Positions 1-64,000 of a stretch of DNA of 64,000 nucleotides are shown piece after piece; positions within the stretch are counted from its first letter, which is position 1, and each line of letters begins with the position of its first letter. The notes under the pieces are model-generated. The model worked only from the letters and a program-made list of their open reading frames with translations. It did no database searches and was not told the DNA's origin. Made by a program: the position numbers and the translations under genes. The stretch comes from Sedimenticola hydrogenitrophicus (GTDB lineage Bacteria > Pseudomonadota > Gammaproteobacteria > Chromatiales > Chromatiaceae). Location: contig NZ_JAQGEI010000003.1 in NCBI RefSeq assembly GCF_029017505.1, positions 62,001 through 126,000 on the forward strand, given 5' to 3'.

Positions 1-202
1 GGGCGATCAGCAAATAGAAGCCGAGTACCGTCGGCGGCAGCACCAGGGGCAAGGCGATGATGGTCTCCACCAGGGTGCGTGCCCGGGAGTGGGACCTGGC
101 CAGCCACCAGGCGACCGGTGTCCCCAGTAGCAGCAGCAGCAGGGTGGAGGTCAGGGCCAGCCGCAGGGTGACCCAGAGCGCCGCCAGATCGTTGGGTCCC
201 AT
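1..202 (-). CDS. modB: Molybdate ABC transporter permease ModB, 5' part only
   Basis: This is the first 67 codons of a leftward gene that runs off the window edge. Read on the minus strand from the ATG at 202 it gives an N-terminus starting MGPNDLAALWVTLRLA, a hydrophobic membrane segment, and then the segment PLVLPPTVLGFYLLIA, which is typical of the permease subunit of the molybdate ABC transporter. ModB forms the inner-membrane channel that takes molybdate from the ModA binding protein using ModC as ATPase. Neither partner is visible, but modA would normally lie upstream and none is seen to the right, so the order may differ here. The relatives CysT and CysW share this fold, but the PPTVLG motif favours ModB. 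Confidence 0.8.
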   Translation of the reverse strand, partial: MGPNDLAALWVTLRLALTSTLLLLLLGTPVAWWLARSHSRARTLVETIIALPLVLPPTVLGFYLLIA

Positions 203-393
203 CACCTCGCAGCCTCGGCACGGCCGCTTGCCACGGGGCAGAGACCGTCAAAAGGCCGAACTGCCGGCAGGCCGTGGCCGCCTCTATTCTTGGTACAACG
301 CATAGCGGATCCAGTATGGGGATTTCCGTTATTGTACTGATAAAGGGATAATTCGCCTATCATAGTCCAACAGGTGAACGCGAAGGAGCCGGG

Positions 394-951
394 ATGGAGA
401 TACGTGAACAGCTGGTACGGTACTACCGGTGGCTGCGGCAATACGGGAACAACGATTCGCACAGCGGCAACGCCTCGGTGCGGGATGGCGACCGCTTCTG
501 GATAACGCCCACGGGTGCCTGTGCCGATACCCTGACCGTCAATGACCTGGTGGCCTGCTCGGTGGCCCGGGGCTGCGGCGGCGGGGCCTCGCTGGACGGC
601 CCGCTGCATCAACAGGTTTACCAGCGGAATCCCGCCGTCACCGCGGTGCTGCACAGCCATGGCCCTTACACCGTGGCAGCGACCCTGAACGGGGAGACTT
701 TCAGTCCGGTGGATTTTGAGGGGCAGCTCTATTTTCCCCAGGTGCCGGTGATCACCATTCCCTATGCCGACTATGTGGCGCAGGCCCCGGCGGCGGTGTC
801 CGCTATGCTGCAATCGCACCGTATCACCGTGGTACGGGGGCACGGGGTCTATGCCGCGGGTGAGACGTTGAATCTGGCCTATAAGTGGACCTGCTCGCTG
901 GAGCTGTCCACGAAAACCGCCTTTATCGCCCGGCAGATGGGCCGTATTTAA
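394..951 (+). CDS. Class II aldolase/adducin-family protein
   Basis: A 185-residue protein of the class II aldolase/adducin fold, a family of zinc-dependent enzymes acting on short phosphosugars or methylthioribulose phosphate. The metal ligands are visible as H87 and H89 in VLHSHGPYT and H150 in RGHGVY. The residue four before the histidine of PLHQQVY, normally the catalytic Glu, is Asp68 here. The length is a little short for the family. The ATG at 394 follows a GGAGCC site. The gene starts a short rightward run with the amidotransferase at 977. The substrate cannot be told from sequence; methylthioribulose-1-phosphate dehydratase and fuculose-phosphate aldolase are relatives, but the Glu-to-Asp change argues against simple transfer of either name. 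Confidence 0.8.
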   Translation: MEIREQLVRYYRWLRQYGNNDSHSGNASVRDGDRFWITPTGACADTLTVNDLVACSVARGCGGGASLDGPLHQQVYQRNPAVTAVLHSHGPYTVAATLNGETFSPVDFEGQLYFPQVPVITIPYADYVAQAPAAVSAMLQSHRITVVRGHGVYAAGETLNLAYKWTCSLELSTKTAFIARQMGRI

Positions 952-976
952 CAGTAGCGGAAAGCGGATTTGAAAT

Positions 977-1753
977 ATGTGTCAACTACTGGGAATGAAC
1001 TGCAACGTACCCACCGATATCTGCTTCTCCTTCGAGGGCTTTGCCCGGCGCGGTGGTGAAACCGATGAGCACAGGGACGGCTGGGGTATTGCGTTTTTTG
1101 AAGGCAAGGGGTGCCGTACCTTCATGGACGTGCAGCCCTCGGCGGATTCCGTGGTGTCGGACCTGGTCAAGCACTACCCGATCCGTTCGATGAATGTGAT
1201 TGCCCATATCCGCAAGGCGAGCGTCGGCGCGGTGCGCCTGGAGAACACCCATCCGTTCATCCGCGAGCTGTGGGGTGAGTACTGGGTGTTTGCCCATAAT
1301 GGCGATCTGCTGGAGTATGCGCCGGAACTCACGGGCTGTTATCAACCGGTGGGCACCACCGACAGTGAACGGGCCTTTTGCGTCATCCTCGAACACCTGC
1401 GGCAAAGCTTTGCCAAGCGCCCCCCGATCGCGGGGCTGTGCAAGGCGATCCGCGAGAAGGCGCGGCAGATTGCCCGGCTCGGTACCTTTAACTTTCTGCT
1501 CTCCAATGGCGAGATCCTGATCGCCCACTGCAGTACCGATCTGCACTACCTGATTCGCCGGTACCCCTTCGATAAGGCGGAGTTGAAGGATCTGGATGTG
1601 ACGGTGGATTTCACCCAGGTCACCACCCCGAAGGACCGGGTGGCGGTGATTGCCACCGAACCGCTGACTGCCAACGAGGAGTGGACCCGGATAGCACCGG
1701 GGCAGTGCATGATTTTTCACAATGGCGGCGTGGTCGAATGTTACAAAGACTAA
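977..1753 (+). CDS. yafJ: Class II glutamine amidotransferase (YafJ type)
   Basis: A 258-residue stand-alone glutamine amidotransferase domain of the Ntn type. It begins MCQLLGMN, so removal of Met exposes Cys2 as the nucleophile. Other family signatures are RDGWGIAF (about residues 35-42), the HIRKASVG segment and FAHNGDL (about residues 109-115). These proteins hydrolyse glutamine to release ammonia, but the acceptor of YafJ proteins is not firmly established. Its length matches E. coli YafJ. It lies 25 bp after the class II aldolase gene and 22 bp before the DUF2058 gene, so the three are probably co-transcribed. Confidence 0.88.
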   Translation: MCQLLGMNCNVPTDICFSFEGFARRGGETDEHRDGWGIAFFEGKGCRTFMDVQPSADSVVSDLVKHYPIRSMNVIAHIRKASVGAVRLENTHPFIRELWGEYWVFAHNGDLLEYAPELTGCYQPVGTTDSERAFCVILEHLRQSFAKRPPIAGLCKAIREKARQIARLGTFNFLLSNGEILIAHCSTDLHYLIRRYPFDKAELKDLDVTVDFTQVTTPKDRVAVIATEPLTANEEWTRIAPGQCMIFHNGGVVECYKD

Positions 1754-1775
1754 CCAAACCGATGAGGATTTATTG

Positions 1776-2315
1776 ATGGGTATCTCATTACAGGATCAGC
1801 TGCTCAAGGCGGGTCTGGTGGACAAGAAGAAGGCCAGTGAAGTGCGCAAGGAAAAACAGAAACAGGCCAAGCAGCAACGGAAGGGGCATGCCCAATCGAC
1901 GGATGAGGTGAAACAGGCGGCCAGGGAGGCGCAGCGGGCCCAGGCGGAAAGGGACCGGCAACTCAATCTCCAGCGCAAGGCCGAAGCGGACAGACGCGCT
2001 GTGCAGGCACAGATCAGGCAGCTGATCGAGATGAACCGGGTGGCGCTGGATGAGGGCCAGCTGGCCTATAGCTTCACCGATGGCAGCAAGGTCAAGAAAC
2101 TCTATGTCAGCGAGCAGATCCAGTCGCGCCTCAGTCGCGGGCAGTTGGCCATCGCCCGCTTTGACGACCACTATGCCGTGGTGCCCATCGGCGTGGCGGA
2201 GAAAATCGCCCAGCGCGATGGATCGACGATTGTGCTGCGAAATGATCCCGCCGGCGATGTGGACGAGGACGATCCCTACGCCGACTTCCAGGTGCCGGAT
2301 GATCTGATGTGGTAA
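1776..2315 (+). CDS. yaiL: DUF2058 family protein (YaiL-like)
   Basis: A 179-residue soluble protein starting MGISLQDQLLKAGL, the conserved beginning of the DUF2058/YaiL family. The first third (about residues 15-75) is very rich in Lys, Gln, Arg and Glu and should be a long charged helix or coiled coil. The rest is a compact domain with the conserved FTDGSKVKKLYVS segment. The C-terminus is acidic. The start at 1776 is preferred over an upstream in-frame GTG because of the family N-terminus and a GAGGAT ribosome site just before it. The molecular function is unknown; the charged N-terminus suggests nucleic-acid or ribosome contact, which is only an inference. Confidence 0.85.
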   Translation: MGISLQDQLLKAGLVDKKKASEVRKEKQKQAKQQRKGHAQSTDEVKQAAREAQRAQAERDRQLNLQRKAEADRRAVQAQIRQLIEMNRVALDEGQLAYSFTDGSKVKKLYVSEQIQSRLSRGQLAIARFDDHYAVVPIGVAEKIAQRDGSTIVLRNDPAGDVDEDDPYADFQVPDDLMW

Positions 2316-2784
2316 CCGGTGGGTTTGCGGCCTCGTGTGGTTCAGGTTCATTGACGCTACCCATCCCGGCCCGCCCCGGTTCACGGAAGTGTGATTCGCT
2401 AGCTGTAACAAGGCATCGCGATATGCAAGCATAGGCCAATCGCCAGCCAGCTCCGGGGGTACCGGTGCCTAATGCTACTTTGTCAGATTGACGGACCGGC
2501 TTCCTCAGGGCTTTCGGGTGGGAGGATTCCAAGACCTTCGGCGGCAGGAGGAGTGGTACAGGGATGTACCGTTTACGGAGCCGAGGATGCCATGCCGCCG
2601 CCGAGCCCCCAGGAATGGGTTTAAGGCGTGTCGTGGAATCCTTTCACGCGGAAGCTATCCGCCCAATATCGGAAAAAGTGCCAAAATCTGACAAAGTAGA
2701 ACCAAGGCTGGTGAATCGTATGTTTTTTGCATGGATGCCAATCGGTTTGGCTTCCTCTGATTGTTATATAGTTAGGAGTGTAAT
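2316..2784. other. Intergenic region with no convincing gene
   Basis: This 469-bp gap has no ORF with recognisable protein character. It holds a copy of the dispersed 45-bp hairpin element (listed separately) and the promoter region of the OmpA-like lipoprotein gene. Confidence 0.6.
2546..2595 (+). repeat. Dispersed ~45-bp hairpin element, copy 1
   Basis: The core reads GAGGAGTGGTACAGGGATGT, then continues CCGTTTACGG and a GAGGATG end. It contains a stem GGTACA/TGTACC with loop GGGA. GC-rich complementary flanks (CGGCGGCA on the left, TGCCGCCGCCG on the right) lie immediately outside, so the element sits in the loop of a larger palindrome. Related copies occur at 46004-46053 and 47070-47116, and a partial one at 37252-37287. 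Confidence 0.7.
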
Positions 2785-3453
2785 ATGAATAAGAAAATCA
2801 TCCTTTGTTGTCTGGTCGTTTCGGGCCTCCTGTTGCAGGCCTGTAGCACGGTGGACCCCTATACCCGCGAGGAGAAAACCTCCAGCGCCACCAAAGGGGC
2901 GGCAATCGGCGCGGCGGTCGGTGCGGTGCTGGGGATTGCCACTTCCGGGGACAAGAAGAAGCGCACGGAGCGGGCATTGAAAGGTGCCGGTATCGGCGCG
3001 ATTGCCGGTGGCGGCGTCGGCTACTACATGGACGTCCAGGAGGCCAAACTGCGCCAGCAGCTGGAGCATACCGGGGTGAGCGTGACCCGCAGCGGGGACA
3101 ATATCATCCTCAATATGCCGGCCAATATCACCTTTGCCGTCGATCGCGCCGAGGTGAATCCCAACTTTGTCGATACCCTGGGCTCCGTGGCGCTGGTGTT
3201 GAAGGAGTACAAGTCCACCATGATCGAGGTGGCGGGGCATACCGACAGCACCGGTTCGGACACCTATAATCAGCGCCTGTCGCAGCAGCGCGCCCAGTCG
3301 GTCAGCAGTGTCCTGATCGCCAACGGCGTTGAATCCATACGCATCGATAGCGTGGGCTATGGGGAGAGCCGCCCGATCGCCAGTAACGGCACCGCCTCGG
3401 GACGCCAGCAGAACCGCCGCGCGGAACTTACCTTGTTGCCTTATGTAGAGTAG
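2785..3453 (+). CDS. OmpA-family outer-membrane lipoprotein with glycine zipper
   Basis: A 222-residue lipoprotein. The N-terminal signal ends in the lipobox LLQAC with lipidated Cys20. Residues about 34-82 form a glycine-zipper segment (KGAAIGAAVGAVLGIA, then KGAGIGAIAGGGVGYY). Residues about 112-218 form an OmpA-like peptidoglycan-binding domain with the signatures NITFAVDRAEVNPNF, AGHTDSTGSDTYN and LSQQRAQSV. The layout matches YiaD/YfiB-type proteins that tether the outer membrane to murein. The ATG at 2785 follows a TAGGAG ribosome site. The gene is transcribed alone and ends at a bidirectional terminator shared with phaC. Confidence 0.92.
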   Translation: MNKKIILCCLVVSGLLLQACSTVDPYTREEKTSSATKGAAIGAAVGAVLGIATSGDKKKRTERALKGAGIGAIAGGGVGYYMDVQEAKLRQQLEHTGVSVTRSGDNIILNMPANITFAVDRAEVNPNFVDTLGSVALVLKEYKSTMIEVAGHTDSTGSDTYNQRLSQQRAQSVSSVLIANGVESIRIDSVGYGESRPIASNGTASGRQQNRRAELTLLPYVE

Positions 3454-3458
3454 GGGAT

Positions 3459-3494
3459 AAAAAAGGCCAAGCCGGAACCGGCTTGGCCTTTTTA
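3459..3494. terminator. Bidirectional rho-independent terminator
   Basis: A near-perfect hairpin AAGGCCAAGCCGG / CCGGCTTGGCCTT with a two-base AA loop, an A-run on the left and a T-run on the right. It lies between the convergent OmpA-like gene and phaC and can serve both. Confidence 0.93.
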
Positions 3495-3511
3495 ACTGCT
3501 CCACAATGGGG

Positions 3512-5596
3512 TTACGGCATCAGCATTCTGGCCTGTTCCGGCCAGTTGGTGGTGTCATAACGCGCATAGCGTTCATCCACACTCACCAGATGCTGTTTGA
3601 TGCTGTCGCTGCCCATTTCCGCCAACTGGGCATAGCTGACGATGCCGGAGTTGGTCAAGACATTGGCAAGTTTGGGGCCGATGCCCTTGATGGCCGTCAG
3701 ATCATCCGCTGGTGCCGGCTGTGAGCTGGCGGCGACCACCGGTTCGGGAGCGGGCGCGGCCGCTGCGTTCCGCTCATCCGCGGTCGGCGCCACGGTCTGG
3801 CTGATGTCATTCAGGGTCCGTTTCACGTAACTGCCGGGGGCCTCCTCGATGATGGGCATACCGTTGTCACCCGGCTGGCGGGCCGCCACCTGATCATCGG
3901 CCAGGGCCTTCACCCAGCGATCCCACTCCGGCCACCAGGAGCCTTCGACCACTTCCGCCTCGGCCGCCCAGGTTTCAACATCTGCCGGCAACCGGTCGGT
4001 CACCCGGTAGTTGTATTTCCCCGCCGCCGGCGGGTTGATGATACCGGCGATATGGCCGGATCCGCCGAGCATGAAGCGCACATCGCCGGAGAACAGCCGG
4101 GCGCCGGAACAGGTCGACTTCCAGGGGGCGATGTGATCCTCCACCGTGGAGACGAAGCAGACCGGAATATCCACCTTGGATATATCGATGGGGACGCCAT
4201 TAATGGTTACGCCGCCCGGTTTACAGAGGTTGTTCTCCAGGTAGAGATTGCGCAGATACCAGGCGTGCATCCTGGCCGGCATCCGCGTGGAGTCCGAGTT
4301 CCAGTAGAGCAGGTCGAACGGACGTGGATCGTTGCCCAGCAGATAGTTGTTGATATAGAACGACCAGATCAGGTCATTGGCGCGCATCAGATTGAATGTG
4401 CCCGCCATCTGGGTACCATCCAGATAGCCGCTCTCGTTCATCTTTTTTTCCAGACCGCAGATCTGCTCTTCGTCGATGAACACCCCGAGTTCCCCCGGGC
4501 TGGCGAAGTCGAGCATGGTGGTCAGGAAGGTGGCGCTCTTCACCCGCTGGTCACCCTTGGCCTGCATGTAGGCAAGTGTGGTGGCCAGCAGCGTGCCGCC
4601 GATGCAGTAGCCGATCATGTTGATCTCCGACTCACCGGTCGCCTGTTCAACGGCGTCAACGGCGGCAATCACCCCCTCTGTAACATAGTCGGCAAAGCTG
4701 GTCTCGGCATAGGAGCTGTCCGGATTGACCCAGGAGACCACGAACACCGTGTGGCCCTGGTCCACCAGCCATTTCAGCAGTGAATTTTTCGGCTGCAGAT
4801 CCATGACGTAATACTTGTTGATCCAGGGCGGAATCACCAGCAGGGGCCGTTTCAGCGCCGAGTCGGTGGCCGGGGTGTACTGGATCAGCTGGAACATGCG
4901 GTTCTGGAACACCACCTTGCCGGGGGTGGTGGCGACATTCCCGCCCAGCTCGAAGGCGGAGGTGTCGGTCATGCGAATGCGCAGTTCGCCCTTGCCGGCT
5001 TCCAGGTCCTCCAGCATGTTTTTCAGACCATGTACCAGATTGGCGCCCTTGGTCTCGATGACCTTCTCAATGACGGCCGGGTTGGTGGCGGCGAAGTTGG
5101 TGGGTGACATGGCATCGAGATAACGTTCCGTGAAGAACTCCACTTTCTCAGCGGTATGCTCATCCAGTCCCTCAACGCCCTGCACCTGGTCACGCAGCCA
5201 CTTGGAGACCAGCAGATAGGACTGCTTGATGGCGTTGAATGCCGGCTGCTCTTCCCATCCTTCATGCTTGAAGCGACGATCACCCTTATCCTCGATGATC
5301 ACCGGTTCGGCCGCGACGCCGCCGCCCAGCAGACTGGTCAGGGAGTGCTGATACAGCTCCATGGATTTCTGCAGAAAGGAGAGGTTGGCATTGATCGCAT
5401 TCTGCGGATCTTTTGCCACAGCGGCGTACCATTCGGCAGAGGATTTCATCAGGTTGAATGGGTCCAGATCCATATGCTCATAGGATTTTGCAAAGTTCGC
5501 CATGATCTCTTCGACCTGTTTGAAATTCTTCTCCAGCTCCCTGGTTGTCGATGCAAAGCCCAATGAGTTGATCTCGGACTGCTGGGATTTCGACAT
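3512..5596 (-). CDS. phaC: Class I PHA synthase with C-terminal helix-hairpin-helix extension
   Basis: A 694-residue PHA synthase, which polymerises (R)-3-hydroxyacyl-CoA at the granule surface. The lipase-box-like motif GYCIGG carries the nucleophile Cys331. Asp487 (in VEDHIAPW) and His515 (in GSGHIAG) complete the triad. The family N-terminal domain fills about residues 1-220. Class I synthases usually end near 590 residues, shortly after the PGSYVK segment; here about 100 more follow. These are a Pro/Ala-rich linker (about 605-630) and a domain reading LTAIKGIGPKLANVLTNSGI, a helix-hairpin-helix fold of the type that binds DNA or helps other proteins do so. The start at 5596 has a good AGGAGAG ribosome site. 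The first phasin gene lies just upstream, so the two probably form an operon. Confidence 0.95.
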   Translation of the reverse strand: MSKSQQSEINSLGFASTTRELEKNFKQVEEIMANFAKSYEHMDLDPFNLMKSSAEWYAAVAKDPQNAINANLSFLQKSMELYQHSLTSLLGGGVAAEPVIIEDKGDRRFKHEGWEEQPAFNAIKQSYLLVSKWLRDQVQGVEGLDEHTAEKVEFFTERYLDAMSPTNFAATNPAVIEKVIETKGANLVHGLKNMLEDLEAGKGELRIRMTDTSAFELGGNVATTPGKVVFQNRMFQLIQYTPATDSALKRPLLVIPPWINKYYVMDLQPKNSLLKWLVDQGHTVFVVSWVNPDSSYAETSFADYVTEGVIAAVDAVEQATGESEINMIGYCIGGTLLATTLAYMQAKGDQRVKSATFLTTMLDFASPGELGVFIDEEQICGLEKKMNESGYLDGTQMAGTFNLMRANDLIWSFYINNYLLGNDPRPFDLLYWNSDSTRMPARMHAWYLRNLYLENNLCKPGGVTINGVPIDISKVDIPVCFVSTVEDHIAPWKSTCSGARLFSGDVRFMLGGSGHIAGIINPPAAGKYNYRVTDRLPADVETWAAEAEVVEGSWWPEWDRWVKALADDQVAARQPGDNGMPIIEEAPGSYVKRTLNDISQTVAPTADERNAAAAPAPEPVVAASSQPAPADDLTAIKGIGPKLANVLTNSGIVSYAQLAEMGSDSIKQHLVSVDERYARYDTTNWPEQARMLMP

Positions 5597-5661
5597 TTTT
5601 CTCTCCTGTTCCTTAACTTATGCAGATTTATATTTAGTATAGGGAAGGCCGTTGGCCTGAA

Positions 5662-6126
5662 CTACTTTACTTTAGAAATGGTTTCTTTCAGCTCCTGCAG
5701 GCTTTCGGAAATTCGGTTGTTAACCTGACCGGCAACCGACTCCTGGGTCTCGCGGATCATATTGCTGATCTCGTTGGAGTTAGCAAGTGCCTTCTGGAAT
5801 CCACTCTGCAGCAGTTCAAGCTGGCGGGCCGAGACATCCTGCGGATTGCCGGACTCGGCCAGTTTCGTGGCGGCGGCGGTAACCTCGGCAATGCTCTCCT
5901 GCAGCATGCTGGCCTGACGCTGGATCAGGGCCTGGGAGCCGGCCAGCATCGCCTGATTGGTGGACATTAACAGCTCCATGTTCTTGCGCTGGGCCTGAAT
6001 CAGGCTGTTGCTGTCGATACCGGGTATGGAGACCCCGCTGAGGCCTTCCTGGAATTGCTTGGCAATGGCTTGGGGATCGAAGCCGGCGAACAGGGCGGAG
6101 AAATCAAAAGGGTTCTGTGTGGCCAT
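5662..6126 (-). CDS. Phasin family protein (PHA granule-associated), PHA operon
   Basis: A 154-residue helical protein starting MATQNPFDFSALFAGFDPQA, with heptad-like Gln/Glu/Ala-rich helices over most of its length and no cysteines or membrane segments. This fits the phasin family, which coats PHA granules. The ATG at 6126 is chosen because GAGGTAG lies six bases upstream; an in-frame start at 6150 has no such site. It lies 65 bp upstream of phaC on the same strand, so synthase and coat protein are co-expressed. It is distinct in sequence from the second phasin at 6623. Confidence 0.85.
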   Translation of the reverse strand: MATQNPFDFSALFAGFDPQAIAKQFQEGLSGVSIPGIDSNSLIQAQRKNMELLMSTNQAMLAGSQALIQRQASMLQESIAEVTAAATKLAESGNPQDVSARQLELLQSGFQKALANSNEISNMIRETQESVAGQVNNRISESLQELKETISKVK

Positions 6127-6281
6127 GGAATCTACCTCGAATAGGGTCAAAAAAGTTTGGCTTTAAGAGCTGGCTAAGATTCAGAAGCCTGCAGGGTGTG
6201 TTGGTGATGATCTGGCTGTTCCCTGCTCAACATGGTTCCAGCGTCTGGTGGTTTCGCTCTATGGAGGGCAATGTAGCATGT

Positions 6282-6300
6282 ATTTGTGCAGTGCACAAAT
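6282..6300. promoter_or_regulatory. Palindromic operator candidate (PhaR-type), distal
   Basis: A perfect 19-bp palindrome, ATTTGTGCA-G-TGCACAAAT, between the two divergent phasin transcription units. The TGC/GCA half-sites resemble those reported for the PHA-sensing repressor PhaR. Assignment to PhaR is an inference; no phaR gene is seen in this window. Confidence 0.65.
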
Positions 6301-6531
6301 AATTGCTGTTTCTATACCCATCCGCAGCCGGAATCACTGCCAGGCCTGGCACCCTGGGGTATTGGAAATTGCCCCCGCGGTGTGCTGTGGTTTCCCGCCG
6401 CAAGCATACGCTTATCTCGCTAACCGTTTGTTACGGAAATATTAATTTAATAAAGTGGTGTTTTTGTTCCGGTCCGTTCTTGAGCTGTCGTGGTAGTGTT
6501 CCCTTGACGGATGGCGAATCTGAAATGCCGA

Positions 6532-6546
6532 TTGTGCAGCGCACAA
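6532..6546. promoter_or_regulatory. Palindromic operator candidate (PhaR-type), promoter-proximal
   Basis: TTGTGC-AGC-GCACAA, sharing the TTGTGC half-site with the palindrome at 6282. It ends seven bases before a TTGACA -35 box, so a bound regulator could affect the rightward phasin promoter. Confidence 0.65.
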
Positions 6547-6553
6547 AAAAGGC

Positions 6554-6583
6554 TTGACATCCGGGCGGAATGGGCGATATGCT
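6554..6583 (+). promoter_or_regulatory. Sigma-70-type promoter for the second phasin gene
   Basis: A perfect TTGACA at 6554-6559 is followed after 18 bases by TATGCT at 6578-6583, a four-of-six match to the -10 consensus. The start codon at 6623 lies about 35 bp downstream of the predicted transcript start. Confidence 0.6.
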
Positions 6584-6622
6584 GCAACGCAACATATGGC
6601 AATTCACAAAAGGAACGATCAC

Positions 6623-6991
6623 ATGAAAACGTCTACTGTAAATCTGGAAATCCTGAAAGAGTTTGGAGTGGCCGGTTTTGAAGCGGCTCGCAACCTGGGT
6701 GAACTGAATCTCCGCACCTGGGAGAAACTGGTGGAAAAGCAGACCGAGACCTTTGGCCTCTTTATCGACGCCGGCATCGAAATGGTCAAGGCAACCACCG
6801 AGCTGAAAGATGTCAAAGAACTGGTCAATGTCGAAATGGAAGTGGCCAAGCAGTTTGGCGAGATTCTGGTGACAAAGGGTCGTGAGACCCTGCAGGTGAC
6901 CACCGATGCGCGTGACGATTACCGCTCCTGGGTTGAGCAGGGCGTTGAGGTATTCACCCAGCAGGTCGAGAAGTCCGCAAAAGCCGCCTGA
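6623..6991 (+). CDS. phaP: Phasin family protein
   Basis: A 122-residue, all-helical protein starting MKTSTVNLEILKEFG. Segments such as GFEAARNLGELNLRTWEKLV and the amphipathic helices after it fit the phasin fold of small PHA granule coat proteins, and the length is typical. The start at 6623 follows AAAGGA; an in-frame upstream extension to 6554 would run through the promoter. It diverges from the phasin-phaC operon across a 500-bp regulatory region and is followed 36 bp later by phaB on the same strand, which fixes the pathway. Confidence 0.88.
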   Translation: MKTSTVNLEILKEFGVAGFEAARNLGELNLRTWEKLVEKQTETFGLFIDAGIEMVKATTELKDVKELVNVEMEVAKQFGEILVTKGRETLQVTTDARDDYRSWVEQGVEVFTQQVEKSAKAA

Positions 6992-7027
6992 ATAACACTT
7001 AAATTAATAAAAACAGAGAGTTATGTT

Positions 7028-7777
7028 ATGAGTGAAAGCAAACGTCTGGCCATCGTGACCGGTGGTGTGGGTGGTATCGGAACCGCAATCTGTGAGCGTC
7101 TGGCAAAACAGGGCGTCCGGGTTGTCGCGACCTACCATCCTGCCGAAGGGGAAAAGCTGGTCGAGTGGAGCAAGGCGCGGGCGGATGCCGGTGTCGATGT
7201 GGCACTCGCGGTCTGCGATGTCGCTTCCGCCGAGGACAGTGCCCGCATGGTGGCGGAGGTCGAGCAGGAGTTCGGTCCGGTGGATATCATCGTCAACTGC
7301 GCCGGCATCACCCGCGACAAGACCATGAAACGGATGGATGCCGAGAGCTGGGATGCGGTGATCAACACCAACCTGAACAGCGCCTTCTACGTCACCAAGC
7401 CGGCCTGGGAAGGGATGCTGAACCGGGGTTTTGGCCGCATCATCAACATCTCCTCGGTGAATGGTCAACGGGGTCAGTTCGGTCAGACCAACTATTCGGC
7501 CGCCAAGGCGGGTATCCACGGTTTCACCATGGCGCTGGCCCACGAGGGCGCCGCCAAGGGTGTGACCGCCAATACGGTATCACCGGGCTATATCGAGACC
7601 GCCATGACCGCCGCCATGCGTGACGACGTGCGTCAGTCCATCATCTCCGGCATCCCCATGGGGCGCATGGGCACCCCGGAAGAGATCGCCTCGGCCGTTG
7701 CTTTCCTGGCGGACGATGATCAGGCCTACCTCACCGGGGCCAACATTCCGGTCAACGGCGCGCTCTTCGTGCATTGA
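7028..7777 (+). CDS. phaB: Acetoacetyl-CoA reductase PhaB
   Basis: A 249-residue short-chain dehydrogenase that reduces acetoacetyl-CoA to (R)-3-hydroxybutyryl-CoA for PHA synthesis. The cofactor motif TGGVGGIG is near residue 12, the catalytic Ser is in INISSVNGQ, and the Tyr and Lys are in NYSAAKAG. TYHPAEGEK after the second strand fits the PhaB/FabG subgroup. FabG of fatty-acid synthesis is the alternative, but the position after phaP and beside phaC supports PhaB. No phaA (thiolase) gene lies in the window, so acetoacetyl-CoA must come from elsewhere. Confidence 0.93.
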   Translation: MSESKRLAIVTGGVGGIGTAICERLAKQGVRVVATYHPAEGEKLVEWSKARADAGVDVALAVCDVASAEDSARMVAEVEQEFGPVDIIVNCAGITRDKTMKRMDAESWDAVINTNLNSAFYVTKPAWEGMLNRGFGRIINISSVNGQRGQFGQTNYSAAKAGIHGFTMALAHEGAAKGVTANTVSPGYIETAMTAAMRDDVRQSIISGIPMGRMGTPEEIASAVAFLADDDQAYLTGANIPVNGALFVH

Positions 7778-7823
7778 TTTTGTAGACAAATCCTCCTCCT
7801 CTCTTGTTGTTTATAGAGAGTTT

Positions 7824-7853
7824 TGCCCGGCACCCCCGCCGGGCATTTTTTTG
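7824..7853 (+). terminator. Rho-independent terminator after phaB
   Basis: Stem TGCCCGGC / GCCGGGCA with loop ACCCC followed by seven T. It lies about 50 bp after the phaB stop. Confidence 0.92.
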
Positions 7854-8138
7854 TCCAGGAATGGACTTATGCCGCGGAGGCCAGGGATGGCCGGGAGCGG
7901 CTTTGGGTGCTGTGTTCAGCTTATTTCACGGCCCATCGTCAACGTTGGATGCAGCGGTTCGCGGCCATTTCGCCGAAGCAGACCCTGCTCTATCAACTCG
8001 GCACCTGGCTGCTGGATGAACCGGTTGAATCGGGATGTCCTGTTGGATCCCTGCTGGTTATATCCGGATTGTCCTGGTAAGCGGTCATGCATGGTTAAGG
8101 CAGGTTTTGCGGATTGTAAATACTCACCCGGTCTGTAA
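7854..8138. other. Gene-poor stretch after phaB
   Basis: Nothing convincing is encoded between the phaB terminator and the long palindrome that begins at 8139. An 85-codon ORF (7823-8080) overlaps the terminator, lacks a clear ribosome site and matches no family I recognise. It could be a decayed gene. Confidence 0.5.
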
Positions 8139-8307
8139 GTGATTGCCCTGCCTTGCCGGCCTCACATGATGGCTTGTTTCCTCGAATCCGGCCCCTTTTT
8201 CAGCGCCTGCCCAAACTCGCTTCGCTCAGACAAGGGCAGGCTTGAATCTGAAAAAGGGGCCGGATTCGAGGCGCCATCAAGATCGACCAACAAGGCAGGC
8301 CAATCAC
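8139..8307. repeat. Long imperfect palindrome (169 bp), MITE-like
   Basis: The ends GTGATTGCCCTGCCTTG and CAAGGCAGGCCAATCAC are inverted repeats with one mismatch. Inside them, 8180-8203 is a perfect 24-bp inverted repeat of 8248-8271, and 8205-8212 pairs with 8234-8241. No transposase is present. Size and shape match two other hairpins at 40248 and 62826, though the sequence differs. Confidence 0.85.
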
Positions 8308-8366
8308 CCCGTGAGCAGTTACTGCGATTTATATCCAGGGTATGGGTTCAGGAGCCCCGCACGCAT

Positions 8367-8393
8367 AAAAAAGCCCCCGCTGTCGGGGGCTTT
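8367..8393 (-). terminator. Rho-independent terminator of the cysH operon
   Basis: Stem AAAGCCCCCG / CGGGGGCTTT with loop CTGT. Read leftward it ends in a T-run, so it serves the leftward operon whose last gene ends at 8415. Confidence 0.93.
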
Positions 8394-8414
8394 GTCGGTC
8401 TCGCCACGGGGCGG

Positions 8415-10475
8415 TTAACCGTCCGTGCCCGAACGTGGCTGTTCGGCGGTATGCGGACGCTTGTTGTGCTCCTCGACCCGTGTCCCGGCCCAGGCGGTGA
8501 ACTCCTTGGCCGCGGTGATCAGGCTCGCCAGCTGCAGCTCGTCCAGGGTCGACTGGAAGGAGCGCAGCTCGACGTAGAACTGCTCCAGCTTGTCCAGTTC
8601 GTCCTTATATACCCCGTAGGCCGAGCGCAGGGCCGGCAGCAACTGATCCTCGCCTTTCAGTGAGCGATCGAGTCCGGCAATCTCCAGCAGCGCCTGCCCG
8701 GAGTAGGTGATCTGGTTCTCCAGACTCTCGCCGGCGTCGGCCTGCTTGTTCTTGGCCGCGAAGGCGACGCTGAGATCCGACTCGTAGCGGGCATCCAGCA
8801 ACAGCTTGTCGGCCGGGGCCGCCTGGGAACCGGCACATTCGCCGACCCCCATGGACTCCACCTTGAACACGCTGCTGTCGCCGTGGTCGCGGGTGAGGAA
8901 GGGCAGTTCCATCGCTCCCACGTTGCTCAGGTGGCCCAGCAGCTCGTCGAAGTATTCACGTCCTTCGCGGTGAGCCCAATCGCGGAAGCTCTCGTTTACC
9001 TGGCGGTCGGCATGATAACTGTCATGCAGCAGGCTCACGGCCGAGGGCACGCGTACGGCGGGAATGTCCGGGCCGGTGAGGCCGATACTACCGCCCTCGC
9101 TGCCGTTGCCCCCCAGTTGCAGGGTGTAGCTGGGCACCAGTCGGCCGTGATGGCGCCGGCCCTTGCCGTAGAGGCCGATATCCGAGATGGTGGCGTTGGC
9201 GCAGCCGTTCTGGCAGCCGTTGACCCGCACGCTCAGGTCGCCCACACCGCCGCTCAGGCGCGGAGCCATCTGCCGCGAGGCGGTGATACCGAGCGGGCAG
9301 GTGGCGGTGCCGGGGCAGGAGACCACCAGATCGCCGCAGCGCGGCAGTTTCAGCCCCAGCGCCTTGAGCGCCACGGTGAGGCTGCCGAGCCTGTCGGTGG
9401 GCACATTGAAGATGCTCAGGTTCTGGTCCGCCGTGGTGCGGATGTCGTGCAGACCCTCCTTGACCAACAGGTCGGCGAGACCGCGCAGGGTCTCGATCTC
9501 CAGTCGGCCGTCCGGTACGCTGACCGGCAGGATGTTCAGGTCTTCCTGGTGCTGGGCGGTGGGTGCCCGCAGGTCGGTCTTGACCTGGCTGCCGTCGACG
9601 CTGCGTTCGCGCCACACGCCGACGGGTACTGCCGCCGGGCTGTAGGCGTTGGAAGTACGGGCGTATTCGGCACGGTATTTCTCGATAAAGCCTTCGGCTC
9701 CAAAGCGGTCCAGCAGGAACTTGATACGCGAGCGCATCTTGCGCTTGCGATCGGAGTACTTGTCATGCACCGACAGCACCGCCTCGATGGCCGGGATCAG
9801 CTGATTCTCCTCGATGAAGGACTCCAGCACGATCGCCTCCTTGGGCTTGCCGCCCAGGCCGCCGGCCGCCAACAGGCGGAAACCGGGACGTCCGTCCTTA
9901 CGGGTGGCGATGACCCCCAGGTCATGCACCAGGCCGTTGGCGCAGTCGGATTCGCAGGCGGAGAAGCTCAGCTTGAACTTGCGCGGCATGGACGCCGTCA
10001 GGGGATGGCGAATGAAATAGTTCGCCACCTTGTCGATATAGGCGTTGATGTCCACGTGCTCCGCCGGGCAGGCGCCGGAGAGGGCGCAGCCGGTGATATT
10101 GCGCACCGTATTGCCGCCGGCCTCGCGGGTGGCGATGCCGTACTCCGCCAGGGTGCGCTGCAGCTGCGGCGTGCGCTCCAGCGGCACAAAATGGAACTGG
10201 ATATCCTGCCGGGTGGTGATGTGCACGTTGGTGGTGCCGGAGTGCTTCTCCGCCGCCTCGGCAAAGCCGAGCAGTTGCCGGGGGTTCATCCGGCCGCCCG
10301 GCAGTTTCGCCCTGACCATACACATGCCATCCTGACGCTGGGCATAGATACCGAGATTGAGGCGAATGGCCACAAACCGGTGTGGGTCCAGGTTGCCCTG
10401 CAGATAGTTTTGCAGGTGCTGCTCGTAGTCATCGAAATCCTTCGAGTCGATCAGCGGGTTGGCTGCAGTGATCAT
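8415..10475 (-). CDS. Siroheme [4Fe-4S] nitrite/sulfite reductase hemoprotein
   Basis: A 686-residue two-repeat siroheme reductase. Its operon with cysH points to six-electron reduction of sulfite to sulfide; nitrite is the alternative substrate. The C-terminal half has the expected cluster ligands as C387-x5-C393 and C421-x3-C425 (in GCQNGCAN). The N-terminal half also carries a full set, C130-x5-C136 and C174-x3-C178. The siroheme-binding Arg/Lys region is visible as HITTRQDIQFHFV and MPRKFKLSF. After the GVGECAG motif a helical C-terminal tail of about 120 residues follows. A separate flavoprotein subunit (CysJ) is not present, so electrons probably come from ferredoxin or another donor. 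It is the last gene of the operon, with a terminator right after it. Confidence 0.88.
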   Translation of the reverse strand: MITAANPLIDSKDFDDYEQHLQNYLQGNLDPHRFVAIRLNLGIYAQRQDGMCMVRAKLPGGRMNPRQLLGFAEAAEKHSGTTNVHITTRQDIQFHFVPLERTPQLQRTLAEYGIATREAGGNTVRNITGCALSGACPAEHVDINAYIDKVANYFIRHPLTASMPRKFKLSFSACESDCANGLVHDLGVIATRKDGRPGFRLLAAGGLGGKPKEAIVLESFIEENQLIPAIEAVLSVHDKYSDRKRKMRSRIKFLLDRFGAEGFIEKYRAEYARTSNAYSPAAVPVGVWRERSVDGSQVKTDLRAPTAQHQEDLNILPVSVPDGRLEIETLRGLADLLVKEGLHDIRTTADQNLSIFNVPTDRLGSLTVALKALGLKLPRCGDLVVSCPGTATCPLGITASRQMAPRLSGGVGDLSVRVNGCQNGCANATISDIGLYGKGRRHHGRLVPSYTLQLGGNGSEGGSIGLTGPDIPAVRVPSAVSLLHDSYHADRQVNESFRDWAHREGREYFDELLGHLSNVGAMELPFLTRDHGDSSVFKVESMGVGECAGSQAAPADKLLLDARYESDLSVAFAAKNKQADAGESLENQITYSGQALLEIAGLDRSLKGEDQLLPALRSAYGVYKDELDKLEQFYVELRSFQSTLDELQLASLITAAKEFTAWAGTRVEEHNKRPHTAEQPRSGTDG

Positions 10476-10501
10476 GGTTGACTCCAGTGGTCAGCTAAAT
10501 A

Positions 10502-11278
10502 CTAAAAAGCAAATTTGACGCCGGTCAGAAACAGCAGTCCGGCCAGTCCCCGGCGCAACATCCGCACCGGGAGGTGTATCCCCAGCTGGCTGCCGAGCGC
10601 CGTACCGGGAATGGAGCCCAGCAGCAGGCTGCCGAGCAGGGTCAGATCCACGTTACCCAGCTGCAGGTGGCCGAGACCACCGAGAGCGGCCAGCGGCACC
10701 GCGTGGGCCAGGTCGGTCCCCACGACGGCGATCGCCGGCATGCGGGGATAGAGCAGAAACAGGATGGCCGCCGTCAGTGCCCCGGCGCCCACCGAGGAGA
10801 GGGTGACCAGCACCCCCAGCAGCGCCCCGAGCAGGATCAGCGGCCGGGTTCTGTGCAGCCGGATCCAGGCGGCGGTGCGCGAGTTGCCATTCTCCAATCT
10901 CCTGGCAATGCGTTCCTTCAGCAGCAGCACCAGCGAGGTGAAAATCAGCGTCACACTCAGGGCTGCCGTAATCAGTCGTTCGTGATCGCCGCTCGGCTGC
11001 AGATAGTCGAGCAGCAGCACGGTAATGATCGTCGCCGGCAGGCTGCCGAGTGCCAGGTAACCCACCAGCCGCCAGCGGATACTGCCCTTTCGCCCATGGA
11101 ACCAGACCCCGCTTGCCTTGGTGATGGCGGCGTAGATCAGGTCGGTGCCCACGGCCAGTGCCGTGGGTATGCCGAAGCCCATCACCAGGATCGGGGTCAT
11201 CAGGGCGCCACCGCCGACACCGGTCAGTCCGACGCATATCCCCACCACAAAACCTGCCAGCGTGAACAGGGGATCCAT
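10502..11278 (-). CDS. TauE/SafE-family sulfite/organosulfonate exporter
   Basis: A 258-residue polytopic membrane protein of the TauE/SafE (DUF81) family, with about eight hydrophobic segments in two similar halves. The first half holds the family motif GLTGVGGGALMTPIL and the second GAGALTAAILFLLYPRMPAI. Such proteins move sulfite, sulfonates or related anions across the inner membrane. Its place between the thioredoxin-like gene and the siroheme reductase gene, 26 bp from the latter, suggests it handles sulfite or sulfate for this pathway. The direction of transport cannot be read from sequence. Confidence 0.88.
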   Translation of the reverse strand: MDPLFTLAGFVVGICVGLTGVGGGALMTPILVMGFGIPTALAVGTDLIYAAITKASGVWFHGRKGSIRWRLVGYLALGSLPATIITVLLLDYLQPSGDHERLITAALSVTLIFTSLVLLLKERIARRLENGNSRTAAWIRLHRTRPLILLGALLGVLVTLSSVGAGALTAAILFLLYPRMPAIAVVGTDLAHAVPLAALGGLGHLQLGNVDLTLLGSLLLGSIPGTALGSQLGIHLPVRMLRRGLAGLLFLTGVKFAF

Positions 11279-11302
11279 GGTTGATCCTTTTCGTCCGGTG
11301 CG

Positions 11303-11641
11303 TTAGATAAAGTCGGCCGCCGGTGTCGGGTTGAGCAGTTCGGCCAGCGCGGGCCGCTTCTCCCTGGCCGGCTTCAGCACGTCACGTAACAGCTTGAAAT
11401 AGACGGTATAGATGCGTACATCCCCGCTGTCGTCGGCCACCAGAAAAAACGGCGCCCGATCGACTTGATAGATCTCCGCCAGACGCATGCCTTCACTACT
11501 CAGGTCACCTTCCTGGGCGATCACCACCCGGTCGATCTGGTCGAACAGACCTTCACGCTGCATACGGGCTTCCACATCCCGGCACTTGGCGCAGGGTTGT
11601 CCGTCGCGGGTCAGTTTCTTTACCATGGTAATAAAGGCCAT
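11303..11641 (-). CDS. Thioredoxin-fold protein with CAKC motif
   Basis: A 112-residue protein with the redox motif CAKC near residue 17 in VKKLTRDGQPCAKCRDVEA. A conserved-looking VDRAPFFLVADDSG segment resembles the cis-Pro strand of thioredoxin and glutaredoxin folds. No signal peptide is present, so it is cytoplasmic. It is the second gene of the operon, 42 bp after cysH and 24 bp before the TauE gene. APS reductases of the CysH type need a thiol reductant, and this protein is an obvious candidate. That role is an inference from position and motif. Confidence 0.7.
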   Translation of the reverse strand: MAFITMVKKLTRDGQPCAKCRDVEARMQREGLFDQIDRVVIAQEGDLSSEGMRLAEIYQVDRAPFFLVADDSGDVRIYTVYFKLLRDVLKPAREKRPALAELLNPTPAADFI

Positions 11642-11683
11642 GACGCTCTCCTGGTTTGGCGGGCCTGATTTAGTCGGTCTGAA

Positions 11684-12427
11684 TTAGCGGGCAGCCGCCT
11701 TGGCTGCGATATTGCCGGCGTGCAGACCGCACTCCTTGTCGGCCGCGTCTTCCCACCACCAGCGACCCTCACGCTCATGCTGGTTGGGCAGCACGGCGCG
11801 GGTGCAGGGCTCACAGCCGATGCTGACGAACCCCTGGGCGTGCAAGGGGTTGTAGGGCACCTCGTTGCTGCGGATGTACTCCCAGACCTGGGCGGAGGTC
11901 CAGTTGGCCAGCGGGTTGAACTTGAGCAGCTTGTTTTCCTCGGTGGAGAAGGAGGGGTCCTCCTGAATCACCGGGATCTCGGTGCGGGTGCCGACGCTCT
12001 GGTCCTTGCGCTGGCCGGTGATCCAGCCGCTCAGGGTGGCCAGCTTGCGGCGCAGCGGCGCCACCTTGCGTACCGTGCAGCACTCCTTGTGGCCATCCTG
12101 GTAGAAGCTGTAGAGCCCCTTTTCCCGCACCAGTTTCTCCACGTCGGCGCCGACCGGGGAGACCACGTCGAGCTCGATGCCGTAGTGATTGCGGACCTCT
12201 TCCAGATAGCGGTAGGTTTCCGGGTGCAGACGCCCGGTATCGAGGGAGAACACCTTGACATTGGGGTTGATCTGGACCGCCATGTCGATCAGCACCACAT
12301 CTTCCGCGCCACTGAAGGAGATGGCGATGTTGTCGACTGTCTCCAGTGCCAGGCTGATGATCTCCTCGGGGGAGCGATCATCGTGGGTGGTCGCCAGACG
12401 TTGGACATCCAGAATGGAAATGCTCAT
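11684..12427 (-). CDS. cysH: Adenylyl-sulfate (APS) reductase, [4Fe-4S] type
   Basis: A 247-residue CysH protein that reduces activated sulfate to sulfite. The [12 protein letters not shown] segment is the PP-loop. Cys116-Cys117 (in KECCTVRK) together with Cys205 and Cys208 (in GCEPCTR) are the four ligands of the [4Fe-4S] cluster that marks APS reductases rather than PAPS reductases. Cys233 in KECGLH is the catalytic thiol. It is the first gene of the leftward operon cysH-CAKC protein-TauE-siroheme reductase. The 147-bp upstream gap is AT-rich and should hold the promoter. Confidence 0.95.
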
Positions 12428-12574
12428 GGGTTGCTCCTCGGTAAATAATGGGCGCGCCGCTGGATAGGCGGGCGGTAAGTTACTGAGGGCAACCTTAGCC
12501 TTACTGATACATCAATAAAAATATCAAATAGGCATATAAAAAGAATTGTGAGTTATATGGTTCTGCTGGACGGG

Positions 12575-13411
12575 CTATTTTTCCGCGGAAATATAGCAGA
12601 TCCAGCCGGCATCGGCCTCCCCGGTGGTGGCGGGCACGAAAATGCCGTCGGGCTCGCCGTCCTCATCCCAGCCCTGCCAGTAGATGGTGACCTTGCTGAA
12701 ACCCGCCTCCTCCAGCAGGTCCCTGATCTCCGGCAGAGTCCAGAGCCGCCAGTCGTAACTGAAGGCGCGCTCCAGTCTGGACCCGTCCGGGAAGGCGAAA
12801 TGGATGTGGCAGATCAAGCCGCCGGTCACCGGATCGTAGCGCTCCTGCTCCCAGATATAGGTGAATTCACCGTCATTGATCTCCCGCTCCTCCTCCAGTT
12901 CCCTGAACGAGTCATAACCCCCGTAGGCGTCAAGAAAGAAAATACCCTGCTCGTCCAGCGTCTCCCTGACCCGACCGAAATAGCGCTTCAGCTCCTTGCG
13001 CTCCTTGAACAGCCAATAGCTGAAATTCATCGCGGAGACGATATCCGGGGCCTCGGTTTCGACCTGAAGGACATCCTCTTCGATCAGGGCGATCCGCTTG
13101 CGTTGGCCCTGGCTCAGCTCGGAGACCTTGTGCTCCTGGCCCCAGGCCAGCACCTCACGATCAAGATCGACGCCGATGGCGCGATTCCCCTTGCGATGGC
13201 GAACCCACTCGCAACAGACATTGGCGGTACCGCAGAAATCCTCCCGAAGCAGTTGCGCCTTGTTGCCGCGTATCGATTTGTACGTCTCATCAACGAACTC
13301 AATCTCCGATGCGGCGTACTGGACAGAGAGTTCATAGAGCCGGTGGCGGTCCGCCTGATCGGCTAAATACGGCCTTTTATGCTTTTTCTTCACTTTCTTC
13401 TTATTGGTCAT
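12575..13411 (-). CDS. Class I SAM-dependent methyltransferase
   Basis: A 278-residue protein with a Lys-rich N-terminus and a Rossmann methyltransferase core. Motif I appears as LREDFCGTANVCCEW (about residues 54-68), the acidic end of strand 2 as GVDLDREVL, and a motif-IV-like stretch as DIVSAMNFSYW. A methyltransferase-25-type domain is likely. The substrate is unknown. It lies upstream of cysH on the same strand but separated by 147 bp, so it may be independently transcribed. Confidence 0.85.
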   Translation of the reverse strand: MTNKKKVKKKHKRPYLADQADRHRLYELSVQYAASEIEFVDETYKSIRGNKAQLLREDFCGTANVCCEWVRHRKGNRAIGVDLDREVLAWGQEHKVSELSQGQRKRIALIEEDVLQVETEAPDIVSAMNFSYWLFKERKELKRYFGRVRETLDEQGIFFLDAYGGYDSFRELEEEREINDGEFTYIWEQERYDPVTGGLICHIHFAFPDGSRLERAFSYDWRLWTLPEIRDLLEEAGFSKVTIYWQGWDEDGEPDGIFVPATTGEADAGWICYISAEK

Positions 13412-13648
13412 CGAAAAAAATCCCGATATCAGCTACCCCAAGTGCCAGGGACTATACTTTAATCAGGCACAGGGGAAGGAGGAAATGTGTTGTGTGAGGT
13501 CTGTTAGCCTGCCACGTGATTCGAGGTGTGATCTGCGGGCCGATTGTGACTGCGAAATTGATCATGTTGCGGTTGATAACCTGTTGATTGGTATAAAGAA
13601 GTTATGCCGAAATGCAGAAGGGACCATTATATCGGCAGAGGAGGCGTT

Positions 13649-14119
13649 ATGGGAATCGCAATTACCTTGAAAGAGTATCTGACTGACCATGGTTCATCCT
13701 ATCAGGTGATTGAACATGTGCGGACGAACTCGGCGCTGGAAACTTCGGAAGTGGCTCACGTGCCCGGTGACCGGCTGGCCAAGAGTGTGCTGTTGGGTGA
13801 CGAAGACCGGTATCTGCTGGCCGTCATCCCGGCGACCCATCGGCTGGAGCTGAACAAACTCAGCGAACTGGTGAAACACAGACTGCAGCTGATCACGGAG
13901 AGCGAGATGGCGGGTGCATTTTCCGACTGCGAAGTCGGTGCCATGCCGCCCATCGGTGAAGCCTACGGGATTGACACCTGGGTCGACCCCTTGCTGCTCG
14001 CTCAACCGGAAATCTATTTTGAGGCCGGCGACCACCGGGCTCTGATCAGAATGACGGGGGATGAGTTCAGGAATCTGCTGAAAGATTCCAAACAGCTGCC
14101 AATGAGCCACCACATCTAA
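13649..14119 (+). CDS. YbaK/EbsC-family aminoacyl-tRNA deacylase
   Basis: A 156-residue single-domain protein of the YbaK/ProX editing family, which hydrolyses wrongly charged aminoacyl-tRNA. The conserved lysine region reads DRLAKSVLLGDEDRYLLAV and the glycine-rich GAMPPIGEAYG segment follows further on. The start at 13649 follows AGAGGAGG with ideal spacing; an in-frame start at 13604 lacks a site. The C-terminus is slightly extended. It is transcribed alone towards tRNA-Ser. The exact mischarged amino acid is not predictable. Confidence 0.88.
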   Translation: MGIAITLKEYLTDHGSSYQVIEHVRTNSALETSEVAHVPGDRLAKSVLLGDEDRYLLAVIPATHRLELNKLSELVKHRLQLITESEMAGAFSDCEVGAMPPIGEAYGIDTWVDPLLLAQPEIYFEAGDHRALIRMTGDEFRNLLKDSKQLPMSHHI

Positions 14120-14311
14120 CCCGATAATCTGCCCCGACGGCATTGCGCCCAAGGGCGTTCTGGTATACCCTTGCGCCTCCAAAAATCAGAGAGGCGCGGA
14201 GGGGTGTCCTTTGCTGCGCGCTGGTTTTGCCCAAAAGGGCGGGCGCAGGCCCGGGTGACGAGACTGCCGCCGCGGCGCTCGTATCGGCAAGGAGCTGAAA
14301 AATACAAATCT

Positions 14312-14402
14312 GGAGAGCTGTCCGAGTGGCTGAAGGAGCACGCCTGGAAAGTGTGTATACGTTAGTAGCGTATCGAGGGTTCGAATCCCTCGCTCTCCGC
14401 CA
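14312..14402 (+). tRNA. tRNA-Ser(GGA)
   Basis: A class II tRNA with acceptor stem GGAGAGC / GCTCTCC, D-arm, anticodon stem CACGC / GTGTG around loop CTGGAAA (anticodon GGA, reading UCC and UCU), a long variable arm, the T-arm GAGGGTTCGAATCCCTC and an encoded CCA at 14400-14402. Four tandem repeats that reuse its 3' end follow directly. Confidence 0.97.
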
Positions 14403-14970
14403 AATTTGTCAACAACCAATGAAGTTGGTAACCGTGGGCAATCGATCAGCCCACGATTCGAACCCTCGATGCAAAAGCAGGTTCGATCGCGGAGCGCGCA
14501 GCGCGCAGCTCCAGCGACCGCAGGGAGCTCATCCCTCGCTCTCCGCCAAATTTGTCAACAACCAATGAAGCTTTGGTAACCGTGGGCAATCGATCAGCCC
14601 ACGATTCGAACCCTCGATTCAAAAGCAGGTTCGATCGCGGAGCGCGCAGCTCCAGCGACCGCAGGGAGCTCATCCCTCGCTCTCCGCCAAATTTGTCAAC
14701 AACCAATGAAGTCAGTCACCGTGGGCGGTCGATCAGCCCACGATTCGAACCCTCGATTCAAAAGCAGGTTCGATCGCGGAGCGCGTAGCTACAGCGACCG
14801 CAGGGAGCTCATCCCTCGCTCTCCGCCAAATTTGTCAACAACCAATGAAGTTGGTAACCGTGGGCGGTCGATCAGCCCACGATTCGAACTCTCGATTCAA
14901 AAGCAGGTTCGATCGCGGAGCGCGCAGCTCCAGCGACCGCAGGGAGCTCATCCCTCGCTCTCCGACAAAT
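14385..14970 (+). repeat. Four tandem ~140-bp repeats carrying the tRNA-Ser 3' end
   Basis: The 18-nt tRNA end ATCCCTCGCTCTCCGCCA recurs at 14531, 14672 and 14811, and ends as a variant (CCGACA) at 14950, giving unit lengths of 146, 141, 139 and 139 bp. Each unit has a hairpin CGTGGGC / GCCCACG around ATCGATCA-like loops. Next come GATTCGAACCCTCGAT, which is the exact reverse complement of tRNA positions 14372-14387 in unit 1, and a GGAGC / GCTCC stem. The arrangement recalls E. coli tyrT, whose tRNA-tail repeats yield rtT RNA. ORFs across the array on either strand are only the repeat read in different frames. Confidence 0.93.
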
Positions 14971-15057
14971 AAATCAATGACTTAGATAGTCATCGTGTCT
15001 AACTTTTAGGGGTGTTTTGGGGTAGTTTGAGCTCCAGTTAGACACGATTTATTTGTC
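14964..15057. repeat. Nested inverted repeat at the island's left edge
   Basis: GACAAATAAATC (14964-14975) pairs with GATTTATTTGTC (15046-15057), and inside it ATCGTGTCTAAC (14992-15003) pairs with GTTAGACACGAT (15037-15048). Between them lies AGGGGTGTTTTGGGGTAG, which resembles the short G-rich repeats often found near integrase binding sites. TTAGACACGAT recurs in direct orientation at 26112-26122. Confidence 0.75.
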
Positions 15058-15238
15058 CGTGCAAAGCGTTCGGTGGTCCACTTCGCAAATGGAAGCGATG
15101 GCATCGCTGGTCGCGTTAGCCCTGCAGCGCCTCGCTTGAATCTCACCGATGTATGGCATCAGCTTGTGGTCGTCCTCGCACGCATGCATGCCTGCCGAGG
15201 GCCGCCCACACCTGCGGTCGGCCGCTGAAGACCAGGCG

Positions 15239-15379
15239 GTGTACACCTTGCAGCCCGACGGCCTTGCCTGCCCGTTTTGCGCCTACGGCATCGAGAAACA
15301 ACTCACCCGTATCGCCGGTGTCGAATCCGTCGAGACCGACCTCAAAAGCAGCACCGTTGTTATCGCGATGAAACCGGGC
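15239..15379 (+). pseudogene. Heavy-metal-associated (HMA) domain relic
   Basis: The reading frame gives a segment with GLACPFCAYGIEKQL and RIAGVESVETDLKSSTV, matching a copper/mercury-binding HMA domain (CxxC, CPFC here) of the kind found in metal chaperones and efflux pumps. It has no sensible upstream start and runs out of homology after VVIAMKPG, so only the domain survives. Confidence 0.6.
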
Positions 15380-15393
15380 GCATCTTCCGCATC

Positions 15394-15588
15394 GCGCCGT
15401 TTTTCGGTGTCGAACTGCCAACCGGCGACGACAACGTCAGCGACAGCCCTGGCAGGCTGCCCGCGCCTCTGCAGCTGGGCTCCGGCTCATGGAGCCCCTT
15501 TGGCGGCATTGTTCTGACCTGGCAGACGCTCGATTACCAGATCGACGCGCAGGCCAGCTACAAGCTCAATACAGGAACGGCAACAATG
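15394..15588 (+). pseudogene. Fragment of a MetA-type outer-membrane protein
   Basis: Encodes FFGVELPTGDD followed by PLQLGSGSWSPFGGIVLTWQ, typical of a beta-barrel family (phenol MetA degradation/transporter type) that often sits in metal-resistance operons. It is in a different frame from the HMA relic just before it, and both ends are missing. An internal deletion or several frameshifts probably joined the two remains. Confidence 0.55.
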
Positions 15589-15626
15589 AACGAATGGGCG
15601 AAGCCGAATCGGGGCTGGGACCGAGG

Positions 15627-15989
15627 GTGTTCATCCGGTCGCTGCTGGCACTGACCGGGATGTTGCTGCCGGCAGCGTGTGCTGCCACCTTCCGTTCGAA
15701 AGTGTAGCGCTTTCACCGGCTCGGTGAAGTACCGCCCGACGCCAGCGATGTTGTGCTACCGGCGGAAACGCCCGACGCGGGTGGCATCGAGTTTGCGCAA
15801 TATGCCGGGCTGGTGCGCGACAAGCTGGCAGGTCTGGGGTATCAGCCGGTCGTAGAGGACGAAGCCGCGGATCTCCAGGTCGAGATCGGGTCCGATGGCG
15901 ATGAGATCGTATTGCGGCGCACGTTCCGCCTATGTACGACAACGCACAGAGCGTCAGGCCTGGATGGTGCTAGATTAGCCAATGGTTGA
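15627..15989 (+). pseudogene. Lipoprotein gene (DUF4136-like) with in-frame stop
   Basis: A GTG at 15627 begins a lipoprotein signal VFIRSLLALTGMLLPAAC. After FRSKV the frame meets TAG at 15705-15707, then continues in the same frame as RFHRLGEVPPDASDVVL, and later as QYAGLVRDKLAGLGYQPV. The order is that of small DUF4136-type lipoproteins. The C-terminus is also shortened, so the gene is inactive unless the stop is read through. Confidence 0.6.
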
Positions 15990-16015
15990 ACGAACCCGTT
16001 TGAACAGGAGGCTTT

Positions 16016-16537
16016 ATGGCACAGGTACTGAACACACCCTGGGATGAACTACACAGCGTCACCGACTGGAAGGCCGGTGCATGGGCCGGCGTGATCGGGG
16101 GACTGGCTTTCTTGATGCTCGAAATGGTCCTGGTGTGGATGGCCCAGGGTCAAAGCCCGTGGGGGCCGCCGCACATGATGGCGGCCATGGTGTTGGGCAA
16201 GGACGTGCTGCCGCCGCCTGGCGCCTGGGCACCGTTCGACCTGAAGATCATCATGACCGCGATGATGGTCCATTTCCCGGTGTCCATCGCTTACGGCCTG
16301 ATCGGCGCCTGGCTGATACATCGCTTCGACTGGGCTGGCGGCCTGATGATCGGCGCAGCCCTTGGACTGGCCATCTACATCGTCAATTTCTACGCGATCG
16401 CCCCGATGGTGTTTCCATGGTTCGAGATGGGACGCAACTGGATCGGCGCCTTTAGCCACATCATGTTCGGTGCCGTCCTCGGGGCCGCCTACATCGGGCT
16501 GAGAAAGCCGAAAGCCTCGGGAGAGCACGGACTCTAG
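16016..16537 (+). CDS. Integral membrane protein of unknown function
   Basis: A 173-residue protein with about four transmembrane helices (around residues 24-44, 77-102, 110-130 and 140-165) and short loops rich in Met, Trp and His, for example MVHFPVSIAYG and FSHIMFGAVLG. I do not recognise a named family. It has a clear ribosome site (AGGAGG nine bases before the ATG) and intact coding character, in contrast to the decayed genes just before it. A degenerate copy of its upstream region and first codons lies at 18805-18985, so the locus was once duplicated. Confidence 0.75.
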   Translation: MAQVLNTPWDELHSVTDWKAGAWAGVIGGLAFLMLEMVLVWMAQGQSPWGPPHMMAAMVLGKDVLPPPGAWAPFDLKIIMTAMMVHFPVSIAYGLIGAWLIHRFDWAGGLMIGAALGLAIYIVNFYAIAPMVFPWFEMGRNWIGAFSHIMFGAVLGAAYIGLRKPKASGEHGL

Positions 16538-16743
16538 GCGGGTCGAACGTAAAGATTCTCGCCGCCGGATTGCCGCGCCGGCGACAACGCCAACGCATTC
16601 CTGGGTGGATTTCGCATGTGGGAGGATTCTTCGGGGCGACGAATAAGGTGGTCGCAGCCGTGAATCGGCTGAGAGACTCCATCAAACCAGGTAGTGCACG
16701 AAACCCAAGCGTCAGGCAATCGATTCAGAATAGGAGATAGCCG

Positions 16744-17763
16744 ATGCAAATCGGAATGATTGGACTTGGAAGGATGGGCACCAGCATGGTGCGACGTCTG
16801 CTCCAGGGGAACCATCAGTGCGTGGTCTTTGACAGATCGCCCGAAGCGGTGGCGGAGCTGACGCAGAAGAGGGCCGTTGGGGCTTCCTCGCTCGCGGACC
16901 TCGTGAGGAAGCTGGAGAAGCCGCGGGCGATCTGGATGATGATTCCGGGGGCGTTTGTGGAACAACTCATCGTCGACATTCTGCCCCATGTCGAGCCCGG
17001 CGACATCCTCATCGACGGTGGCAACTCCTACTACGTGGACGACATTCGCAGGGCCAAGGAACTTGCGGCGAAACAGATTAGTTATCTAGATGTGGGCACG
17101 AGCGGCGGCGTGATGGGCCTGGAGCGCGGCTACTGCCTGATGATCGGTGGCCCGAATCAGGCGGTACAGCGCCTCGAGCCGGTGTTCAAGACGCTGGCGC
17201 CCGGGGTGGGCGACATCCCGAGCACGCCGGGGCGTGAGAAGGTCGCGGGCACCGCCGAACAGGGCTATCTGCACTGCGGACCGAGCGGCGCCGGGCACTT
17301 CGTCAAAATGGTGCACAACGGCATCGAGTACGGCCTGATGGCTGCTTATGCCGAGGGAATTAACATCCTCAGTCACGCCAATGTCGGCAAGAGCGAACAG
17401 TCCCACGACGCCGAGACCACCCCGCTGCGCAACCCTGAAGAGTTCCAATTCGATCTCAATCTGCGTGATATCGCGGAGCTCTGGCGGCGCGGCAGCGTGA
17501 TCGCATCATGGCTACTGGACTTGACCGCGTCCGCCCTGACCAAGGATCCAACGCTTGCGAAGTTTGATGGCCGGGTATCGGATTCCGGCGAGGGGCGGTG
17601 GACGATCAAGGCTGCAATTGACGAGGCCGTTCCTGCGCCCGTACTCAGCACCGCGCTCTATTCGCGATTCAGTTCACGCGGCGAAGCAGAGTTTGCCGAC
17701 AAGCTGTTGTCCGCGATGCGCTTTGAGTTCGGCGGGCACATAGAGAAGTCGGACGGCAAATAA
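16744..17763 (+). CDS. gnd: 6-phosphogluconate dehydrogenase (decarboxylating), short form
   Basis: A 339-residue enzyme that oxidises 6-phosphogluconate to ribulose 5-phosphate and CO2. It has the nucleotide motif GLGRMG near residue 7, [11 protein letters not shown], and [21 protein letters not shown] in the substrate site. The catalytic lysine region is [18 protein letters not shown]. It belongs to the short class (about 300-340 residues) rather than the 470-residue E. coli form. The end of strand 2 reads FDRSPE, with both Asp and Arg, so NAD versus NADP preference is unclear. The start follows AGGAGATAGCC. It shares the island with pgl, tkt and zwf. Confidence 0.94.
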
Positions 17764-17854
17764 CGTCTCGATGGAGCAGGCCGCGATGAACTCGTTCTAG
17801 CATGAGGCCCTGACCCCGGATGGGGCCTCGGGCGATCCGGTCAATAAATTCTTT

Positions 17855-18661
17855 GTGACCGTGCTAGTGGCGGTGATTCTGTTCGGTCTCGGCGTCGTTT
17901 CGCGCATCACCGCCACCCGCGTGATTTATCTTGATGCGATTCTGTATTTTAGTGGTGGTCTGATCGGCACCGGGCATCATTGGTACTTCAACGGGCATTC
18001 AGAGCTTAATATGGCCCTGAGTGCAATATTTTCCGCCATGGAAGTGATTCCGCTGACCTTGCTTACGCTGGATGCGTGGGATTTCATCAAGGTCACGCGC
18101 ACGCAACGTGATCTCAGTGGCGAACACATTCCTGTCCCACATGAGTGGACGTTCTACTTCATCATGGCAGTCGGCACCTGGAACTTTTTCGGTGCGGGTG
18201 TATTCGGTTTCCTGATCAATTTACCTATCGTCAGCTATTTCGAAGTCGGCACCATGCTCACGGTGAACCACGGCCACGCCGCAATGATGGGGGTTTTTGG
18301 CATGCTGGCAATCGCGTTGATGGTGTTCTCCGAGCGTCACGTTTCAACCGAGGCAAAATGGAATGGCCTGAAAAAATACTTCAAGATCTCCTTTTGGGGG
18401 TTGAATATCGGCCTGCTGATGATGGTCATATTCAGTCTGTTCCCTGGGGGCATAATGCAATTCAGGGACGTCCTGGAAAACGGCTATTGGCACGCCAGAA
18501 GTTTGCACTACACAGGGCAGGATACGGCGCGCCTGATCTAATGGCTGCGTCAGCCGGGGGACCTGGTATTTATTTTTGCCGGCGTGGTGCCCGCCTTGAT
18601 CGCCATTACAAAATGCTACCTCAACATGAAGGCGGGTAGTTCGCTCTCAAAGCGGGCATAA
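17855..18661 (+). pseudogene. norB: C-terminal remnant of quinol-dependent nitric oxide reductase
   Basis: The frame encodes the last third of a qNOR/NorB-like haem-copper protein. FSGGLIGTGHHWYF holds two of the histidine ligands, FSAMEVIPLTLL follows, and then NHGHAAMMGVFGMLAI. The first roughly 480 residues of a qNOR are absent. TAA at 18539-18541 interrupts the frame, after which it continues as WLRQPGDLVFIFAGVVPAL to a final stop at 18661. Upstream, a would-be start at 17786 is closed after four codons. NO reductase activity is therefore lost from this copy. Confidence 0.85.
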
Positions 18662-19067
18662 AATCGCTATGCCGACACACTGCTTGCCGAGGGCGCCCTG
18701 CCGCGCATCGCTGGTCTGTTTTGCGACGCAGGCGCTTTCCGGCATACCTCGGGACTGGCGCGTGCGCGCAGTCTCATGGCTGCACACCCAGAGCTGGTCT
18801 ACCGTTCGCCCATGTGCGTCAGCGTACAGAGCGTTGCGCCTGGATGGCGGTAATCTAAGTAACGATTTGAACCGAACGCGTTTGAACAGGGTCCTTACGG
18901 CACGAGTAATGACTGCACCCCAGGACGAGCAATACAGCGTCATCGAGTTATCAGCTGGAAGGCCGCCGCGCTCGCGTTACTGCGCGACCTGACTCCTATT
19001 CATGGGCCCCCACGCCACGGCACCGATCGTTCACCGTCCAGTCATAATAGCAAGAGGAGGAAAAGTA
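18662..19067. other. Gene-free stretch with decayed sequence
   Basis: No intact gene is visible between the NO reductase relic and the redoxin gene. It contains the degenerate duplicate listed at 18805-18985 and, just before 19068, the ribosome site of the redoxin gene. Confidence 0.6.
18805..18985 (+). repeat. Degenerate duplicate of the 15930-16085 region
   Basis: Blocks such as ACAGAGCGT, GCCTGGATGG, CGTTTGAACAGG, a TTA(C/T)GGCAC start region, CAGCGTCA and TGGAAGGCCG appear in the same order and spacing as upstream of and within the membrane protein gene at 16016. The copy has lost the start codon context and frame. Confidence 0.75.
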
Positions 19068-19820
19068 ATGGCAGCAGAACTATACAACTACGACACCTTT
19101 CGCCAGGACATGATGAAAAAGGACATGCATTTTCACGGCGGCCCTGAACCGGGAAGCGTCGCGCCGGATTTCGATCTGCCGACGGTCGTCGGAGGCAGAT
19201 TCCAGCTGGGCGAGTACAGAGGGCAGCGGCCCGTGCTGATCGAGTTCGGCTCGATTACTTGCCCGATGACCACCGGGGCCAAGCCTGGCCTCATCAACCT
19301 GTTCAATGATTTCAAAGATCGCATCGAGGTTGTCTCCGTTTACGTGCGCGAGGCGCACCCCGACGAGAATTACCCGCATCACCTGAGCGCCGAGCAAAAG
19401 ATGCGGCAGGCGCGCGTCTGGGTCAAATTGGACAAGTTGCCTTGGACGGTGGCGGTGGACATGCTTGATGGCACAACACATGAAGCTTACGGGCCGCTGC
19501 CGAATTCTGCATACCTGGTTGACCGCACTGGACGCGTGGCTTTCCGCGCGCTGTGGGCGGGACAGGAAGGCTTGCTTCGGGGCAAGATCGAAGAACTCTT
19601 GAAGCGCGAGGTGGCAGGTGAAGACCCGATCAACCTTGGGCAACAGGAAAATCTCGTGATTCCCTTGATCCACGGCGTGGCTGAGATCGATCAAACGCTT
19701 GCGCTGGCAGGCGAAAAAGCGAAGGATGACTTTCGACGCGAGATGGGTAACGTGATGTACGGTATGCAGAAGTTGATGAGCAAGCTGCAGCCAGTTATCA
19801 ATCCGGGTAACAGAAAATGA
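19068..19820 (+). CDS. Deiodinase-like redoxin (Cys form)
   Basis: A 250-residue cytoplasmic protein with a thioredoxin-like core. FGSITCPMTTG places Cys65 where iodothyronine deiodinases have selenocysteine, and the later segments VVSVYVREAHPDENYP and LVDRTGRVAFRALWAG match that family closely. Bacterial members are of unknown substrate; peroxide or thiol chemistry is more likely than hormone deiodination. A helical C-terminal tail of about 70 residues follows the domain. The start follows AAGAGGAGG. Its stop overlaps the next start (ATGA at 19817), so it is translationally coupled to the dehalogenase-like hydrolase. Confidence 0.8.
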   Translation: MAAELYNYDTFRQDMMKKDMHFHGGPEPGSVAPDFDLPTVVGGRFQLGEYRGQRPVLIEFGSITCPMTTGAKPGLINLFNDFKDRIEVVSVYVREAHPDENYPHHLSAEQKMRQARVWVKLDKLPWTVAVDMLDGTTHEAYGPLPNSAYLVDRTGRVAFRALWAGQEGLLRGKIEELLKREVAGEDPINLGQQENLVIPLIHGVAEIDQTLALAGEKAKDDFRREMGNVMYGMQKLMSKLQPVINPGNRK

Positions 19821-20641
19821 AACAATTCAGGGAACAATCCGTCCAGATCAATGGTCACAGAATCGCTTATGTCGTACAGGGCGAGGGTAGCCCAGTTGTC
19901 CTGATTCATGGCATCCCGACGTCGAATCTGTTGTGGCGAAAAGTAATACCAGAGCTGGCCAAAACACACCAGGTGTTTGCGCCTGACATGCTGAATTACG
20001 GTAAGTCGGATAAACCCGTGGACGCGAACGTCTCGATCGAGGCGCAGAGTCGCCTGATCGTGAAATTTATGGATAAGCTCGAACTGAAGTCCGCCGACAT
20101 CGTGGCGCATGATATAGGCGGAGGGGTCGCACAGCTTATAGCAGTCAATTACGCTGATAGAGTCCGCAAGCTGGTTTTGATCGATACGGTTTGTTTCGAT
20201 TCCTGGCCGATTCCGGAGTTCCTCCCCCTACAGAAAGCTGGCGCCGAGGAGGCTATGAGCCTAGAAGCGTTCTTAAAAATGATGCGCGGGTTCATGCCGC
20301 AAGGCGTTCACAACAAGGAGGTAATGGCGGACGAAATCATCGACCTCTATCTGTCGCCCTGGTCGACCGAGGACGGAAAGAAAGCTTTATTTCGCAATTT
20401 TCGGCGACTGAATCCGGAGTACACGCAGGCGATTGCCGGTGAGCTCAAGCATCTTGCCAATGACACACTCATTATTTGGGCGGAGAATGACGTATTTCAA
20501 AAACCGGCATACGCAAGCAAGCTTCAGGAGACGATTCCAAACGCCAAGCTCATTTGGATCAAGGACGCCGGACATTGGCTGATGGAGGACAAACCCGAAG
20601 AGATAAGCGGCCACTTGATCACTTTCCTCGACGGGAAGTGA
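19817..20641 (+). CDS. Alpha/beta hydrolase, haloalkane dehalogenase-like
   Basis: A 274-residue hydrolase. HGIPTSNLLWRKVIPEL contains the oxyanion loop, and the nucleophile elbow reads AHDIGGG, so the nucleophile is Asp99 as in haloalkane and fluoroacetate dehalogenases, not Ser. The catalytic His lies in DAGHWLMEDKP near the C-terminus. The start overlaps the redoxin stop by four bases and its own stop overlaps the pgl start (TGATG). This three-gene coupling is tight. Epoxide hydrolases share the Asp nucleophile and cannot be excluded. Confidence 0.82.
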   Translation: MKQFREQSVQINGHRIAYVVQGEGSPVVLIHGIPTSNLLWRKVIPELAKTHQVFAPDMLNYGKSDKPVDANVSIEAQSRLIVKFMDKLELKSADIVAHDIGGGVAQLIAVNYADRVRKLVLIDTVCFDSWPIPEFLPLQKAGAEEAMSLEAFLKMMRGFMPQGVHNKEVMADEIIDLYLSPWSTEDGKKALFRNFRRLNPEYTQAIAGELKHLANDTLIIWAENDVFQKPAYASKLQETIPNAKLIWIKDAGHWLMEDKPEEISGHLITFLDGK

Positions 20642-21354
20642 TGGACCTGACCGATTCCTGCAGCACGCGCTGGATCGGCGTCGCCGATGCGCAGGAGCTG
20701 CGGCAGACCACGTACCGGTGCATCCTCAACGCCGCCACGCGTGCGATAGACCAGCGCGGCCGGTTCCTGATCGTGCTCGCCGGTGGCAGCACACCGCGCG
20801 GTATCTATCAAATGCTGCGCGATGCGGCCACCGACTGGTCGCGCTGGCAGGTGTACTTCGGCGACGAGCGCTGCCTGCCGGCGGACGACGACGAGCGCAA
20901 CAGCGTGATCGCATCCAGAGCCTGGCTCAATCACGTGCCGATTCCGCAAAACCAGGTGCACGTGATCCCGGCCGAACTCGGCGCGAGTGCAGCGGCGCTC
21001 GCTTGCGGGGAAGCGCTGCGCGGTGTCGGCGAATTCGATCTGGTCCTGCTCGGTCTGGGCGAGGACGGCCACACCGCGAGCCTCTTTCCCGGCCGCGGCT
21101 GGGGTGTCGCGCCGGGCGCACCAGACGCGCTGGCGGTGTTCGATGCGCCCAAGCCGCCCTCGCAGCGGGTGTCGCTCAGCGCCGCTCGCCTGAGCCGCGC
21201 GCGCGCCGTGCTGTTTTTGGTCGAAGGCGAATCGAAGCGCAATGCAGTGGCGCAATGGCGCATGGGTGCCGACATTCCCGCACGAGCCATCCATCCGGAG
21301 GCCGGGGTCGATGTGCTTTTGGGAGCAACACTCTTGCCTACCGAGATCAGCTGA
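20641..21354 (+). CDS. pgl: 6-phosphogluconolactonase
   Basis: A 237-residue DevB-type lactonase that opens 6-phosphogluconolactone, the product of Zwf. Signatures are [29 protein letters not shown] and [15 protein letters not shown]. The ATG at 20641 overlaps the stop of the hydrolase gene; a longer upstream reading would run inside that gene. Its 3' end overlaps the convergent tkt gene by eight bases. Together with gnd and zwf it completes the oxidative branch of the pentose phosphate pathway within this island. Confidence 0.94.
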
Positions 21355-23395
21355 CCAGCAGCGCCCTGGCGCGCGCGCAGACGTTGTCGACGGTAAGTCC
21401 GTATTCGTGCCGCAACACTTCCGCTGGAGCGGACGAGCCGAACCGCTCCACGCTCAGCACGTCGCCGTGCGCGCCGACGTAGCGGTGCCAGCCCTGCGCG
21501 ACGCCCGCTTCGACCGCCAGGCGCGCAGTGACCGACGGCAGCAGCACGGCGTCACGCTCACGTTGCGGCAGGGCGTCGAACAGCTCCCAGCTCGGCATCG
21601 ACACGCAGCGCACCGCAATGTCTTGCCCTTGCAGGTGTTCGGCCGCGGCGATGATCAGGGCGACCTCAGAGCCGCTGGCGATCAGGATCAGCTCCGGCTT
21701 GGCGTCGGGCGCATCGAGCAGGACATAGGCGCCGCGACGCAGGCCGTCGGCCGGCGCGTAGCGGCTGCGATCGAGCGTGGGCAGGTTCTGCCGACTCAGC
21801 GCCAGTACCACCGGGTGATCGCGCGTCTCCAGCGCTACGCGCCATGCGACCGAAGTTTCGTTGGCGTCGCCAGGGCGGATTACGGTCAGGTTCGGCATCG
21901 CGCGCAGCGCGGCCAGTTGTTCGACCGGCTGGTGGGTCGGGCCGTCCTCGCCGAGCATGATGCTGTCGTGGGTGAACACATGCACGATGTGCAGGCCCAT
22001 CAACGCCGCCAGCCGGATCGGCGGACGCATATAGTCGGAGAAGATCAGGAAGGTCGCGCCGTATGGAATAAAGCCGCCGTGTACGGCCAGCCCGTTGACG
22101 ATGGCGCCCATCGCATGTTCGCGCACGCCGAAGTGCAGGTTGCGCCCCTTGTAGCTCCACCCACCGTCATCGAAGCCTTGTTCGTCCTCGTGCTTTGATG
22201 GCGGCGGGCTGAAGTCGCCCAGGCCTTTCAAGGCTGTTTTCGTCGATGGGTCGAGGTCGGCCGAGCCGCCGGTCAGCGCAGGCAGTCTGGGCGCAATGGC
22301 ATTCAGCACCTTGCCGGATGCCTCGCGCGTGGCAAGACCCTTGGCATCGGCGGGAAATACCGGGATGTCCGTATCCCATCCCAACGGCAATTCGCCACGC
22401 AGACGGCACTGAAGCTCCTGGAACTGATCCGGAAATTTCCTGGCGTAGGCACGCATGCGTTCGTTCCATACCGCTTCGTGATGCGCACCGCGTTCCACTG
22501 ACTTGCGGAAGTGCGCCAGCGCTTCGTTCGGTATCAGGAAATCCGGCTCGGTCGGCCAACCCAGTTTCTGCTTGGTCTTGCGCACGTCGTCCGTGCCGAG
22601 CGGGGCGCCGTGCGCCTTGAAGCTGTCCTGTTCCGGCGAACCATAGCCAATATGCGTTCGCACCAGGATCAGCGACGGGCGTGCGGTTTCCGCGCGCGCG
22701 GCGTCGATCGCGGCGTCGATCGTGGCGAGGTCGTTGCCGTCCGTGACAAACATCGTATGCCAGCCGTAGGATTCGAAGCGGTGCGCGACATTCTCGGAGA
22801 AGGTAATGTCGGTGCCGGCCGCGAGCGTGACGCGGTTGTCGTCGTAGAGGCAGGTCAACTTGCCGAGCTTGAGATGCCCGGCCAGAGAGGCCGCCTCGGC
22901 GGCGACGCCTTCCATCAGGTCGCCATCGCCCGCCAGCACGTAGGTCGCATGGTCGATCACGTCGTGACCTGCCCGGTTGTAACGCGCCGCCAGCTGCGCC
23001 TCGGCGACGGCCATGCCTACCGCGTTGGCAAAGCCCTGACCGAGCGGTCCGGTAGTGGTTTCCACGCCCGGCGTGTGGTGATGCTCGGGGTGGCCCGGTG
23101 TCCTGCTGCCCCATTGGCGGAACTGCTTGATGTCATCCAGGGAAAGGTCATAGCCGGTCATGTGCAGGAGCGCGTACAACAGCGCCGAACCGTGACCGGC
23201 CGAGAGCACGAAGCGGTCGCGATCGGCCCAGTGCGGGTTGCGCGGGTTGAACTTGAGACCGCGCGTCCACAGCACGTAGGCCATCGCCGCGGCGCCGAGC
23301 GGCAGTCCCGGATGCCCGCTGTTGGCCTTCTGCACCATGTCCACCGACAGGAAACGCAGGGTATTGATGCATTGCTGATCGAATTCAGCGGTCAT
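21347..23395 (-). CDS. tkt: Transketolase
   Basis: A 682-residue thiamine-diphosphate enzyme moving two-carbon units between sugar phosphates. The N-terminus reads [20 protein letters not shown]. The cofactor motif is [13 protein letters not shown], and the second domain has [20 protein letters not shown] and [13 protein letters not shown]. Length and motif order are normal for TktA. The start at 23395 follows AGGAGCC. An upstream in-frame extension to 23554 is unlikely because it overlaps the gene fragment at 23392-23682, whose stop forms an ATGA overlap with this start. Confidence 0.95.
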
Positions 23396-23682
23396 AGTGG
23401 CTCCTGATGGAGGTGCAAAGTCGGCCGGTTGCCCGCGAAACCGCGGTGCGGCATCAGCGCCGCAGGTGTGCCCTCGGCTTTCACCTCGGACGCGTGCCCT
23501 TTCTCCTTGTCTCGATTGTGCGCAAGGATTGCTTTGAGTTCCAGGTCCTTGCATGCATCAGAACGTTGGCTGTACCAATCAACGGCTTCCATCTCTTCCA
23601 TCAGGGAAACAAATGCTCTGTGTATGCCACGCGTTTGGTCAGATAGTTCCTCTATGGGTTCGTGAAAACCGACACTGGACAT
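23392..23682 (-). pseudogene. Truncated encapsulated ferritin (EncFtn-like)
   Basis: The 96-codon frame starts MSSVGFHEPIEELSDQTRGI and continues through MEEMEAVDWYSQR to [11 protein letters not shown], which matches the encapsulated ferritin family. Its ferroxidase ligands appear as E30, E60 and H63. After residue 63 the expected second helix and the C-terminal encapsulin-targeting tail are replaced by an unrelated Pro/His-rich end. No encapsulin shell gene is nearby. A good ribosome site (AAAGGTG) and the four-base ATGA overlap with tkt remain, so translation may persist and couple to tkt even though iron storage is likely lost. Confidence 0.72.
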
Positions 23683-23806
23683 CTCTTTCACCTTTTGATT
23701 ATGGGTTTCCTGGAGACCTTTTCGTCCCCGCCCGGACAATACGGGGGGCCATGGATACATCGACAAGCATTGACCTGATTGCAGTCATCTGACCGCAGGC
23801 CGGCAG

Positions 23807-24033
23807 TCACGCCGTCTTCTTGCCGACGCCGGCCAGCGCCGCACTCTTGTCGGCAATGCGCTTCAACAGCTGTTGCCACGATTTGACGAAGGCCTGTGCG
23901 CCCTCCTATTGCAGTTGGAGCGCCAAGGCGTCGATGTCGTACCGGCCTGCGCGAAGCGCGCCAGCAGCTGCGGCTTGTCGTCGACCATCACGTCGACGTT
24001 GAGCATGAACACCACCGGGTCTTTAGTCAGCAC
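23807..24033 (-). pseudogene. Fused remnants: HAD-like N-terminus and transaldolase C-terminus
   Basis: A GTG at 24033, overlapping the zwf stop, starts [19 protein letters not shown], resembling the first strand of a HAD hydrolase but with Asn for the nucleophilic Asp. After LLARFAQAG a frameshift leads into YDIDALALQLQ, a TAG codon, and EGAQAFVKSWQQLLKRIA, the C-terminus of a transaldolase, ending GVGKKTA. A deletion seems to have joined two neighbouring genes. No intact tal is in the window. Confidence 0.6.
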
Positions 24034-25418
24034 GGCGCCGTCTCCTCGGGTTTCGGATCGTGCCACCCCTCGTTGCTGACCACGATGCCCGCGGCAGCCG
24101 GCGGCCCCCAGCTACCGGGCTCGTATTCCTGCACCGGCGCGACATTGGTAAGCACGGGTTCGATCACGCGCCATGCCGCTTCGACGCTGTCGTCGCGCGT
24201 GAACAGCGAGGGATCGCCACGCAGCGCATCGCGCAGCAGGCGTTCGTACGGCAATGTTTCGCTGCGCGGTTCATGGCGGGCGATCAGCTCCACCGGTTCG
24301 CCGCGCATCTGCTCGCCGTGCTGCTTGACCCGCGCGCCCGCCGAGATCGTCACCGAGGGGCTGAGCCGGAAGCGGAAATAGTTCGCGGTGGCCGCGCTGA
24401 TCTCGTCGAAGATCGCCAGTGGCGGGCACTTCATATTCACTCGGACTTCCGTAGCGGTAATCGGCAGGCACTTGCCGGCGCGGATGTAGAACGGCACCCC
24501 GCTCCAGCGCCAAGTGTCGATGTGCAGGCACAGTGCGGCAAAGGTTTCGACCTGGGAATCCGCCGCCACGCCTTTCTCGTCGCGATAACCCCGGAACTGG
24601 CCGCGCACCAAGCAGGCCGGATTCAGCGGTCGCATTGCACGGAACAGCCGCAGCTTCTCGGCGCGCACGTACTCCGTGTCCCGCCCGGCCGGCGCATCCA
24701 TCGCCAGCAGCGCGATCACCTGCAGCATGTGGTTTTGCACCACGTCGCGAAGCGTGCCGACTTCTTCGTAGAACGCGCCGCGGCCTTGCACGCCGAAGTC
24801 CTCGGCCATGGTGATCTGCACGCTGTCGACGTAGTTGCGGTTCCAGATCGGTTCGAGGAAGGCGTTGGCGAAGCGGAAGTACAGCAGGTTCTGCGTCGCC
24901 TCCTTGCCGAGGTAGTGATCGATCCGGAACACCGCTGATTCGGGAAAGACCTCGTGCAACGTGCGGTTGAGGGCCTGCGCGGAGGCAAGGTCGCGACCGA
25001 ACGGCTTCTCGACGATGATGCGGGCATCCCCGGCGCAGCCGGCTTGCGCAAGCCCCTGCACCACGGCGCCGAACATGCTCGGCGGGATCGCGAGGTAATG
25101 CAGCGGGCGGGTGGCGGCGCCCAGGGTCTGCTTCAGGCGCTGATAGGTCGCCGAATCCGCGTAATCGCCGTTAACGTACTGCAGTTGTACCGACAGTTTG
25201 GCGAACGCATCGACATCAAGCCCACCATTGTTATCCAGACTGTCGCGCGCACGTTCACGCAGCCTGTCCAGCGTCCAGTCGGCACGGGCCATACCGATGA
25301 TTGGCAGGTCCAGCTCACCGGCGCAGATCAGGGCCTGCAGCGCCGGAAAGATCTTCTTGTACGCGAGATCGCCGGTCGCGCCAAAGAAAACAAAGGCATC
25401 GGAACTGGCTGTGGTCAT
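24027..25418 (-). CDS. zwf: Glucose-6-phosphate 1-dehydrogenase
   Basis: A 463-residue enzyme that starts the oxidative pentose phosphate pathway, making NADPH and 6-phosphogluconolactone. It has the dinucleotide motif [31 protein letters not shown], and the active-site segment [19 protein letters not shown]. It is a little shorter than the 490-residue E. coli protein, mainly by short loops. It lies on the minus strand with tkt, opposite to gnd and pgl. Its stop overlaps the start of the fused relic downstream. Confidence 0.95.
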
Positions 25419-26111
25419 CTCAACTTATCCTCTTCGTGCCCGCTACTGGTGACGCGCTGTAGTGACGGCTTATCGGCCGTAATATTCACGAGTCTCAAAA
25501 CGCAACCAAGTGTTCGGCAAAAGCGCCGAATCAATCGGCTGTTTCGTTATCCATAGCTACGATCGCAAGATGCAACGCAGGATGGCTATTGCGAATCGTG
25601 AAAAATACTACGCTAGGCCGTTACTCTCTGTGCGTTACTGCACGCACGGCGGAGAAAAGCTTACATTGACGCACGAATCGTCCATTCATGAATGCGCGTC
25701 GTGCAGCCATATGAAATCAGTTCACGGATCGCCGGGTCATTTTGGTCGTGCTCGGACACATGTTGCACAAGCTCATTGATCTCGTGGTGCAACCGGTGGA
25801 TTTGTTTTTTGGCGCGTGATAAAGGGGGAAAGCACGTAGAGGCGAATAACTCGTCACTGTTTAGATGTCCAGGCACAGCCGTTGTCGGGTCCAGGACCGC
25901 TAACCGGTAAATCTTGGCCCTCTCCCCCTTGGCGCAAGACGGTACAACGATGGGGCCAGCAGTTTGGCGTGGTGATAGCGGGCATGGATCAATCCCGTCA
26001 TGCTTCGGTTGGCCGAATTGCTTATCTGCAGAGAATCTCCTTGAGTCCGCGTAAGAAGTCGCTGCAACGGTAAATGTTGTGCCGCCGAACTGGGAGAGTA
26101 AAGCGTTCGAA
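25419..26111. other. Gene-poor region upstream of zwf
   Basis: No recognisable gene. A leftward 152-codon ORF (25661-26119) contains an amphipathic stretch AKKQIHRLHHEINELVQHV that could be a helix of a lost protein, but it has no family match and no clear ribosome site. The zwf promoter should lie near 25440-25600. Confidence 0.5.
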
Positions 26112-26122
26112 TTAGACACGAT
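26112..26122 (+). repeat. Direct repeat TTAGACACGAT at the island's right side
   Basis: Eleven bases identical to 15038-15048 near the left edge. The shared context continues loosely (ATTTGT a few bases later at both places). Confidence 0.6.
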
Positions 26123-26177
26123 CTGGACACGGCATATTTGTAAGATATTGAAATATAAAGAAACGCTGAATGTTCAA

Positions 26178-26297
26178 ATCCCTCCCTCCGCCAAATTCGT
26201 GAACAGCCAGTGAAGTCAGTCACGGTGGGCAGTCGATCAGCCCACGATTCGAACCCTCGCATCAAAAGCGGGTTTGATCGCGGAGCGCGCAGCGCGT
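26178..26297 (+). repeat. Fifth, degenerate copy of the tRNA-Ser repeat
   Basis: Reads ATCCCTCCCTCCGCCAAATT, then the CCAGTGAAGTCAGTCAC block, the GGGC/GCCC hairpin, GATTCGAACCCTCG and a GATCGCGGAGCGCGCAGCGCG end. The GTCAGTCAC block is shared only with the third tandem unit (from 14672). It closes the segment that starts behind tRNA-Ser. Confidence 0.88.
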
Positions 26298-26557
26298 ATT
26301 TGAATTTCTCTTTGGCCAGTTCAAGGGCAACGACACCGGTTTGCCACAGCGGCCGGCAGCGAACTCCACCTCTCCCTTCGTGATGTTTCAGGAAGGCTAG
26401 ATGGCCAGGGTCCTTGGATTCGACAAGCCATCAACAGGCGATCGCAGGATGCCGGGGATGCCCCGAGGGGGCGAGTCGGCGGCGCAGCTGAATCCTTGCC
26501 GACGGCTTGATAGCACGGCCAACCGGCTGTTTTCTGCCGTACCCGGGTGCAAGGTCT

Positions 26558-27079
26558 CTACAACCCCATCCGGGACAGCAATGCCAGATCGATCTGCTCG
26601 AAGCGGTAGAGCCGGCCACCGTAACTGTCGATGAAGGCTTCGGCAGTTGCCTGATCGGCAAAACTGGCCAGGGTAGGTCCCATGGCGCCCGGGAGGCCGC
26701 TGCCCGCTACATACCAGGCCTGGCGGGCATCGATATAGGCGTCGTCCGCCGGCTGGTCCCAGGGGGTGAGCGCCATGTTGTGTACAAACACCTGCTGCAC
26801 CCGGTGCCGGTGTTCGGGGTCCAGCAGGTAGGCGAACAGCTCCCGGGTGGAGCAGAACTTGCGGGTTTGCCTTTCGCCCTGTTCATAGAGCTGGCCCTTG
26901 GGACCGGGGAAGTTGCTGATGATCATGCCACACAGATGGCATTCGTCGGCACGTTCGATGGCCACCGCCCGCTGAAGCTGCTGTTGGCGTTCGGGCTCCT
27001 GCTCACAACCGCTGGTCAGCAGCAGCGTAAGCAGCATCAGCAGTGAAGTGCCAAGCTGGCGTAGCTTGACCGGCGGCAT
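26558..27079 (-). CDS. nosL: NosL copper lipoprotein
   Basis: A 173-residue outer- or inner-membrane-anchored lipoprotein that delivers Cu(I) for nitrous oxide reductase maturation. The signal ends in LLLTSGC. The metal motif is ADECHLCGMIISNFPGPKGQ with Cys, Cys and Met ligands. The start MPPVKLRQ at 27079 overlaps the nosY stop (TGATG); an upstream in-frame start at 27106 would lie inside nosY. It is the last gene of the nos operon. No clear nosX/apbE gene follows. Confidence 0.93.
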   Translation of the reverse strand: MPPVKLRQLGTSLLMLLTLLLTSGCEQEPERQQQLQRAVAIERADECHLCGMIISNFPGPKGQLYEQGERQTRKFCSTRELFAYLLDPEHRHRVQQVFVHNMALTPWDQPADDAYIDARQAWYVAGSGLPGAMGPTLASFADQATAEAFIDSYGGRLYRFEQIDLALLSRMGL

Positions 27080-27906
27080 CACAGCTCTCTCCGGTTGAAC
27101 AGCCACAGCGACAACAGTATCGGCAGCAGCAGCCAGCCGGTCAGGGTGATTAACAGCGCGCCGGTGCCCAGGCGCACGTGCTGGGCAATGGCCATCAGGC
27201 CGCTGAGCTGGTCCTGGGCGAAATAGCTGATATTGACCAGGCGAAAGATATCGGTTGGGTTGAGCAGCAGCAGGTAGGGGAACAGCTGGGCGTCGACCTT
27301 GCCCTTGGTCCCAACCAGCAGCCCCAGCAGTCCCAGGTCAAACACCAGCACAAACAGGAACCAGAGGAACAGGGAGAGGCCCGCGGCCCTGGATTTTTCC
27401 GTGACCACGGCGCTGATCACATAGGCAAAGGCGATAAAGATCCAGCCCAGCAGGATGGCCGAGAGAATAAACAGTGCGAAGGCGGGGATCAGCGCTGCCC
27501 AGCCGGTGGTGTCGGAGAACAGGCCCATCACCAGGGCGGCCGCGCCGAATCCCAACAGGGTGGAGAGGGCCAGGATCAGGCCGTGGCCGAGCATCTTGCC
27601 CAACACCAGCTGCCAGCGGGACAGGGGATAGCTGAGCAGCAACAGCAGGGTACCGTTTTCGTCTTCACCCACCAGGCTGTCGTAGGAGAGCATCAGGGCG
27701 ATCAGCGGGATAATAAACACCGCCAGGCTGGCGAGGCTGATGATCGTGGTGGGCAGGGAGCTGAAGCCGACCCGGCCAGCGGCGGCCGAGCCGAAGTAGG
27801 CCAGCCCGATGGCCAGCAGGGCGAAGATCAGGCTGATGGCGACGATCCAGCGATTGCGCAGACCGTCCTTGAACTCCTTCTGGCAGATGGCGAGCAGGAT
27901 GGTCAT
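27079..27906 (-). CDS. nosY: NosY ABC transporter permease
   Basis: A 275-residue membrane protein with six hydrophobic segments, beginning ILLAICQKEFKDGLRNRWIV as is typical for NosY. With NosF and NosD it forms the ABC complex needed to build the catalytic CuZ centre of NosZ; it probably moves a sulfur species or supports the chaperone. The start directly abuts the nosF stop, showing a tight operon. Confidence 0.93.
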   Translation of the reverse strand: MTILLAICQKEFKDGLRNRWIVAISLIFALLAIGLAYFGSAAAGRVGFSSLPTTIISLASLAVFIIPLIALMLSYDSLVGEDENGTLLLLLSYPLSRWQLVLGKMLGHGLILALSTLLGFGAAALVMGLFSDTTGWAALIPAFALFILSAILLGWIFIAFAYVISAVVTEKSRAAGLSLFLWFLFVLVFDLGLLGLLVGTKGKVDAQLFPYLLLLNPTDIFRLVNISYFAQDQLSGLMAIAQHVRLGTGALLITLTGWLLLPILLSLWLFNRREL

Positions 27907-28827
27907 TCAGCACTCCTCCATGAGGTGGCGTCGATCGCTGGCGGCATGCTGGATAAAGTGGCTGTACAGGTCCTCCAGCGAGGGTAACTGCATGTCGATG
28001 TCGGTCACTCCCGGCAGATGGGTCAGCTGCCGCAGGCAGGCCATCTTCTGGCCGATGGGGATCCTTAGCCGCAGGCCGTCACCGCCCGCCTGGGCGTAGT
28101 CGACCCAGGGGGCTGGCAGTGAGACCGGGGCGCCCTGCAGAGTCAGGGTCATGGGCAGTGCCGCCTGCTGGCGTAACTGTTCCAGGCTGCCCTCGGCGAG
28201 CGCCTCTCCCTGGCCGAGGATCATCGCCCGGTCGATATATTTTTCCACCCCGGGCAGCACATGGGAACAGAGGATCACCGTGCAGCCCTGCTGCTTGAGC
28301 AGCGCCAGGTGCTGATAGAAGTCCCGGGTGGCGATGGGATCCAGGCCCACGGTGGGCTCATCGAGCAGCAGCAGTTTGGGCTCGCCCAGCAGCGCCTGGG
28401 CCAGCCCCAGCCGTTGCCGCATCCCCTTGGAGTAGGTCTTGATACGGCGCTGGCCGGCATGCCCCAGCCCCACCTGCTCCAGGATACGTAGGCTATGGTG
28501 GCGGGAAACCCCTTTGAGGCGGGCGAAATAGCCAAGTACTTCCTGGCCGGTCAGTTGATCGTAGAAGCTGACGTTTTCCGGCAGAAAACCGATCTGCCTG
28601 CGCAGCCCGCGGGCATTGGCCGTATCGGGGCGGCGGCCGAATACCCGCACCTCGCCGGCGCTGGCCTGGATCACCCCCAGCATCAGTTTGATGGCGGTGG
28701 TTTTTCCGGCACCGTTGTGGCCGAACAGGCCCAGTACCTCGCCCTGTCGCAGGTACAGGTCAACGCCTCGCAGGGCGTGGACCTCGCGATACCGTTTTTC
28801 AACCCGTTCCAGTTCGACGATATTCAT
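27907..28827 (-). CDS. nosF: NosF ABC transporter ATPase
   Basis: A 306-residue ATPase with the Walker A motif GHNGAGKTT, signature YSKGMRQRLGLAQ and Walker B LLLLDEPTVGLDP. It powers the NosDFY complex. Its ATG overlaps the nosD stop by four bases. The C-terminal 80 residues form a small accessory domain common in NosF. Confidence 0.95.
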   Translation of the reverse strand: MNIVELERVEKRYREVHALRGVDLYLRQGEVLGLFGHNGAGKTTAIKLMLGVIQASAGEVRVFGRRPDTANARGLRRQIGFLPENVSFYDQLTGQEVLGYFARLKGVSRHHSLRILEQVGLGHAGQRRIKTYSKGMRQRLGLAQALLGEPKLLLLDEPTVGLDPIATRDFYQHLALLKQQGCTVILCSHVLPGVEKYIDRAMILGQGEALAEGSLEQLRQQAALPMTLTLQGAPVSLPAPWVDYAQAGGDGLRLRIPIGQKMACLRQLTHLPGVTDIDMQLPSLEDLYSHFIQHAASDRRHLMEEC

Positions 28828-30224
28828 CGGGCATGCTCATCGGTTGCCCGGGGTCTGTCGGCTTCGGGAACCGATGACAGGTAGGGCGAATGCATCAGTG
28901 GATGGCTGTCCGTGACCCCGGCTGGCCGGAACACCGGAAACTGCCGCTGCACCCAGCGCAGGGTTTCCACCGCCGGGCTGTTCATCAGCACCCTGGTGGT
29001 GGGGTATTTCCAGAGCAGCTTGTCGATCGCGTCGTTGGGTTGATAGCGGGTGTCGCCGATGCCGTCGTCGTTCATGTCCCAGCCCAGGTAGTCACTCCAG
29101 TAGTTGCCGCGGCCCTGGCTGGACCACTCCTGTTGGCGGTTGGCGACGTATTTGACCTGCTCCTTGTTGGCGATAAAGGCATTGCCGGAGAAGTGGTTGT
29201 CTTCCGATCCGGCGGTCAGGTGGATGCCCAGGTCGCTGTCGGCCATCAGGTTGTCGCTGATCTGGTTGAATAGTGAGTTGTAGATGAAGATCGCCTTGCC
29301 CTCGGCACCCGCGACGTCCGGGGAGCTCGTCGAGTAGGTGGAGCTGCGTCCGCTTCGCACCCCCTCCACCCGGTTGTTGGCGATGGTGGAATGGGTGATG
29401 AAGTTCATCAGTAAGCCGTAGTTGCGATCATCCTCGGAGCGATTGTCGGTCACGGTCAGGTATTTCGATTGCATCAGGGCATAGCCGGTACGGGTGTTCT
29501 GGGTATGGTTGTGGCTGACCTCGTTACTGTGGGCGTACATGTAGTGCACCCCATAGCGCAGGTCATGCAGGTAGTTGCCGACCAGCCGGTTGTTATTGCT
29601 GGATTCGATATACAGGCCATCGCGAGTATGCCACACCTCGTTGTCTTCGATCAGGGCGCCGCTGACGTTGGAGAGGTGGATGCCGTTGCCGCGATCGGTG
29701 GAGCGAAGCGCAGTGTTGCCTTCGATTCTGTTGCCGATGACGCGGGCATTGGCGGCGCCGTCGATCCAGATGCCGAAGCCGTCGCCGTGCAACCGGTTGG
29801 CGGTGATCCGCACCTGTTCGGCTGTTTTTTCGACGAAGATCCCGGCATCCAACGTGGTGAGATTGGCCCCCCAGTTGCGGATGCCGAGATTACGGATGGC
29901 GACACCTTTGGCCATGATCCGCAGGGCGTGGCCCCGGCCGGCGGCGTCGATCAGCGCCGCGGACTGGCCGTCAATCGTCACGCTGCGGGTGACGCGGAAA
30001 TTGCCCCGGTAGATCCCCGGCGCCAGCAGCAGGCGGGTACCGGGCTGGACACTGTCCAGCGCCTGCTGAAGGTCGTCCGCCGGTGTCAGGCGAAGCTCGC
30101 CCGCCCAGGCAGCGTGAATCATCCCCAGCAGCAGGAGACAGCACAGGGCACGGCAGGCGATCAATCGCAGCATCGGCAGCATTCCTGGAAAGGCCGCTCC
30201 CGGTGCCATGCACCGGGTCGGCAA
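28824..30224 (-). CDS. nosD: NosD periplasmic copper-assembly protein
   Basis: A 466-residue protein with a Sec signal peptide (CLLLLGMIHAAWAG) and a right-handed parallel beta-helix made of CASH repeats, seen as recurring units such as NRLVGNYLHDLRYGVHYM and GIHLSNVSGALIEDN. NosD docks copper-loaded NosL and NosZ. Several in-frame ATGs precede the signal (30224, 30182, 30173), none with a strong ribosome site; the true start may be 30173. nosZ lies about 110 bp upstream across the hairpin at 30281-30337. Confidence 0.93.
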   Translation of the reverse strand: MPTRCMAPGAAFPGMLPMLRLIACRALCCLLLLGMIHAAWAGELRLTPADDLQQALDSVQPGTRLLLAPGIYRGNFRVTRSVTIDGQSAALIDAAGRGHALRIMAKGVAIRNLGIRNWGANLTTLDAGIFVEKTAEQVRITANRLHGDGFGIWIDGAANARVIGNRIEGNTALRSTDRGNGIHLSNVSGALIEDNEVWHTRDGLYIESSNNNRLVGNYLHDLRYGVHYMYAHSNEVSHNHTQNTRTGYALMQSKYLTVTDNRSEDDRNYGLLMNFITHSTIANNRVEGVRSGRSSTYSTSSPDVAGAEGKAIFIYNSLFNQISDNLMADSDLGIHLTAGSEDNHFSGNAFIANKEQVKYVANRQQEWSSQGRGNYWSDYLGWDMNDDGIGDTRYQPNDAIDKLLWKYPTTRVLMNSPAVETLRWVQRQFPVFRPAGVTDSHPLMHSPYLSSVPEADRPRATDEHAR

Positions 30225-30280
30225 CCATCAGCGGGGAGGTGACGCACACCTGCCAGTGGGGGCGTAACACCCGTTTTGGT

Positions 30281-30337
30281 CTAGGAGCCTGTCGGGTTTT
30301 CCGCAGCAGGTTAGTGTTAAATCCGACAGGCTCCTAG
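30281..30337. terminator. Large hairpin between nosZ and nosD (GGAGCCTGTCGG family)
   Basis: A 19-bp stem CTAGGAGCCTGTCGGGTTT / AAATCCGACAGGCTCCTAG with one G-T pair and a 19-base loop. The right arm covers the nosZ stop codon at 30334-30336. It probably stabilises the nosZ transcript or attenuates downstream genes. Relatives sit at 38005-38034 and 44922-44958. Confidence 0.8.
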
Positions 30338-32241
30338 GCCTTCTCCACCAGCATGCGGCCGCGCATCTCCATGTGCAGGGCGTGGCAGAACCAGGTGCAG
30401 TAGTACCAGTAGACCCCCGGATCCCGGGCGATAAAGGTCGCCGAGGCGGTGGCTTGGGGACCTATCTCGAACTGTATCCCGTGATTGACCAGGGAGAAGC
30501 CGTGCGTGAGGTCCTCGATGGTGTCCAGGTTGGTGATAACGACCGTCACCTCGTCCCCCTGCTTCACCCGGAAGGTGTCCATGCCGTAGAGCGGCGCCGA
30601 CGAGGTCATATAGACCCGCACCTTGTTGCCGTCGCGGATCACCTTGTTGTCCTGTTCCAGGGTGATGCCGTCCTGCTTCGCCATGGCCACGGTGTCGGCA
30701 AAGAAGGGGTCGTCGCGCTTCCACAGTTTGTCGGTCTTGACCATGCTGCGGTGGATAATGATGCAGTCGTGGGGCTCGGCAAAGGCGGGGCCATCGTGCA
30801 GCAGCTTCATCTCGTCGCCGGAGATGTCGATCAACTGGTCATTCTCCGGGTGCAGCGGGCCGACCGGCAGGAAGCGATCCTTGGAGAATTTGCACAGGGA
30901 AACGAGGTATTTGCCATTGGCATCCAGGGTCTCCCCCATGCTGGTATGGTTGTGGCCCGGCTGGTAGTGCACATCCAGTTTCTGCACGATGTAGTTCACC
31001 TTCTCGCCCTGGTAGGCGCGCACCGCCTGCTCCATATTCCACTTGCAGATCTGGCTGTCGATGAACAGTGTGGTGTAGGCATTGCCGCGGCCATCGAACG
31101 CGGTGTGCAGGGGCCCCAGCCCCAGCTCCACCTCCGCGGCAATCACGTCGCGCGGCTCGATCTTGCCCTCGAACAGGTCGTCGAACTTGTGTATGTCGAA
31201 CAGGGTGATGGTGGGCGACAGCTTGCCGTTGGCCACGGCGTAACGGCCATCCGGGGCGGTGTTCATGCCGTGGGGACTCTTCGGCACCGGCACGTAGGCG
31301 GTCAGCTTGGAGCCCTTGCGACCGTTCAGTACCGGCACCTTGTCGGCACCGGGCAGGGTCTGGTAGTCGCCGGCCTGGATCGCCGCCTCGATGCGCTCGA
31401 TATTGAAAATCACCACATGATCCCGCTCGTTGCGCAGCGAGCCGGCCAGGGTGACGGCATTCTCCGAATTGTAGCAGGTGGAGAAGGCATATTTGCCGGA
31501 GTAGTCGGCGTCGGTGTTGTCCAGGTTGCCGTCGACGATCACCTGGAAGGCCATCTCCATGGTCTCGGCGTCCACGGCGTTGAACATGGTGTAATAGGCC
31601 TCGATATCGTCCATGCCGCTGCCGTCATTGGGATGGGGGATACGGAATTCGGCGTTGCAGAAGACGTACTTGGTATAGGGGGCCTTCTGCACCCGCAGGC
31701 CGTGGATCGCCTGCACGTTGGGGATGGTGGTGATCCGGTCGGTCTTCATCACATCACAGCGGATTCGGGCCACCCGGGTATTCGCCTTGTCGTTGATGAA
31801 GATGTATTTGTTGTCATAGCGGCCTTTGGTCATGCTCATGTGCGGGTGGTGGGCATCGCCGGTCAGGAATGCCGTGTCACCCAGCACCCGCTTGCTCTCG
31901 TTGGTGATGCCCCAGCCGGTGGCGCTGTCGATATTGAACACCGGTATCCGTGACAGCTCGCGCATGGAAGGCACGCCGAGGATCCGCACCTCGCCGGATT
32001 GGCCGCCGCTCCAGAAACCGTAGTATTCATCCAGCTCGCCGGGTGCCACCTGGATATCATTGTGTTCGTCTTCGGCGGCGTTGGCGGGTGCCAGCAGACC
32101 GGCACCCAGCCCCGTCCCGGCGGCACCCATCAGGGCGGCGCTGGACCCCAGGAACTGTCGCCGGCTGAGTCGCACATGCTCACTGTCCGATGGATCGTTT
32201 AGGTCAATCTCCGTTGGTTGTGGTTTTCTTGATTCGGTCAT
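30334..32241 (-). CDS. nosZ: Nitrous oxide reductase NosZ (clade I, Tat)
   Basis: A 635-residue periplasmic copper enzyme that reduces N2O to N2. The N-terminus has the Tat signal [16 protein letters not shown], which marks the clade I type. The beta-propeller with the CuZ histidines is in the middle (for example GDAHHPHMS and GHNHTSMG). The CuA domain at the C-terminus shows [19 protein letters not shown] with its two Cys, His and Met ligands. Length and order are normal. It follows nosR by 75 bp and is followed by nosD. Confidence 0.97.
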
Positions 32242-32316
32242 CTCTCTCTCCTTTGATGTCCCTGAGGCGATTTATTATTTACTCCAGACCATGACAAGCA
32301 TAGAACAGCTGAATCG

Positions 32317-34491
32317 TTATGAGGGTGCCTGGTTGATCCCGACAGTGGCTGCCGGGGTCTTGGTGACTGACACCGCCACCGTCTGCTCCCGCTTGCGGCG
32401 TTGCCTGTTCCTGGCCACCAGGGGTGGGCATTTGTCTTGATTATGATAGGTCATCTGGCAATCGAGGCAGTAGTGACATTCATTGGCGTTGATGGTGCCA
32501 TCGGGTTCAATCGCCTGGATCTCGCATTCGTTGGCACACACCTGGCAGGGGTCTCCACACTCCTTGCGGCGCTTGAGCCAGTCGAAGATACGGAATCTGG
32601 AGGGAATCACCAGCGCCGCGCCCAGGGGACAGAGATAACGACAGTAGAACTTGCGGGTAAACAGGGAGATAAACAGCAGCCCGCCGGCATAGAGCACGTA
32701 GCCCCATTCGCGCTGGAACTTGAGCATGATGGCGGTCTTGAAAGGCTCCACCTCGGCGTAGCGCTCCGCCTCGCCCAGGGACTCCAGCGAGATGCCAAAC
32801 AGCGCCAGCAGAATGATGTATTTCACCGCCCAGAGCCGCTCGTGGACCGCAAAGGAGGGTTCGAACTGGCGAATCCCGAGTTTGCGGGCGGCTTGATTGA
32901 GCAGTTCCTGCAGGGCGCCGAACGGGCATAGCCAGCCGCAGAAGATGCCCCGGCCCCAGAGCAGCAGGGTCACGGCCACATAGGCCCAGAGGATAAAGAT
33001 CACCGGATCCAGCAGAAACAGTTGCCAACTGAAATCGGCCATTATCGCGTGGACGAAGGTGAGGACATTGACTATGGAGAGTTGTCCCAGGGTGTACCAG
33101 CCAATAAATACCACCGTATAGGCCAAAAACAGGTGGCGCAGGTTGTGCAGGAACTTTGGATAGCGTACCAGCCAGTCCTGCAGGAAGATGATCGCCGTTA
33201 ACAGCACCAGACTGATCACCAGTACGGTGATCTGAAACTGTTTATTAAGCCATACCGAGACCCACAGGGGTTCGGGTTCCTGCTGTTCCACCGGCGGTGG
33301 CGCGGGACGCTCGATATAGCGCTCCGGGATCTGGTAGTCGCCGTAGAAGCTGGTGAACACGCTGTCCAGGGCACCCACCTGACGGCGCACCAGCAACTCC
33401 AGTTGCCAGGGTGCCCCGGGGTCGAATTCGTAGGCGGAACGGATGATGAAAATCACCATCTCGTCGAAACCGGGAAAGCCCTCGATATAGACGTCGCTGA
33501 GGCGCTGGTAGTCGGTATCGTGGAAGATGACGGTCTTGCCGGCCTGCTGCAACTGGAGGCGGTCGAAGATGCCGCCGCGCACATAGCCGTTGCCCTTGAA
33601 CGAGTAACGCCCCTTGCCGAACACCGCGATCGCCTGATCACCGGGTTGAAGCTGTTTCATCAGCCACTGATATTCCGAATCCCCCAGCAGGTTGCGGCCG
33701 AGCGTGGGTACGTTCAGGGGGGCATAGAAGAGGTCGATGAAGGGATCATTCTTCTGTTCCGGCGCGGCCGTATCCACGTCGGCGGCGTCGGTATCCCTAA
33801 AGGCCTGATCGACCGCGCCACGGTCGAGCCGCAGACGGCGGATGGAGCCGTCTTTGGTGAGTGTCGCCCAGTCGGCGGGCTGGTAGAGCTCCTGCCTGAT
33901 GGTGGCGGGCGGTACCACAGCGGTGGCGCTGAGTCCGGCAATCTCCAGCGCCTGGGCCACCTTGAGCGCCGAGCGCGTCAGGGTCTCATTGACCACCATC
34001 ACCGTGACGGTGGCGCCGGTGACTGCATCCACGCCGATAATCTCCTCGCTGTTGCTGGTCCCGACACGCACCCGGTTGGTGACGTTGAGGTTGCGGTACT
34101 GGGCGGTGAAGTCGAACAGTTTCTGCTCGGGAATGCCCACCAGCAGGATCGGCTCGTGGTGTTCAAGCAGCTGGATATCGATGAAGTTACCCTGGGTATC
34201 CATGGCCACCATGATATTGATGGGCTGGCCCGAGTAGGCGGGGATGTCCAGGATATCCCGGGTTTCAAAGGCGTAACCGAGTACCGTGTCAGCCTGGTAG
34301 ATGGTACGGATCAGGGGGCCGTCATCTCCCCCGGCGGGGGCTTTGTCACTGATCCGGGAGGCATCGGGAAAGGCGGCCTCGATCGCCGGCATGGCGGGTT
34401 TGGCGGCGCTGATGGTCAGCGCATGGGCGTTGCCAATGGGCAGAGACAGCAGCGCCCATAGGCAGAAAAGGCTGATTTTGAAGCTGTGCAT
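32317..34491 (-). CDS. nosR: NosR, membrane flavo-iron-sulfur protein
   Basis: A 724-residue protein needed for nosZ expression and electron supply. It begins with a signal and a periplasmic FMN-binding domain (about residues 80-180, VDAVTGATVTVMVVNETLTR with the flavin-linked Thr). Next come about five membrane helices with cytoplasmic CxxxCP motifs (GWLCPFGALQELL and CRYLCPLGAAL). A final ferredoxin domain has two clusters, CGDPCQVCANEC and CHYCLDCQMTYHN. It is the first gene of the nos operon, with a candidate FNR-type site about 120 bp upstream. Confidence 0.96.
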   Translation of the reverse strand: MHSFKISLFCLWALLSLPIGNAHALTISAAKPAMPAIEAAFPDASRISDKAPAGGDDGPLIRTIYQADTVLGYAFETRDILDIPAYSGQPINIMVAMDTQGNFIDIQLLEHHEPILLVGIPEQKLFDFTAQYRNLNVTNRVRVGTSNSEEIIGVDAVTGATVTVMVVNETLTRSALKVAQALEIAGLSATAVVPPATIRQELYQPADWATLTKDGSIRRLRLDRGAVDQAFRDTDAADVDTAAPEQKNDPFIDLFYAPLNVPTLGRNLLGDSEYQWLMKQLQPGDQAIAVFGKGRYSFKGNGYVRGGIFDRLQLQQAGKTVIFHDTDYQRLSDVYIEGFPGFDEMVIFIIRSAYEFDPGAPWQLELLVRRQVGALDSVFTSFYGDYQIPERYIERPAPPPVEQQEPEPLWVSVWLNKQFQITVLVISLVLLTAIIFLQDWLVRYPKFLHNLRHLFLAYTVVFIGWYTLGQLSIVNVLTFVHAIMADFSWQLFLLDPVIFILWAYVAVTLLLWGRGIFCGWLCPFGALQELLNQAARKLGIRQFEPSFAVHERLWAVKYIILLALFGISLESLGEAERYAEVEPFKTAIMLKFQREWGYVLYAGGLLFISLFTRKFYCRYLCPLGAALVIPSRFRIFDWLKRRKECGDPCQVCANECEIQAIEPDGTINANECHYCLDCQMTYHNQDKCPPLVARNRQRRKREQTVAVSVTKTPAATVGINQAPS

Positions 34492-34606
34492 ATAGCGCTC
34501 GTCGGATTAGAAAACCCGAGAAATAAAGTGGACTCGCAGAAGACAATCTTAGCAGAGGTCAATCTTGACGCCTGTGGGAGGTTAATCAATCGTGGTCCAT
34601 GGGGTG

Positions 34607-34620
34607 TTGATGGAGGTCAA
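34607..34620. promoter_or_regulatory. Candidate FNR/Dnr site upstream of nosR
   Basis: TTGAT-GGAG-GTCAA matches the FNR/Dnr consensus TTGAT-N4-ATCAA in nine of ten positions. Its centre is about 122 bp upstream of the nosR ATG. No convincing -10 box could be fixed at the distance expected for class II activation. Confidence 0.6.
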
Positions 34621-34807
34621 TTTCGACCAATTTTTCCGTGTATGCGGGATAGTTCGCTAACAGTGAGACTGAATCGAGTCGGTATGGTTCTCCTGAAGGG
34701 TGGCGTTTTTTCACTTCATCGGTTTCGAAATAGCGTGTAACTGTTGCCATTCGAGGCAGTTTCGATGTGTCTCAGGGGACACGTGGCGCGATTGAAGTGC
34801 CCTCAGG

Positions 34808-35587
34808 CTAGCCTGAATCTGGCGGATGTGGCACCGGCCCCGCCGTCAGCCAGCCGATCAGGCGCTGCATCTGCTGGTAATGGGTCCCTTTCCAGTAGAT
34901 CTTGCGGCACCGGTCACACTGTCCGAATACCTCCTGGTGGGCGCGGGTGTGGGGTAACAGCTGATCCTGGATCAGCGCCTTGGCTACCGGCCGGATCATG
35001 CCGTTGCAGTGCATGCAGCGGCTGAACGGCCGCAGGTTGTTGCGCAGGTCGAGGCGGGTGACCACCTCCCGCAGTTGCTCGTGGGGATGGCGTGAGCGCA
35101 CGAAGTAGCCGTGGGTGATCTGTTTGCGCATCAGCAGTTTACGGTCACAGGTCAGGAGGATGCGCCGCTGCTCCACCGAGATCCCGGCCAGCGTTGGATC
35201 ATCGTAGTCGTTGCGGTACAGGGCGTCGAAACCGAGCATGCGCAGGTAGGCGGCCAGTCGGCCCAGGTGGGCGTCCAGCACAAAGCGGGGGTCGCGCAGG
35301 GGGCGGGGGCGCAATCGGGTGAGCGGGCTGATGTCCAGGGACTCGAACACCGGATAGACGCTGATCCGGTCGCCGTTCTGCACCTGATAGTGAAAATCCA
35401 CCGACCGGCCATTGACCAGGATGAGGTCGATCTCGGTGTGCGGCACCCCCAGTGACTCGACCAGATCCTTGATTGAGCCGGTTTGCTTGTAGCGATGCAC
35501 GAATTCCACCTTTTGCTTCTCCGCAGGCAGAAGGTCGTTCAGTTCTTCGTAGAAGCGCAGGCTGACCTGAAGCGGCTGTGTCGCCAT
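34808..35587 (-). CDS. Mut7-C RNase-domain protein with N-terminal ubiquitin-like domain
   Basis: A 259-residue protein of two domains. About residues 1-85 resemble the ubiquitin-like ThiS/MoaD-type domain found in these proteins (VNGRSVDFHYQVQNGDRISV). About residues 95-255 are the Mut7-C PIN-like RNase domain with DAHLGRLAAYLRMLGFD and a zinc ribbon built from CMHCNG and CDRCRKIYW. It is predicted to act on RNA; its target is unknown. The ATG at 35587 lies four bases after the pcm stop; an in-frame GTG at 35605 overlapping pcm is an alternative. Its own promoter is unlikely. Confidence 0.88.
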   Translation of the reverse strand: MATQPLQVSLRFYEELNDLLPAEKQKVEFVHRYKQTGSIKDLVESLGVPHTEIDLILVNGRSVDFHYQVQNGDRISVYPVFESLDISPLTRLRPRPLRDPRFVLDAHLGRLAAYLRMLGFDALYRNDYDDPTLAGISVEQRRILLTCDRKLLMRKQITHGYFVRSRHPHEQLREVVTRLDLRNNLRPFSRCMHCNGMIRPVAKALIQDQLLPHTRAHQEVFGQCDRCRKIYWKGTHYQQMQRLIGWLTAGPVPHPPDSG

Positions 35588-35591
35588 CCGT

Positions 35592-36281
35592 CTACTGCTC
35601 GTCACCCGTTGCCGTCGGGCTGTCCACCAGCGGCACGAAGGCGACGCTCAGGATATCGCGGGTGTGGGTACGTCCCTGCTCATCCTTGTTCACCAGCAGC
35701 AGTTGCTGGGTGAAATGGGGCAGGCCCACCGGGATGACCAGGCGTCCGCCGGGGGCGAGCTGGTCGATCAACTCCTCCGGGACGTAGGGGGCGGCGGCGG
35801 TGACGATGATGCCGTGGTAGGGTGCGTGCTCCGGCCAGCCGTGGTAGCCATTGCCGCTGCGGATGCGGACATTGGCGTAGCCGAGCCGGGCCAGCCGGCT
35901 GGCGGCGGCGTCGGTGAGTTTCGGGATCAGGTCCATGCTGTACACCTGCCGGCACAGCAGTGACAGCACCGCGGTCTGGTAACCCGAGCCGGTGCCGATT
36001 TCGAGCACCTGCTGGTCGGCTTGCGGCAGCAGCAGGTCGGTCATCAGGGCGACGATATAGGGTTGGGAGATGGTCTGGCCATGGCCGATCGGCAACGGGC
36101 CGTTATCAAAGGCCAGCGCCTTCATCTCATCGGGTACGAACTCATCGCGCGGTACCCGTGCCATGGCGTCCATAACCCGCCGGTCGAGTGCCGCCTTGCC
36201 GATCAGCCGGCGCGTGTAGCCCACTTCGCTGTCGATGTCGGCGAGCATCTGTCGCATGCCCCTGTCACGTGAAAAGGGCAT
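35592..36281 (-). CDS. pcm: Protein-L-isoaspartate O-methyltransferase
   Basis: A 229-residue SAM-dependent enzyme that starts repair of isoaspartyl damage in proteins. Signatures are PRDEFVPDEMKALAF, PIGHGQTISQPYIVALM, the SAM motif VLEIGTGSGYQTAVL and APGGRLVIPVG. The start MPFSRDRG at 36281 is preferred because AGGAAGGTA lies upstream; an in-frame ATG at 36359 would add an atypical extension. It forms a two-gene unit with the Mut7-C gene. Confidence 0.95.
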   Translation of the reverse strand: MPFSRDRGMRQMLADIDSEVGYTRRLIGKAALDRRVMDAMARVPRDEFVPDEMKALAFDNGPLPIGHGQTISQPYIVALMTDLLLPQADQQVLEIGTGSGYQTAVLSLLCRQVYSMDLIPKLTDAAASRLARLGYANVRIRSGNGYHGWPEHAPYHGIIVTAAAPYVPEELIDQLAPGGRLVIPVGLPHFTQQLLLVNKDEQGRTHTRDILSVAFVPLVDSPTATGDEQ

Positions 36282-36563
36282 CAGGCGGTACCTTCCTGCC
36301 AGGCCCATTCGATGCGTTGCACCCCCCGTTCCGCGAGGGCAGGGTCTTTGATATCGCAACTGGCATTCGGCATGGGCTGGCTCGGGGACCGGTAATCTTC
36401 TCCTGATTAAAGGAGCTTATCCCGGGGGCGTCAAGCCGGGAGGGGGTAACTTTTGTCGCTTCAAAACAGGGGAGTGTGCTGTGGCTCTGTGCTATTTTTT
36501 AGTTAGAGGTACCAGGCGGACAGCCTGGTATCAGGAGAGCCAAGAGGGAGGGTATCGGACGCC

Positions 36564-37142
36564 ATGAAAATTCCATTACAACTCACTTTCCGCAATATGG
36601 ACCACTCGGATGCGGTGGAAGCCGATGTCCGCAGTCATGCGGCAAAACTGGAGCAGCTGTTCCCGAATATCATTACCAGCTGTCGTGTGATGGTGGAACG
36701 CCGCCACCGGCACCACCAACAGGGTAATCTGTTCCACGCGCGTGTCGATATCACGGTGAGAGGGCGGGAGCTGGTGGCGAGCCGGAAACCGGATCAGCAT
36801 CAGGCCCATGAGGAGATGCATGTGGCGATTCGCGATGCCTTTGCGGCCACGAAACGGCAGCTGAGGCAGTTCACTCACAAGCTTAGGCATGAGGTAAAGT
36901 CCCATCAGTCCCCACCCCATGGGCGGGTGATCTCGCTCATGCCGATGGAGGATTTCGGACGCATCCGGACCGATGATGGCCGGGAGATCTATTTCCATCG
37001 CAACAGCGTGATCAATGGAGGTTTTGATCGGCTGGAGATCGGCGATCAGGTGCGCTTCAATGAAGGGCAGGGGGATGTAGGACCGCAAGCGACCACGGTC
37101 AAGGTGGCGGGCAAGCATCACATACTTCCGGACCGGCCCTAG
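36564..37142 (+). CDS. Ribosome hibernation factor-like (HPF/RaiA) with cold-shock domain
   Basis: A 192-residue fusion. About residues 1-105 form an HPF/RaiA ribosome-binding domain (LQLTFRNMDHSDAVEADVR, later KPDQHQAHEEMHVAIRDAF). About residues 118-185 form a cold-shock, OB-fold nucleic-acid domain (FGRIRTDDGREIYFHRNSVI, then GDQVRFNEGQGDVGPQA). Long-form HPF proteins normally carry a different C-terminal dimerisation domain, so this is a distinct architecture, known from some proteobacteria. It would bind the 30S subunit and RNA in stress or stationary phase. It is transcribed alone. Confidence 0.9.
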   Translation: MKIPLQLTFRNMDHSDAVEADVRSHAAKLEQLFPNIITSCRVMVERRHRHHQQGNLFHARVDITVRGRELVASRKPDQHQAHEEMHVAIRDAFAATKRQLRQFTHKLRHEVKSHQSPPHGRVISLMPMEDFGRIRTDDGREIYFHRNSVINGGFDRLEIGDQVRFNEGQGDVGPQATTVKVAGKHHILPDRP

Positions 37143-37212
37143 GAGTCGATCGATTCTGGGAGTCTGTCGACGCGATTGCCGGGTAAATGGCTCATCCCTT
37201 GATGCAGTTTTG

Positions 37213-37288
37213 TTGGGTGGATAAGTCGGTAGGTGCATCCACCATTGCCGCGGTGAGGAGTGGTACTTCCTTGCACCACTCCTCACCC
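37213..37288. repeat. Dispersed GGTGGATAAG / GCATCCACC element with hairpin
   Basis: Contains GGGTGGATAAG and GCATCCACC, followed by the stem GGTGAGGAGTGGT / ACCACTCCTCACC. It shares GAGGAGTGGTAC with the 45-bp element at 2546, 46004 and 47070. The GGGTGGATAAG and GCATCCACC blocks also occur at 45838-45987. Confidence 0.75.
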
Positions 37289-37416
37289 TACGAATTCAGC
37301 GATTCGGGTTTGTGAAATGAACTTCGAAACTTGAGTAAGGGAGTATGGGTCGCGCCCGGCTGTGCCGGAACAGAGAGACGGCCTACACTAGGGGGAGCAG
37401 CGTTCGAGGGGATTCA

Positions 37417-38037
37417 ATGCCTGATACCATGCAGTGCAAGTTGATCAGCTGGCGGCAATTCCATGCACTCGCCCGCCAGCTGGCGCTACGGGTGCGTCAG
37501 GCCGGTTTTCAGCCCGACCTGATCGTGGCCATCGGCCGGGGCGGCTACCTGCCGGCGCGCGTCCTGGCGGACTACCTCGGCATCTTCGATCTCACCGGGT
37601 TCAGGATCGAACACTATCGCGGTGCCCACAAGGAGCGGCTGGCCAGGTTACGCGACCCCCTGACCGTCGATATTACCGGCAAACGGGTACTGCTGGTGGA
37701 TGACGTCAGCGACTCCGGTGATACCTTTGTCGTGGCACTCAGCCATCTGCAGGGAGAGGGCGAACCCGCTGTGCTGAAAACGGCGGTGCTGCAGCACAAA
37801 ACCGTCAGTGATTTCACCCCGGACTTCTACGCCGAAGTAGTGCGTGAATGGTGCTGGATCATATACCCCTGGGCGCTGATGGAGGATCTGCGCGGTTTCC
37901 TGCGCGACATGCCGGGTCCCGCACCGACCGTTCAGTCGTTTGCCGCCTATCTGCGGGAACGGTATGGCATCGAGGTGAACCGGCAAAGCCTGGAGGATGT
38001 CCTGGGAGTCTGTCGGTCAAGCCCGACAGACTCCTAG
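37417..38037 (+). CDS. Phosphoribosyltransferase
   Basis: A 206-residue type I phosphoribosyltransferase. The PRPP loop is VLLVDDVSDSGDTF, and an upstream LIVAIGRGGYLPARVLADYL segment is the conserved flap and beta-strand. The fold and length resemble xanthine/hypoxanthine-guanine phosphoribosyltransferases, so purine salvage is likely but the base is not certain. The ATG at 37417 follows CGAGGGGA. The last codons (GVCRSSPTDS) are encoded by the palindrome at 38005-38034, so the C-terminus may have been replaced by a repeat insertion. Confidence 0.85.
   Translation: MPDTMQCKLISWRQFHALARQLALRVRQAGFQPDLIVAIGRGGYLPARVLADYLGIFDLTGFRIEHYRGAHKERLARLRDPLTVDITGKRVLLVDDVSDSGDTFVVALSHLQGEGEPAVLKTAVLQHKTVSDFTPDFYAEVVREWCWIIYPWALMEDLRGFLRDMPGPAPTVQSFAAYLRERYGIEVNRQSLEDVLGVCRSSPTDS
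38005..38034. terminator. GGAGTCTGTCGG hairpin over the end of the phosphoribosyltransferase gene
   Basis: A 12-bp perfect stem GGAGTCTGTCGG / CCGACAGACTCC with loop TCAAGC, immediately before the TAG stop at 38035. It lacks a T-run, so it may act as an RNA stabiliser or a weak terminator. Confidence 0.75.
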
Positions 38038-38078
38038 CCAGCCCACGGTTGGCCGGTTGAACAGAACAGGAGGTTGAT

Positions 38079-38471
38079 ATGGCGGAACTGGACATCAATC
38101 AAGACACGGTCTGCTTTCTCAGCGAAAAAGCACGGCTATTCCACTGCAAGGAGGAGGTGGTGATTCCCGAGGTACCCGACAGCCCGAGTGACGACTGGGC
38201 TCTGCAGGTACTCGCGGATCATAGCGGCGACACCACCTTCCAGGAATTCAAGGCGACGATCGAGGACCTGGAACCGGATCAGCAGCAGGCGGTCGTGGCC
38301 CTGATGTGGGTCGGACGCGGCGACTTCTCCGTCGAGGAGTGGCCGGCGGCGCTGGAGGAGGCGGCCGACAGCTGGAATGAGTACACGGCGGAGTACCTGA
38401 TTGCTCATCCGTTGCTGGCCGATTACCTGGAGGAGGGCCTGGCCGCATTCGGCTACTCCTGTAATCCCTGA
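38079..38471 (+). CDS. DUF3775 family protein
   Basis: A 130-residue acidic, helical protein. It starts MAELDINQDTVCFLSEKARL and contains DLEPDQQQAVVALMWVGRGD, which are features of the DUF3775 family. No catalytic motif, signal or membrane segment is visible. The ATG follows AGGAGG with good spacing. Function unknown. It is convergent with the YbhB-type gene, with 21 bp between stops. Confidence 0.85.
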   Translation: MAELDINQDTVCFLSEKARLFHCKEEVVIPEVPDSPSDDWALQVLADHSGDTTFQEFKATIEDLEPDQQQAVVALMWVGRGDFSVEEWPAALEEAADSWNEYTAEYLIAHPLLADYLEEGLAAFGYSCNP

Positions 38472-38492
38472 GGGCCCTGAGGACCCGCGCGG

Positions 38493-38963
38493 CTACTTCT
38501 GATAGGTCCCGATCAGCTCTGCCTGGGCGAGGATATGGCCCTGCATGGCCGCTTCCAGCTGCTTCTTGCCGGGCTGCCGCAGATCGGCGAGCATTCGGTC
38601 CAGGGCATAGAGCTTGAAGAAGTAACGGTGCCGGCCGATCGGCGGACAGGGGCCGCCGTAACCGGTACGCTGCCAGTCGTTGAGCCCCTCCAGGGTACCG
38701 GTCGGCAGCTGCGCCGTGGTGACCTGCTCGGGCAGAGCGGTGGCGCTTGGCGGCAGGTTGTAGAGCAGCCAGTGCACCCAGGTCATCTTCGGGGCGGCGG
38801 GATCGGGGGCGTCGGGGTCGTCAACGATCAACACCAGGCTCCGGGCATTGGCGGGCACGTTCTCCCAAGCGAGCGACGGCGAGCGGTCTTCGCCCGTGCA
38901 GGTGTACTGCCGGGGGATCTCGCCGCCATTCTCGAAGGCGTCGGATGTCAGAATAAGTGTCAT
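38493..38963 (-). CDS. YbhB/YbcL-family (Raf kinase inhibitor-like) protein
   Basis: A 156-residue protein of the PEBP fold. The ligand-binding motif appears as VLIVDDPDAPDP and MTWVHWLLYNLP, followed by GYGGPCPPIGRHRYFFKLYAL. It lacks a signal peptide, so it is cytoplasmic like YbhB rather than periplasmic like YbcL. The start MTLILTSDAF at 38963 has the ribosome site AAAGGAGAG; upstream in-frame codons extend the ORF but have no family support. Its ligand is unknown. Confidence 0.92.
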   Translation of the reverse strand: MTLILTSDAFENGGEIPRQYTCTGEDRSPSLAWENVPANARSLVLIVDDPDAPDPAAPKMTWVHWLLYNLPPSATALPEQVTTAQLPTGTLEGLNDWQRTGYGGPCPPIGRHRYFFKLYALDRMLADLRQPGKKQLEAAMQGHILAQAELIGTYQK

Positions 38964-39237
38964 GGCTCTCTCCTTTGTCGTGCGCCACACGCACTCCCGC
39001 CGTGGCGTCCCGGCTTGATCGGCTGAACGGGTGTTGAGTGGATCACGCTGTCGCTGCCGGCCAAGCCATACCTGATCAATACCATAGATCAAAATGGCGT
39101 GAATCGCCGACGGATTGGGGCGGGGCGTGCCGGCCAACCGCTGCCGGGGTCAACCGTTGCTGAATCCGGTGCTGCCGGGGCAGCGCCTTTGCTGTCGACA
39201 GCCACCTGTGCATTTGCTTGAATAGGGGTCTGTATCG

Positions 39238-39678
39238 ATGCGAGCAGTGATCTTCTCTATGCCGGCACAACATCCACAACAGCGCAGCGGAGTCGCCCGG
39301 GTGGCCTACCTCGCCGTGGGCTGGCTGTGCTTCGCGCTGGGCATGCTGGGCGTGGTGCTGCCGGTTCTGCCGACAACGCCCTTTCTGCTGCTGGCACTCT
39401 GGGCGTTCTCGCGAAGTTCGCTCCGGTTACACCGCTGGCTCTACCGGCACCGGACTTTCGGTCCCGCGCTGCAGCGCTGGCACCAGCACCGGATCATCCC
39501 GCTACATGCCAAGCTGTTGATTGCCCTGACCATGTCGGCCAGTCTGGTCTATCTCACCGGGTTCAGCCGCCTGCCGACGCTCATTATCTGGGCGGTTGCG
39601 TTGATCATGCTGACGGTTGCGAGCTATCTGCTGACGCGGCCCTCCCGGCTCAAGGTAGAGAAGCAGCGGGCTGAGTAA
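39238..39678 (+). CDS. DUF454 membrane protein (YbaN-like)
   Basis: A 146-residue inner-membrane protein with three to four helices. The DUF454 signature GVVLPVLPTTPFLLLALWAFSRSS is clear (here split: GVVLPVLPTTPF then LLLALWAFSR). A basic segment RWLYRHRTFGPALQRWHQHR follows, then two more helices. The ATG at 39238 has AGGGGT upstream; an internal ATG at 39259 is possible. Function unknown. Confidence 0.88.
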   Translation: MRAVIFSMPAQHPQQRSGVARVAYLAVGWLCFALGMLGVVLPVLPTTPFLLLALWAFSRSSLRLHRWLYRHRTFGPALQRWHQHRIIPLHAKLLIALTMSASLVYLTGFSRLPTLIIWAVALIMLTVASYLLTRPSRLKVEKQRAE

Positions 39679-39779
39679 TCCGTTTTTGTCCCGTCACCCG
39701 GTATCCGCATTACTCCCTTGCCACCCCGCCGGTGCGCTACACTACTCCTTGGTGGAGATGCAGTGCGGGAGACAAGTCG

Positions 39780-40241
39780 ATGTCGGAATACAGCGCCCGG
39801 GTAACCTGGCAACGGGGTGACGCCAATTTTCTGGATAACCGGTACAGCCGTGGCCATCGCTGGGAGTTCGATGGCGGGCTCAGCGTGCCTGCCTCCTCGT
39901 CGCCCCAGGTGGTGCCGGTGCCACTCTCGGTCGAGGCCAATGTGGACCCCGAGGAGGCGTTCATCGCCTCACTCTCCAGCTGCCACATGCTGTTCTTCCT
40001 CTCACTCGCCGCCCGGCAGGGATTTCGCGTGGATTCCTATGTTGACGATGCGGTCGGGGTGATGGGGAAGGATGCCGCGGGCAGGATGGCGATGTTGCGG
40101 GTGGTGTTGCGGCCGGCGATCGAGTTCGGCGGCGAACGCCAACCGACGGTCGCGCAACTGGAGGCGTTGCATCACCAGTCCCACGATCTCTGCTTTATTG
40201 CCAACTCAGTCAAAACGGAGGTGGCGGTGGAACCGGCGTAA
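39780..40241 (+). CDS. OsmC-family peroxiredoxin-like protein
   Basis: A 153-residue OsmC/Ohr-fold protein. Its two redox cysteines are seen in SLSSCHMLFFL and HDLCFIANS, and Arg/Glu of the active site are in the N-terminal strand region. OsmC proteins reduce organic hydroperoxides using thiols. The start at 39780 follows GCGGGAGA; upstream in-frame codons are not family-like. A long palindrome lies right after the stop. Confidence 0.9.
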   Translation: MSEYSARVTWQRGDANFLDNRYSRGHRWEFDGGLSVPASSSPQVVPVPLSVEANVDPEEAFIASLSSCHMLFFLSLAARQGFRVDSYVDDAVGVMGKDAAGRMAMLRVVLRPAIEFGGERQPTVAQLEALHHQSHDLCFIANSVKTEVAVEPA

Positions 40242-40247
40242 GCCGTA

Positions 40248-40408
40248 AGGGCTCGCGCAAGAATAATTTCGTAGTACCGAGGGCGTAACTGGGCCACGCT
40301 GGCAAGGCACGCTTTGCAGGCAATGGCCGTTCCCTTGCCAAAAAGCGTAACGCCGCCAGCGGGGTCCAGTTGCGACCGAATACCGAAACTTATTTTTGCG
40401 CGAGCCCT
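40248..40408. repeat. Long imperfect palindrome (161 bp), MITE-like
   Basis: The ends AGGGCTCGCGCAA and TTGCGCGAGCCCT are perfect inverted repeats. Pairing continues inward with mismatches (AATAATTTCG with CGAAACTTATT, GGGCGTAACTGGGCC with a GGTCCAGTTGCG block, GGCAAGGCACGC with GCGTAACGCC). It shares the pattern CGCG-AA-AATAA-TT with the hairpin at 62826. No ORF of note inside. Confidence 0.85.
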
Positions 40409-40438
40409 AAGGTTCCCGTCACACCTGGGGGTATCGTT

Positions 40439-40630
40439 ATGGAACTGATCCAGCAGCGCACCGTGAACTGCCCGTACTGTGGAGAACCCCAATTGTTGCT
40501 CCTCGACTGCTCGGTATCCGAGCAGGAGTACATTGAGGATTGTCAGGTCTGCTGCCGCCCGATCACCGTTACCATGAACTGTGACGATCCGGCGGATCTT
40601 TATCTCTCGGTCAGGCGCGAAGATGACTAA
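40439..40630 (+). CDS. CPXCG-motif cysteine-rich protein
   Basis: A 63-residue small protein with CPYCGEPQ near residue 12 and DCQVCCRPI near residue 38, a zinc-ribbon-like pattern of the CPXCG family. The start MELIQQRTVNCPYCG fits the family. It ends in an acidic tail. Function unknown; such proteins are common in gammaproteobacteria. Confidence 0.88.
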   Translation: MELIQQRTVNCPYCGEPQLLLLDCSVSEQEYIEDCQVCCRPITVTMNCDDPADLYLSVRREDD

Positions 40631-40655
40631 ATAAGTGCCATTCGGATGGCTCCTG

Positions 40656-41318
40656 TCAACCGGCCACAGGCCGCAACAGATAGACCCGTTCGCGCATCGC
40701 CGTGACCCCGCGGTTCCTGAACCGGGGGCTCTCCTCCAGGATATCCCGGGTGAGGATATTTTCGATCGCGAAGCGGCCGGCATAGAGTCCATGGACCTCA
40801 ACCTCCTGTACCGAGAAGGGCGGGCCATCCATTTGCTGCTGCGGATACTCCATGCTCACCAGCAGGATGGGGCGGGCCGCGGGGAACAGGGATTGCAGCT
40901 TCTCCGCATAGGCCGGGCGCATGGCCGGGGGCATGGCGATCAGGGAGGCGCGATCATAGACCGCGCCGCAGTGGGCGACATCCGCGGCCCGCAATGTGAA
41001 GAAGTCGCCACACAGGATCACCAGCTCATCACAGGACCAGCGCTCTATACCGTCCTGGGAAGTGACCTCGGGAGCGAGGCCGTTCTCGCGGAAAAAATCG
41101 GCTACGGCTATCGGACTGATCTCGATGCCCAACACCCGGTATCCCTGCTCCAGCAGCCAGAGCATGTCACGGCTTTTGCCGCACAATGGCACGAAGACCG
41201 TGGCGCCGGCGGGAAGCTGCAACCGCGACCAGAACTGCTGCAGATAGCTGTTGATCTCCTGCTGGTGAAAACCGATCTGGTTGTTCTCCCAGCGTTCATG
41301 CCAGAATTTTTTGTCCAT
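40656..41318 (-). CDS. tpm: Thiopurine S-methyltransferase
   Basis: A 220-residue methyltransferase of the TPMT family. It begins with the conserved KKFWHERWENNQIGFHQ and has FVPLCGKSRDMLWLLEQGY and GIEISPIAVADFF. Bacterial Tpm methylates selenium and tellurium oxyanions or thiols and can give tellurite resistance. Length and motifs are normal, so it should be active. It lies 46 bp from hemF on the same strand. Confidence 0.95.
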   Translation of the reverse strand: MDKKFWHERWENNQIGFHQQEINSYLQQFWSRLQLPAGATVFVPLCGKSRDMLWLLEQGYRVLGIEISPIAVADFFRENGLAPEVTSQDGIERWSCDELVILCGDFFTLRAADVAHCGAVYDRASLIAMPPAMRPAYAEKLQSLFPAARPILLVSMEYPQQQMDGPPFSVQEVEVHGLYAGRFAIENILTRDILEESPRFRNRGVTAMRERVYLLRPVAG

Positions 41319-41364
41319 ACAACACCCCGCTTGTTTGTTGTTCGGTCGATCCGTTCCGAGATGG

Positions 41365-42318
<954 letters not shown>

Positions 42319-42933
42319 TTACATGCCGTTGGCGAATTTTTTGTGCAGTGCGACGCCGCTGTCGCGCACCGCTTTCAGCGCCGAGGCGTACTGGCCGAGC
42401 AGGCTCAGGGCCCAGGCGATGCGCTCCTGGTAATAGGGATCGGAGCGGGGATCGTTCTTCTCGGGATCGGCATTGAGTACCGTTTCCACGTGGCGCACGA
42501 TAATCTGCTCGGGAATGTAGCAGATGCGGTTGTTCTTGTAGCTGCTCATGCGCAGTTCGGCCACCGGATAGGCGCCGCCGTCGCCGGCGGAGACGGTCAC
42601 GATCAGCGCCGGTTTGTGCCCCACCTCGTTTTTGCTACAGAGCAGAAACAGATTCTTTAATCCCGCCGGCACCTGGCCGTGCCATTCCGGCGAGACCACC
42701 ACGAAGGCATCGCTGGCGCCGAACAGGGTACGCATCGGTTGCAATATCTCCCGCCACTCGGGATCGTCCTCCCAGATGCGCTGATCCCACAGTGGGAGTG
42801 GATTACCGGCGAGGCTGAAGATCTCTGCCTCGACGCAGTAATCGGCTTCCCGTAACACCCGTTGGATATGTTGCGCGACCTTCATGCTCTGGGAGGGATC
42901 GCGATGGCTGCCGCTGATTATGGTTATTTTCAT
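42319..42933 (-). CDS. NAD(P)H-dependent FMN reductase family protein
   Basis: A 204-residue flavodoxin-fold protein. The phosphate-binding loop is IISGSHRDPSQSMKVAQHI, and FVVVSPEWHGQVPAGLKNL is the conserved flavin-contact segment. It uses NAD(P)H to reduce FMN, quinones or azo compounds. The ATG at 42933 is chosen because the N-terminus then begins with the first strand. It is the first gene of a leftward group with hemF and tpm. Confidence 0.88.
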   Translation of the reverse strand: MKITIISGSHRDPSQSMKVAQHIQRVLREADYCVEAEIFSLAGNPLPLWDQRIWEDDPEWREILQPMRTLFGASDAFVVVSPEWHGQVPAGLKNLFLLCSKNEVGHKPALIVTVSAGDGGAYPVAELRMSSYKNNRICYIPEQIIVRHVETVLNADPEKNDPRSDPYYQERIAWALSLLGQYASALKAVRDSGVALHKKFANGM

Positions 42934-43029
42934 GTGACTACCCGACTGAAAAACGCCCACGGTTTGTGGGCTGTTAAAAACCGACGATAATGGTAGGGTA
43001 TTGGAATGTCAATCCTGCAGAGCGGTGGT

Positions 43030-43597
43030 ATGTCGACAGTCGTCCGAACCCTGGAAAATCTCAATTTTGATACCAGCTATGTCCGGTTGCCGGGGCACTT
43101 CTACCAGCGGATCGATCCCAGCCCGCTGGAAGGGACGCACCTGATCAGCGTCAACCCTGAAGTGGCCCGGCTGCTTGATCTTGACCCGGAATTGTTAAAT
43201 CCGGATGAACTGGCCCGCTATTTTGGCGGCCATGCCACCCTCCCGGGAACCGAGAGCATCGCCATGAAATACACCGGACATCAGTTCGGTGTCTACAATC
43301 CCGATCTGGGGGACCACCTTTGCCCGCTGGATCGAGCGCTATGCCGCGCGGATCGCTCGGGAGGCTACCACTCCGCCGCTAAGAGCGGCCCAAATGCGGG
43401 CCGTGAACCCGAAGTTTATCCTGCGCAATTACATGGCCGAGGAGGCGATTCGTGCGGCCGATTCCGGCGATTATCGGCTGGTGAATGAATTATCGGCGCT
43501 GCTGCGGCATCCCTTCAGCGAGCACCCGGATCATCAGCGCTACGCCGAAGCGGTCCCCGACTGGGCCGGCTGGATCAGCCTGAGCTGTTCGTCATAA
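43030..43597 (+). pseudogene. selO: selO (YdiU, protein AMPylase) with internal deletion
   Basis: The 5' frame encodes a SelO N-terminus (LENLNFDTSYVRLPGHFY) up to MKYTGHQFGVYNPDLGD. Near 43312 the text jumps to the SelO C-terminus in another frame (TFARWIERYAARIAREAT, then MRAVNPKFILRNYMAEEAI) and ends at SLSCSS. About 280 central residues with the kinase-like active site are missing and the frame is shifted at the junction. The gene is therefore inactive. Confidence 0.88.
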
Positions 43598-43601
43598 GGG
43601 A

Positions 43602-43970
43602 TCAGGTAATGGAGATTTCGAGATTGCGCCGACGCTTGCAAGCGGTCTGGCCGTCGGGGAGTTTTTTCTTTCCGCCCACCATCAGTGTGCGATCCGCCCA
43701 TTTCCTTACCGAGAGCCGATAACCGTGAAGTTTTTTTCCATTGAGTGAGCGGATCACCTTCTCCGCCGTCCGTTCCGGGTAAACATCCACCAGGCCATGA
43801 ATCTCGACCCCCCCGCTATCCACGTCGAGGATACGGATCAAGCTGCATTTGGCGACCGTGCCGCCCTTTTTGAGGGGCATGAACCATCTGGGTTTTACGG
43901 CGCGCTGAACAACCGAAAGGAGTTCCTGGCGCTTTATATTAGAGGGAATATGGGGTATCAGAATTTTCAT
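43602..43970 (-). CDS. RNA-recognition-motif protein
   Basis: A 122-residue protein. MKILIPHIPSNIKRQELL looks like the RNP2 strand and helix 1 of an RRM, and GVEIHGLVDVYPERTAEKVI with LNGKKLHGYRLSVRKWADR gives the RNP1-like strand and the C-terminal helix. The RNP1 aromatics are partly replaced. A basic tail rich in Lys and Arg should help RNA binding. It converges with the broken selO gene, four bases apart. Function unknown. Confidence 0.78.
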   Translation of the reverse strand: MKILIPHIPSNIKRQELLSVVQRAVKPRWFMPLKKGGTVAKCSLIRILDVDSGGVEIHGLVDVYPERTAEKVIRSLNGKKLHGYRLSVRKWADRTLMVGGKKKLPDGQTACKRRRNLEISIT

Positions 43971-44138
43971 CGCGCCCTTGGCCGGTCTGCTGCTACTACA
44001 AGTGTCATTATAAACGACAATGCCGGCAAGTTTGATGAATTAATCAACTAAATCAATGATTTTCGCCCAGTTTAGCATGAAGCTGGTTGAGGGTTCCCGG
44101 TTCCGCCGGGGTGTGGTTTCAGCCCGGGTGGGCTGGTA

Positions 44139-44741
44139 CTAGTAGGCGATGTCCGGTTCCAGTTCAGCCAGCTTCAGGTCGAACATCCCGAACTCGGCCA
44201 GGATCAGCTCGAACTTCTCAAACCGGGGGTGGGAAACGAGCAACCGGTCATCCCGATAGACCTGTCCATTGGCATCCAGCTGGTAGGCCGGCCGGTAACC
44301 GGATTCGGCCAGGGTCCTGATGTCGTCAACCAGATTATCCAGCACCAGCGCCGCATCACCCTGGCCGACGATCAGCACCATGTGGGGAAGTCCAGCCGGG
44401 GTGTGGACGTAACCCAGCCGCAGCTGCGCGGCCGGGATGGCACGGTGTAGGGTAGGATCAAACATCTTGGCGATGGCGATATCCTCGCAATCACCGGTTT
44501 TGAGCGCCAGGGTTTCGGCCGGGGACTGCCAGTGATCCTCCAGGCTATCCTCTTTGTAGGTGACCAGCAGGTTCCATTGGCGGTTGATCTGGTCCAGTTC
44601 ATCGCGGGTCAGGTTGCCGTACAGTTTTTTCTGGTGGACCTTCTGCTGCATCGCCTGCGACTTGATTTTATGGGACGCGCAACCGCCCAGCAGGGTGGGT
44701 ACGGTCAGGGCGATGAAGAGCAAGCGAAACAGGATTTTCAT
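44139..44741 (-). CDS. Transglutaminase-like cysteine protease (BTLCP), lipoprotein
   Basis: A 200-residue protein with a lipoprotein signal ending LLGGC. The catalytic Cys is in LKTGDCEDIAIAKMF, His is in AGLPHMVLIVG, and Asp in VLDNLVDDI, the order of bacterial transglutaminase-like cysteine proteinases (LapG relatives). LapG cleaves adhesins to release biofilms, but this protein is membrane-anchored and no lapD or large adhesin is nearby. Its substrate is unknown. Confidence 0.88.
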   Translation of the reverse strand: MKILFRLLFIALTVPTLLGGCASHKIKSQAMQQKVHQKKLYGNLTRDELDQINRQWNLLVTYKEDSLEDHWQSPAETLALKTGDCEDIAIAKMFDPTLHRAIPAAQLRLGYVHTPAGLPHMVLIVGQGDAALVLDNLVDDIRTLAESGYRPAYQLDANGQVYRDDRLLVSHPRFEKFELILAEFGMFDLKLAELEPDIAY

Positions 44742-45114
44742 CAGGCCGTCATCCTACATAAAGAGGTTCAAAGGAGTGTGCTTGAACAAAAACTTACTCG
44801 AGGCTAACAAAATATATCCAATTAATCTACAGCTAAATAACCCACTAACTTACTGTATTATTGGGAAAAAAAGAACTTCAATCCGAATTTCGGCCGGGGT
44901 GGCATTTGCGCCGGCGATCTCGCCGGGAGTCTGTCGCTCAGCCAGACAGACTCCCGGCTGCCACTTCCGTTACCATCGGAATACGCAGTAACATCGCGGT
45001 AAACCGGCTCCGTTTTCCCTGCTGTCCCTATCGTGATCTTAGGGCTCCGCGGGGCTGGACATCGGTAGCGTTGCCGGTCCGGACCACCCATTGACGGTCA
45101 CTCGGTATTTGCCT
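44742..45114. other. Intergenic region
   Basis: AT-rich on the left, with no gene. It holds the hairpin at 44922-44958 and the upstream region of the SHOCT gene. Confidence 0.6.
44922..44958. repeat. GGAGTCTGTC hairpin, third member
   Basis: A 14-bp perfect stem GCCGGGAGTCTGTC / GACAGACTCCCGGC with a nine-base loop. It shares GGAGTCTGTC with the hairpins at 30281 and 38005. Confidence 0.8.
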
Positions 45115-45339
45115 ATGGACACTTCTGAATTTGGATTCTGGGCTATGCTGCTCTTCTGGGGCAGCGCCATCGGCGGTATTGCCCTGGGTATCAGCTGGGC
45201 CAGGATGAAGGGGCGCAATCCGGTCAACCGGGAACTGCTGGAAAAGTCCCTGAAACGCCGCCTGGCGGCGGGTGAGATTACCCGGGAACTCTACAACCGG
45301 AAGCTGGCGGAACTGCAAAAGCCGGACAAGCCGCAATAG
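45115..45339 (+). CDS. SHOCT-domain small membrane protein
   Basis: A 74-residue protein with one transmembrane helix (about residues 7-27, WAMLLFWGSAIGGIALGIS) and a C-terminal SHOCT domain (LLEKSLKRRLAAGEITRELYNRKLAEL). SHOCT is a short oligomerisation domain often at protein ends. The ATG at 45115 is the likely start; a TTG at 45091 would add eight residues. Function unknown. Confidence 0.75.
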   Translation: MDTSEFGFWAMLLFWGSAIGGIALGISWARMKGRNPVNRELLEKSLKRRLAAGEITRELYNRKLAELQKPDKPQ

Positions 45340-45373
45340 CCGCCGCCCTCCTCTTCGGAAACAGGAGCAGCAG

Positions 45374-45811
45374 ATGAATGACAAAAGCGTATCGCCGCTG
45401 CGCGGCCAGTGTCTCTGCGGTGCGGTGAAATACGAGGTGGACGCCATCGGGCCGCGCATGGCCCACTGCCACTGTTCCATGTGCCGCAAGTTTCACGGCG
45501 CCGCCTTTGCCACCTTTGGCGAGGCGAGGGCGGAGGATTTTCGCTGGCTGGAGGGAGAACAACTGCTCAGCAGCTACCGGGCGACCAATGGCACGGTACG
45601 CCGCTTCTGTTCCCGCTGCGGCTCCAGCATGACCTTTGCTCCGGCCGATGACCCGGGGGAGTTCGTCGAGTTTACCCTGGGTACCCTGATCGATCCTCCC
45701 GCATTCCACCCGGACGCGCATATCTTTGTCGGTTCCAAGGCCGCCTGGGATCATATCTGCGACCAATTGCCCCAGTATGAAGCGGGGCGGGACAGCAAAC
45801 GGCTCGACTGA
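45374..45811 (+). CDS. GFA-family glutathione-dependent formaldehyde-activating-like protein
   Basis: A 145-residue zinc protein of the Gfa/CENP-V family. Ligands are GQCLCGAVKYEV, HCHCSMCRKFHG and RRFCSRCGSS. Members are named for a glutathione-formaldehyde activity, but the in vivo role is uncertain. The start follows ACAGGAGCAGCAG. Probably transcribed with the SHOCT gene, 34 bp upstream. A second GFA gene is at 54919. Confidence 0.92.
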   Translation: MNDKSVSPLRGQCLCGAVKYEVDAIGPRMAHCHCSMCRKFHGAAFATFGEARAEDFRWLEGEQLLSSYRATNGTVRRFCSRCGSSMTFAPADDPGEFVEFTLGTLIDPPAFHPDAHIFVGSKAAWDHICDQLPQYEAGRDSKRLD

Positions 45812-46286
45812 CTCCAGTTTCGGAATTCGCAGTCCATGGTGGATGCGCCTACCGGCTTATCCACCCTACAACTTCGTCCCGACAAGGGTTCCGACAGTGG
45901 ATAAGCCAGAGGCACATCCACCAGCATCACTCCTCGCCTTATAAAAAATGCTCGAATGTAGGGTGGATAAGCGACAGCGCATCCACCATGAATCGGTTGA
46001 CGGTGAGGAGTGGTACATGGATGTACCGTTTACGGACCGGAGGATGGCATGCGCAAGCTTATCCACCCACAAAAACCGCCCCCCGTCGTTCGTTGATCCA
46101 CGGCCGGATAACCGGTACTCCCCGATCCCGCAATAATCCCTCCAGCGGGGTTGGCACAGTCACTGCATAACCCTGTAGGTGTTGTTGATTGCCCTGGAGT
46201 TAGCAAGTGACCTGTTATGTCCATTTCCATGAAGAAATCGTCCTGCGCGGGCAGCGCCCGGCGCTCGCCAGGGAGAGGGGGTAATC
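45812..46286. other. Intergenic region made mostly of repeats
   Basis: No gene seen. It carries GGTGGATGCGCC and GGCTTATCCACCC (45838-45870), the opposite-oriented GGGTGGATAAG and GCATCCACC (45961-45987), and copy 2 of the 45-bp element (46004-46053). The nasT promoter must lie in the last 150 bp. Confidence 0.65.
46004..46053 (+). repeat. Dispersed ~45-bp hairpin element, copy 2
   Basis: Starts GAGGAGTGGTACATGGATGT and continues CCGTTTACGGACCGGAGGAT. Stem GGTACA / TGTACC with loop TGGA. Outside it, GGGTGGATAAGC and GCTTATCCACCC form the arms of a larger palindrome that encloses it. Confidence 0.75.
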
Positions 46287-46871
46287 GTGCCGCGCGTATT
46301 GGTGATCAATGAGTGTGCGGAGCATGCCGGACGGCTGCAACAGGCGCTGCTGGAGAATGGTCACGAGGTGCTGGCGACGCGCCTGCTGTCCGAGCAGTGG
46401 ATCGGGCAGATCGAGGCTGTGCAACCCGATCTGGTGGTGATGGATATCGCGCTTCCGGATACGCGGCTGCTGGATCAGATACGCACCATCAGCAGCCAAT
46501 GGCCGCGTCCGGTGGTGATATTTGCCGATCAGGACGACAGTGAAATCATGGCCGCAGCGGTGGATGCCGGCGTGCATGCCTATGTGGTGGATGGTTTTGA
46601 TGGCCGGCGCCTGGGATCCATCCTCGACGTAGCGGTGGCGCGTTTTCGCGTGTACCAGACCCTGCGCGACGAGCTGGACCGAACTCGCAGTTCGTTACGG
46701 GAACGCAAGCTCGTGGACCGTGCCAAGGGCATCCTGATGAACAAACGCCACTGGTCGGAGGAGCGGGCCTATCGGGCATTGCAGAAGATGGCCATGGACC
46801 AGAATCGGCGCCTGGCCGATGTGGCCGATGTGGCCGAGCGGCTGATCGAGATGTCGGAGCTGTTCGAATGA
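46287..46871 (+). CDS. nasT: ANTAR-domain response regulator (NasT-like)
   Basis: A 194-residue protein with an N-terminal receiver-like domain (RVLVINECAEHAGRLQQAL, then LVVMDIALPDTRLL) and a C-terminal ANTAR RNA-binding domain (about residues 140-190, VDRAKGILMNKRHWSEERAY and KMAMDQNRRLADVADVAERL). ANTAR proteins bind paired hairpins in leader RNAs and prevent termination. The first acidic residue of the receiver pocket is replaced (NECAE), so phosphorylation may not be used. It precedes the nitrate transporter operon and the leader with an ANTAR-type hairpin. The usual sensor partner NasS is not in the window; the NrtA-like protein may be its relative but has a signal peptide. Confidence 0.9.
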   Translation: MPRVLVINECAEHAGRLQQALLENGHEVLATRLLSEQWIGQIEAVQPDLVVMDIALPDTRLLDQIRTISSQWPRPVVIFADQDDSEIMAAAVDAGVHAYVVDGFDGRRLGSILDVAVARFRVYQTLRDELDRTRSSLRERKLVDRAKGILMNKRHWSEERAYRALQKMAMDQNRRLADVADVAERLIEMSELFE

Positions 46872-47000
46872 AGTGCACGCTCCCTGGGCGCCAGCGGTGC
46901 ACAGGCACCGGAATTGTGCAATCTGGCGACGCGTTGGTTGTCAGGAGGTGGCGGAAAGCGGGGTCAGGGAGGAATGGCACTTACTTAAGCCAAGAACCAC

Positions 47001-47122
47001 CGTCATCCCGGCGCAGGCCGGGATCCAGATTGCTTGATGGTGGCGGTATCCCTGGATTCCGGCCTGCGCCGGAGGAGTGGTGCAGGGATGCACCGGTTAC
47101 AGACCTAAGGATGGAATGACGA
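47001..47122. repeat. REP-like palindrome interrupted by the 45-bp element (copy 3)
   Basis: CGTCATCCCGGCGCAGGCCG and GGATCCAG on the left pair with CTGGATTCCGGCCTGCGCCG and AATGACG on the right. Between CGCCGG (47072) and AATGACG (47116) sits GAGGAGTGGTGCAGGGATGC and its continuation, so the element splits the right arm. Its stem GGTGCA / TGCACC covaries with copies 1 and 2. Confidence 0.82.
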
Positions 47123-47237
47123 AAATCCCGCAATTCGCCTTGAGTAAGTGCTATTCGGGTCGGTGAGATTGAAGGCGCAGTTTTTGGTGGATTTAAAAAG
47201 TTGGCCCGCACCTTGCAGTAACAGCGATTAACTGAAT

Positions 47238-47294
47238 CGAAACGCCCGCTGGCGATTTCGAAGCTGATCAACGACAGGCCAACGGCGGTCTGTC
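47238..47294 (+). promoter_or_regulatory. Two-hairpin leader element, ANTAR-type antiterminator
   Basis: The second hairpin (47273-47294) has stem GACAGGCC / GGTCTGTC with hexaloop AACGGC, giving A at loop position 1 and G at position 4, the signature of ANTAR-binding hairpins. A first hairpin (47238-47260, CGAAACGCC / GGCGATTTCG) precedes it by 12 bases, but its loop is CGCT and does not fit the hexaloop rule. Confidence 0.65.
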
Positions 47295-47307
47295 AAAACG
47301 GACAAAG

Positions 47308-47356
47308 GCGTCCATTGCAACGGGTCTGGTACCCGTTGTGGTGGGCGCTTTTTTAT
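47308..47356 (+). terminator. Leader terminator before the nitrate transporter
   Basis: GCGTCCATTGCAACGGG pairs with CCCGTTGTGGTGGGCGC with short mismatches, followed by CTTTTTTATTTT. It lies 27 bases upstream of the nrtA-like ATG, so it would stop transcription unless bypassed. Confidence 0.8.
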
Positions 47357-47382
47357 TTTCTGGCCATTTAGGAGAGCAAGAG

Positions 47383-48816
47383 ATGAAACAGTGCCAACAA
47401 GTGGGTGATACGACAGCAAGTCAGGCGCTGCCGGCGCGGCGGGGTCCCCTCCGCGCCATGCGTTCGCTGCTGCTGTGCGCGGGGATTGCCACCGCTGCGG
47501 CGCTGACCGCTAACAGCGCGGCCGCCGCAGTGGGGCCGGCCGAAAAGGAGGATCTCAAGTTCGGCTTCATCAAGCTGACGGACATGGCTCCGCTGGCCAT
47601 TGCCTATGAGAAAGGCTACTTCGAGGATGAAGGGCTCTATGTCACGCTGGAAGCGCAGGCCAACTGGAAGGTGCTGCTCGACCGGGTGATCGACGGCGAG
47701 CTGGACGGGGCGCACATGCTCGCCGGTCAGCCGCTCGGTGCCACCATCGGTTTCGGTACCCAGGCGCATGTCATCACCGCCTTTTCCATGGACCTGAACG
47801 GTAACGCGATAACCGTCTCCAACGATATCTGGGAACAGATGAAGCCCCATGTGCCGCACGAGAACGGCCTGCCGGTGCATCCGATCAAGGCGGATGCCCT
47901 GAAGCCGGTGGTGGAGAAATTCAAGGACGCGGGCAAGCCGTTCAAGATGGGCATGGTGTTCCCGGTCTCCACCCACAACTACGAGCTGCGCTACTGGCTG
48001 GCGGCCGGCGGCCTCCACCCCGGCTATTATGCACCGGCCAAGGGCGATACCAGCGGTAACCTGCAGGCCGATGTACTACTTTCGGTCACGCCGCCGCCAC
48101 AGATGCCATCCACCATGGAGGCCGGGACCATCAACGGCTACTGTGTCGGCGAACCCTGGAACCAGCAGGCGGTGTTCAAGGGTATCGGCGTGCCGGTGAT
48201 TACCGATTACGAGATCTGGAAGGACAACCCGGAGAAGGTGTTCGGCGTTTCCAAGTCCTGGGCCGATGAAAATCCCAACACCCATATCCGGGTGGTCAAG
48301 GCGATGATCCGTGCCGCCAAGTGGCTGGACGACAACAACAATGCCAACCGCCCCGAGGCGGTGAAGATCCTCTCCCAGTCCAACTATGTGGGCGCCGACT
48401 ACGAGGTGATCGCCAACTCCATGACCGGCACCTTCGAGTACGAGAAGGGCGACAAACGCGAGGTGCCGGACTTCAACGTTTTCTTCCGTTACAACGCCAC
48501 CTATCCCTACTACTCAGATGCCATCTGGTACCTGACCCAGATGCGTCGCTGGGGGCAGATCGGCGAGCAGAAGGCGGACAGCTGGTACATGGACATCGCC
48601 AAAAAGGTGTATCGCCCGGATATCTATCAGACGGCGGCCAGGGAACTGATTGCCGAAGGCAAGATTGCCGCCGGCGAATTCCCCGACTTCGCTGCTGAAG
48701 ATGGCTTCCGCGCGCCCCAGACCCACTTCATCGACGGCATTACCTACAACGGCAAGCAGCCGAATGAATACCTGGAGCAGTTCAAGATCGGACTCAAGGG
48801 TGCTGACAAAATCTAA
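47383..48816 (+). CDS. nrtA: Nitrate/nitrite ABC transporter substrate-binding protein
   Basis: A 477-residue binding protein of the NrtA/CmpA family. A signal peptide occupies about the first 47 residues ([20 protein letters not shown]). The mature protein begins [20 protein letters not shown] and has [20 protein letters not shown] and [14 protein letters not shown], typical of NrtA. It binds nitrate or nitrite in the periplasm. Bicarbonate (CmpA) and taurine/sulfonate proteins are relatives; the ANTAR context supports nitrate. The ATG at 47383 follows AGGAGAG. Confidence 0.92.
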
Positions 48817-48878
48817 CCGCAATCGCCCCCGCCGCCGGTTGGCGGGGGCATGCAGAACGGATCAAGCAGGATACGACT

Positions 48879-49901
48879 ATGAGCACAACAATCATCAATC
48901 CAGGCAAGAGTTTTGACCTCAAGTGGTTACAGTCGCTGTTCGCCTTTCTCGAGGGCGATCGGCTGGTCAAGGCCACCTCGTCACTGATCAAGCAGCTGTT
49001 GATTCCCCTCGCCGCACTGGGTCTGTTCCTGATGCTGTGGAGTGCGGGGGCCGCCTCGGTAACCACCTCGCTGGGACAGCTACCGGGGCCGGTGCAGGTC
49101 TGGGGTCAGGGTGTTCAACTGTACAAGGAGCATCAGGCGGAGCGGCAGAAAGAGGTCGCCTTTTACCAGCGCCAGGAGCAGCGCAACCAGGCCAAACTGG
49201 CAAAGAACCCGGCTGCCGAGGTCAAGGTCCGCCCCTATACCGGCAAGCCGACCTTCCTGGATCAGATTGTCACCAGTCTGGTGACCGTGGCGACCGGCTT
49301 TATCATCGCCTCGCTGATCGCCATCCCGATCGGCATCATCTGTGGCATGAGCGCCACCCTGTACCGGGCGATCAATCCGCTCATCCAGCTGTTCAAGCCG
49401 GTCTCGCCGCTGGCCTGGCTACCGATCGTCACCATGGTGGTGAGCGCGGTCTACATCAGCGATGAGCCGATGTTCGACAAGGCGTTCATCACCTCGGCCA
49501 TCACCGTCACCCTGTGCTGTATCTGGCCCACCATTATCAATACCACGGTGGGGGTCTCCTCGATCGACCGGGACCTGATCAACGTCAGCCGGGTGCTGCG
49601 TCTCGGCTGGTTGACCAAGACCATCAAGATCGTCATCCCGTCGTCGATACCGATGATGTTTGCCGGCCTGCGCCTCTCCCTCGGCATCGGCTGGATGGTG
49701 CTGATCGCCGCCGAGATGCTGGCGCAGAATCCCGGGCTCGGCAAGTTCGTCTGGGACGAATTCCAGAACGGCAGCTCCAATTCACTGTCGCGCATCATGG
49801 TGGCGGTGCTGGTGATCGGTTGTCTTGGTTTCATACTGGATCGCGGCATGCTGCTGTTGCAGCGCTGGGCCACCTGGGACCGCAATGCGGTACTGCGATA
49901 A
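48879..49901 (+). CDS. nrtB: Nitrate ABC transporter permease
   Basis: A 340-residue inner-membrane permease of the NrtB/SsuC family with about six helices. The permease loop is seen as INVSRVLRLGWLTKTIKI followed by GLRLSLGIGWMVLIAAEML. Between helices 1 and 2 there is an unusually long charged segment (QLYKEHQAERQKEVAFYQRQ onward, about 45 residues), probably periplasmic. It lies 62 bp after nrtA. Confidence 0.92.
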   Translation: MSTTIINPGKSFDLKWLQSLFAFLEGDRLVKATSSLIKQLLIPLAALGLFLMLWSAGAASVTTSLGQLPGPVQVWGQGVQLYKEHQAERQKEVAFYQRQEQRNQAKLAKNPAAEVKVRPYTGKPTFLDQIVTSLVTVATGFIIASLIAIPIGIICGMSATLYRAINPLIQLFKPVSPLAWLPIVTMVVSAVYISDEPMFDKAFITSAITVTLCCIWPTIINTTVGVSSIDRDLINVSRVLRLGWLTKTIKIVIPSSIPMMFAGLRLSLGIGWMVLIAAEMLAQNPGLGKFVWDEFQNGSSNSLSRIMVAVLVIGCLGFILDRGMLLLQRWATWDRNAVLR

Positions 49902-49912
49902 GGAGCAATCAC

Positions 49913-50791
49913 ATGAATAATTACCTGAGTCTGGAAAATATCAGTATCACTTTCGCCACCGACAATGGGCCGTTGAATGTGCTCGATGACGTTTCGCTCA
50001 AGGTGGATCAGGGGGAGTTCATCTCCCTGATCGGCCACTCCGGTTGCGGTAAATCGACGGTACTCAATATCGTCGCCGGGCTGCTCAACGCCACCACCGG
50101 TGGGGTGCTGCTGGAGAATCGCGAAGTGACCGAGCCGGGACCGGATCGCGCGGTGGTGTTTCAGAATCATTCCCTGCTGCCCTGGCTCTCGGTCTACGAC
50201 AACGTAAGACTGGCGGTCGACCAGGTGTTCGGCAAGCAGAAGAGCCGGCAGGAGCGTCACGAGTGGACCCTGCACAACCTGGAACTGGTGCACATGGGGC
50301 ACGCCATCGAACGGCGCCCCGACGAGATCTCCGGCGGCATGAAACAGCGGGTCGGCATCGCCCGGGCCCTGGCCATGGAGCCCAAGGTGCTGCTGATGGA
50401 CGAACCCTTCGGCGCGCTCGACTCCCTGACCCGTACCCACATGCAGGACTCCCTGATGGAGATCCAGGGCGAGCTCAACAACACGGTGATTATGATCACC
50501 CATGACGTGGACGAGGCGGTGCTGCTATCGGACCGTATCGTGATGATGACCAATGGCCCGTCCGCCACCATCGGCGAGATCCTCGCCATCGAGCTGGAGC
50601 GCCCGCGCCACCGGTTGCAACTGGCGGATGATCCGACCTATAACCACTACCGTGCCGAGGTGCTGCGCTTCCTGCATGACCGCCACGCCCAGCCGGATGT
50701 GCCCACCGGGAAACCGGCCAAGGCTCCGGAAGTGACAGCCGAAGCGCCGGCGGAAGAGCGGCACGCCAGGCTGAAACTGGCCACGGGTTGA
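49913..50791 (+). CDS. nrtC: Nitrate ABC transporter ATPase
   Basis: A 292-residue ATPase with Walker A GHSGCGKST, signature ISGGMKQRVGIARAL and Walker B VLLMDEPFGALD. It drives NrtAB. It lacks the large C-terminal binding-protein-like domain of cyanobacterial NrtC, so it is closer to NrtD/NasD; a Pro/Ala-rich tail of 40 residues follows the domain. The ATG at 49913 has AAGGAGC upstream. It is the third and last gene of the operon. Confidence 0.9.
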   Translation: MNNYLSLENISITFATDNGPLNVLDDVSLKVDQGEFISLIGHSGCGKSTVLNIVAGLLNATTGGVLLENREVTEPGPDRAVVFQNHSLLPWLSVYDNVRLAVDQVFGKQKSRQERHEWTLHNLELVHMGHAIERRPDEISGGMKQRVGIARALAMEPKVLLMDEPFGALDSLTRTHMQDSLMEIQGELNNTVIMITHDVDEAVLLSDRIVMMTNGPSATIGEILAIELERPRHRLQLADDPTYNHYRAEVLRFLHDRHAQPDVPTGKPAKAPEVTAEAPAEERHARLKLATG

Positions 50792-50810
50792 CGCTTTCCA
50801 ATAAACGGTA

Positions 50811-50887
50811 GGGTGGGCACGTCGTCCGTGCCCACGCTGTCATCCCCGGGTGCCGCATCCGCATGGGCACAAAAAACGTGCCCACCC
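50811..50887. repeat. Inverted repeat after the nitrate operon
   Basis: GGGTGGGCACGT (50811-50822) is the exact reverse complement of ACGTGCCCACCC (50876-50887); GTGCCCAC and TGGGCAC recur between them. It could end transcription of the nrt operon, though there is no T-run. Confidence 0.75.
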
Positions 50888-51070
50888 GACAATTACCGAT
50901 CCCTTCTGGCCACACCTGAACAGGGCGTCACCGGCGACTATAGTTCAGGTGTGGGGAGTGCCATGACAGGGCCCGCCGATGGCCGGTCCGGCACACACCA
51001 GCCGCTGGAAAATGGGCCGTCCCAACCCCACCTCATATAACAACAAGGTTGCCGCTTTCAGGTGGAGGTT

Positions 51071-52027
51071 ATGCAATACAAAGACTATTACGCGGTCATG
51101 GGGGTCGACAAGGGCGCGACCCAGGATGAGATCAAGCGCGCCTATCGCCGGCTGGCGCGAAAATACCATCCGGACGTGAGCAAGGAGGCGGATGCCGAGA
51201 AGCACTTCAAGGAGGTGGGGGAGGCCTACGAGGTGCTCAAGGACCCGGAGAAACGTGCCGCCTACGACCAGTTGGGGGCCAACTGGAAGGCCGGGCAGGA
51301 TTTCCGTCCGCCGCCGGACTGGGATGCCGGGTTCGAATTCAGCGGCGGCGGCTTCACCGACGGCGACGCCTCGCAATACAGCGACTTCTTCGAGTCCCTG
51401 TTCGGCCAGGGCTTCGGCTCGGCGTTCCGTTCGAGCCAACGCGGTGGCGGTGGATTCCACGCCCCGGGACAGGACCACCACGCCAAGGTGCTGATCGATC
51501 TGGAGGACGCCTTTCACGGCGCTACCCGCAGCATCACCCTGCATGCCCCCGAGCTGGATCCGCGTGGGCATGTGATCACCCGCGAGCGCACCCTCAACGT
51601 GCGCATTCCCAAGGGGGTGCGTCAGGGCCAGCAGATCCGCCTGGCCGGGCAGGGTGCCCCCGGTATCGGCCGGGGCGCGGCCGGGGATCTCTACCTGGAG
51701 ATCGAGTTCAGGCCCCACCCCCCCTACCGGGTGGACGGGCGGGATATCTATCTCGACCTGCCGGTGTCGCCCTGGGAGGCCGCGCTGGGTGCCAAGGTGA
51801 AGCTGCCGACCCCGGATGGAGTGATCGATCTCACCATACCGGCCGGCTCCAACAGCGGCCGCAAGCTGCGGCTGAAGGGGCGCGGCATTCCCGCCGCCAG
51901 CCCCGGCGACCTGTATGCGGTGCTGCAGATCGCCCTGCCGCCGGCAGACAACGCCAAGGCGAATGAGCTATACCGTAAAATGGCAGAGGAATTGGCGTTC
52001 AATCCACGTGCCGGACTGGGGGTGTAG
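51071..52027 (+). CDS. cbpA: CbpA-type DnaJ co-chaperone
   Basis: A 318-residue class II J-protein. The J-domain (residues 1-70) has the HPD motif in ARKYHPDVSKEADAEKHF. A Gly/Phe-rich linker (about 85-135) and two C-terminal client-binding domains follow (DLYLEIEFRPHPPYRVDGRD, later RKLRLKGRGIPAASPGDLY). There is no zinc-finger domain, as expected for CbpA. It partners DnaK in stress and can bind curved DNA. The ATG at 51071 follows TGGAGGTT. Its stop directly abuts the cbpM start. Confidence 0.95.
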   Translation: MQYKDYYAVMGVDKGATQDEIKRAYRRLARKYHPDVSKEADAEKHFKEVGEAYEVLKDPEKRAAYDQLGANWKAGQDFRPPPDWDAGFEFSGGGFTDGDASQYSDFFESLFGQGFGSAFRSSQRGGGGFHAPGQDHHAKVLIDLEDAFHGATRSITLHAPELDPRGHVITRERTLNVRIPKGVRQGQQIRLAGQGAPGIGRGAAGDLYLEIEFRPHPPYRVDGRDIYLDLPVSPWEAALGAKVKLPTPDGVIDLTIPAGSNSGRKLRLKGRGIPAASPGDLYAVLQIALPPADNAKANELYRKMAEELAFNPRAGLGV

Positions 52028-52345
52028 ATGAGACGGGAAGAGGAGATTCTGGTCGGCCTGCTGCTGGATGAGGAGTGCCTGCTGACCCTGGGTGAGTTGA
52101 GCCGGGCCTGCCGGGTGCACGCCGAGTGGATCGTCGAGCTGGTGGAGCAGGGCATAATCGAGCCGCGCGGCGACGATCTGCGTCACTGGCGGTTCAGCGG
52201 CAGCAGCCTGGGCCGGGTGATGCGCGTGCAGCGGCTGCAGCACGACCTGGGGGTCAATCTGGCCGGTGCCGCCCTGGCGCTGGACCTGTTGGATGAGATC
52301 CGTACCCTGCGCAACCGGCTGTCTATCATCGATCGCGACCTGTAG
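52028..52345 (+). CDS. cbpM: Chaperone modulator CbpM
   Basis: A 105-residue MerR-like helical protein that binds the CbpA J-domain and inhibits it. ECLLTLGELSRACRVHAEWI and VELVEQGIIEPRG form the winged helix-like part, and the C-terminal half is a long helix (LDLLDEIRTLRNRLSIIDRD). It sits right after cbpA as in E. coli. Partial copies of this gene recur at 54206 and 59495. Confidence 0.93.
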   Translation: MRREEEILVGLLLDEECLLTLGELSRACRVHAEWIVELVEQGIIEPRGDDLRHWRFSGSSLGRVMRVQRLQHDLGVNLAGAALALDLLDEIRTLRNRLSIIDRDL

Positions 52346-52630
52346 GAGGCCCGCCCCCGGGCCGATTCGCGGCGCAGCCGCGCCCGCCTCCGACCCCTCC
52401 GGCACGATAATTATAGGGCGGGCCGTGCCCGCCAACGGCGCCCACGGGGCGCCCTATGACGGGTTTTTGAGGTGACCACGTAGCCCGGATGCAGTCGCCA
52501 TTCCCCCAACTGCATAGACCGCATGTGCCTATGGCGGAATTCGGGGGCTCGGCACAACGCCCCGGATTCCGCCCGTCGCGGGCCGTGCGCCTGTCAGGTT
52601 TTCCGGGAGCGGGCTCCATCCAGGCTACAA
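52346..52630. repeat. cbpM downstream repeat, copy 1
   Basis: A GC-rich stretch with GGGCGGGCCGTGCCCGCC, GGCGCCCACGGGGCGCCCTA, and further on GGATTCCGCCCGTCGCGGG and GGGCTCCATCCAGGCTAC. The same blocks in the same order occur at 59685-59906 and partly at 54234-54392. No gene inside. Confidence 0.85.
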
Positions 52631-52647
52631 ACTAACTGACAAGGCTG

Positions 52648-52681
52648 TTGACCCTCCTCATTAGTGTACATACAATGTACA
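52648..52681 (+). promoter_or_regulatory. brnTA promoter with overlapping operator
   Basis: TTGACC (52648-52653) and TACAAT (52671-52676) are 17 bases apart, an excellent sigma-70 promoter. The palindrome TGTACAT-ACA-ATGTACA (52665-52681) covers the -10 box, a fitting site for repression by BrnA. The predicted transcript start is at or next to the brnT ATG. Confidence 0.78.
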
Positions 52682-52682
52682 T

Positions 52683-52970
52683 ATGATCGATTTCGAATGG
52701 GACCCTGCTAAATCCCGGTCCAACTTCAGAAAACATGGCGTATCCTTCGAAGAAGCCAAATCGGTGTTCTATGATGAATACGCTATCCAATTTGATGATG
52801 TAGAAAACTCTGAGGAAGAAGACCGGTTTTTGATGCTGGGCCTGAGCAATGAGTTACGCGTTCTCATAGTTGCACATTGTGAAAGACAGTCTGGAGAAAT
52901 TATCCGGATTATCTCCGCGCGCAAAGCAACCAAGAAGGAGCGCAAGTTCTATAGAGGTGACGTATTATGA
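52683..52970 (+). CDS. brnT: BrnT ribonuclease toxin
   Basis: A 95-residue type II toxin of the RelE-like fold. It begins IDFEWDPAKSRSNFRKHGVS, and ends with IIRIISARKATKKERKFY, both family signatures. BrnT cleaves RNA and slows growth. The ATG at 52683 is at the predicted transcript start, so the message may be leaderless. It overlaps brnA by four bases (ATGA). Lower GC than its neighbours suggests acquisition. Confidence 0.95.
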   Translation: MIDFEWDPAKSRSNFRKHGVSFEEAKSVFYDEYAIQFDDVENSEEEDRFLMLGLSNELRVLIVAHCERQSGEIIRIISARKATKKERKFYRGDVL

Positions 52971-53191
52971 AGAAAGAGTATGACCTTTCAAAAATGAAGT
53001 CCCGGAAGAATCCTTATGCTTCCAAGCTAAAGAAGCCTGTCACAATGCGGTTAAGCGAGGATGTGATTGAATACTTTAAAGAAATGGCCGAAGAAAAGGA
53101 TGTTCCGTACCAAAGTCTTATTAATCTTTACCTGCGAGATTGCGTTGTCCATCATCGCAAAGTTGATATTTTTTGGCGAGACAAGCCTTAA
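52967..53191 (+). CDS. brnA: BrnA antitoxin
   Basis: A 74-residue ribbon-helix-helix antitoxin. KKPVTMRLSEDVIEYFKEMA and VPYQSLINLYLRDCV form the DNA-binding fold, which represses the brnTA promoter and neutralises BrnT. It is translationally coupled to brnT. The ending WRDKP is slightly short of some members but complete. Confidence 0.93.
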   Translation: MKKEYDLSKMKSRKNPYASKLKKPVTMRLSEDVIEYFKEMAEEKDVPYQSLINLYLRDCVVHHRKVDIFWRDKP

Positions 53192-53435
53192 CAAAGGTTA
53201 GGGTCCGCAAGGTCAAAGGATCTCAACGAGGAAATGGAAATGCAAAAGGGAGTACGGGGTCAGAGTAACAACTCAGGATTAGTGGCATCGGCCGAACTTG
53301 CCGATACCGGATCAATCAGAACACTTGAACCGACTCAGCGCCTCGCCGGTTTCGTCTTAATCGCCATCGGTGCGCGGACCCCGATCAAGGCATGACACCC
53401 ACCTGGTGGGCATAAGCGGTGCCCTGCCTGCGGCT

Positions 53436-54047
53436 TCAGCGTTGCGGCGACATGGAGCACTGGCCCCGGTCGTAGTTGGGGTCCACCAATTGGTGAACGA
53501 TCTCGCTGAGTTGGTCAGCACCCCCGACATACGCCCCGTCAATCCAGATCTGCGGCACGGTTATCGGCGTCCTGGGGCCGACAATCGGTTTCACCCGGGC
53601 CAGCATTTCATAGAGTGCCCGCGCGTCCCTGACCACATCATGGTAGCTGTAGTCGATACCCGCATCATCCAGATAGCCCTTCGCACGGATACAGTGGGGG
53701 CAGGTTGCCTTGCCGAAAAGATGGCTGCCGGTGATGACCTCCCGTCGCGAATGAACCTCTATCACCGCCTGGGTCAGCAATCCCCGGTTCAGCGCGTGGC
53801 CCTGGCTGATGACCCGTCCGTCGACGATCACGATCGGTGCATGCCAGCCCCCCCTGAGCAGCGGCACCCACCACTCGCTGAGCCATTCACGCATATCGAG
53901 CCGCACCGGGATATCGGCCAGTTCGTGCTCGCAGGTATCCAAAATCACGTCTTTGGTCAGGGCGCATTCACCACAGGGCACCTTAACCTTGAAAGGCCCC
54001 CAGGCACCGGCCCAGCGGAATACGGTCACTTCAACGGGTTCACTCAT
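53436..54047 (-). CDS. Glutaredoxin-domain protein
   Basis: A 203-residue two-part protein. The N-terminal part has CGECALTKDVI (about residues 25-35), a CxxC that may also be redox-active or bind metal. About residues 105-195 form a glutaredoxin domain with GKATCPHCIRAKGYLDDAGI and VPQIWIDGAYVGGADQL, the glutathione-binding TVP region. It is cytoplasmic and should reduce disulfides. The start at 54047 (MSEPVEVTVF) is preferred. It lies between copies 1 and 2 of the cbpM repeat. Confidence 0.82.
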   Translation of the reverse strand: MSEPVEVTVFRWAGAWGPFKVKVPCGECALTKDVILDTCEHELADIPVRLDMREWLSEWWVPLLRGGWHAPIVIVDGRVISQGHALNRGLLTQAVIEVHSRREVITGSHLFGKATCPHCIRAKGYLDDAGIDYSYHDVVRDARALYEMLARVKPIVGPRTPITVPQIWIDGAYVGGADQLSEIVHQLVDPNYDRGQCSMSPQR

Positions 54048-54617
54048 GCGCAACCTCTCCAGTTACTTATAGCACTTCGTCGAAGTGATATTGGTACCGC
54101 CATACCTGAAGCAGACCAGGAATATCGAGGAGTTCTTTCCTTGGCTGCCTTCAAGGGGGCAGCGGGCAGGTCAAGGGGTCAGAACACTTGAACCAAGCCG
54201 ACTGTCGATCATCGACCGCGACCTGTAGCCGAGTAGCCTGGATGCAGCCGTCATGCTCCCAACCGGTTAGTCCGCACGTGCCTATGGCGGCGGAATCCGG
54301 GGCGTTCGGCACAACGCCGCCCCGGATTCCGCCCGTCGCGGGTTCTGCGCCTGTTAAGCCTCTCGGAAGCGGGCTCCATCCAGGCTACTCGCCGCCTTCA
54401 GCTGAACTACCACCCTGATCCCGAACTACCCCGAACTCCCCCCGAACTCCTATAACCCCGAACTCCTTGAGCAAGGGGCCAAGCTATTCGTCGTGGACTA
54501 AAATCACATAATCAAGCCATCCACCGGCTGCAAAACCTCCATTTTGCTGCGGTTTTGTCACCGGTGATGGCGGGTATCATGTTTCCAAGGCGGCGACACA
54601 AGGATAGAGGAGCTTGG
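54048..54617. other. Gap with cbpM-repeat copy, otherwise gene-free
   Basis: No gene recognised. It contains copy 2 of the cbpM 3' end and downstream repeat (54206-54392) and, at 54412-54470, a short low-complexity run of CCGAACTAC/CCGAACTCC units. Confidence 0.6.
54206..54392 (+). repeat. cbpM 3' end plus downstream repeat, copy 2
   Basis: TGTCGATCATCGACCGCGAC then CTGTAG matches the end of cbpM (52320-52345) with two changes, and is followed by AGTAGCCTGGATGCAG, GTGCCTATGGCGGCGGAAT and GGGCTCCATCCAGGCTAC. The GC-rich first part of the repeat is missing here. Confidence 0.85.
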
Positions 54618-54887
54618 ATGCGCACACTACTAATCACATTCGGCGGTTTTGTTCTGTGGGCAGCATGCCTTGGAATCGCGCGCCTGCTTGGCGGTAAATC
54701 TGCCTTGTCGAAATGGACACCAACCATTGTTTTCGCGATTATCTGGTTTGTGCTGGCAGTCGCGAACATGTGGGTAGGTGTTGCACGGGCCGGTTACTCC
54801 TTCAGCGAAGAATTCCCCATCTTCTTGCTGATCTTTGTGCTTCCTGTCGCGGCGGCCGTCGTCTTTGTCAAGCGGAAAATCCTGTGA
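54618..54887 (+). CDS. Small membrane protein of unknown function
   Basis: An 89-residue protein with three transmembrane helices (about residues 4-24, 34-54 and 65-84). No family recognised. The start at 54618 follows GAGGAGCTTGG. It is 31 bp upstream of the GFA gene and probably co-transcribed. Base composition is lower in GC than the flanking core genes. Confidence 0.72.
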   Translation: MRTLLITFGGFVLWAACLGIARLLGGKSALSKWTPTIVFAIIWFVLAVANMWVGVARAGYSFSEEFPIFLLIFVLPVAAAVVFVKRKIL

Positions 54888-54918
54888 AATATTTCTCAAG
54901 CATGAGAGGAGCCAGAAA

Positions 54919-55266
54919 ATGAAATATAAAGGTAGCTGTCACTGTGGTCAGATTGCCTTCGAAGCAGAGGGCGAAATTAACGAGGTCATGGAATGCAACT
55001 GCTCCATCTGTTCTCGCAAGGGTTCTCGTATGTGGTTTGTCCCCAGAGATAAATTGCGCTTGCTTACCCCTGATGAAAACCTGGCCACTTACATGTTCGG
55101 CGAACATACTATCAGGCATCATTTCTGCGCCGAGTGTGGCATTCACCCTTTCGGTGAGGCTACTGATCCATCCGGAAACAGGATGGCAGCAATCAATGTC
55201 CGCTGCCTTGAAGATTTTGATTTTACGTCGTTGCCAGTGAAGCATTTCGATGGCCGTTCGCTATAA
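54919..55266 (+). CDS. GFA-family zinc protein, second copy
   Basis: A 115-residue Gfa/CENP-V-like protein. Zinc ligands are in GSCHCGQIAFEA, NCSICSRKGS and HHFCAECGIHPFGEA. It is shorter than the one at 45374 and of a different subgroup (glycine-rich GIHPF ending). The activity is not established for this group. A strong hairpin with attC-like features follows. Confidence 0.9.
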   Translation: MKYKGSCHCGQIAFEAEGEINEVMECNCSICSRKGSRMWFVPRDKLRLLTPDENLATYMFGEHTIRHHFCAECGIHPFGEATDPSGNRMAAINVRCLEDFDFTSLPVKHFDGRSL

Positions 55267-55276
55267 TCATCACTAC

Positions 55277-55345
55277 GCCCAACAAGGCCATCAGCCGACC
55301 CGAGAACGCATAATGTTTTCGGGTCGGCTGATGGCAAGCATTAGC
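55277..55345. repeat. Strong hairpin with partial attC-like layout
   Basis: A 21-bp stem (55287-55307 with 55315-55335, one G-T pair) with loop GCATAAT. GCCCAAC at 55277 fits the inverse core site RYYYAAC of integron attC sites, but the opposite end reads ATTAGCG rather than GTTRRRY. It could be a terminator or a decayed cassette recombination site. Confidence 0.6.
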
Positions 55346-55366
55346 GTATTTACGGGCTGATTCGGA

Positions 55367-55918
55367 ATGATACAAAGCGACACAAAATCTCAGTTCAAAG
55401 CAAAACTGCTTCGTCCGGCCAAGTTGGGCAGCGATATTCCGTGGGCTTTTGTAATTCTGCCCAAGAGCGCGAGCGCAAAGCTTCCTAGACGAGGAAGGAC
55501 GACAGTAGAGGGTACCATCAACGCTCATGGCTTCCGGGCTATGCTTGAGCCGGATGGTCAATTGAGTCATTGGTTGAGGGTAAACAAGGCGCTACTCGAA
55601 ACCGCAGGTGCGAACATCGGCGACATAGTCACGTTTGAGATCATGTCAGTGGAGCAAGAACCAGAACCTGAGATACCCTCTGACCTACACGAAGCCCTGG
55701 CGGCTGCTCCCGAGGCCCGGGCCGTTTGGGACGATACAACCACCATCGCACGCCTGGACTGGATACATTGGATTACTTCAGCCAAGCAGTCCAAGACTCG
55801 GGCGAAGCGGATTAGTAATGCTTGTGACATGCTTGCCTCCGGAAAACGACGGGTTTGCTGTTTTGATCAATCTGGCTACTACAGTAAATCCTTCAGCGCG
55901 CCTAAAGCGGCAGATTAG
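55367..55918 (+). CDS. DUF1905/YdeI-OmdA-like protein
   Basis: A 183-residue protein. About residues 5-95 form a DUF1905 domain (WAFVILPKSASAKLPRRGRT and VEGTINAHGFRAMLEPDG). About residues 105-172 form a YdeI/OmdA-like domain (LHEALAAAPEARAVWDDTTT, then ARLDWIHWITSAKQSKTR). Such proteins are linked to osmotic or antibiotic-peptide stress, with no firm activity. The tail after residue 165 is unusual. It stands alone after the hairpin. Confidence 0.82.
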   Translation: MIQSDTKSQFKAKLLRPAKLGSDIPWAFVILPKSASAKLPRRGRTTVEGTINAHGFRAMLEPDGQLSHWLRVNKALLETAGANIGDIVTFEIMSVEQEPEPEIPSDLHEALAAAPEARAVWDDTTTIARLDWIHWITSAKQSKTRAKRISNACDMLASGKRRVCCFDQSGYYSKSFSAPKAAD

Positions 55919-56124
55919 GTTAATCTGTATTTATGTTTGATATGCGCCTGGCAATGCAAGCCAAGGCGACGGCTTTTTCGTTCCGGCCACACCTCAACAC
56001 ATCATTCAGCGGGATGGACAGGGCGCCCGCGGTTTAATTGATGACTGTAAGCCGGCGATCACAGACAAGGTGTGATCGCCGGACGATTACAGTAAGAAAG
56101 ATGAACTGTCAGTTCATCGTTATA

Positions 56125-56823
56125 TCAGAACCAGATCCGAAGACCGGCCATGATCTGTACATCGCTGGAATCTTCACCGCCAGCCTTGGCAAAATCAGCT
56201 GTCTGGCCAAACTTCCTGGCCCAATTCACACCGATATAGGGGGCGAACTCGCGCCGCACCTCATAGCGCAACCGTAACCCCAACTCCATATCAGAGAGAC
56301 CAGAGCCAATACCCAGTTGTGCATCGTCCTCGCTGAATGCATTGACCTCTATCTCGGGCGATAGAATCCATTTCTGCGTAAGCAGATATTCATACTCGGC
56401 GTTCAGGCGCACATTCACTTGTCCCGATTCACCAATAAACAGACCGGCGTCCACTTCGAACTGGTAGGGAGACAGTCCTTTGAATCCGAGCGCCAAATAG
56501 TCACGTGTCGGCTTTGGCTTGATGTCGTGCCGCCATCCGGCCTGAAAATCCCAGAACGGTGCAATGGCACGGCTATAAAGAAACTGTACCTCTGCTTCTT
56601 CGGTATTTCCGTTGACCCGCTCCACATCCGTTTTGATCCAGAACTTATCGAGGTCATAGCCGATCCAGGCATCCGCATCCAGTACCAAGGCATTGGATCC
56701 GCTGGTGTTTCTGAGTTCCAGTTTGTCGATCATCACCTTGTAAAGCAGTGGATCATCCGCCCCGCCGGCCATCGCCGTTGAAGGGAGACCGACAAACATC
56801 ATTACCGCAATTATGTTTTTCAT
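56125..56823 (-). CDS. copB: Copper resistance outer-membrane protein CopB
   Basis: A 232-residue beta-barrel protein with a Sec signal (AVMMFVGLPSTAMA). The CopB/PcoB domain shows LDADAWIGYDLDKFWIKTDV and IAPFWDFQAGWRHDIKPKP, ending with the aromatic IMAGLRIWF of outer-membrane proteins. It lacks the long Met-rich N-terminal region of Pseudomonas CopB, so copper binding may rest on CopA. The start at 56823 has GAGGGAG upstream, ten bases after copA. Confidence 0.92.
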   Translation of the reverse strand: MKNIIAVMMFVGLPSTAMAGGADDPLLYKVMIDKLELRNTSGSNALVLDADAWIGYDLDKFWIKTDVERVNGNTEEAEVQFLYSRAIAPFWDFQAGWRHDIKPKPTRDYLALGFKGLSPYQFEVDAGLFIGESGQVNVRLNAEYEYLLTQKWILSPEIEVNAFSEDDAQLGIGSGLSDMELGLRLRYEVRREFAPYIGVNWARKFGQTADFAKAGGEDSSDVQIMAGLRIWF

Positions 56824-56833
56824 TTTTACTCCC

Positions 56834-58819
56834 TCAACTGACGATGACGGTGCGGAACATGCCCAGCATGTGATAAAGAAGGTGACAGTGGTAAGCCCAG
56901 CCGCCTTCCGCATCAACGGTCACGCGATAGCTAATACGTGCCCCGGGTTGCACAATTACCGTATGTTTACGGGGCAGATAGTTGTTATCCCCCGTTTCCA
57001 GATCACTCCACATGCCATGCAGATGCATCGGATGATTCATCATGGTGTCATTCACAAACGTGATACGAATACGCTCTCCAAGCCTCCAGCGCAGTGGTTC
57101 GGCATCGCTGTGCTTCACCCCATTGATGGACCACATATAGCGGCCCATGTTGCCCGTCAGGTGAAGTTCCAGCTCGCGATCCGGATCCCGATGATCATAC
57201 GTGGTGCGCAAGTTGCGCAGATCGGAATAAGTTAAAACACGCCGCCCATTATTACGCAGACCGACGCCGGGATCATCGAGACGGTACTGTGGATCCTCCG
57301 ATCGCATATCGACTTGGGGGCCATACTCGGTTGGGGCATGATTCACGGGGCCTGCTGTGAAATCGGAGGGGTTGGATTTAAGTGTTTTAATCTCCATGCG
57401 TCCATCCGCCATCATCTGGTGCTGGTCTTGCCCCATACCGGACATCATGTTGCCACCGGACATATCGTGTTGGCTGTGATCCATTCCGGGCATCATTCCT
57501 CCAGCCGGCATTTGCTGCTCTTCGTTTTTCATCCCGGGCATCATTTGCCCGCTACCCATCTGATGCTGGCTGTGATCCATGCCGGGCATCACCGTTCCCG
57601 AAGGCATCTGATGCTGACCTCCATTCATGCTGCCCATATCATGACCAGAGCCACCCATCATATTCATGCCCATGTCACCATGTTCCAGATTGGGCACAGG
57701 GTCGATCTCAGGGACAGCGGCTGTCAGCGCGATATCCGGTGTCAGGGTTCCCCGGGCAAATCCCGAACGGGCGATATCCTGGGCAAATATGGTGTAGGCC
57801 TGGTCATCCTTTGGCTCCACAATCACGTCATAGGTTTCTGCCACACCCATGCGGAATTCATCGACAGTGACAGGCTCGATGTTTTGTCCATCTGCCGCGA
57901 CTACCGTCATCTTCAAGCCGGGAATGCGCACATCGAAAAAAGTCATGGCCGATCCGTTGATAAAGCGGAGTCGTACCTTCTCACCTTTCCTGAACAGTCC
58001 TGTCCAGCCGTCAGCCGGCGTCTGGCCGTTGGTCAGAAAGGTATAGGTTTGACCCGTCACATCGGAAAAGTCACGCTGACTCATGCGCATCTGGCTCCAC
58101 ATCTTGCGATCGTTCCAGGTGGCCGTCAGTCCCTTCTCCTTGAGGTCCTCCATCAGCTCTTGGTGAGTACGCTCATTGAAGTTGTAGTAGTGGCTAAGCT
58201 TCTTCAGTTTTGCGTATACATCCGTTGGATCTTCATCCGTCCAGTCGGATAACATCACCACATAGTCACGGTCATAGGTGAATGGATCGGGGTCTCTTGG
58301 ATCGATGATGATAGGACCATAGAGCCCTGTCTGTTCCTGAAAACCGGAGTGACTGTGGTACCAGTAGGTGCCACTTTGGGTGACCGGGAATTGGTAGGTG
58401 AAGGTCTCACCCGGTTTTATGCCGGTAAAACCATTGGCAATGCCGGGTACGCCATCCATTGCACTGGGCAGAATGATGCCGTGCCAATGGATGGAACTGG
58501 TCTCTGGCAACAGATTGGTCACTCTCAAAGTCACGATATCGCCTTCACGCCAACGCAAAGTTGGCGCCGGCAGTGAACCATTGACCGTTGTGCCGATTCG
58601 GGGTGTACCGGTAAAGTTGACGGCCTGTTGGCCAATGGTCAAATTGAAATCCGTGCCACGCAGGGTTTGCGGTCCTTGTTGTTTCAAGGCGGCGGCCAGT
58701 ACGGAACCGGACCCCAATCCCATGCCGGCGAAGGCACCTCCCATAGCCAATCCCTGTACAAATCGGCGACGCGTCAGCATGACGCTCCCCTTATATTTGG
58801 GGCGATTATTATCATTCAT
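56834..58819 (-). CDS. copA: Copper resistance multicopper oxidase CopA
   Basis: A 661-residue Tat-exported (TRRRFVQGLAMGG) periplasmic multicopper oxidase of the PcoA/CopA family. Copper-site motifs are SSIHWHGIILP, YWYHSHSGFQ, NHPMHLHGMW and AYHCHLLYHMLGMF. Between cupredoxin domains 2 and 3 lies a Met/His-rich region (about residues 385-470) with repeats like MPGMDHSQHQM. It oxidises Cu(I) and binds copper. The in-frame ATG at 58778 (MLTRRRF) is an alternative start with GGGAGCG upstream. It is the first of copA-copB. Confidence 0.95.
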   Translation of the reverse strand: MNDNNRPKYKGSVMLTRRRFVQGLAMGGAFAGMGLGSGSVLAAALKQQGPQTLRGTDFNLTIGQQAVNFTGTPRIGTTVNGSLPAPTLRWREGDIVTLRVTNLLPETSSIHWHGIILPSAMDGVPGIANGFTGIKPGETFTYQFPVTQSGTYWYHSHSGFQEQTGLYGPIIIDPRDPDPFTYDRDYVVMLSDWTDEDPTDVYAKLKKLSHYYNFNERTHQELMEDLKEKGLTATWNDRKMWSQMRMSQRDFSDVTGQTYTFLTNGQTPADGWTGLFRKGEKVRLRFINGSAMTFFDVRIPGLKMTVVAADGQNIEPVTVDEFRMGVAETYDVIVEPKDDQAYTIFAQDIARSGFARGTLTPDIALTAAVPEIDPVPNLEHGDMGMNMMGGSGHDMGSMNGGQHQMPSGTVMPGMDHSQHQMGSGQMMPGMKNEEQQMPAGGMMPGMDHSQHDMSGGNMMSGMGQDQHQMMADGRMEIKTLKSNPSDFTAGPVNHAPTEYGPQVDMRSEDPQYRLDDPGVGLRNNGRRVLTYSDLRNLRTTYDHRDPDRELELHLTGNMGRYMWSINGVKHSDAEPLRWRLGERIRITFVNDTMMNHPMHLHGMWSDLETGDNNYLPRKHTVIVQPGARISYRVTVDAEGGWAYHCHLLYHMLGMFRTVIVS

Positions 58820-58930
58820 GAAATATATTTCCTCTACGAGTCAGTGGCATACACAACGCCGCTGACAAATAATCAACCAATTAGTCGCATCAGGTAATCC
58901 CTGATAATTCGGTAATCACGGGTAGGGAAA

Positions 58931-59302
58931 TCAGGACTTGGGCGGTCGAAAAAGAGAGGCCGCAGGAGGGCTTGCAAAGTGTCCGCTTACTTGGAGCAGT
59001 AAGGGTTTTGAAGTGTAGATTGTAGAAAAGATTGGTGTCTGAGTCAGTACCAGTGCGCAAGCGGCACAATGACCAGATAAACAACTCGTATTCGTACTGC
59101 CTGTGTCGGTATCGAATGGGCCGGAATCCTGGAATGGCTGGCGATCTTCAATACCATTGTCGCCCTGCATAGCCACGGGATGATGCGCATGCCCCATTGG
59201 TTGAGCCCATGAAGTTAATTTTGCCACTGCGCCCTGCACCGGGGATAGGCCCAGTAACAGTGTCAACAGAGTGACCAGCAGTTTTTTAGAAAGAGAGTGC
59301 AT
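58931..59302 (-). CDS. Small exported Cys/His protein near copAB
   Basis: A 123-residue protein with a signal peptide (LLVTLLTLLLGLSPVQGAVA), a His/Met stretch QPMGHAHHPVAMQ and a cysteine cluster NTSCLSGHCAACALVL. It is about 110 bp upstream of copA on the same strand. The pattern resembles small periplasmic metal proteins of copper operons (DUF2946-like); the assignment is tentative. The likely start is the ATG at 59302. Confidence 0.6.
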   Translation of the reverse strand: MHSLSKKLLVTLLTLLLGLSPVQGAVAKLTSWAQPMGHAHHPVAMQGDNGIEDRQPFQDSGPFDTDTGSTNTSCLSGHCAACALVLTQTPIFSTIYTSKPLLLQVSGHFASPPAASLFRPPKS

Positions 59303-59494
59303 ACGGGACAATGGTACGATTCATAATTCTTGTTCCATGGTGTCTGTTTGGTCGTGTGCAGTAGAAATAGTTCAACCTTCACATAAGCTTTCATCAAGAA
59401 TTAGATTTTGTCTATAAAAATTGCCCAAGATCTGCCTGCCACAGGATGGCGCAGGATCTGGCGTTCAATCCGTGCGGCCGGAGTGGGGGTTCAA
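59303..59494. other. Upstream region of the copper genes and start of cbpM-repeat copy 3
   Basis: AT-rich on the left, with no gene; the copper operon promoter probably lies here. From about 59443 it matches the 3' end of cbpA (GGCGTTCAATCC and GGGGGT). Confidence 0.6.
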
Positions 59495-59647
59495 ATGAAA
59501 CGGGAAGAGGAGATTCTGACCGGCCTGCTGCTGGATGACGAGTGCCTGCTGACCCTGGGCGAGCTAAGTCGCGCCTGCCGGGTACATGCCGAGTGGATCG
59601 GCGAGCTGGTGGAACAGGGTATTATAGAGCCGCTCCAACAGGTGTAG
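59495..59647 (+). pseudogene. cbpM: Truncated cbpM copy
   Basis: Fifty codons nearly identical to the CbpM N-terminus (KREEEILTGLLLDDECLLTL, then SRACRVHAEWIGELVEQGII) that end in LQQV and TAG. The C-terminal helix is absent. The sequence just upstream copies the end of cbpA, so this is a duplicated segment and not an independent gene. Confidence 0.88.
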
Positions 59648-59906
59648 CCGCCCCCCTACCGACCTGCAATCATCAACCCGGGACCATAGGGCGGGCCGTG
59701 CCCGCCGACGGCGCCCACGGGGCGCCCTATGTCTGGCTGTGGGGTGGCCGCGTAGCCTGGATGTAGTCGCCATTCCCGCCACCGAATAGACCGCATGGGC
59801 CTATGGCGGCGGAATCCGGGGGCTCGACAGAAGGCCGCCCCGGATTCCGCCCGTCGCGGGTCCTGCGCCCATCAGGCTTCCCGGGAGTGGGCTCCATCCA
59901 GGCTAC
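59648..59906 (+). repeat. cbpM downstream repeat, copy 3
   Basis: Contains GGGCGGGCCGTGCCCGCC, GGCGCCCACGGGGCGCCCTA, TGGATGTAGTCGCCATTCCC, GGATTCCGCCCGTCGCGGG and GGGCTCCATCCAGGCTAC in the order of copy 1. It ends ten bases before the dctM stop. Confidence 0.88.
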
Positions 59907-59915
59907 CTACGGCCA

Positions 59916-61235
59916 TCATCCAAGCAATCGCGGCAGCAGCAGCGTGATCGATGGGAACAGGATCAGGATCACCACCCGCACGATATCGGAGATCAGGAAC
60001 GGCATCACCCCCTTGAAGCTCTCGATCATCGGCACCTCCCTGGCCATCTTGTTGATGATGAAGACGTTCATCCCCACCGGCGGGGTGATCAGTCCCACCT
60101 CGACCACGATCAGGGCGATGATGCCGAACCAGACCTTGAGATCCTCCGGGCCCATGGCGAAATCCAGCCCCATCAGGATCGGCCAGAAGATCGGGATGGT
60201 GAGCAGGATCATGGAGAGCGAGTCCATGACGCAGCCGAAGATCAGGTAGAGCACCAGCATGGTGGCCAGCACCAGGTAGGGGGAGAGGGTGCTCTCGCCG
60301 ATCAGGCGGGCCGCCTCCGCCGGCATCTGGGTGAGTGCCAGGAAGGCGTTGAAGAGATCGGCGCCGAATACAATCAGAAAGATCATGCCGGTGGCGGTGG
60401 CGGTGCCCAGCAGACACTCGCGCAGGCCGTCCCAGCGCAGCCGACCATGAAAAAATGCCAGTACGCCGGTGGCCACGGCGCCTACGGCGGCCCCCTCGGT
60501 GGGGGTGAAGGCACCAGCGTAGATGCCGCCGATCACCACCAGGAAGATGGTGGCCACCGCCCAGATATCACCCAGACTGGCGAACTTCTCCGACCAGCTG
60601 CTGGCCTCGCCGGCGGGACCGGCCTGCGGATTCAGCCGCACATAGATCGAGATGACGATCAGGTAACCCAGGGCGGCGAGAAAGCCGGGGATGAAGGCGG
60701 CCTGGAACATGGTGGCGATATTGCCTTCGGTGAGGATGGCGTAGATCACCAGGATGACCGACGGCGGGATCAGGATCCCCAGGGTGCCGCCGGCCGCCAG
60801 CGCCCCGGTGGCCAGAGCGCCGGAATAGCCGTGGCGCTTCAGCTCCGGCAGGGCCACCTGGCCGATGGTGGCGGCGGTGGCCAGGGACGAGCCACAGATG
60901 GCGCCGAAGCCGGCACAGCCGCCGATGGCCGCCATGGCGATACCGCCGCGGCGATGTCCTATCCAGACGCTGGCGGTGCGGAACAGGGCGCGGCTGAGCC
61001 CCGCCTTGCTGGCGAACTGGCCCATCAGCAGAAACAGCGGCACCACGGAGAGGTCGTAGGTGGTGAAGCGCCAGTAGGCGGCGGTCTTCAGATAGTTGAT
61101 CAGGGGGTCCCATCCGGAGAGGTAGACATAGCCGATCATGCCCACCAGCAGCATGGCGACCCCGATGGAGAGTCGCAGTGCAATCAGCAGTAACAGAACG
61201 GCGAACATCAGGGATCCGATTGTGATACCACTCAT
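59916..61235 (-). CDS. dctM: TRAP transporter large permease DctM
   Basis: A 439-residue membrane protein with about twelve helices. Family segments include GMIGYVYLSGWDPLINYL, the GGCAGFGAICGSSLATAATI region and LAAGGTLGILIPPSVILVIY. It forms the sodium-driven channel of a tripartite ATP-independent transporter. Its start overlaps the dctQ stop by four bases. It is the last gene of the dctPQM operon. Confidence 0.95.
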   Translation of the reverse strand: MSGITIGSLMFAVLLLLIALRLSIGVAMLLVGMIGYVYLSGWDPLINYLKTAAYWRFTTYDLSVVPLFLLMGQFASKAGLSRALFRTASVWIGHRRGGIAMAAIGGCAGFGAICGSSLATAATIGQVALPELKRHGYSGALATGALAAGGTLGILIPPSVILVIYAILTEGNIATMFQAAFIPGFLAALGYLIVISIYVRLNPQAGPAGEASSWSEKFASLGDIWAVATIFLVVIGGIYAGAFTPTEGAAVGAVATGVLAFFHGRLRWDGLRECLLGTATATGMIFLIVFGADLFNAFLALTQMPAEAARLIGESTLSPYLVLATMLVLYLIFGCVMDSLSMILLTIPIFWPILMGLDFAMGPEDLKVWFGIIALIVVEVGLITPPVGMNVFIINKMAREVPMIESFKGVMPFLISDIVRVVILILFPSITLLLPRLLG

Positions 61236-61747
61236 GGCGTTCGGTTACTCCATTGGCGGGCACAGGTATAGAAACAGGTCAGGGTCAGCAGGGCGAGGGA
61301 GGCAACGATGGGAATAAAACCCCACCAGCGCGAGAGACCCAGGATCATGGTCTGCTCGCCATAGCGGTACATGTCATAGCCGCCCAGGGCGAGCCGCCAG
61401 GTCAGCAGCGCGGCGATCAGCCCGAACACCAGACTACCGATACTGTCCATGCGGCCGCGGGTGCGCGGGTGGATGTGCAGGGTGAAGAAATCCACCACCA
61501 CATTGCCGTTGTGTAGCTGGCAATAGGGCAGGAAGGCGAACACCGCGATGGCGCAACCGATCTCCACCAGCTCGAAATCCCCGGGGACCGGCAGGCTGAA
61601 CAGGTAACGGCCGACAATGCTGGCCACCGTCATCAGCGCCAGGCCCAGCAGGACCAGTCCGCCGCCGGTGGCAAACAGGTTACACAGGGTGTGCAGAATC
61701 CGGCCCGGGAACCCGGGCCGGATCGTGTCGGCGGATGCTGAACTCAT
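61232..61747 (-). CDS. dctQ: TRAP transporter small permease DctQ
   Basis: A 171-residue protein with four helices, with SLPVPGDFELVEIGCAIAVF and NVVVDFFTLHIHPRTR typical of DctQ. It links the binding protein to DctM. ATGA overlaps at both ends (61744 and 61232) show translational coupling within the operon. Confidence 0.93.
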   Translation of the reverse strand: MSSASADTIRPGFPGRILHTLCNLFATGGGLVLLGLALMTVASIVGRYLFSLPVPGDFELVEIGCAIAVFAFLPYCQLHNGNVVVDFFTLHIHPRTRGRMDSIGSLVFGLIAALLTWRLALGGYDMYRYGEQTMILGLSRWWGFIPIVASLALLTLTCFYTCARQWSNRTP

Positions 61748-62802
61748 TTTTGCGCTTGTTTCGGTTCTTCCCGGCTGTACTTGCCGACCAGTGCCCTGGC
61801 GTCATCGTACATCTGTTGGCCGTTCAGGCCGCGCTCGTCCATCGCCTTGATCCAGTTGTCCACCACCGGCCGGGTGGCGATCTTCCACCGCTCCAGCTCC
61901 TCGCCCTCGATGGTATTGAACTGGTTGCCGTTTTTTCGCGCCGCTTCCCGACCCGGGTTGTCGGCCTGGTCCCAGGCGGCGCCGATCTGCTGGGCCAGCG
62001 CCAGGCCGGAGTTGTTGTCGATCACCTGCTTCAGGTCATCCGGCAGGCTGTCGTACTTCTGCTTGTTCATGGCGAACAGGAACATCGCGGTATAGATGCC
62101 CCGGCCTCCACCAATCTCGGTGTGGAACTTGACCAGTTGATGCACCTTCAAAGGCAGGGTCACCTCGTAGGGCAACATGGCGCCGTCCACCACGCCCTTG
62201 GAGAGGGCCTGGGGAACCGCCGGCACAGGCATGCCCACCGGGGTGGCGCCGACCACGTTCAGCGCCTCGTTGATGGTGCGGGTGGGGGCGCGGACCTTGG
62301 TGTTCTGCAGATCGGCCAGGGTCTTGATCGGCTTGTCACGCATGTGGAACTGACCGGGGGCGTGGGTATGGATCAGGATCGGGTGCACATCCTGGTACTC
62401 CTCCCGCATGTATTTTTCGTAGAACTCCCAGGCCGCCTGGCTAGTCGCCTCGGCACTGCCGGCAACGAAGGGCAGCTCAAACACCTCGGTCAGCGGGAAG
62501 CGGCCGCGGGTATAGCCGGGCACGGTCCAGACGATATCCGCGACCCCGTCGCGCACCTGGTCGAACAGTTGCGGGGGCTTGCCGCCCAGTTGCATGGCCG
62601 GGTAGATCTTGATATCGATCCGCCCGTTGGACTCCTTCATCACCTTGTCGGCCCAGGGCTGGATGAACTGGCTGTGGGCGGTGGATGGCGGTGGCAGGAA
62701 GTGGTGGATCTTGAGTTCCACCTCCGCGGCCATGGCCGAGGCCGCCGATAGCGACAGGGTCATGAGCAGTGACTTCCACAGGGTGCTGGTGTGCATTTTC
62801 AT
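61744..62802 (-). CDS. dctP: TRAP transporter solute-binding protein DctP
   Basis: A 352-residue periplasmic protein with a signal peptide (LLMTLSLSAASAMAAEV) and the DctP fold. KIYPAMQLGGKPPQLFDQVR and KVRAPTRTINEALNVVGATP contain the conserved Arg that binds a carboxylate. The ligand is an organic acid; the neighbouring aryl-CoA ligase suggests an aromatic acid, which is an inference. Confidence 0.93.
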   Translation of the reverse strand: MKMHTSTLWKSLLMTLSLSAASAMAAEVELKIHHFLPPPSTAHSQFIQPWADKVMKESNGRIDIKIYPAMQLGGKPPQLFDQVRDGVADIVWTVPGYTRGRFPLTEVFELPFVAGSAEATSQAAWEFYEKYMREEYQDVHPILIHTHAPGQFHMRDKPIKTLADLQNTKVRAPTRTINEALNVVGATPVGMPVPAVPQALSKGVVDGAMLPYEVTLPLKVHQLVKFHTEIGGGRGIYTAMFLFAMNKQKYDSLPDDLKQVIDNNSGLALAQQIGAAWDQADNPGREAARKNGNQFNTIEGEELERWKIATRPVVDNWIKAMDERGLNGQQMYDDARALVGKYSREEPKQAQK

Positions 62803-62825
62803 CGATCTCCTCCTGATTTAAGGGC

Positions 62826-62977
62826 CGCGGAAAAAATAAATTATCCCATCTCGCTTCGCTCTCGGTCTGCTCACGGCGTTGTGCAAAGGGTTACATAGGC
62901 CCGCTATGCGCCCCTTTGCACGCCTTGTGAGCAAACCGATAGCTGTGCGATCTTGGAACAATTTATTCCTACCGCGA
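62826..62977. repeat. Long imperfect palindrome (about 150 bp), MITE-like
   Basis: CGCGGAAAAAATAAATTATC on the left pairs loosely with GAACAATTTATTCCTACCGC on the right. CGGTCTGCTCACGGCGT pairs with a GCCTTGTGAGCAAACCG block, and TGCAAAGGG with CCCCTTTGCA. It lies between dctP and the aryl-CoA ligase gene. Confidence 0.8.
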
Positions 62978-63012
62978 CCCAAATTATCCGGCCGGATGTG
63001 GCTGATCGCCGT

Positions 63013-64000
63013 TCAGCCGGCCGGTGTGGGCTCTTCAAGCAGCTGTTGTAATTTGTATTTCTGAATCTTTCCCGTTGCCGTTCTTGGCACATGGTCAATA
63101 ATGCGCACATCCTGTGGGCACTTGAAATGGGCCAGCTGGCTGCGTAGCGTCTGCTGCACCTGCCGGGCCAGGGCCTGCGGGTCCAGGCCGGTCTGTTGCG
63201 GCTCCAGGAACAGGACGATGCGGGCCGGTCCGTCGCCGCGAGGCGCCTCCACCACCGCCGCCTCGGCGACGTTGGGCACCGACAGGGCGCAATATTCGAT
63301 CTCGCTGGGGCTGACCCACTGCCCGGATATCTTCAGCATGTGGTCGGCCCGGCCCTGGTGATACCACCAGCCCTCGGCGTCGAAACTGAAGATGTCACCG
63401 GTGCGATACCAGACGCCGTTGAAGGCGTGGCGCGTCATGTCCTGGCGATTCCAGTAGCGGTCGCAGACCGAGGGCATGCGCAGCCAGGCGACCCCGGGGG
63501 TATCGGGCGTCTCGATCGGGTTGCCGTGCTCGTCGGTCAGGCGCACCTCCGCCCAGGGCACCACCCGGCCGCTGGCGCCGGGACGGCACGCCTCCGGGGT
63601 GTTGACGATGAACAGGATCAGGGTCTCGGTGGTGCCGATCCCCTCATAGATCAGCTTGCCGGTGGCGGCGTGCCAGTCGCTGAACAGCGCCTTGGGCAAC
63701 TGCTCGCCGGCGGAGACGCAGCAGCGCAGGTTCTTGAACGCGGGGCTCGCCGCGATCCCTTGGTTCAGCAGTTTGCGGTAGAAGGTGGGCACGCTGAACA
63801 GCAGATCCGGCCGGTGTTGCTCGACTAGTTCGCCGGTGCGCTCGGGCGTAGGCCAGCCGTCGAACAGGATCAGGGTGGCGCCGCAGCGCAGCCCGGCAAA
63901 CAGGCCGTGCGCCAACGGGTAGGCAAAGAAGAGTTTTGAGGTGCAGAGGATCTTCTCCCCCGGCTGCACCTTGAGATTTTCCCGCAGGTGCAGGTCGCTG
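63013..64000 (-). CDS. Aryl-CoA (benzoate-CoA type) ligase, 3' part
   Basis: The last 328 or so residues of an acyl/aryl-CoA synthetase whose start lies beyond the window. CTSKLFFAYPLAHGLFAGLR and GIGTTETLILFIVN match benzoate-CoA ligases. YHQGRADHMLKISGQWVSP is the hinge region, and PRTATGKIQKYKL holds the catalytic lysine. The enzyme adenylates an aromatic acid and forms its CoA ester. Together with the TRAP transporter it suggests uptake and activation of benzoate or a hydroxybenzoate; the substrate is not fixed by sequence. Confidence 0.88.
   Translation of the reverse strand, partial: SDLHLRENLKVQPGEKILCTSKLFFAYPLAHGLFAGLRCGATLILFDGWPTPERTGELVEQHRPDLLFSVPTFYRKLLNQGIAASPAFKNLRCCVSAGEQLPKALFSDWHAATGKLIYEGIGTTETLILFIVNTPEACRPGASGRVVPWAEVRLTDEHGNPIETPDTPGVAWLRMPSVCDRYWNRQDMTRHAFNGVWYRTGDIFSFDAEGWWYHQGRADHMLKISGQWVSPSEIEYCALSVPNVAEAAVVEAPRGDGPARIVLFLEPQQTGLDPQALARQVQQTLRSQLAHFKCPQDVRIIDHVPRTATGKIQKYKLQQLLEEPTPAG

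Follow-up and report, generated by a model that had tools for sequence, protein, structure and literature searches.

The window, i.e. the whole 64,000-nucleotide stretch of Sedimenticola hydrogenitrophicus DNA that was analysed, contains a single tRNA gene predicted by ARAGORN, tRNA-Ser(GGA), which is directly followed by four tandemly arranged units (Table 1). Tandem Repeats Finder describes the array by a period of 139, 4.2 copies and 94% matches, and together the two programs confirm the tandem repeats behind tRNA-Ser, with the coordinates and period given in an initial annotation of this DNA. In standard tRNA numbering, which was assigned in this analysis, each unit comprises a spacer, an antisense copy of about positions 46–61, a direct copy of positions 52–58, an insert and a copy of positions 59–76. 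In every unit, the structured insert splits the T-loop copy precisely at the junction of positions 58 and 59. This interruption and the antisense T-arm present in every unit had gone unnoticed in the initial annotation, according to which all units end in the exact last 18 nt of the tRNA. That statement holds for units 1–3 (18/18) but not for unit 4, whose tail matches at 17 of 18 positions (...CCGACA). The antisense T-arm copies match at 16 of 16 positions in three units and at 15 of 16 in unit 4. Folding z-scores based on 200 dinucleotide shuffles are −4.7, −4.0, −2.2 and −2.7 for units 1 to 4, with 0, 0, 5 and 0 of the 200 shuffles folding as well or better.

Table 1. Positions of the tRNA-Ser(GGA) gene, its repeat units and related features in the window
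Feature	Position	Strand	Source
Possible decayed 5' module in tRNA leader	14229..14258	+	By eye, against relatives
tRNA-Ser(GGA), CCA encoded	14312..14402	+	ARAGORN; Rfam RF00005, 50.2 bits
Unit 1, 146 nt: spacer, antisense T-arm, T-loop copy, hairpin insert, tail copy	14403..14548	+	
Unit 2, 141 nt	14549..14689	+	
Unit 3, 139 nt	14690..14828	+	
Unit 4, 139 nt, tail degraded (CCGACA)	14829..14967	+	
Inverted copy of tRNA nt 61-76 (T-arm antisense), unit 1	14455..14470	-	Inverted-repeat search
Same T-arm antisense, units 2-4	14603-14618, 14742-14757, 14881-14896	-	
Direct T-loop copy GGTTCGA (positions 52-58), units 1-4	14480..14486, 14628-14634, 14767-14773, 14906-14912	+	Read from sequence
Structured insert, T-loop copy to tail, 44 nt, unit 1	14487..14530	+	
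Structured insert, 37 nt, units 2-4	14635-14671, 14774-14810, 14913-14949	+	
Tail copies, tRNA positions 59-76, units 1-4	14531..14548, 14672-14689, 14811-14828, 14950-14967	+	
Degenerate solo unit: decayed tail, spacer, antisense T-arm, start of insert	26172..26296	+	

The gene located directly upstream of tRNA-Ser (13604–14119) encodes an aminoacyl-tRNA editing domain protein (PF04073). Within the last tail copy begins a palindromic stretch (14964–15057; arms GACAAATAAATC and ATCGTGTCTAACT) that may represent a small inserted repeat, and TTAGACACGAT-like letters akin to this palindrome precede the solo unit near position 26114.

Window-type units in relatives

A blastn search with the 96-nt core, which extends from the antisense arm to the tail, yielded matches in eight of nine genomes of the genus; for the family, the figures are 22 of 194 genomes and seven of 61 genera. 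One of the 22, G060, has a 27-nt match only and no unit, which leaves 21 genomes in six genera. The named contigs belong to a group centred on Sedimenticola, plus Thiolapillus, a Thioalkalivibrio MAG and other Chromatiales. Presence of the units inside the genus is patchy. When 32 pattern matches were inspected by eye, 23 turned out to be window-type units, several of them loci already in the blastn family set, and nine to be chance matches. Directly behind tRNA-Ser genes are 20 of these 23 units (10 GCT, 6 GGA, 4 CGA).

In 25 loci of relatives, the antisense arm lies 50–60 nt behind the tRNA, and the spacer sequence itself is not conserved. Counting the first unit of each of these loci, 19 have an exact tail (15/15), which reproduces even the single-base differences among tRNA-Ser genes. 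The remaining six comprise three degraded tails (L068, L076, L093), one at a contig end (L075), and those of G036 and G168 with 14 and 13 matching positions, respectively. The mean longest antisense match in the 25 loci is 14.5 for the own tRNA versus 12.7 for other isoacceptors, a small gap because the GGA and GCT genes have most of the T-arm in common. In G008, the sole genome with two loci compared, the units of the two tRNA loci are clearly different.

One hairpin of the window-type insert, the second, has a GNA loop and tandem GA mismatches, and its pairs are kept through two-sided changes (10 cells versus 3.1 expected, a value reached in 0 of 500 shuffles; 15 distinct sequences). By this covariation, the conserved hairpins proposed in the initial annotation are substantiated in related genomes for the window-type units. 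The unit of G036, which departs from the pattern, was excluded from one unit analysis. A second set of repeats in the genus lies in front of tRNA-Ser and starts with the first 22 nt of the tRNA (5' units); in the S. hydrogenitrophicus genome itself, at least two tandem 5' units precede tRNA-Ser(CGA).

Loci with and without units allowed us to place the units relative to the native trailer. For the GGA gene, the trailer of the empty locus L012 is 55% identical to the sequence after the tRNA and 80% identical to the sequence after the unit of the filled locus L008; shuffles, which were made for this comparison only, gave a mean of 55% and a maximum of 66%. For the GCT gene, the trailer of L019 compared with L016 shows 66% identity after the tRNA and 88% after the unit, and compared with L010, which carries two units, 59%, 61% and then 88% after the last. 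Therefore, at these two tRNA-Ser loci of relatives, the unit sits between the tRNA and its native trailer. Spacers between tRNA-Ser and tRNA-Arg measure 52–84 nt in 11 unit-free loci and 186–649 nt in nine distinct loci with a tail copy; L262 was counted on account of a tail copy without TTCGAA, and L264 (589 nt) has TTCGAA arms and no tail copy by the cut used. Loss by tail–tail recombination would give identical empty sites, so that the comparison fits gain and loss of units alike.

Module M across Gammaproteobacteria

In E. coli, rtT RNA is released during tRNA maturation, and to our knowledge it has so far been an oddity of one tRNA operon. The tyrT–tyrV region of strain MG1655 consists of a spacer, an antisense copy of tail plus T-arm, GGTTCGA, a hairpin insert and the tail (59–76). 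Exact antisense matches of 10 nt cover part of the tail in three units and, in the unit that separates the two tRNAs, part of the T-arm. A covariance model (R1) of the three-stem rtT-style insert, termed module M, found the module at E<=1e-4 in 95 of 274 gammaproteobacterial genomes and 83 of 222 genera.

A sample of 157 strong matches at 110 loci was drawn from the best-scoring matches listed. A same-strand upstream tRNA is present within 1000 nt of 81 matches, and 61 of the 157 carry the tail of such a tRNA; these 61, again among the best-scoring matches listed, represent 15 isoacceptors of Ser, Gln, Arg, Pro, Glu and Tyr. Another 18 are mirror-image 5' units that repeat the initial 20 nt of a tRNA lying downstream (Ser, Gln, Arg, Val), 30 are near a tRNA but under the cut-offs, and 48 are without a tRNA in the stretch, some of them owing to a contig end. 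Decoy tRNAs reached the cut-off in 102 of 3178 tests for the tail and in 10 of 3133 for the 5' copy.

In 58 of the 61 tail-bearing units the tail copy starts 18–20 nt from the tRNA end, and an exact copy of the local positions 52–58 precedes the insert in 54. Tails are identical to the own tRNA at 13.6 of 14 positions on average, versus 7.7 of 14 for tRNAs of other amino acids, and a control window shifted by 60 nt contained the tail in none of the 61 cases. The antisense match to the own tRNA is longer than that to the best tRNA of another amino acid in 28 units, equal in 25 and shorter in eight, with means of 10.9 (own), 7.7 (other) and 5.6 (shuffled). One M unit (L184) is located behind a tmRNA, whose tail it matches in part. 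The stems of module M contain 361 cells with two-sided changes versus 92.7 (sd 9.6) in shuffled controls, the alignment having been fitted to the model. Cells with G-T outnumber those with A-C by 36 to 11 (5 to 7 in helix 4), which hints at selection on the + strand as RNA, with the qualification that the model itself favours G-U.

The insert of the window units is not module M: with filters off, the best R1 match over the array and the tRNA leader scores 4.8 bits. This match (14189–14258; E 0.6) falls in the leader, which alone fails to score for module M, compared with 18 bits (E 6e-4) for the leader of G001.

Copies of module M also occur outside tRNA loci, among them one in an hsdS gene and one in a group II intron. 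The hsdS copy is found in the S. hydrogenitrophicus genome itself (G000:C47:20675-20727; L268:1560-2840, − strand ORF), in frame inside the gene for a type I restriction specificity protein (PF01420), where it adds about 27 residues, as judged by eye, between RFPGH and AKFIDS. Also in this genome are an rtT-type 3' unit with a decayed tail behind tRNA-Tyr (L125) and M modules within inverted-end elements (L209, L227, L229, L231) that read TAGGAGCCTGTCGGGTTT..AAACCCGACAGGCTCCTA in the clearest copies, by eye. Three further loci (L112, L189, L190) have a solo M inside CCCTCTCCC..GGGGTGAGGG hairpin-like repeats, likewise identified by eye. The location of M in hairpin-like repeats, T-loops, D-loops and an intron suggests a preference for hairpin loops.

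Origin and possible roles of the units

A terminator-like hairpin lies between the tRNA and the first unit in 26 of 48 M-type loci (1.1 expected) and in the first spacer of eight of 25 window-type loci (0.3 expected). Thus, co-transcription with the tRNA cannot apply to the units in general. By contrast, neither the window spacer nor the E. coli spacers contain such a hairpin, so that transcription into the units is possible there.

Our tentative preference, held with slightly less than even confidence, is that the array in the window belongs to a class-wide set of tRNA-end repeats that would derive from a gene-less DNA element entering at tRNA ends. In the manner of tRNA-targeting integrative elements, such a small element would enter at the T-loop and 3' end; positions 59–76 would be rebuilt by its left end, which would also bring the spacer, sometimes with a terminator, and the displaced native tail would remain at its right end. 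Recombination between the 18-nt tails could then add or remove tandem copies and so help to keep the tails matched to the local tRNA. Where the spacer lacks a terminator, the window and E. coli included, the units would be part of any read-through RNA and could be freed from it as rtT-like RNAs during tRNA maturation. We count in favour of a DNA element the displacement of the trailer, the patchy presence, the terminator-like spacers and the solo M modules outside tRNA loci, together with the frame shared by E. coli, the fixed junction, the tracking of the local tRNA by the tail, the integrase-like gene described below, and a table in PMC2658671 in which rtT differs by a 175-bp tandem repeat between the Salmonella genomes compared.

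Several observations argue against entry of a DNA element. Empty sites could be recombination losses, 139 bp is short for a duplex circle, and simple integration leaves the strict tracking by the antisense arm unexplained. The excess of G-T over A-C in the M stems hints at selection on RNA. The difference between the units of the two G008 loci also counts against it, as does the outcome of the search for mobile DNA: units 1–2 as query found no match in phage and plasmid records, and a search of viral contigs for the core pattern was likewise negative. Neither an enzyme nor an excision product nor a recent jump came to light.

In one relative (G003), an integrase-like gene follows tRNA-Ser(GCT); it is above the cut-off for DUF6538 only, phage-integrase SAM being just under (24.9 versus 27 bits). 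In another (G057, L267:4149-5258), a gene of the phage-integrase family (PF00589), integron-integrase-like by eye, ends beside units of tRNA-Ser(GCT). A Y1 transposase is encoded in 77 of 95 M-positive and 97 of 179 M-negative genomes (odds ratio 3.6, uncorrected for genome size). As an exclusive partner it was rejected, 18 of the 95 M-positive genomes having no Y1 match at E<=1e-5. Two other candidates were discarded. A T-arm-mimic hairpin AGGG..CCCT at the tail is, by eye, missing in L077 and not placed after the tail in L079. Copying from mature tRNA would concern two of 61 units in which CCA is present in the unit and not in the gene, and a one-base loss in the gene would explain both.

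It is possible, though on balance unlikely, that the units have a function as RNA, being transcribed behind the tRNA and cut at the tails by tRNA 3'-end and other RNases to yield a family of structured small RNAs comparable to rtT RNA in E. coli. The ncRNA annotation of rttR in E. coli and the window spacer devoid of a terminator-like site are consistent with such a function, as is the covariation in the stems of M and in the second hairpin of the window-type insert. The G-T excess is the asymmetry expected for a + strand RNA, but the matches behind it were selected with an RNA model, and helix 4 does not show it. Further arguments against a function as RNA are the terminator-like hairpins that precede the unit in part of the M-type and window-type spacers and the existence of solo M-type modules, even within a coding gene.

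The antisense arm might alternatively act as a read-through switch. In any transcript extending into a unit, it would capture the native T-arm, whereupon the RNA would refold and no tRNA would be made, thereby tuning tRNA yield or marking read-through RNA for decay. In the minimum-energy fold of the tRNA plus unit 1, the T-arm indeed pairs with the antisense copy. Leaving aside units that contain N or exceed 260 nt, the M-type folds predict capture by at least eight pairs at 43 of 48 loci, against 10.8 expected when the unit is shuffled; among the window-type and E. coli cases, the figure is 15 of 23. A switch would explain why antisense arm and tail both track the local tRNA. Nevertheless, we consider it improbable: capture largely follows from complementarity itself, eight of the 23 window-type and E. 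coli cases have fewer than eight pairs, the native tRNA would fold first during transcription, and transcription would seldom reach units behind terminators. Acceptor pairing with the distal tail was uninformative as a signal, being as frequent in shuffled controls (44 of 48 observed, 40.6 expected). As far as predicted folds can tell, the antisense arm would be better explained by the RNA accounts than at the DNA level, even though capture is a direct consequence of complementarity.

Returning to entry of a DNA element, one might speculate, at rather long odds, that the antisense T-arm serves as a guide by which a gene-less mobile element finds the T-loop (or, for 5' units, the D-loop) of a gene for a tRNA or tRNA-like RNA through base pairing, with the insert bound by an enzyme. 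If true, this would account for the match of arm and tail to the local tRNA, across 15 isoacceptors and a tmRNA, and for the break at 58/59. Plain tandem duplication of the tRNA 3' end and trailer by replication slippage, implying neither function nor mobility, accords with the tandem order, the decayed terminal units (L044, L048), the similarity of copies within an array and the variable rtT copy number in the Salmonella table of PMC2658671, yet is very improbable: it accounts neither for an inverted T-arm copy and a hairpin insert exactly at 58/59, seen class-wide behind tRNAs unrelated to each other, nor for a spacer of different sequence taking the place of the native trailer.

Comparison with known systems

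A literature search that left most subscription journals outside its scope listed no title on such tRNA-trailing repeats among its matches, and the part of PMC4853749 available contains nothing on them. Integrative elements that use tRNA 3' ends as attB are a known kind. Resembling them, the units at two tRNA-Ser loci of relatives form an extra block exactly at the tRNA end, with the tail present twice and the native trailer lying behind the unit, an arrangement compatible with either gain or loss of the unit, and integrase-like genes lie near the same tRNA or near units in relatives. In contrast, a window-type unit is 139 bp in size, is gene-less and carries an inverted T-arm copy. REP/REPIN sequences with their RAYTs are likewise hairpin modules dispersed in the genome, also within genes, whereas the tRNA-end units are bound to tRNA ends. 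rttR is listed as containing REP in a table of PMC12306157.

The insert of E. coli rtT resembles that of the 5' units located before tRNA-Ser in the genus of S. hydrogenitrophicus, and Rfam splits the two into RtT (RF00391), on E. coli, and AaHKsRNA22 (RF02902), on the 5' units. The latter family, an Aggregatibacter sRNA and a separate sRNA in Rfam, is over the cut-off on two 5' units of one locus (L015) in the same genus (43.5 versus 39.8 bits), other 5' units being below it. It covers 5' units rather than the 3' units of the window, and RF02902 is absent among the Rfam matches in the window.

RtT RNA/rttR of E. coli shares with the window the tandem units behind a tRNA and the order of parts; tRNA, insert and antisense stretch differ. 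E. coli units score 133–138 bits against RF00391, and the family is over the cut-off in three of 20 loci with M units near tRNAs, but no RF00391 match was found in the window at the gathering threshold nor between 13900 and 15200 at E<=5. Hence, the term rtT-like of the initial annotation is apt for build and part order, which are those of tyrT/tyrV, but not for the insert, which is unlike the rtT type and has no RF00391 match. Judged by sequence, the window array and rtT have in common how the tRNA copies frame the unit and where the insert lies, but not the sequence of the insert. Our data suggest that rtT is one case of a widespread, little-described kind of element. Occurring across a class behind many tRNAs and a tmRNA, and as a mirror form in front of tRNAs, this frame would make rtT a general feature of tRNA genes; it provides dozens of natural variants for testing and raises the question of which enzyme or pressure copies tRNA ends in both sense and antisense.
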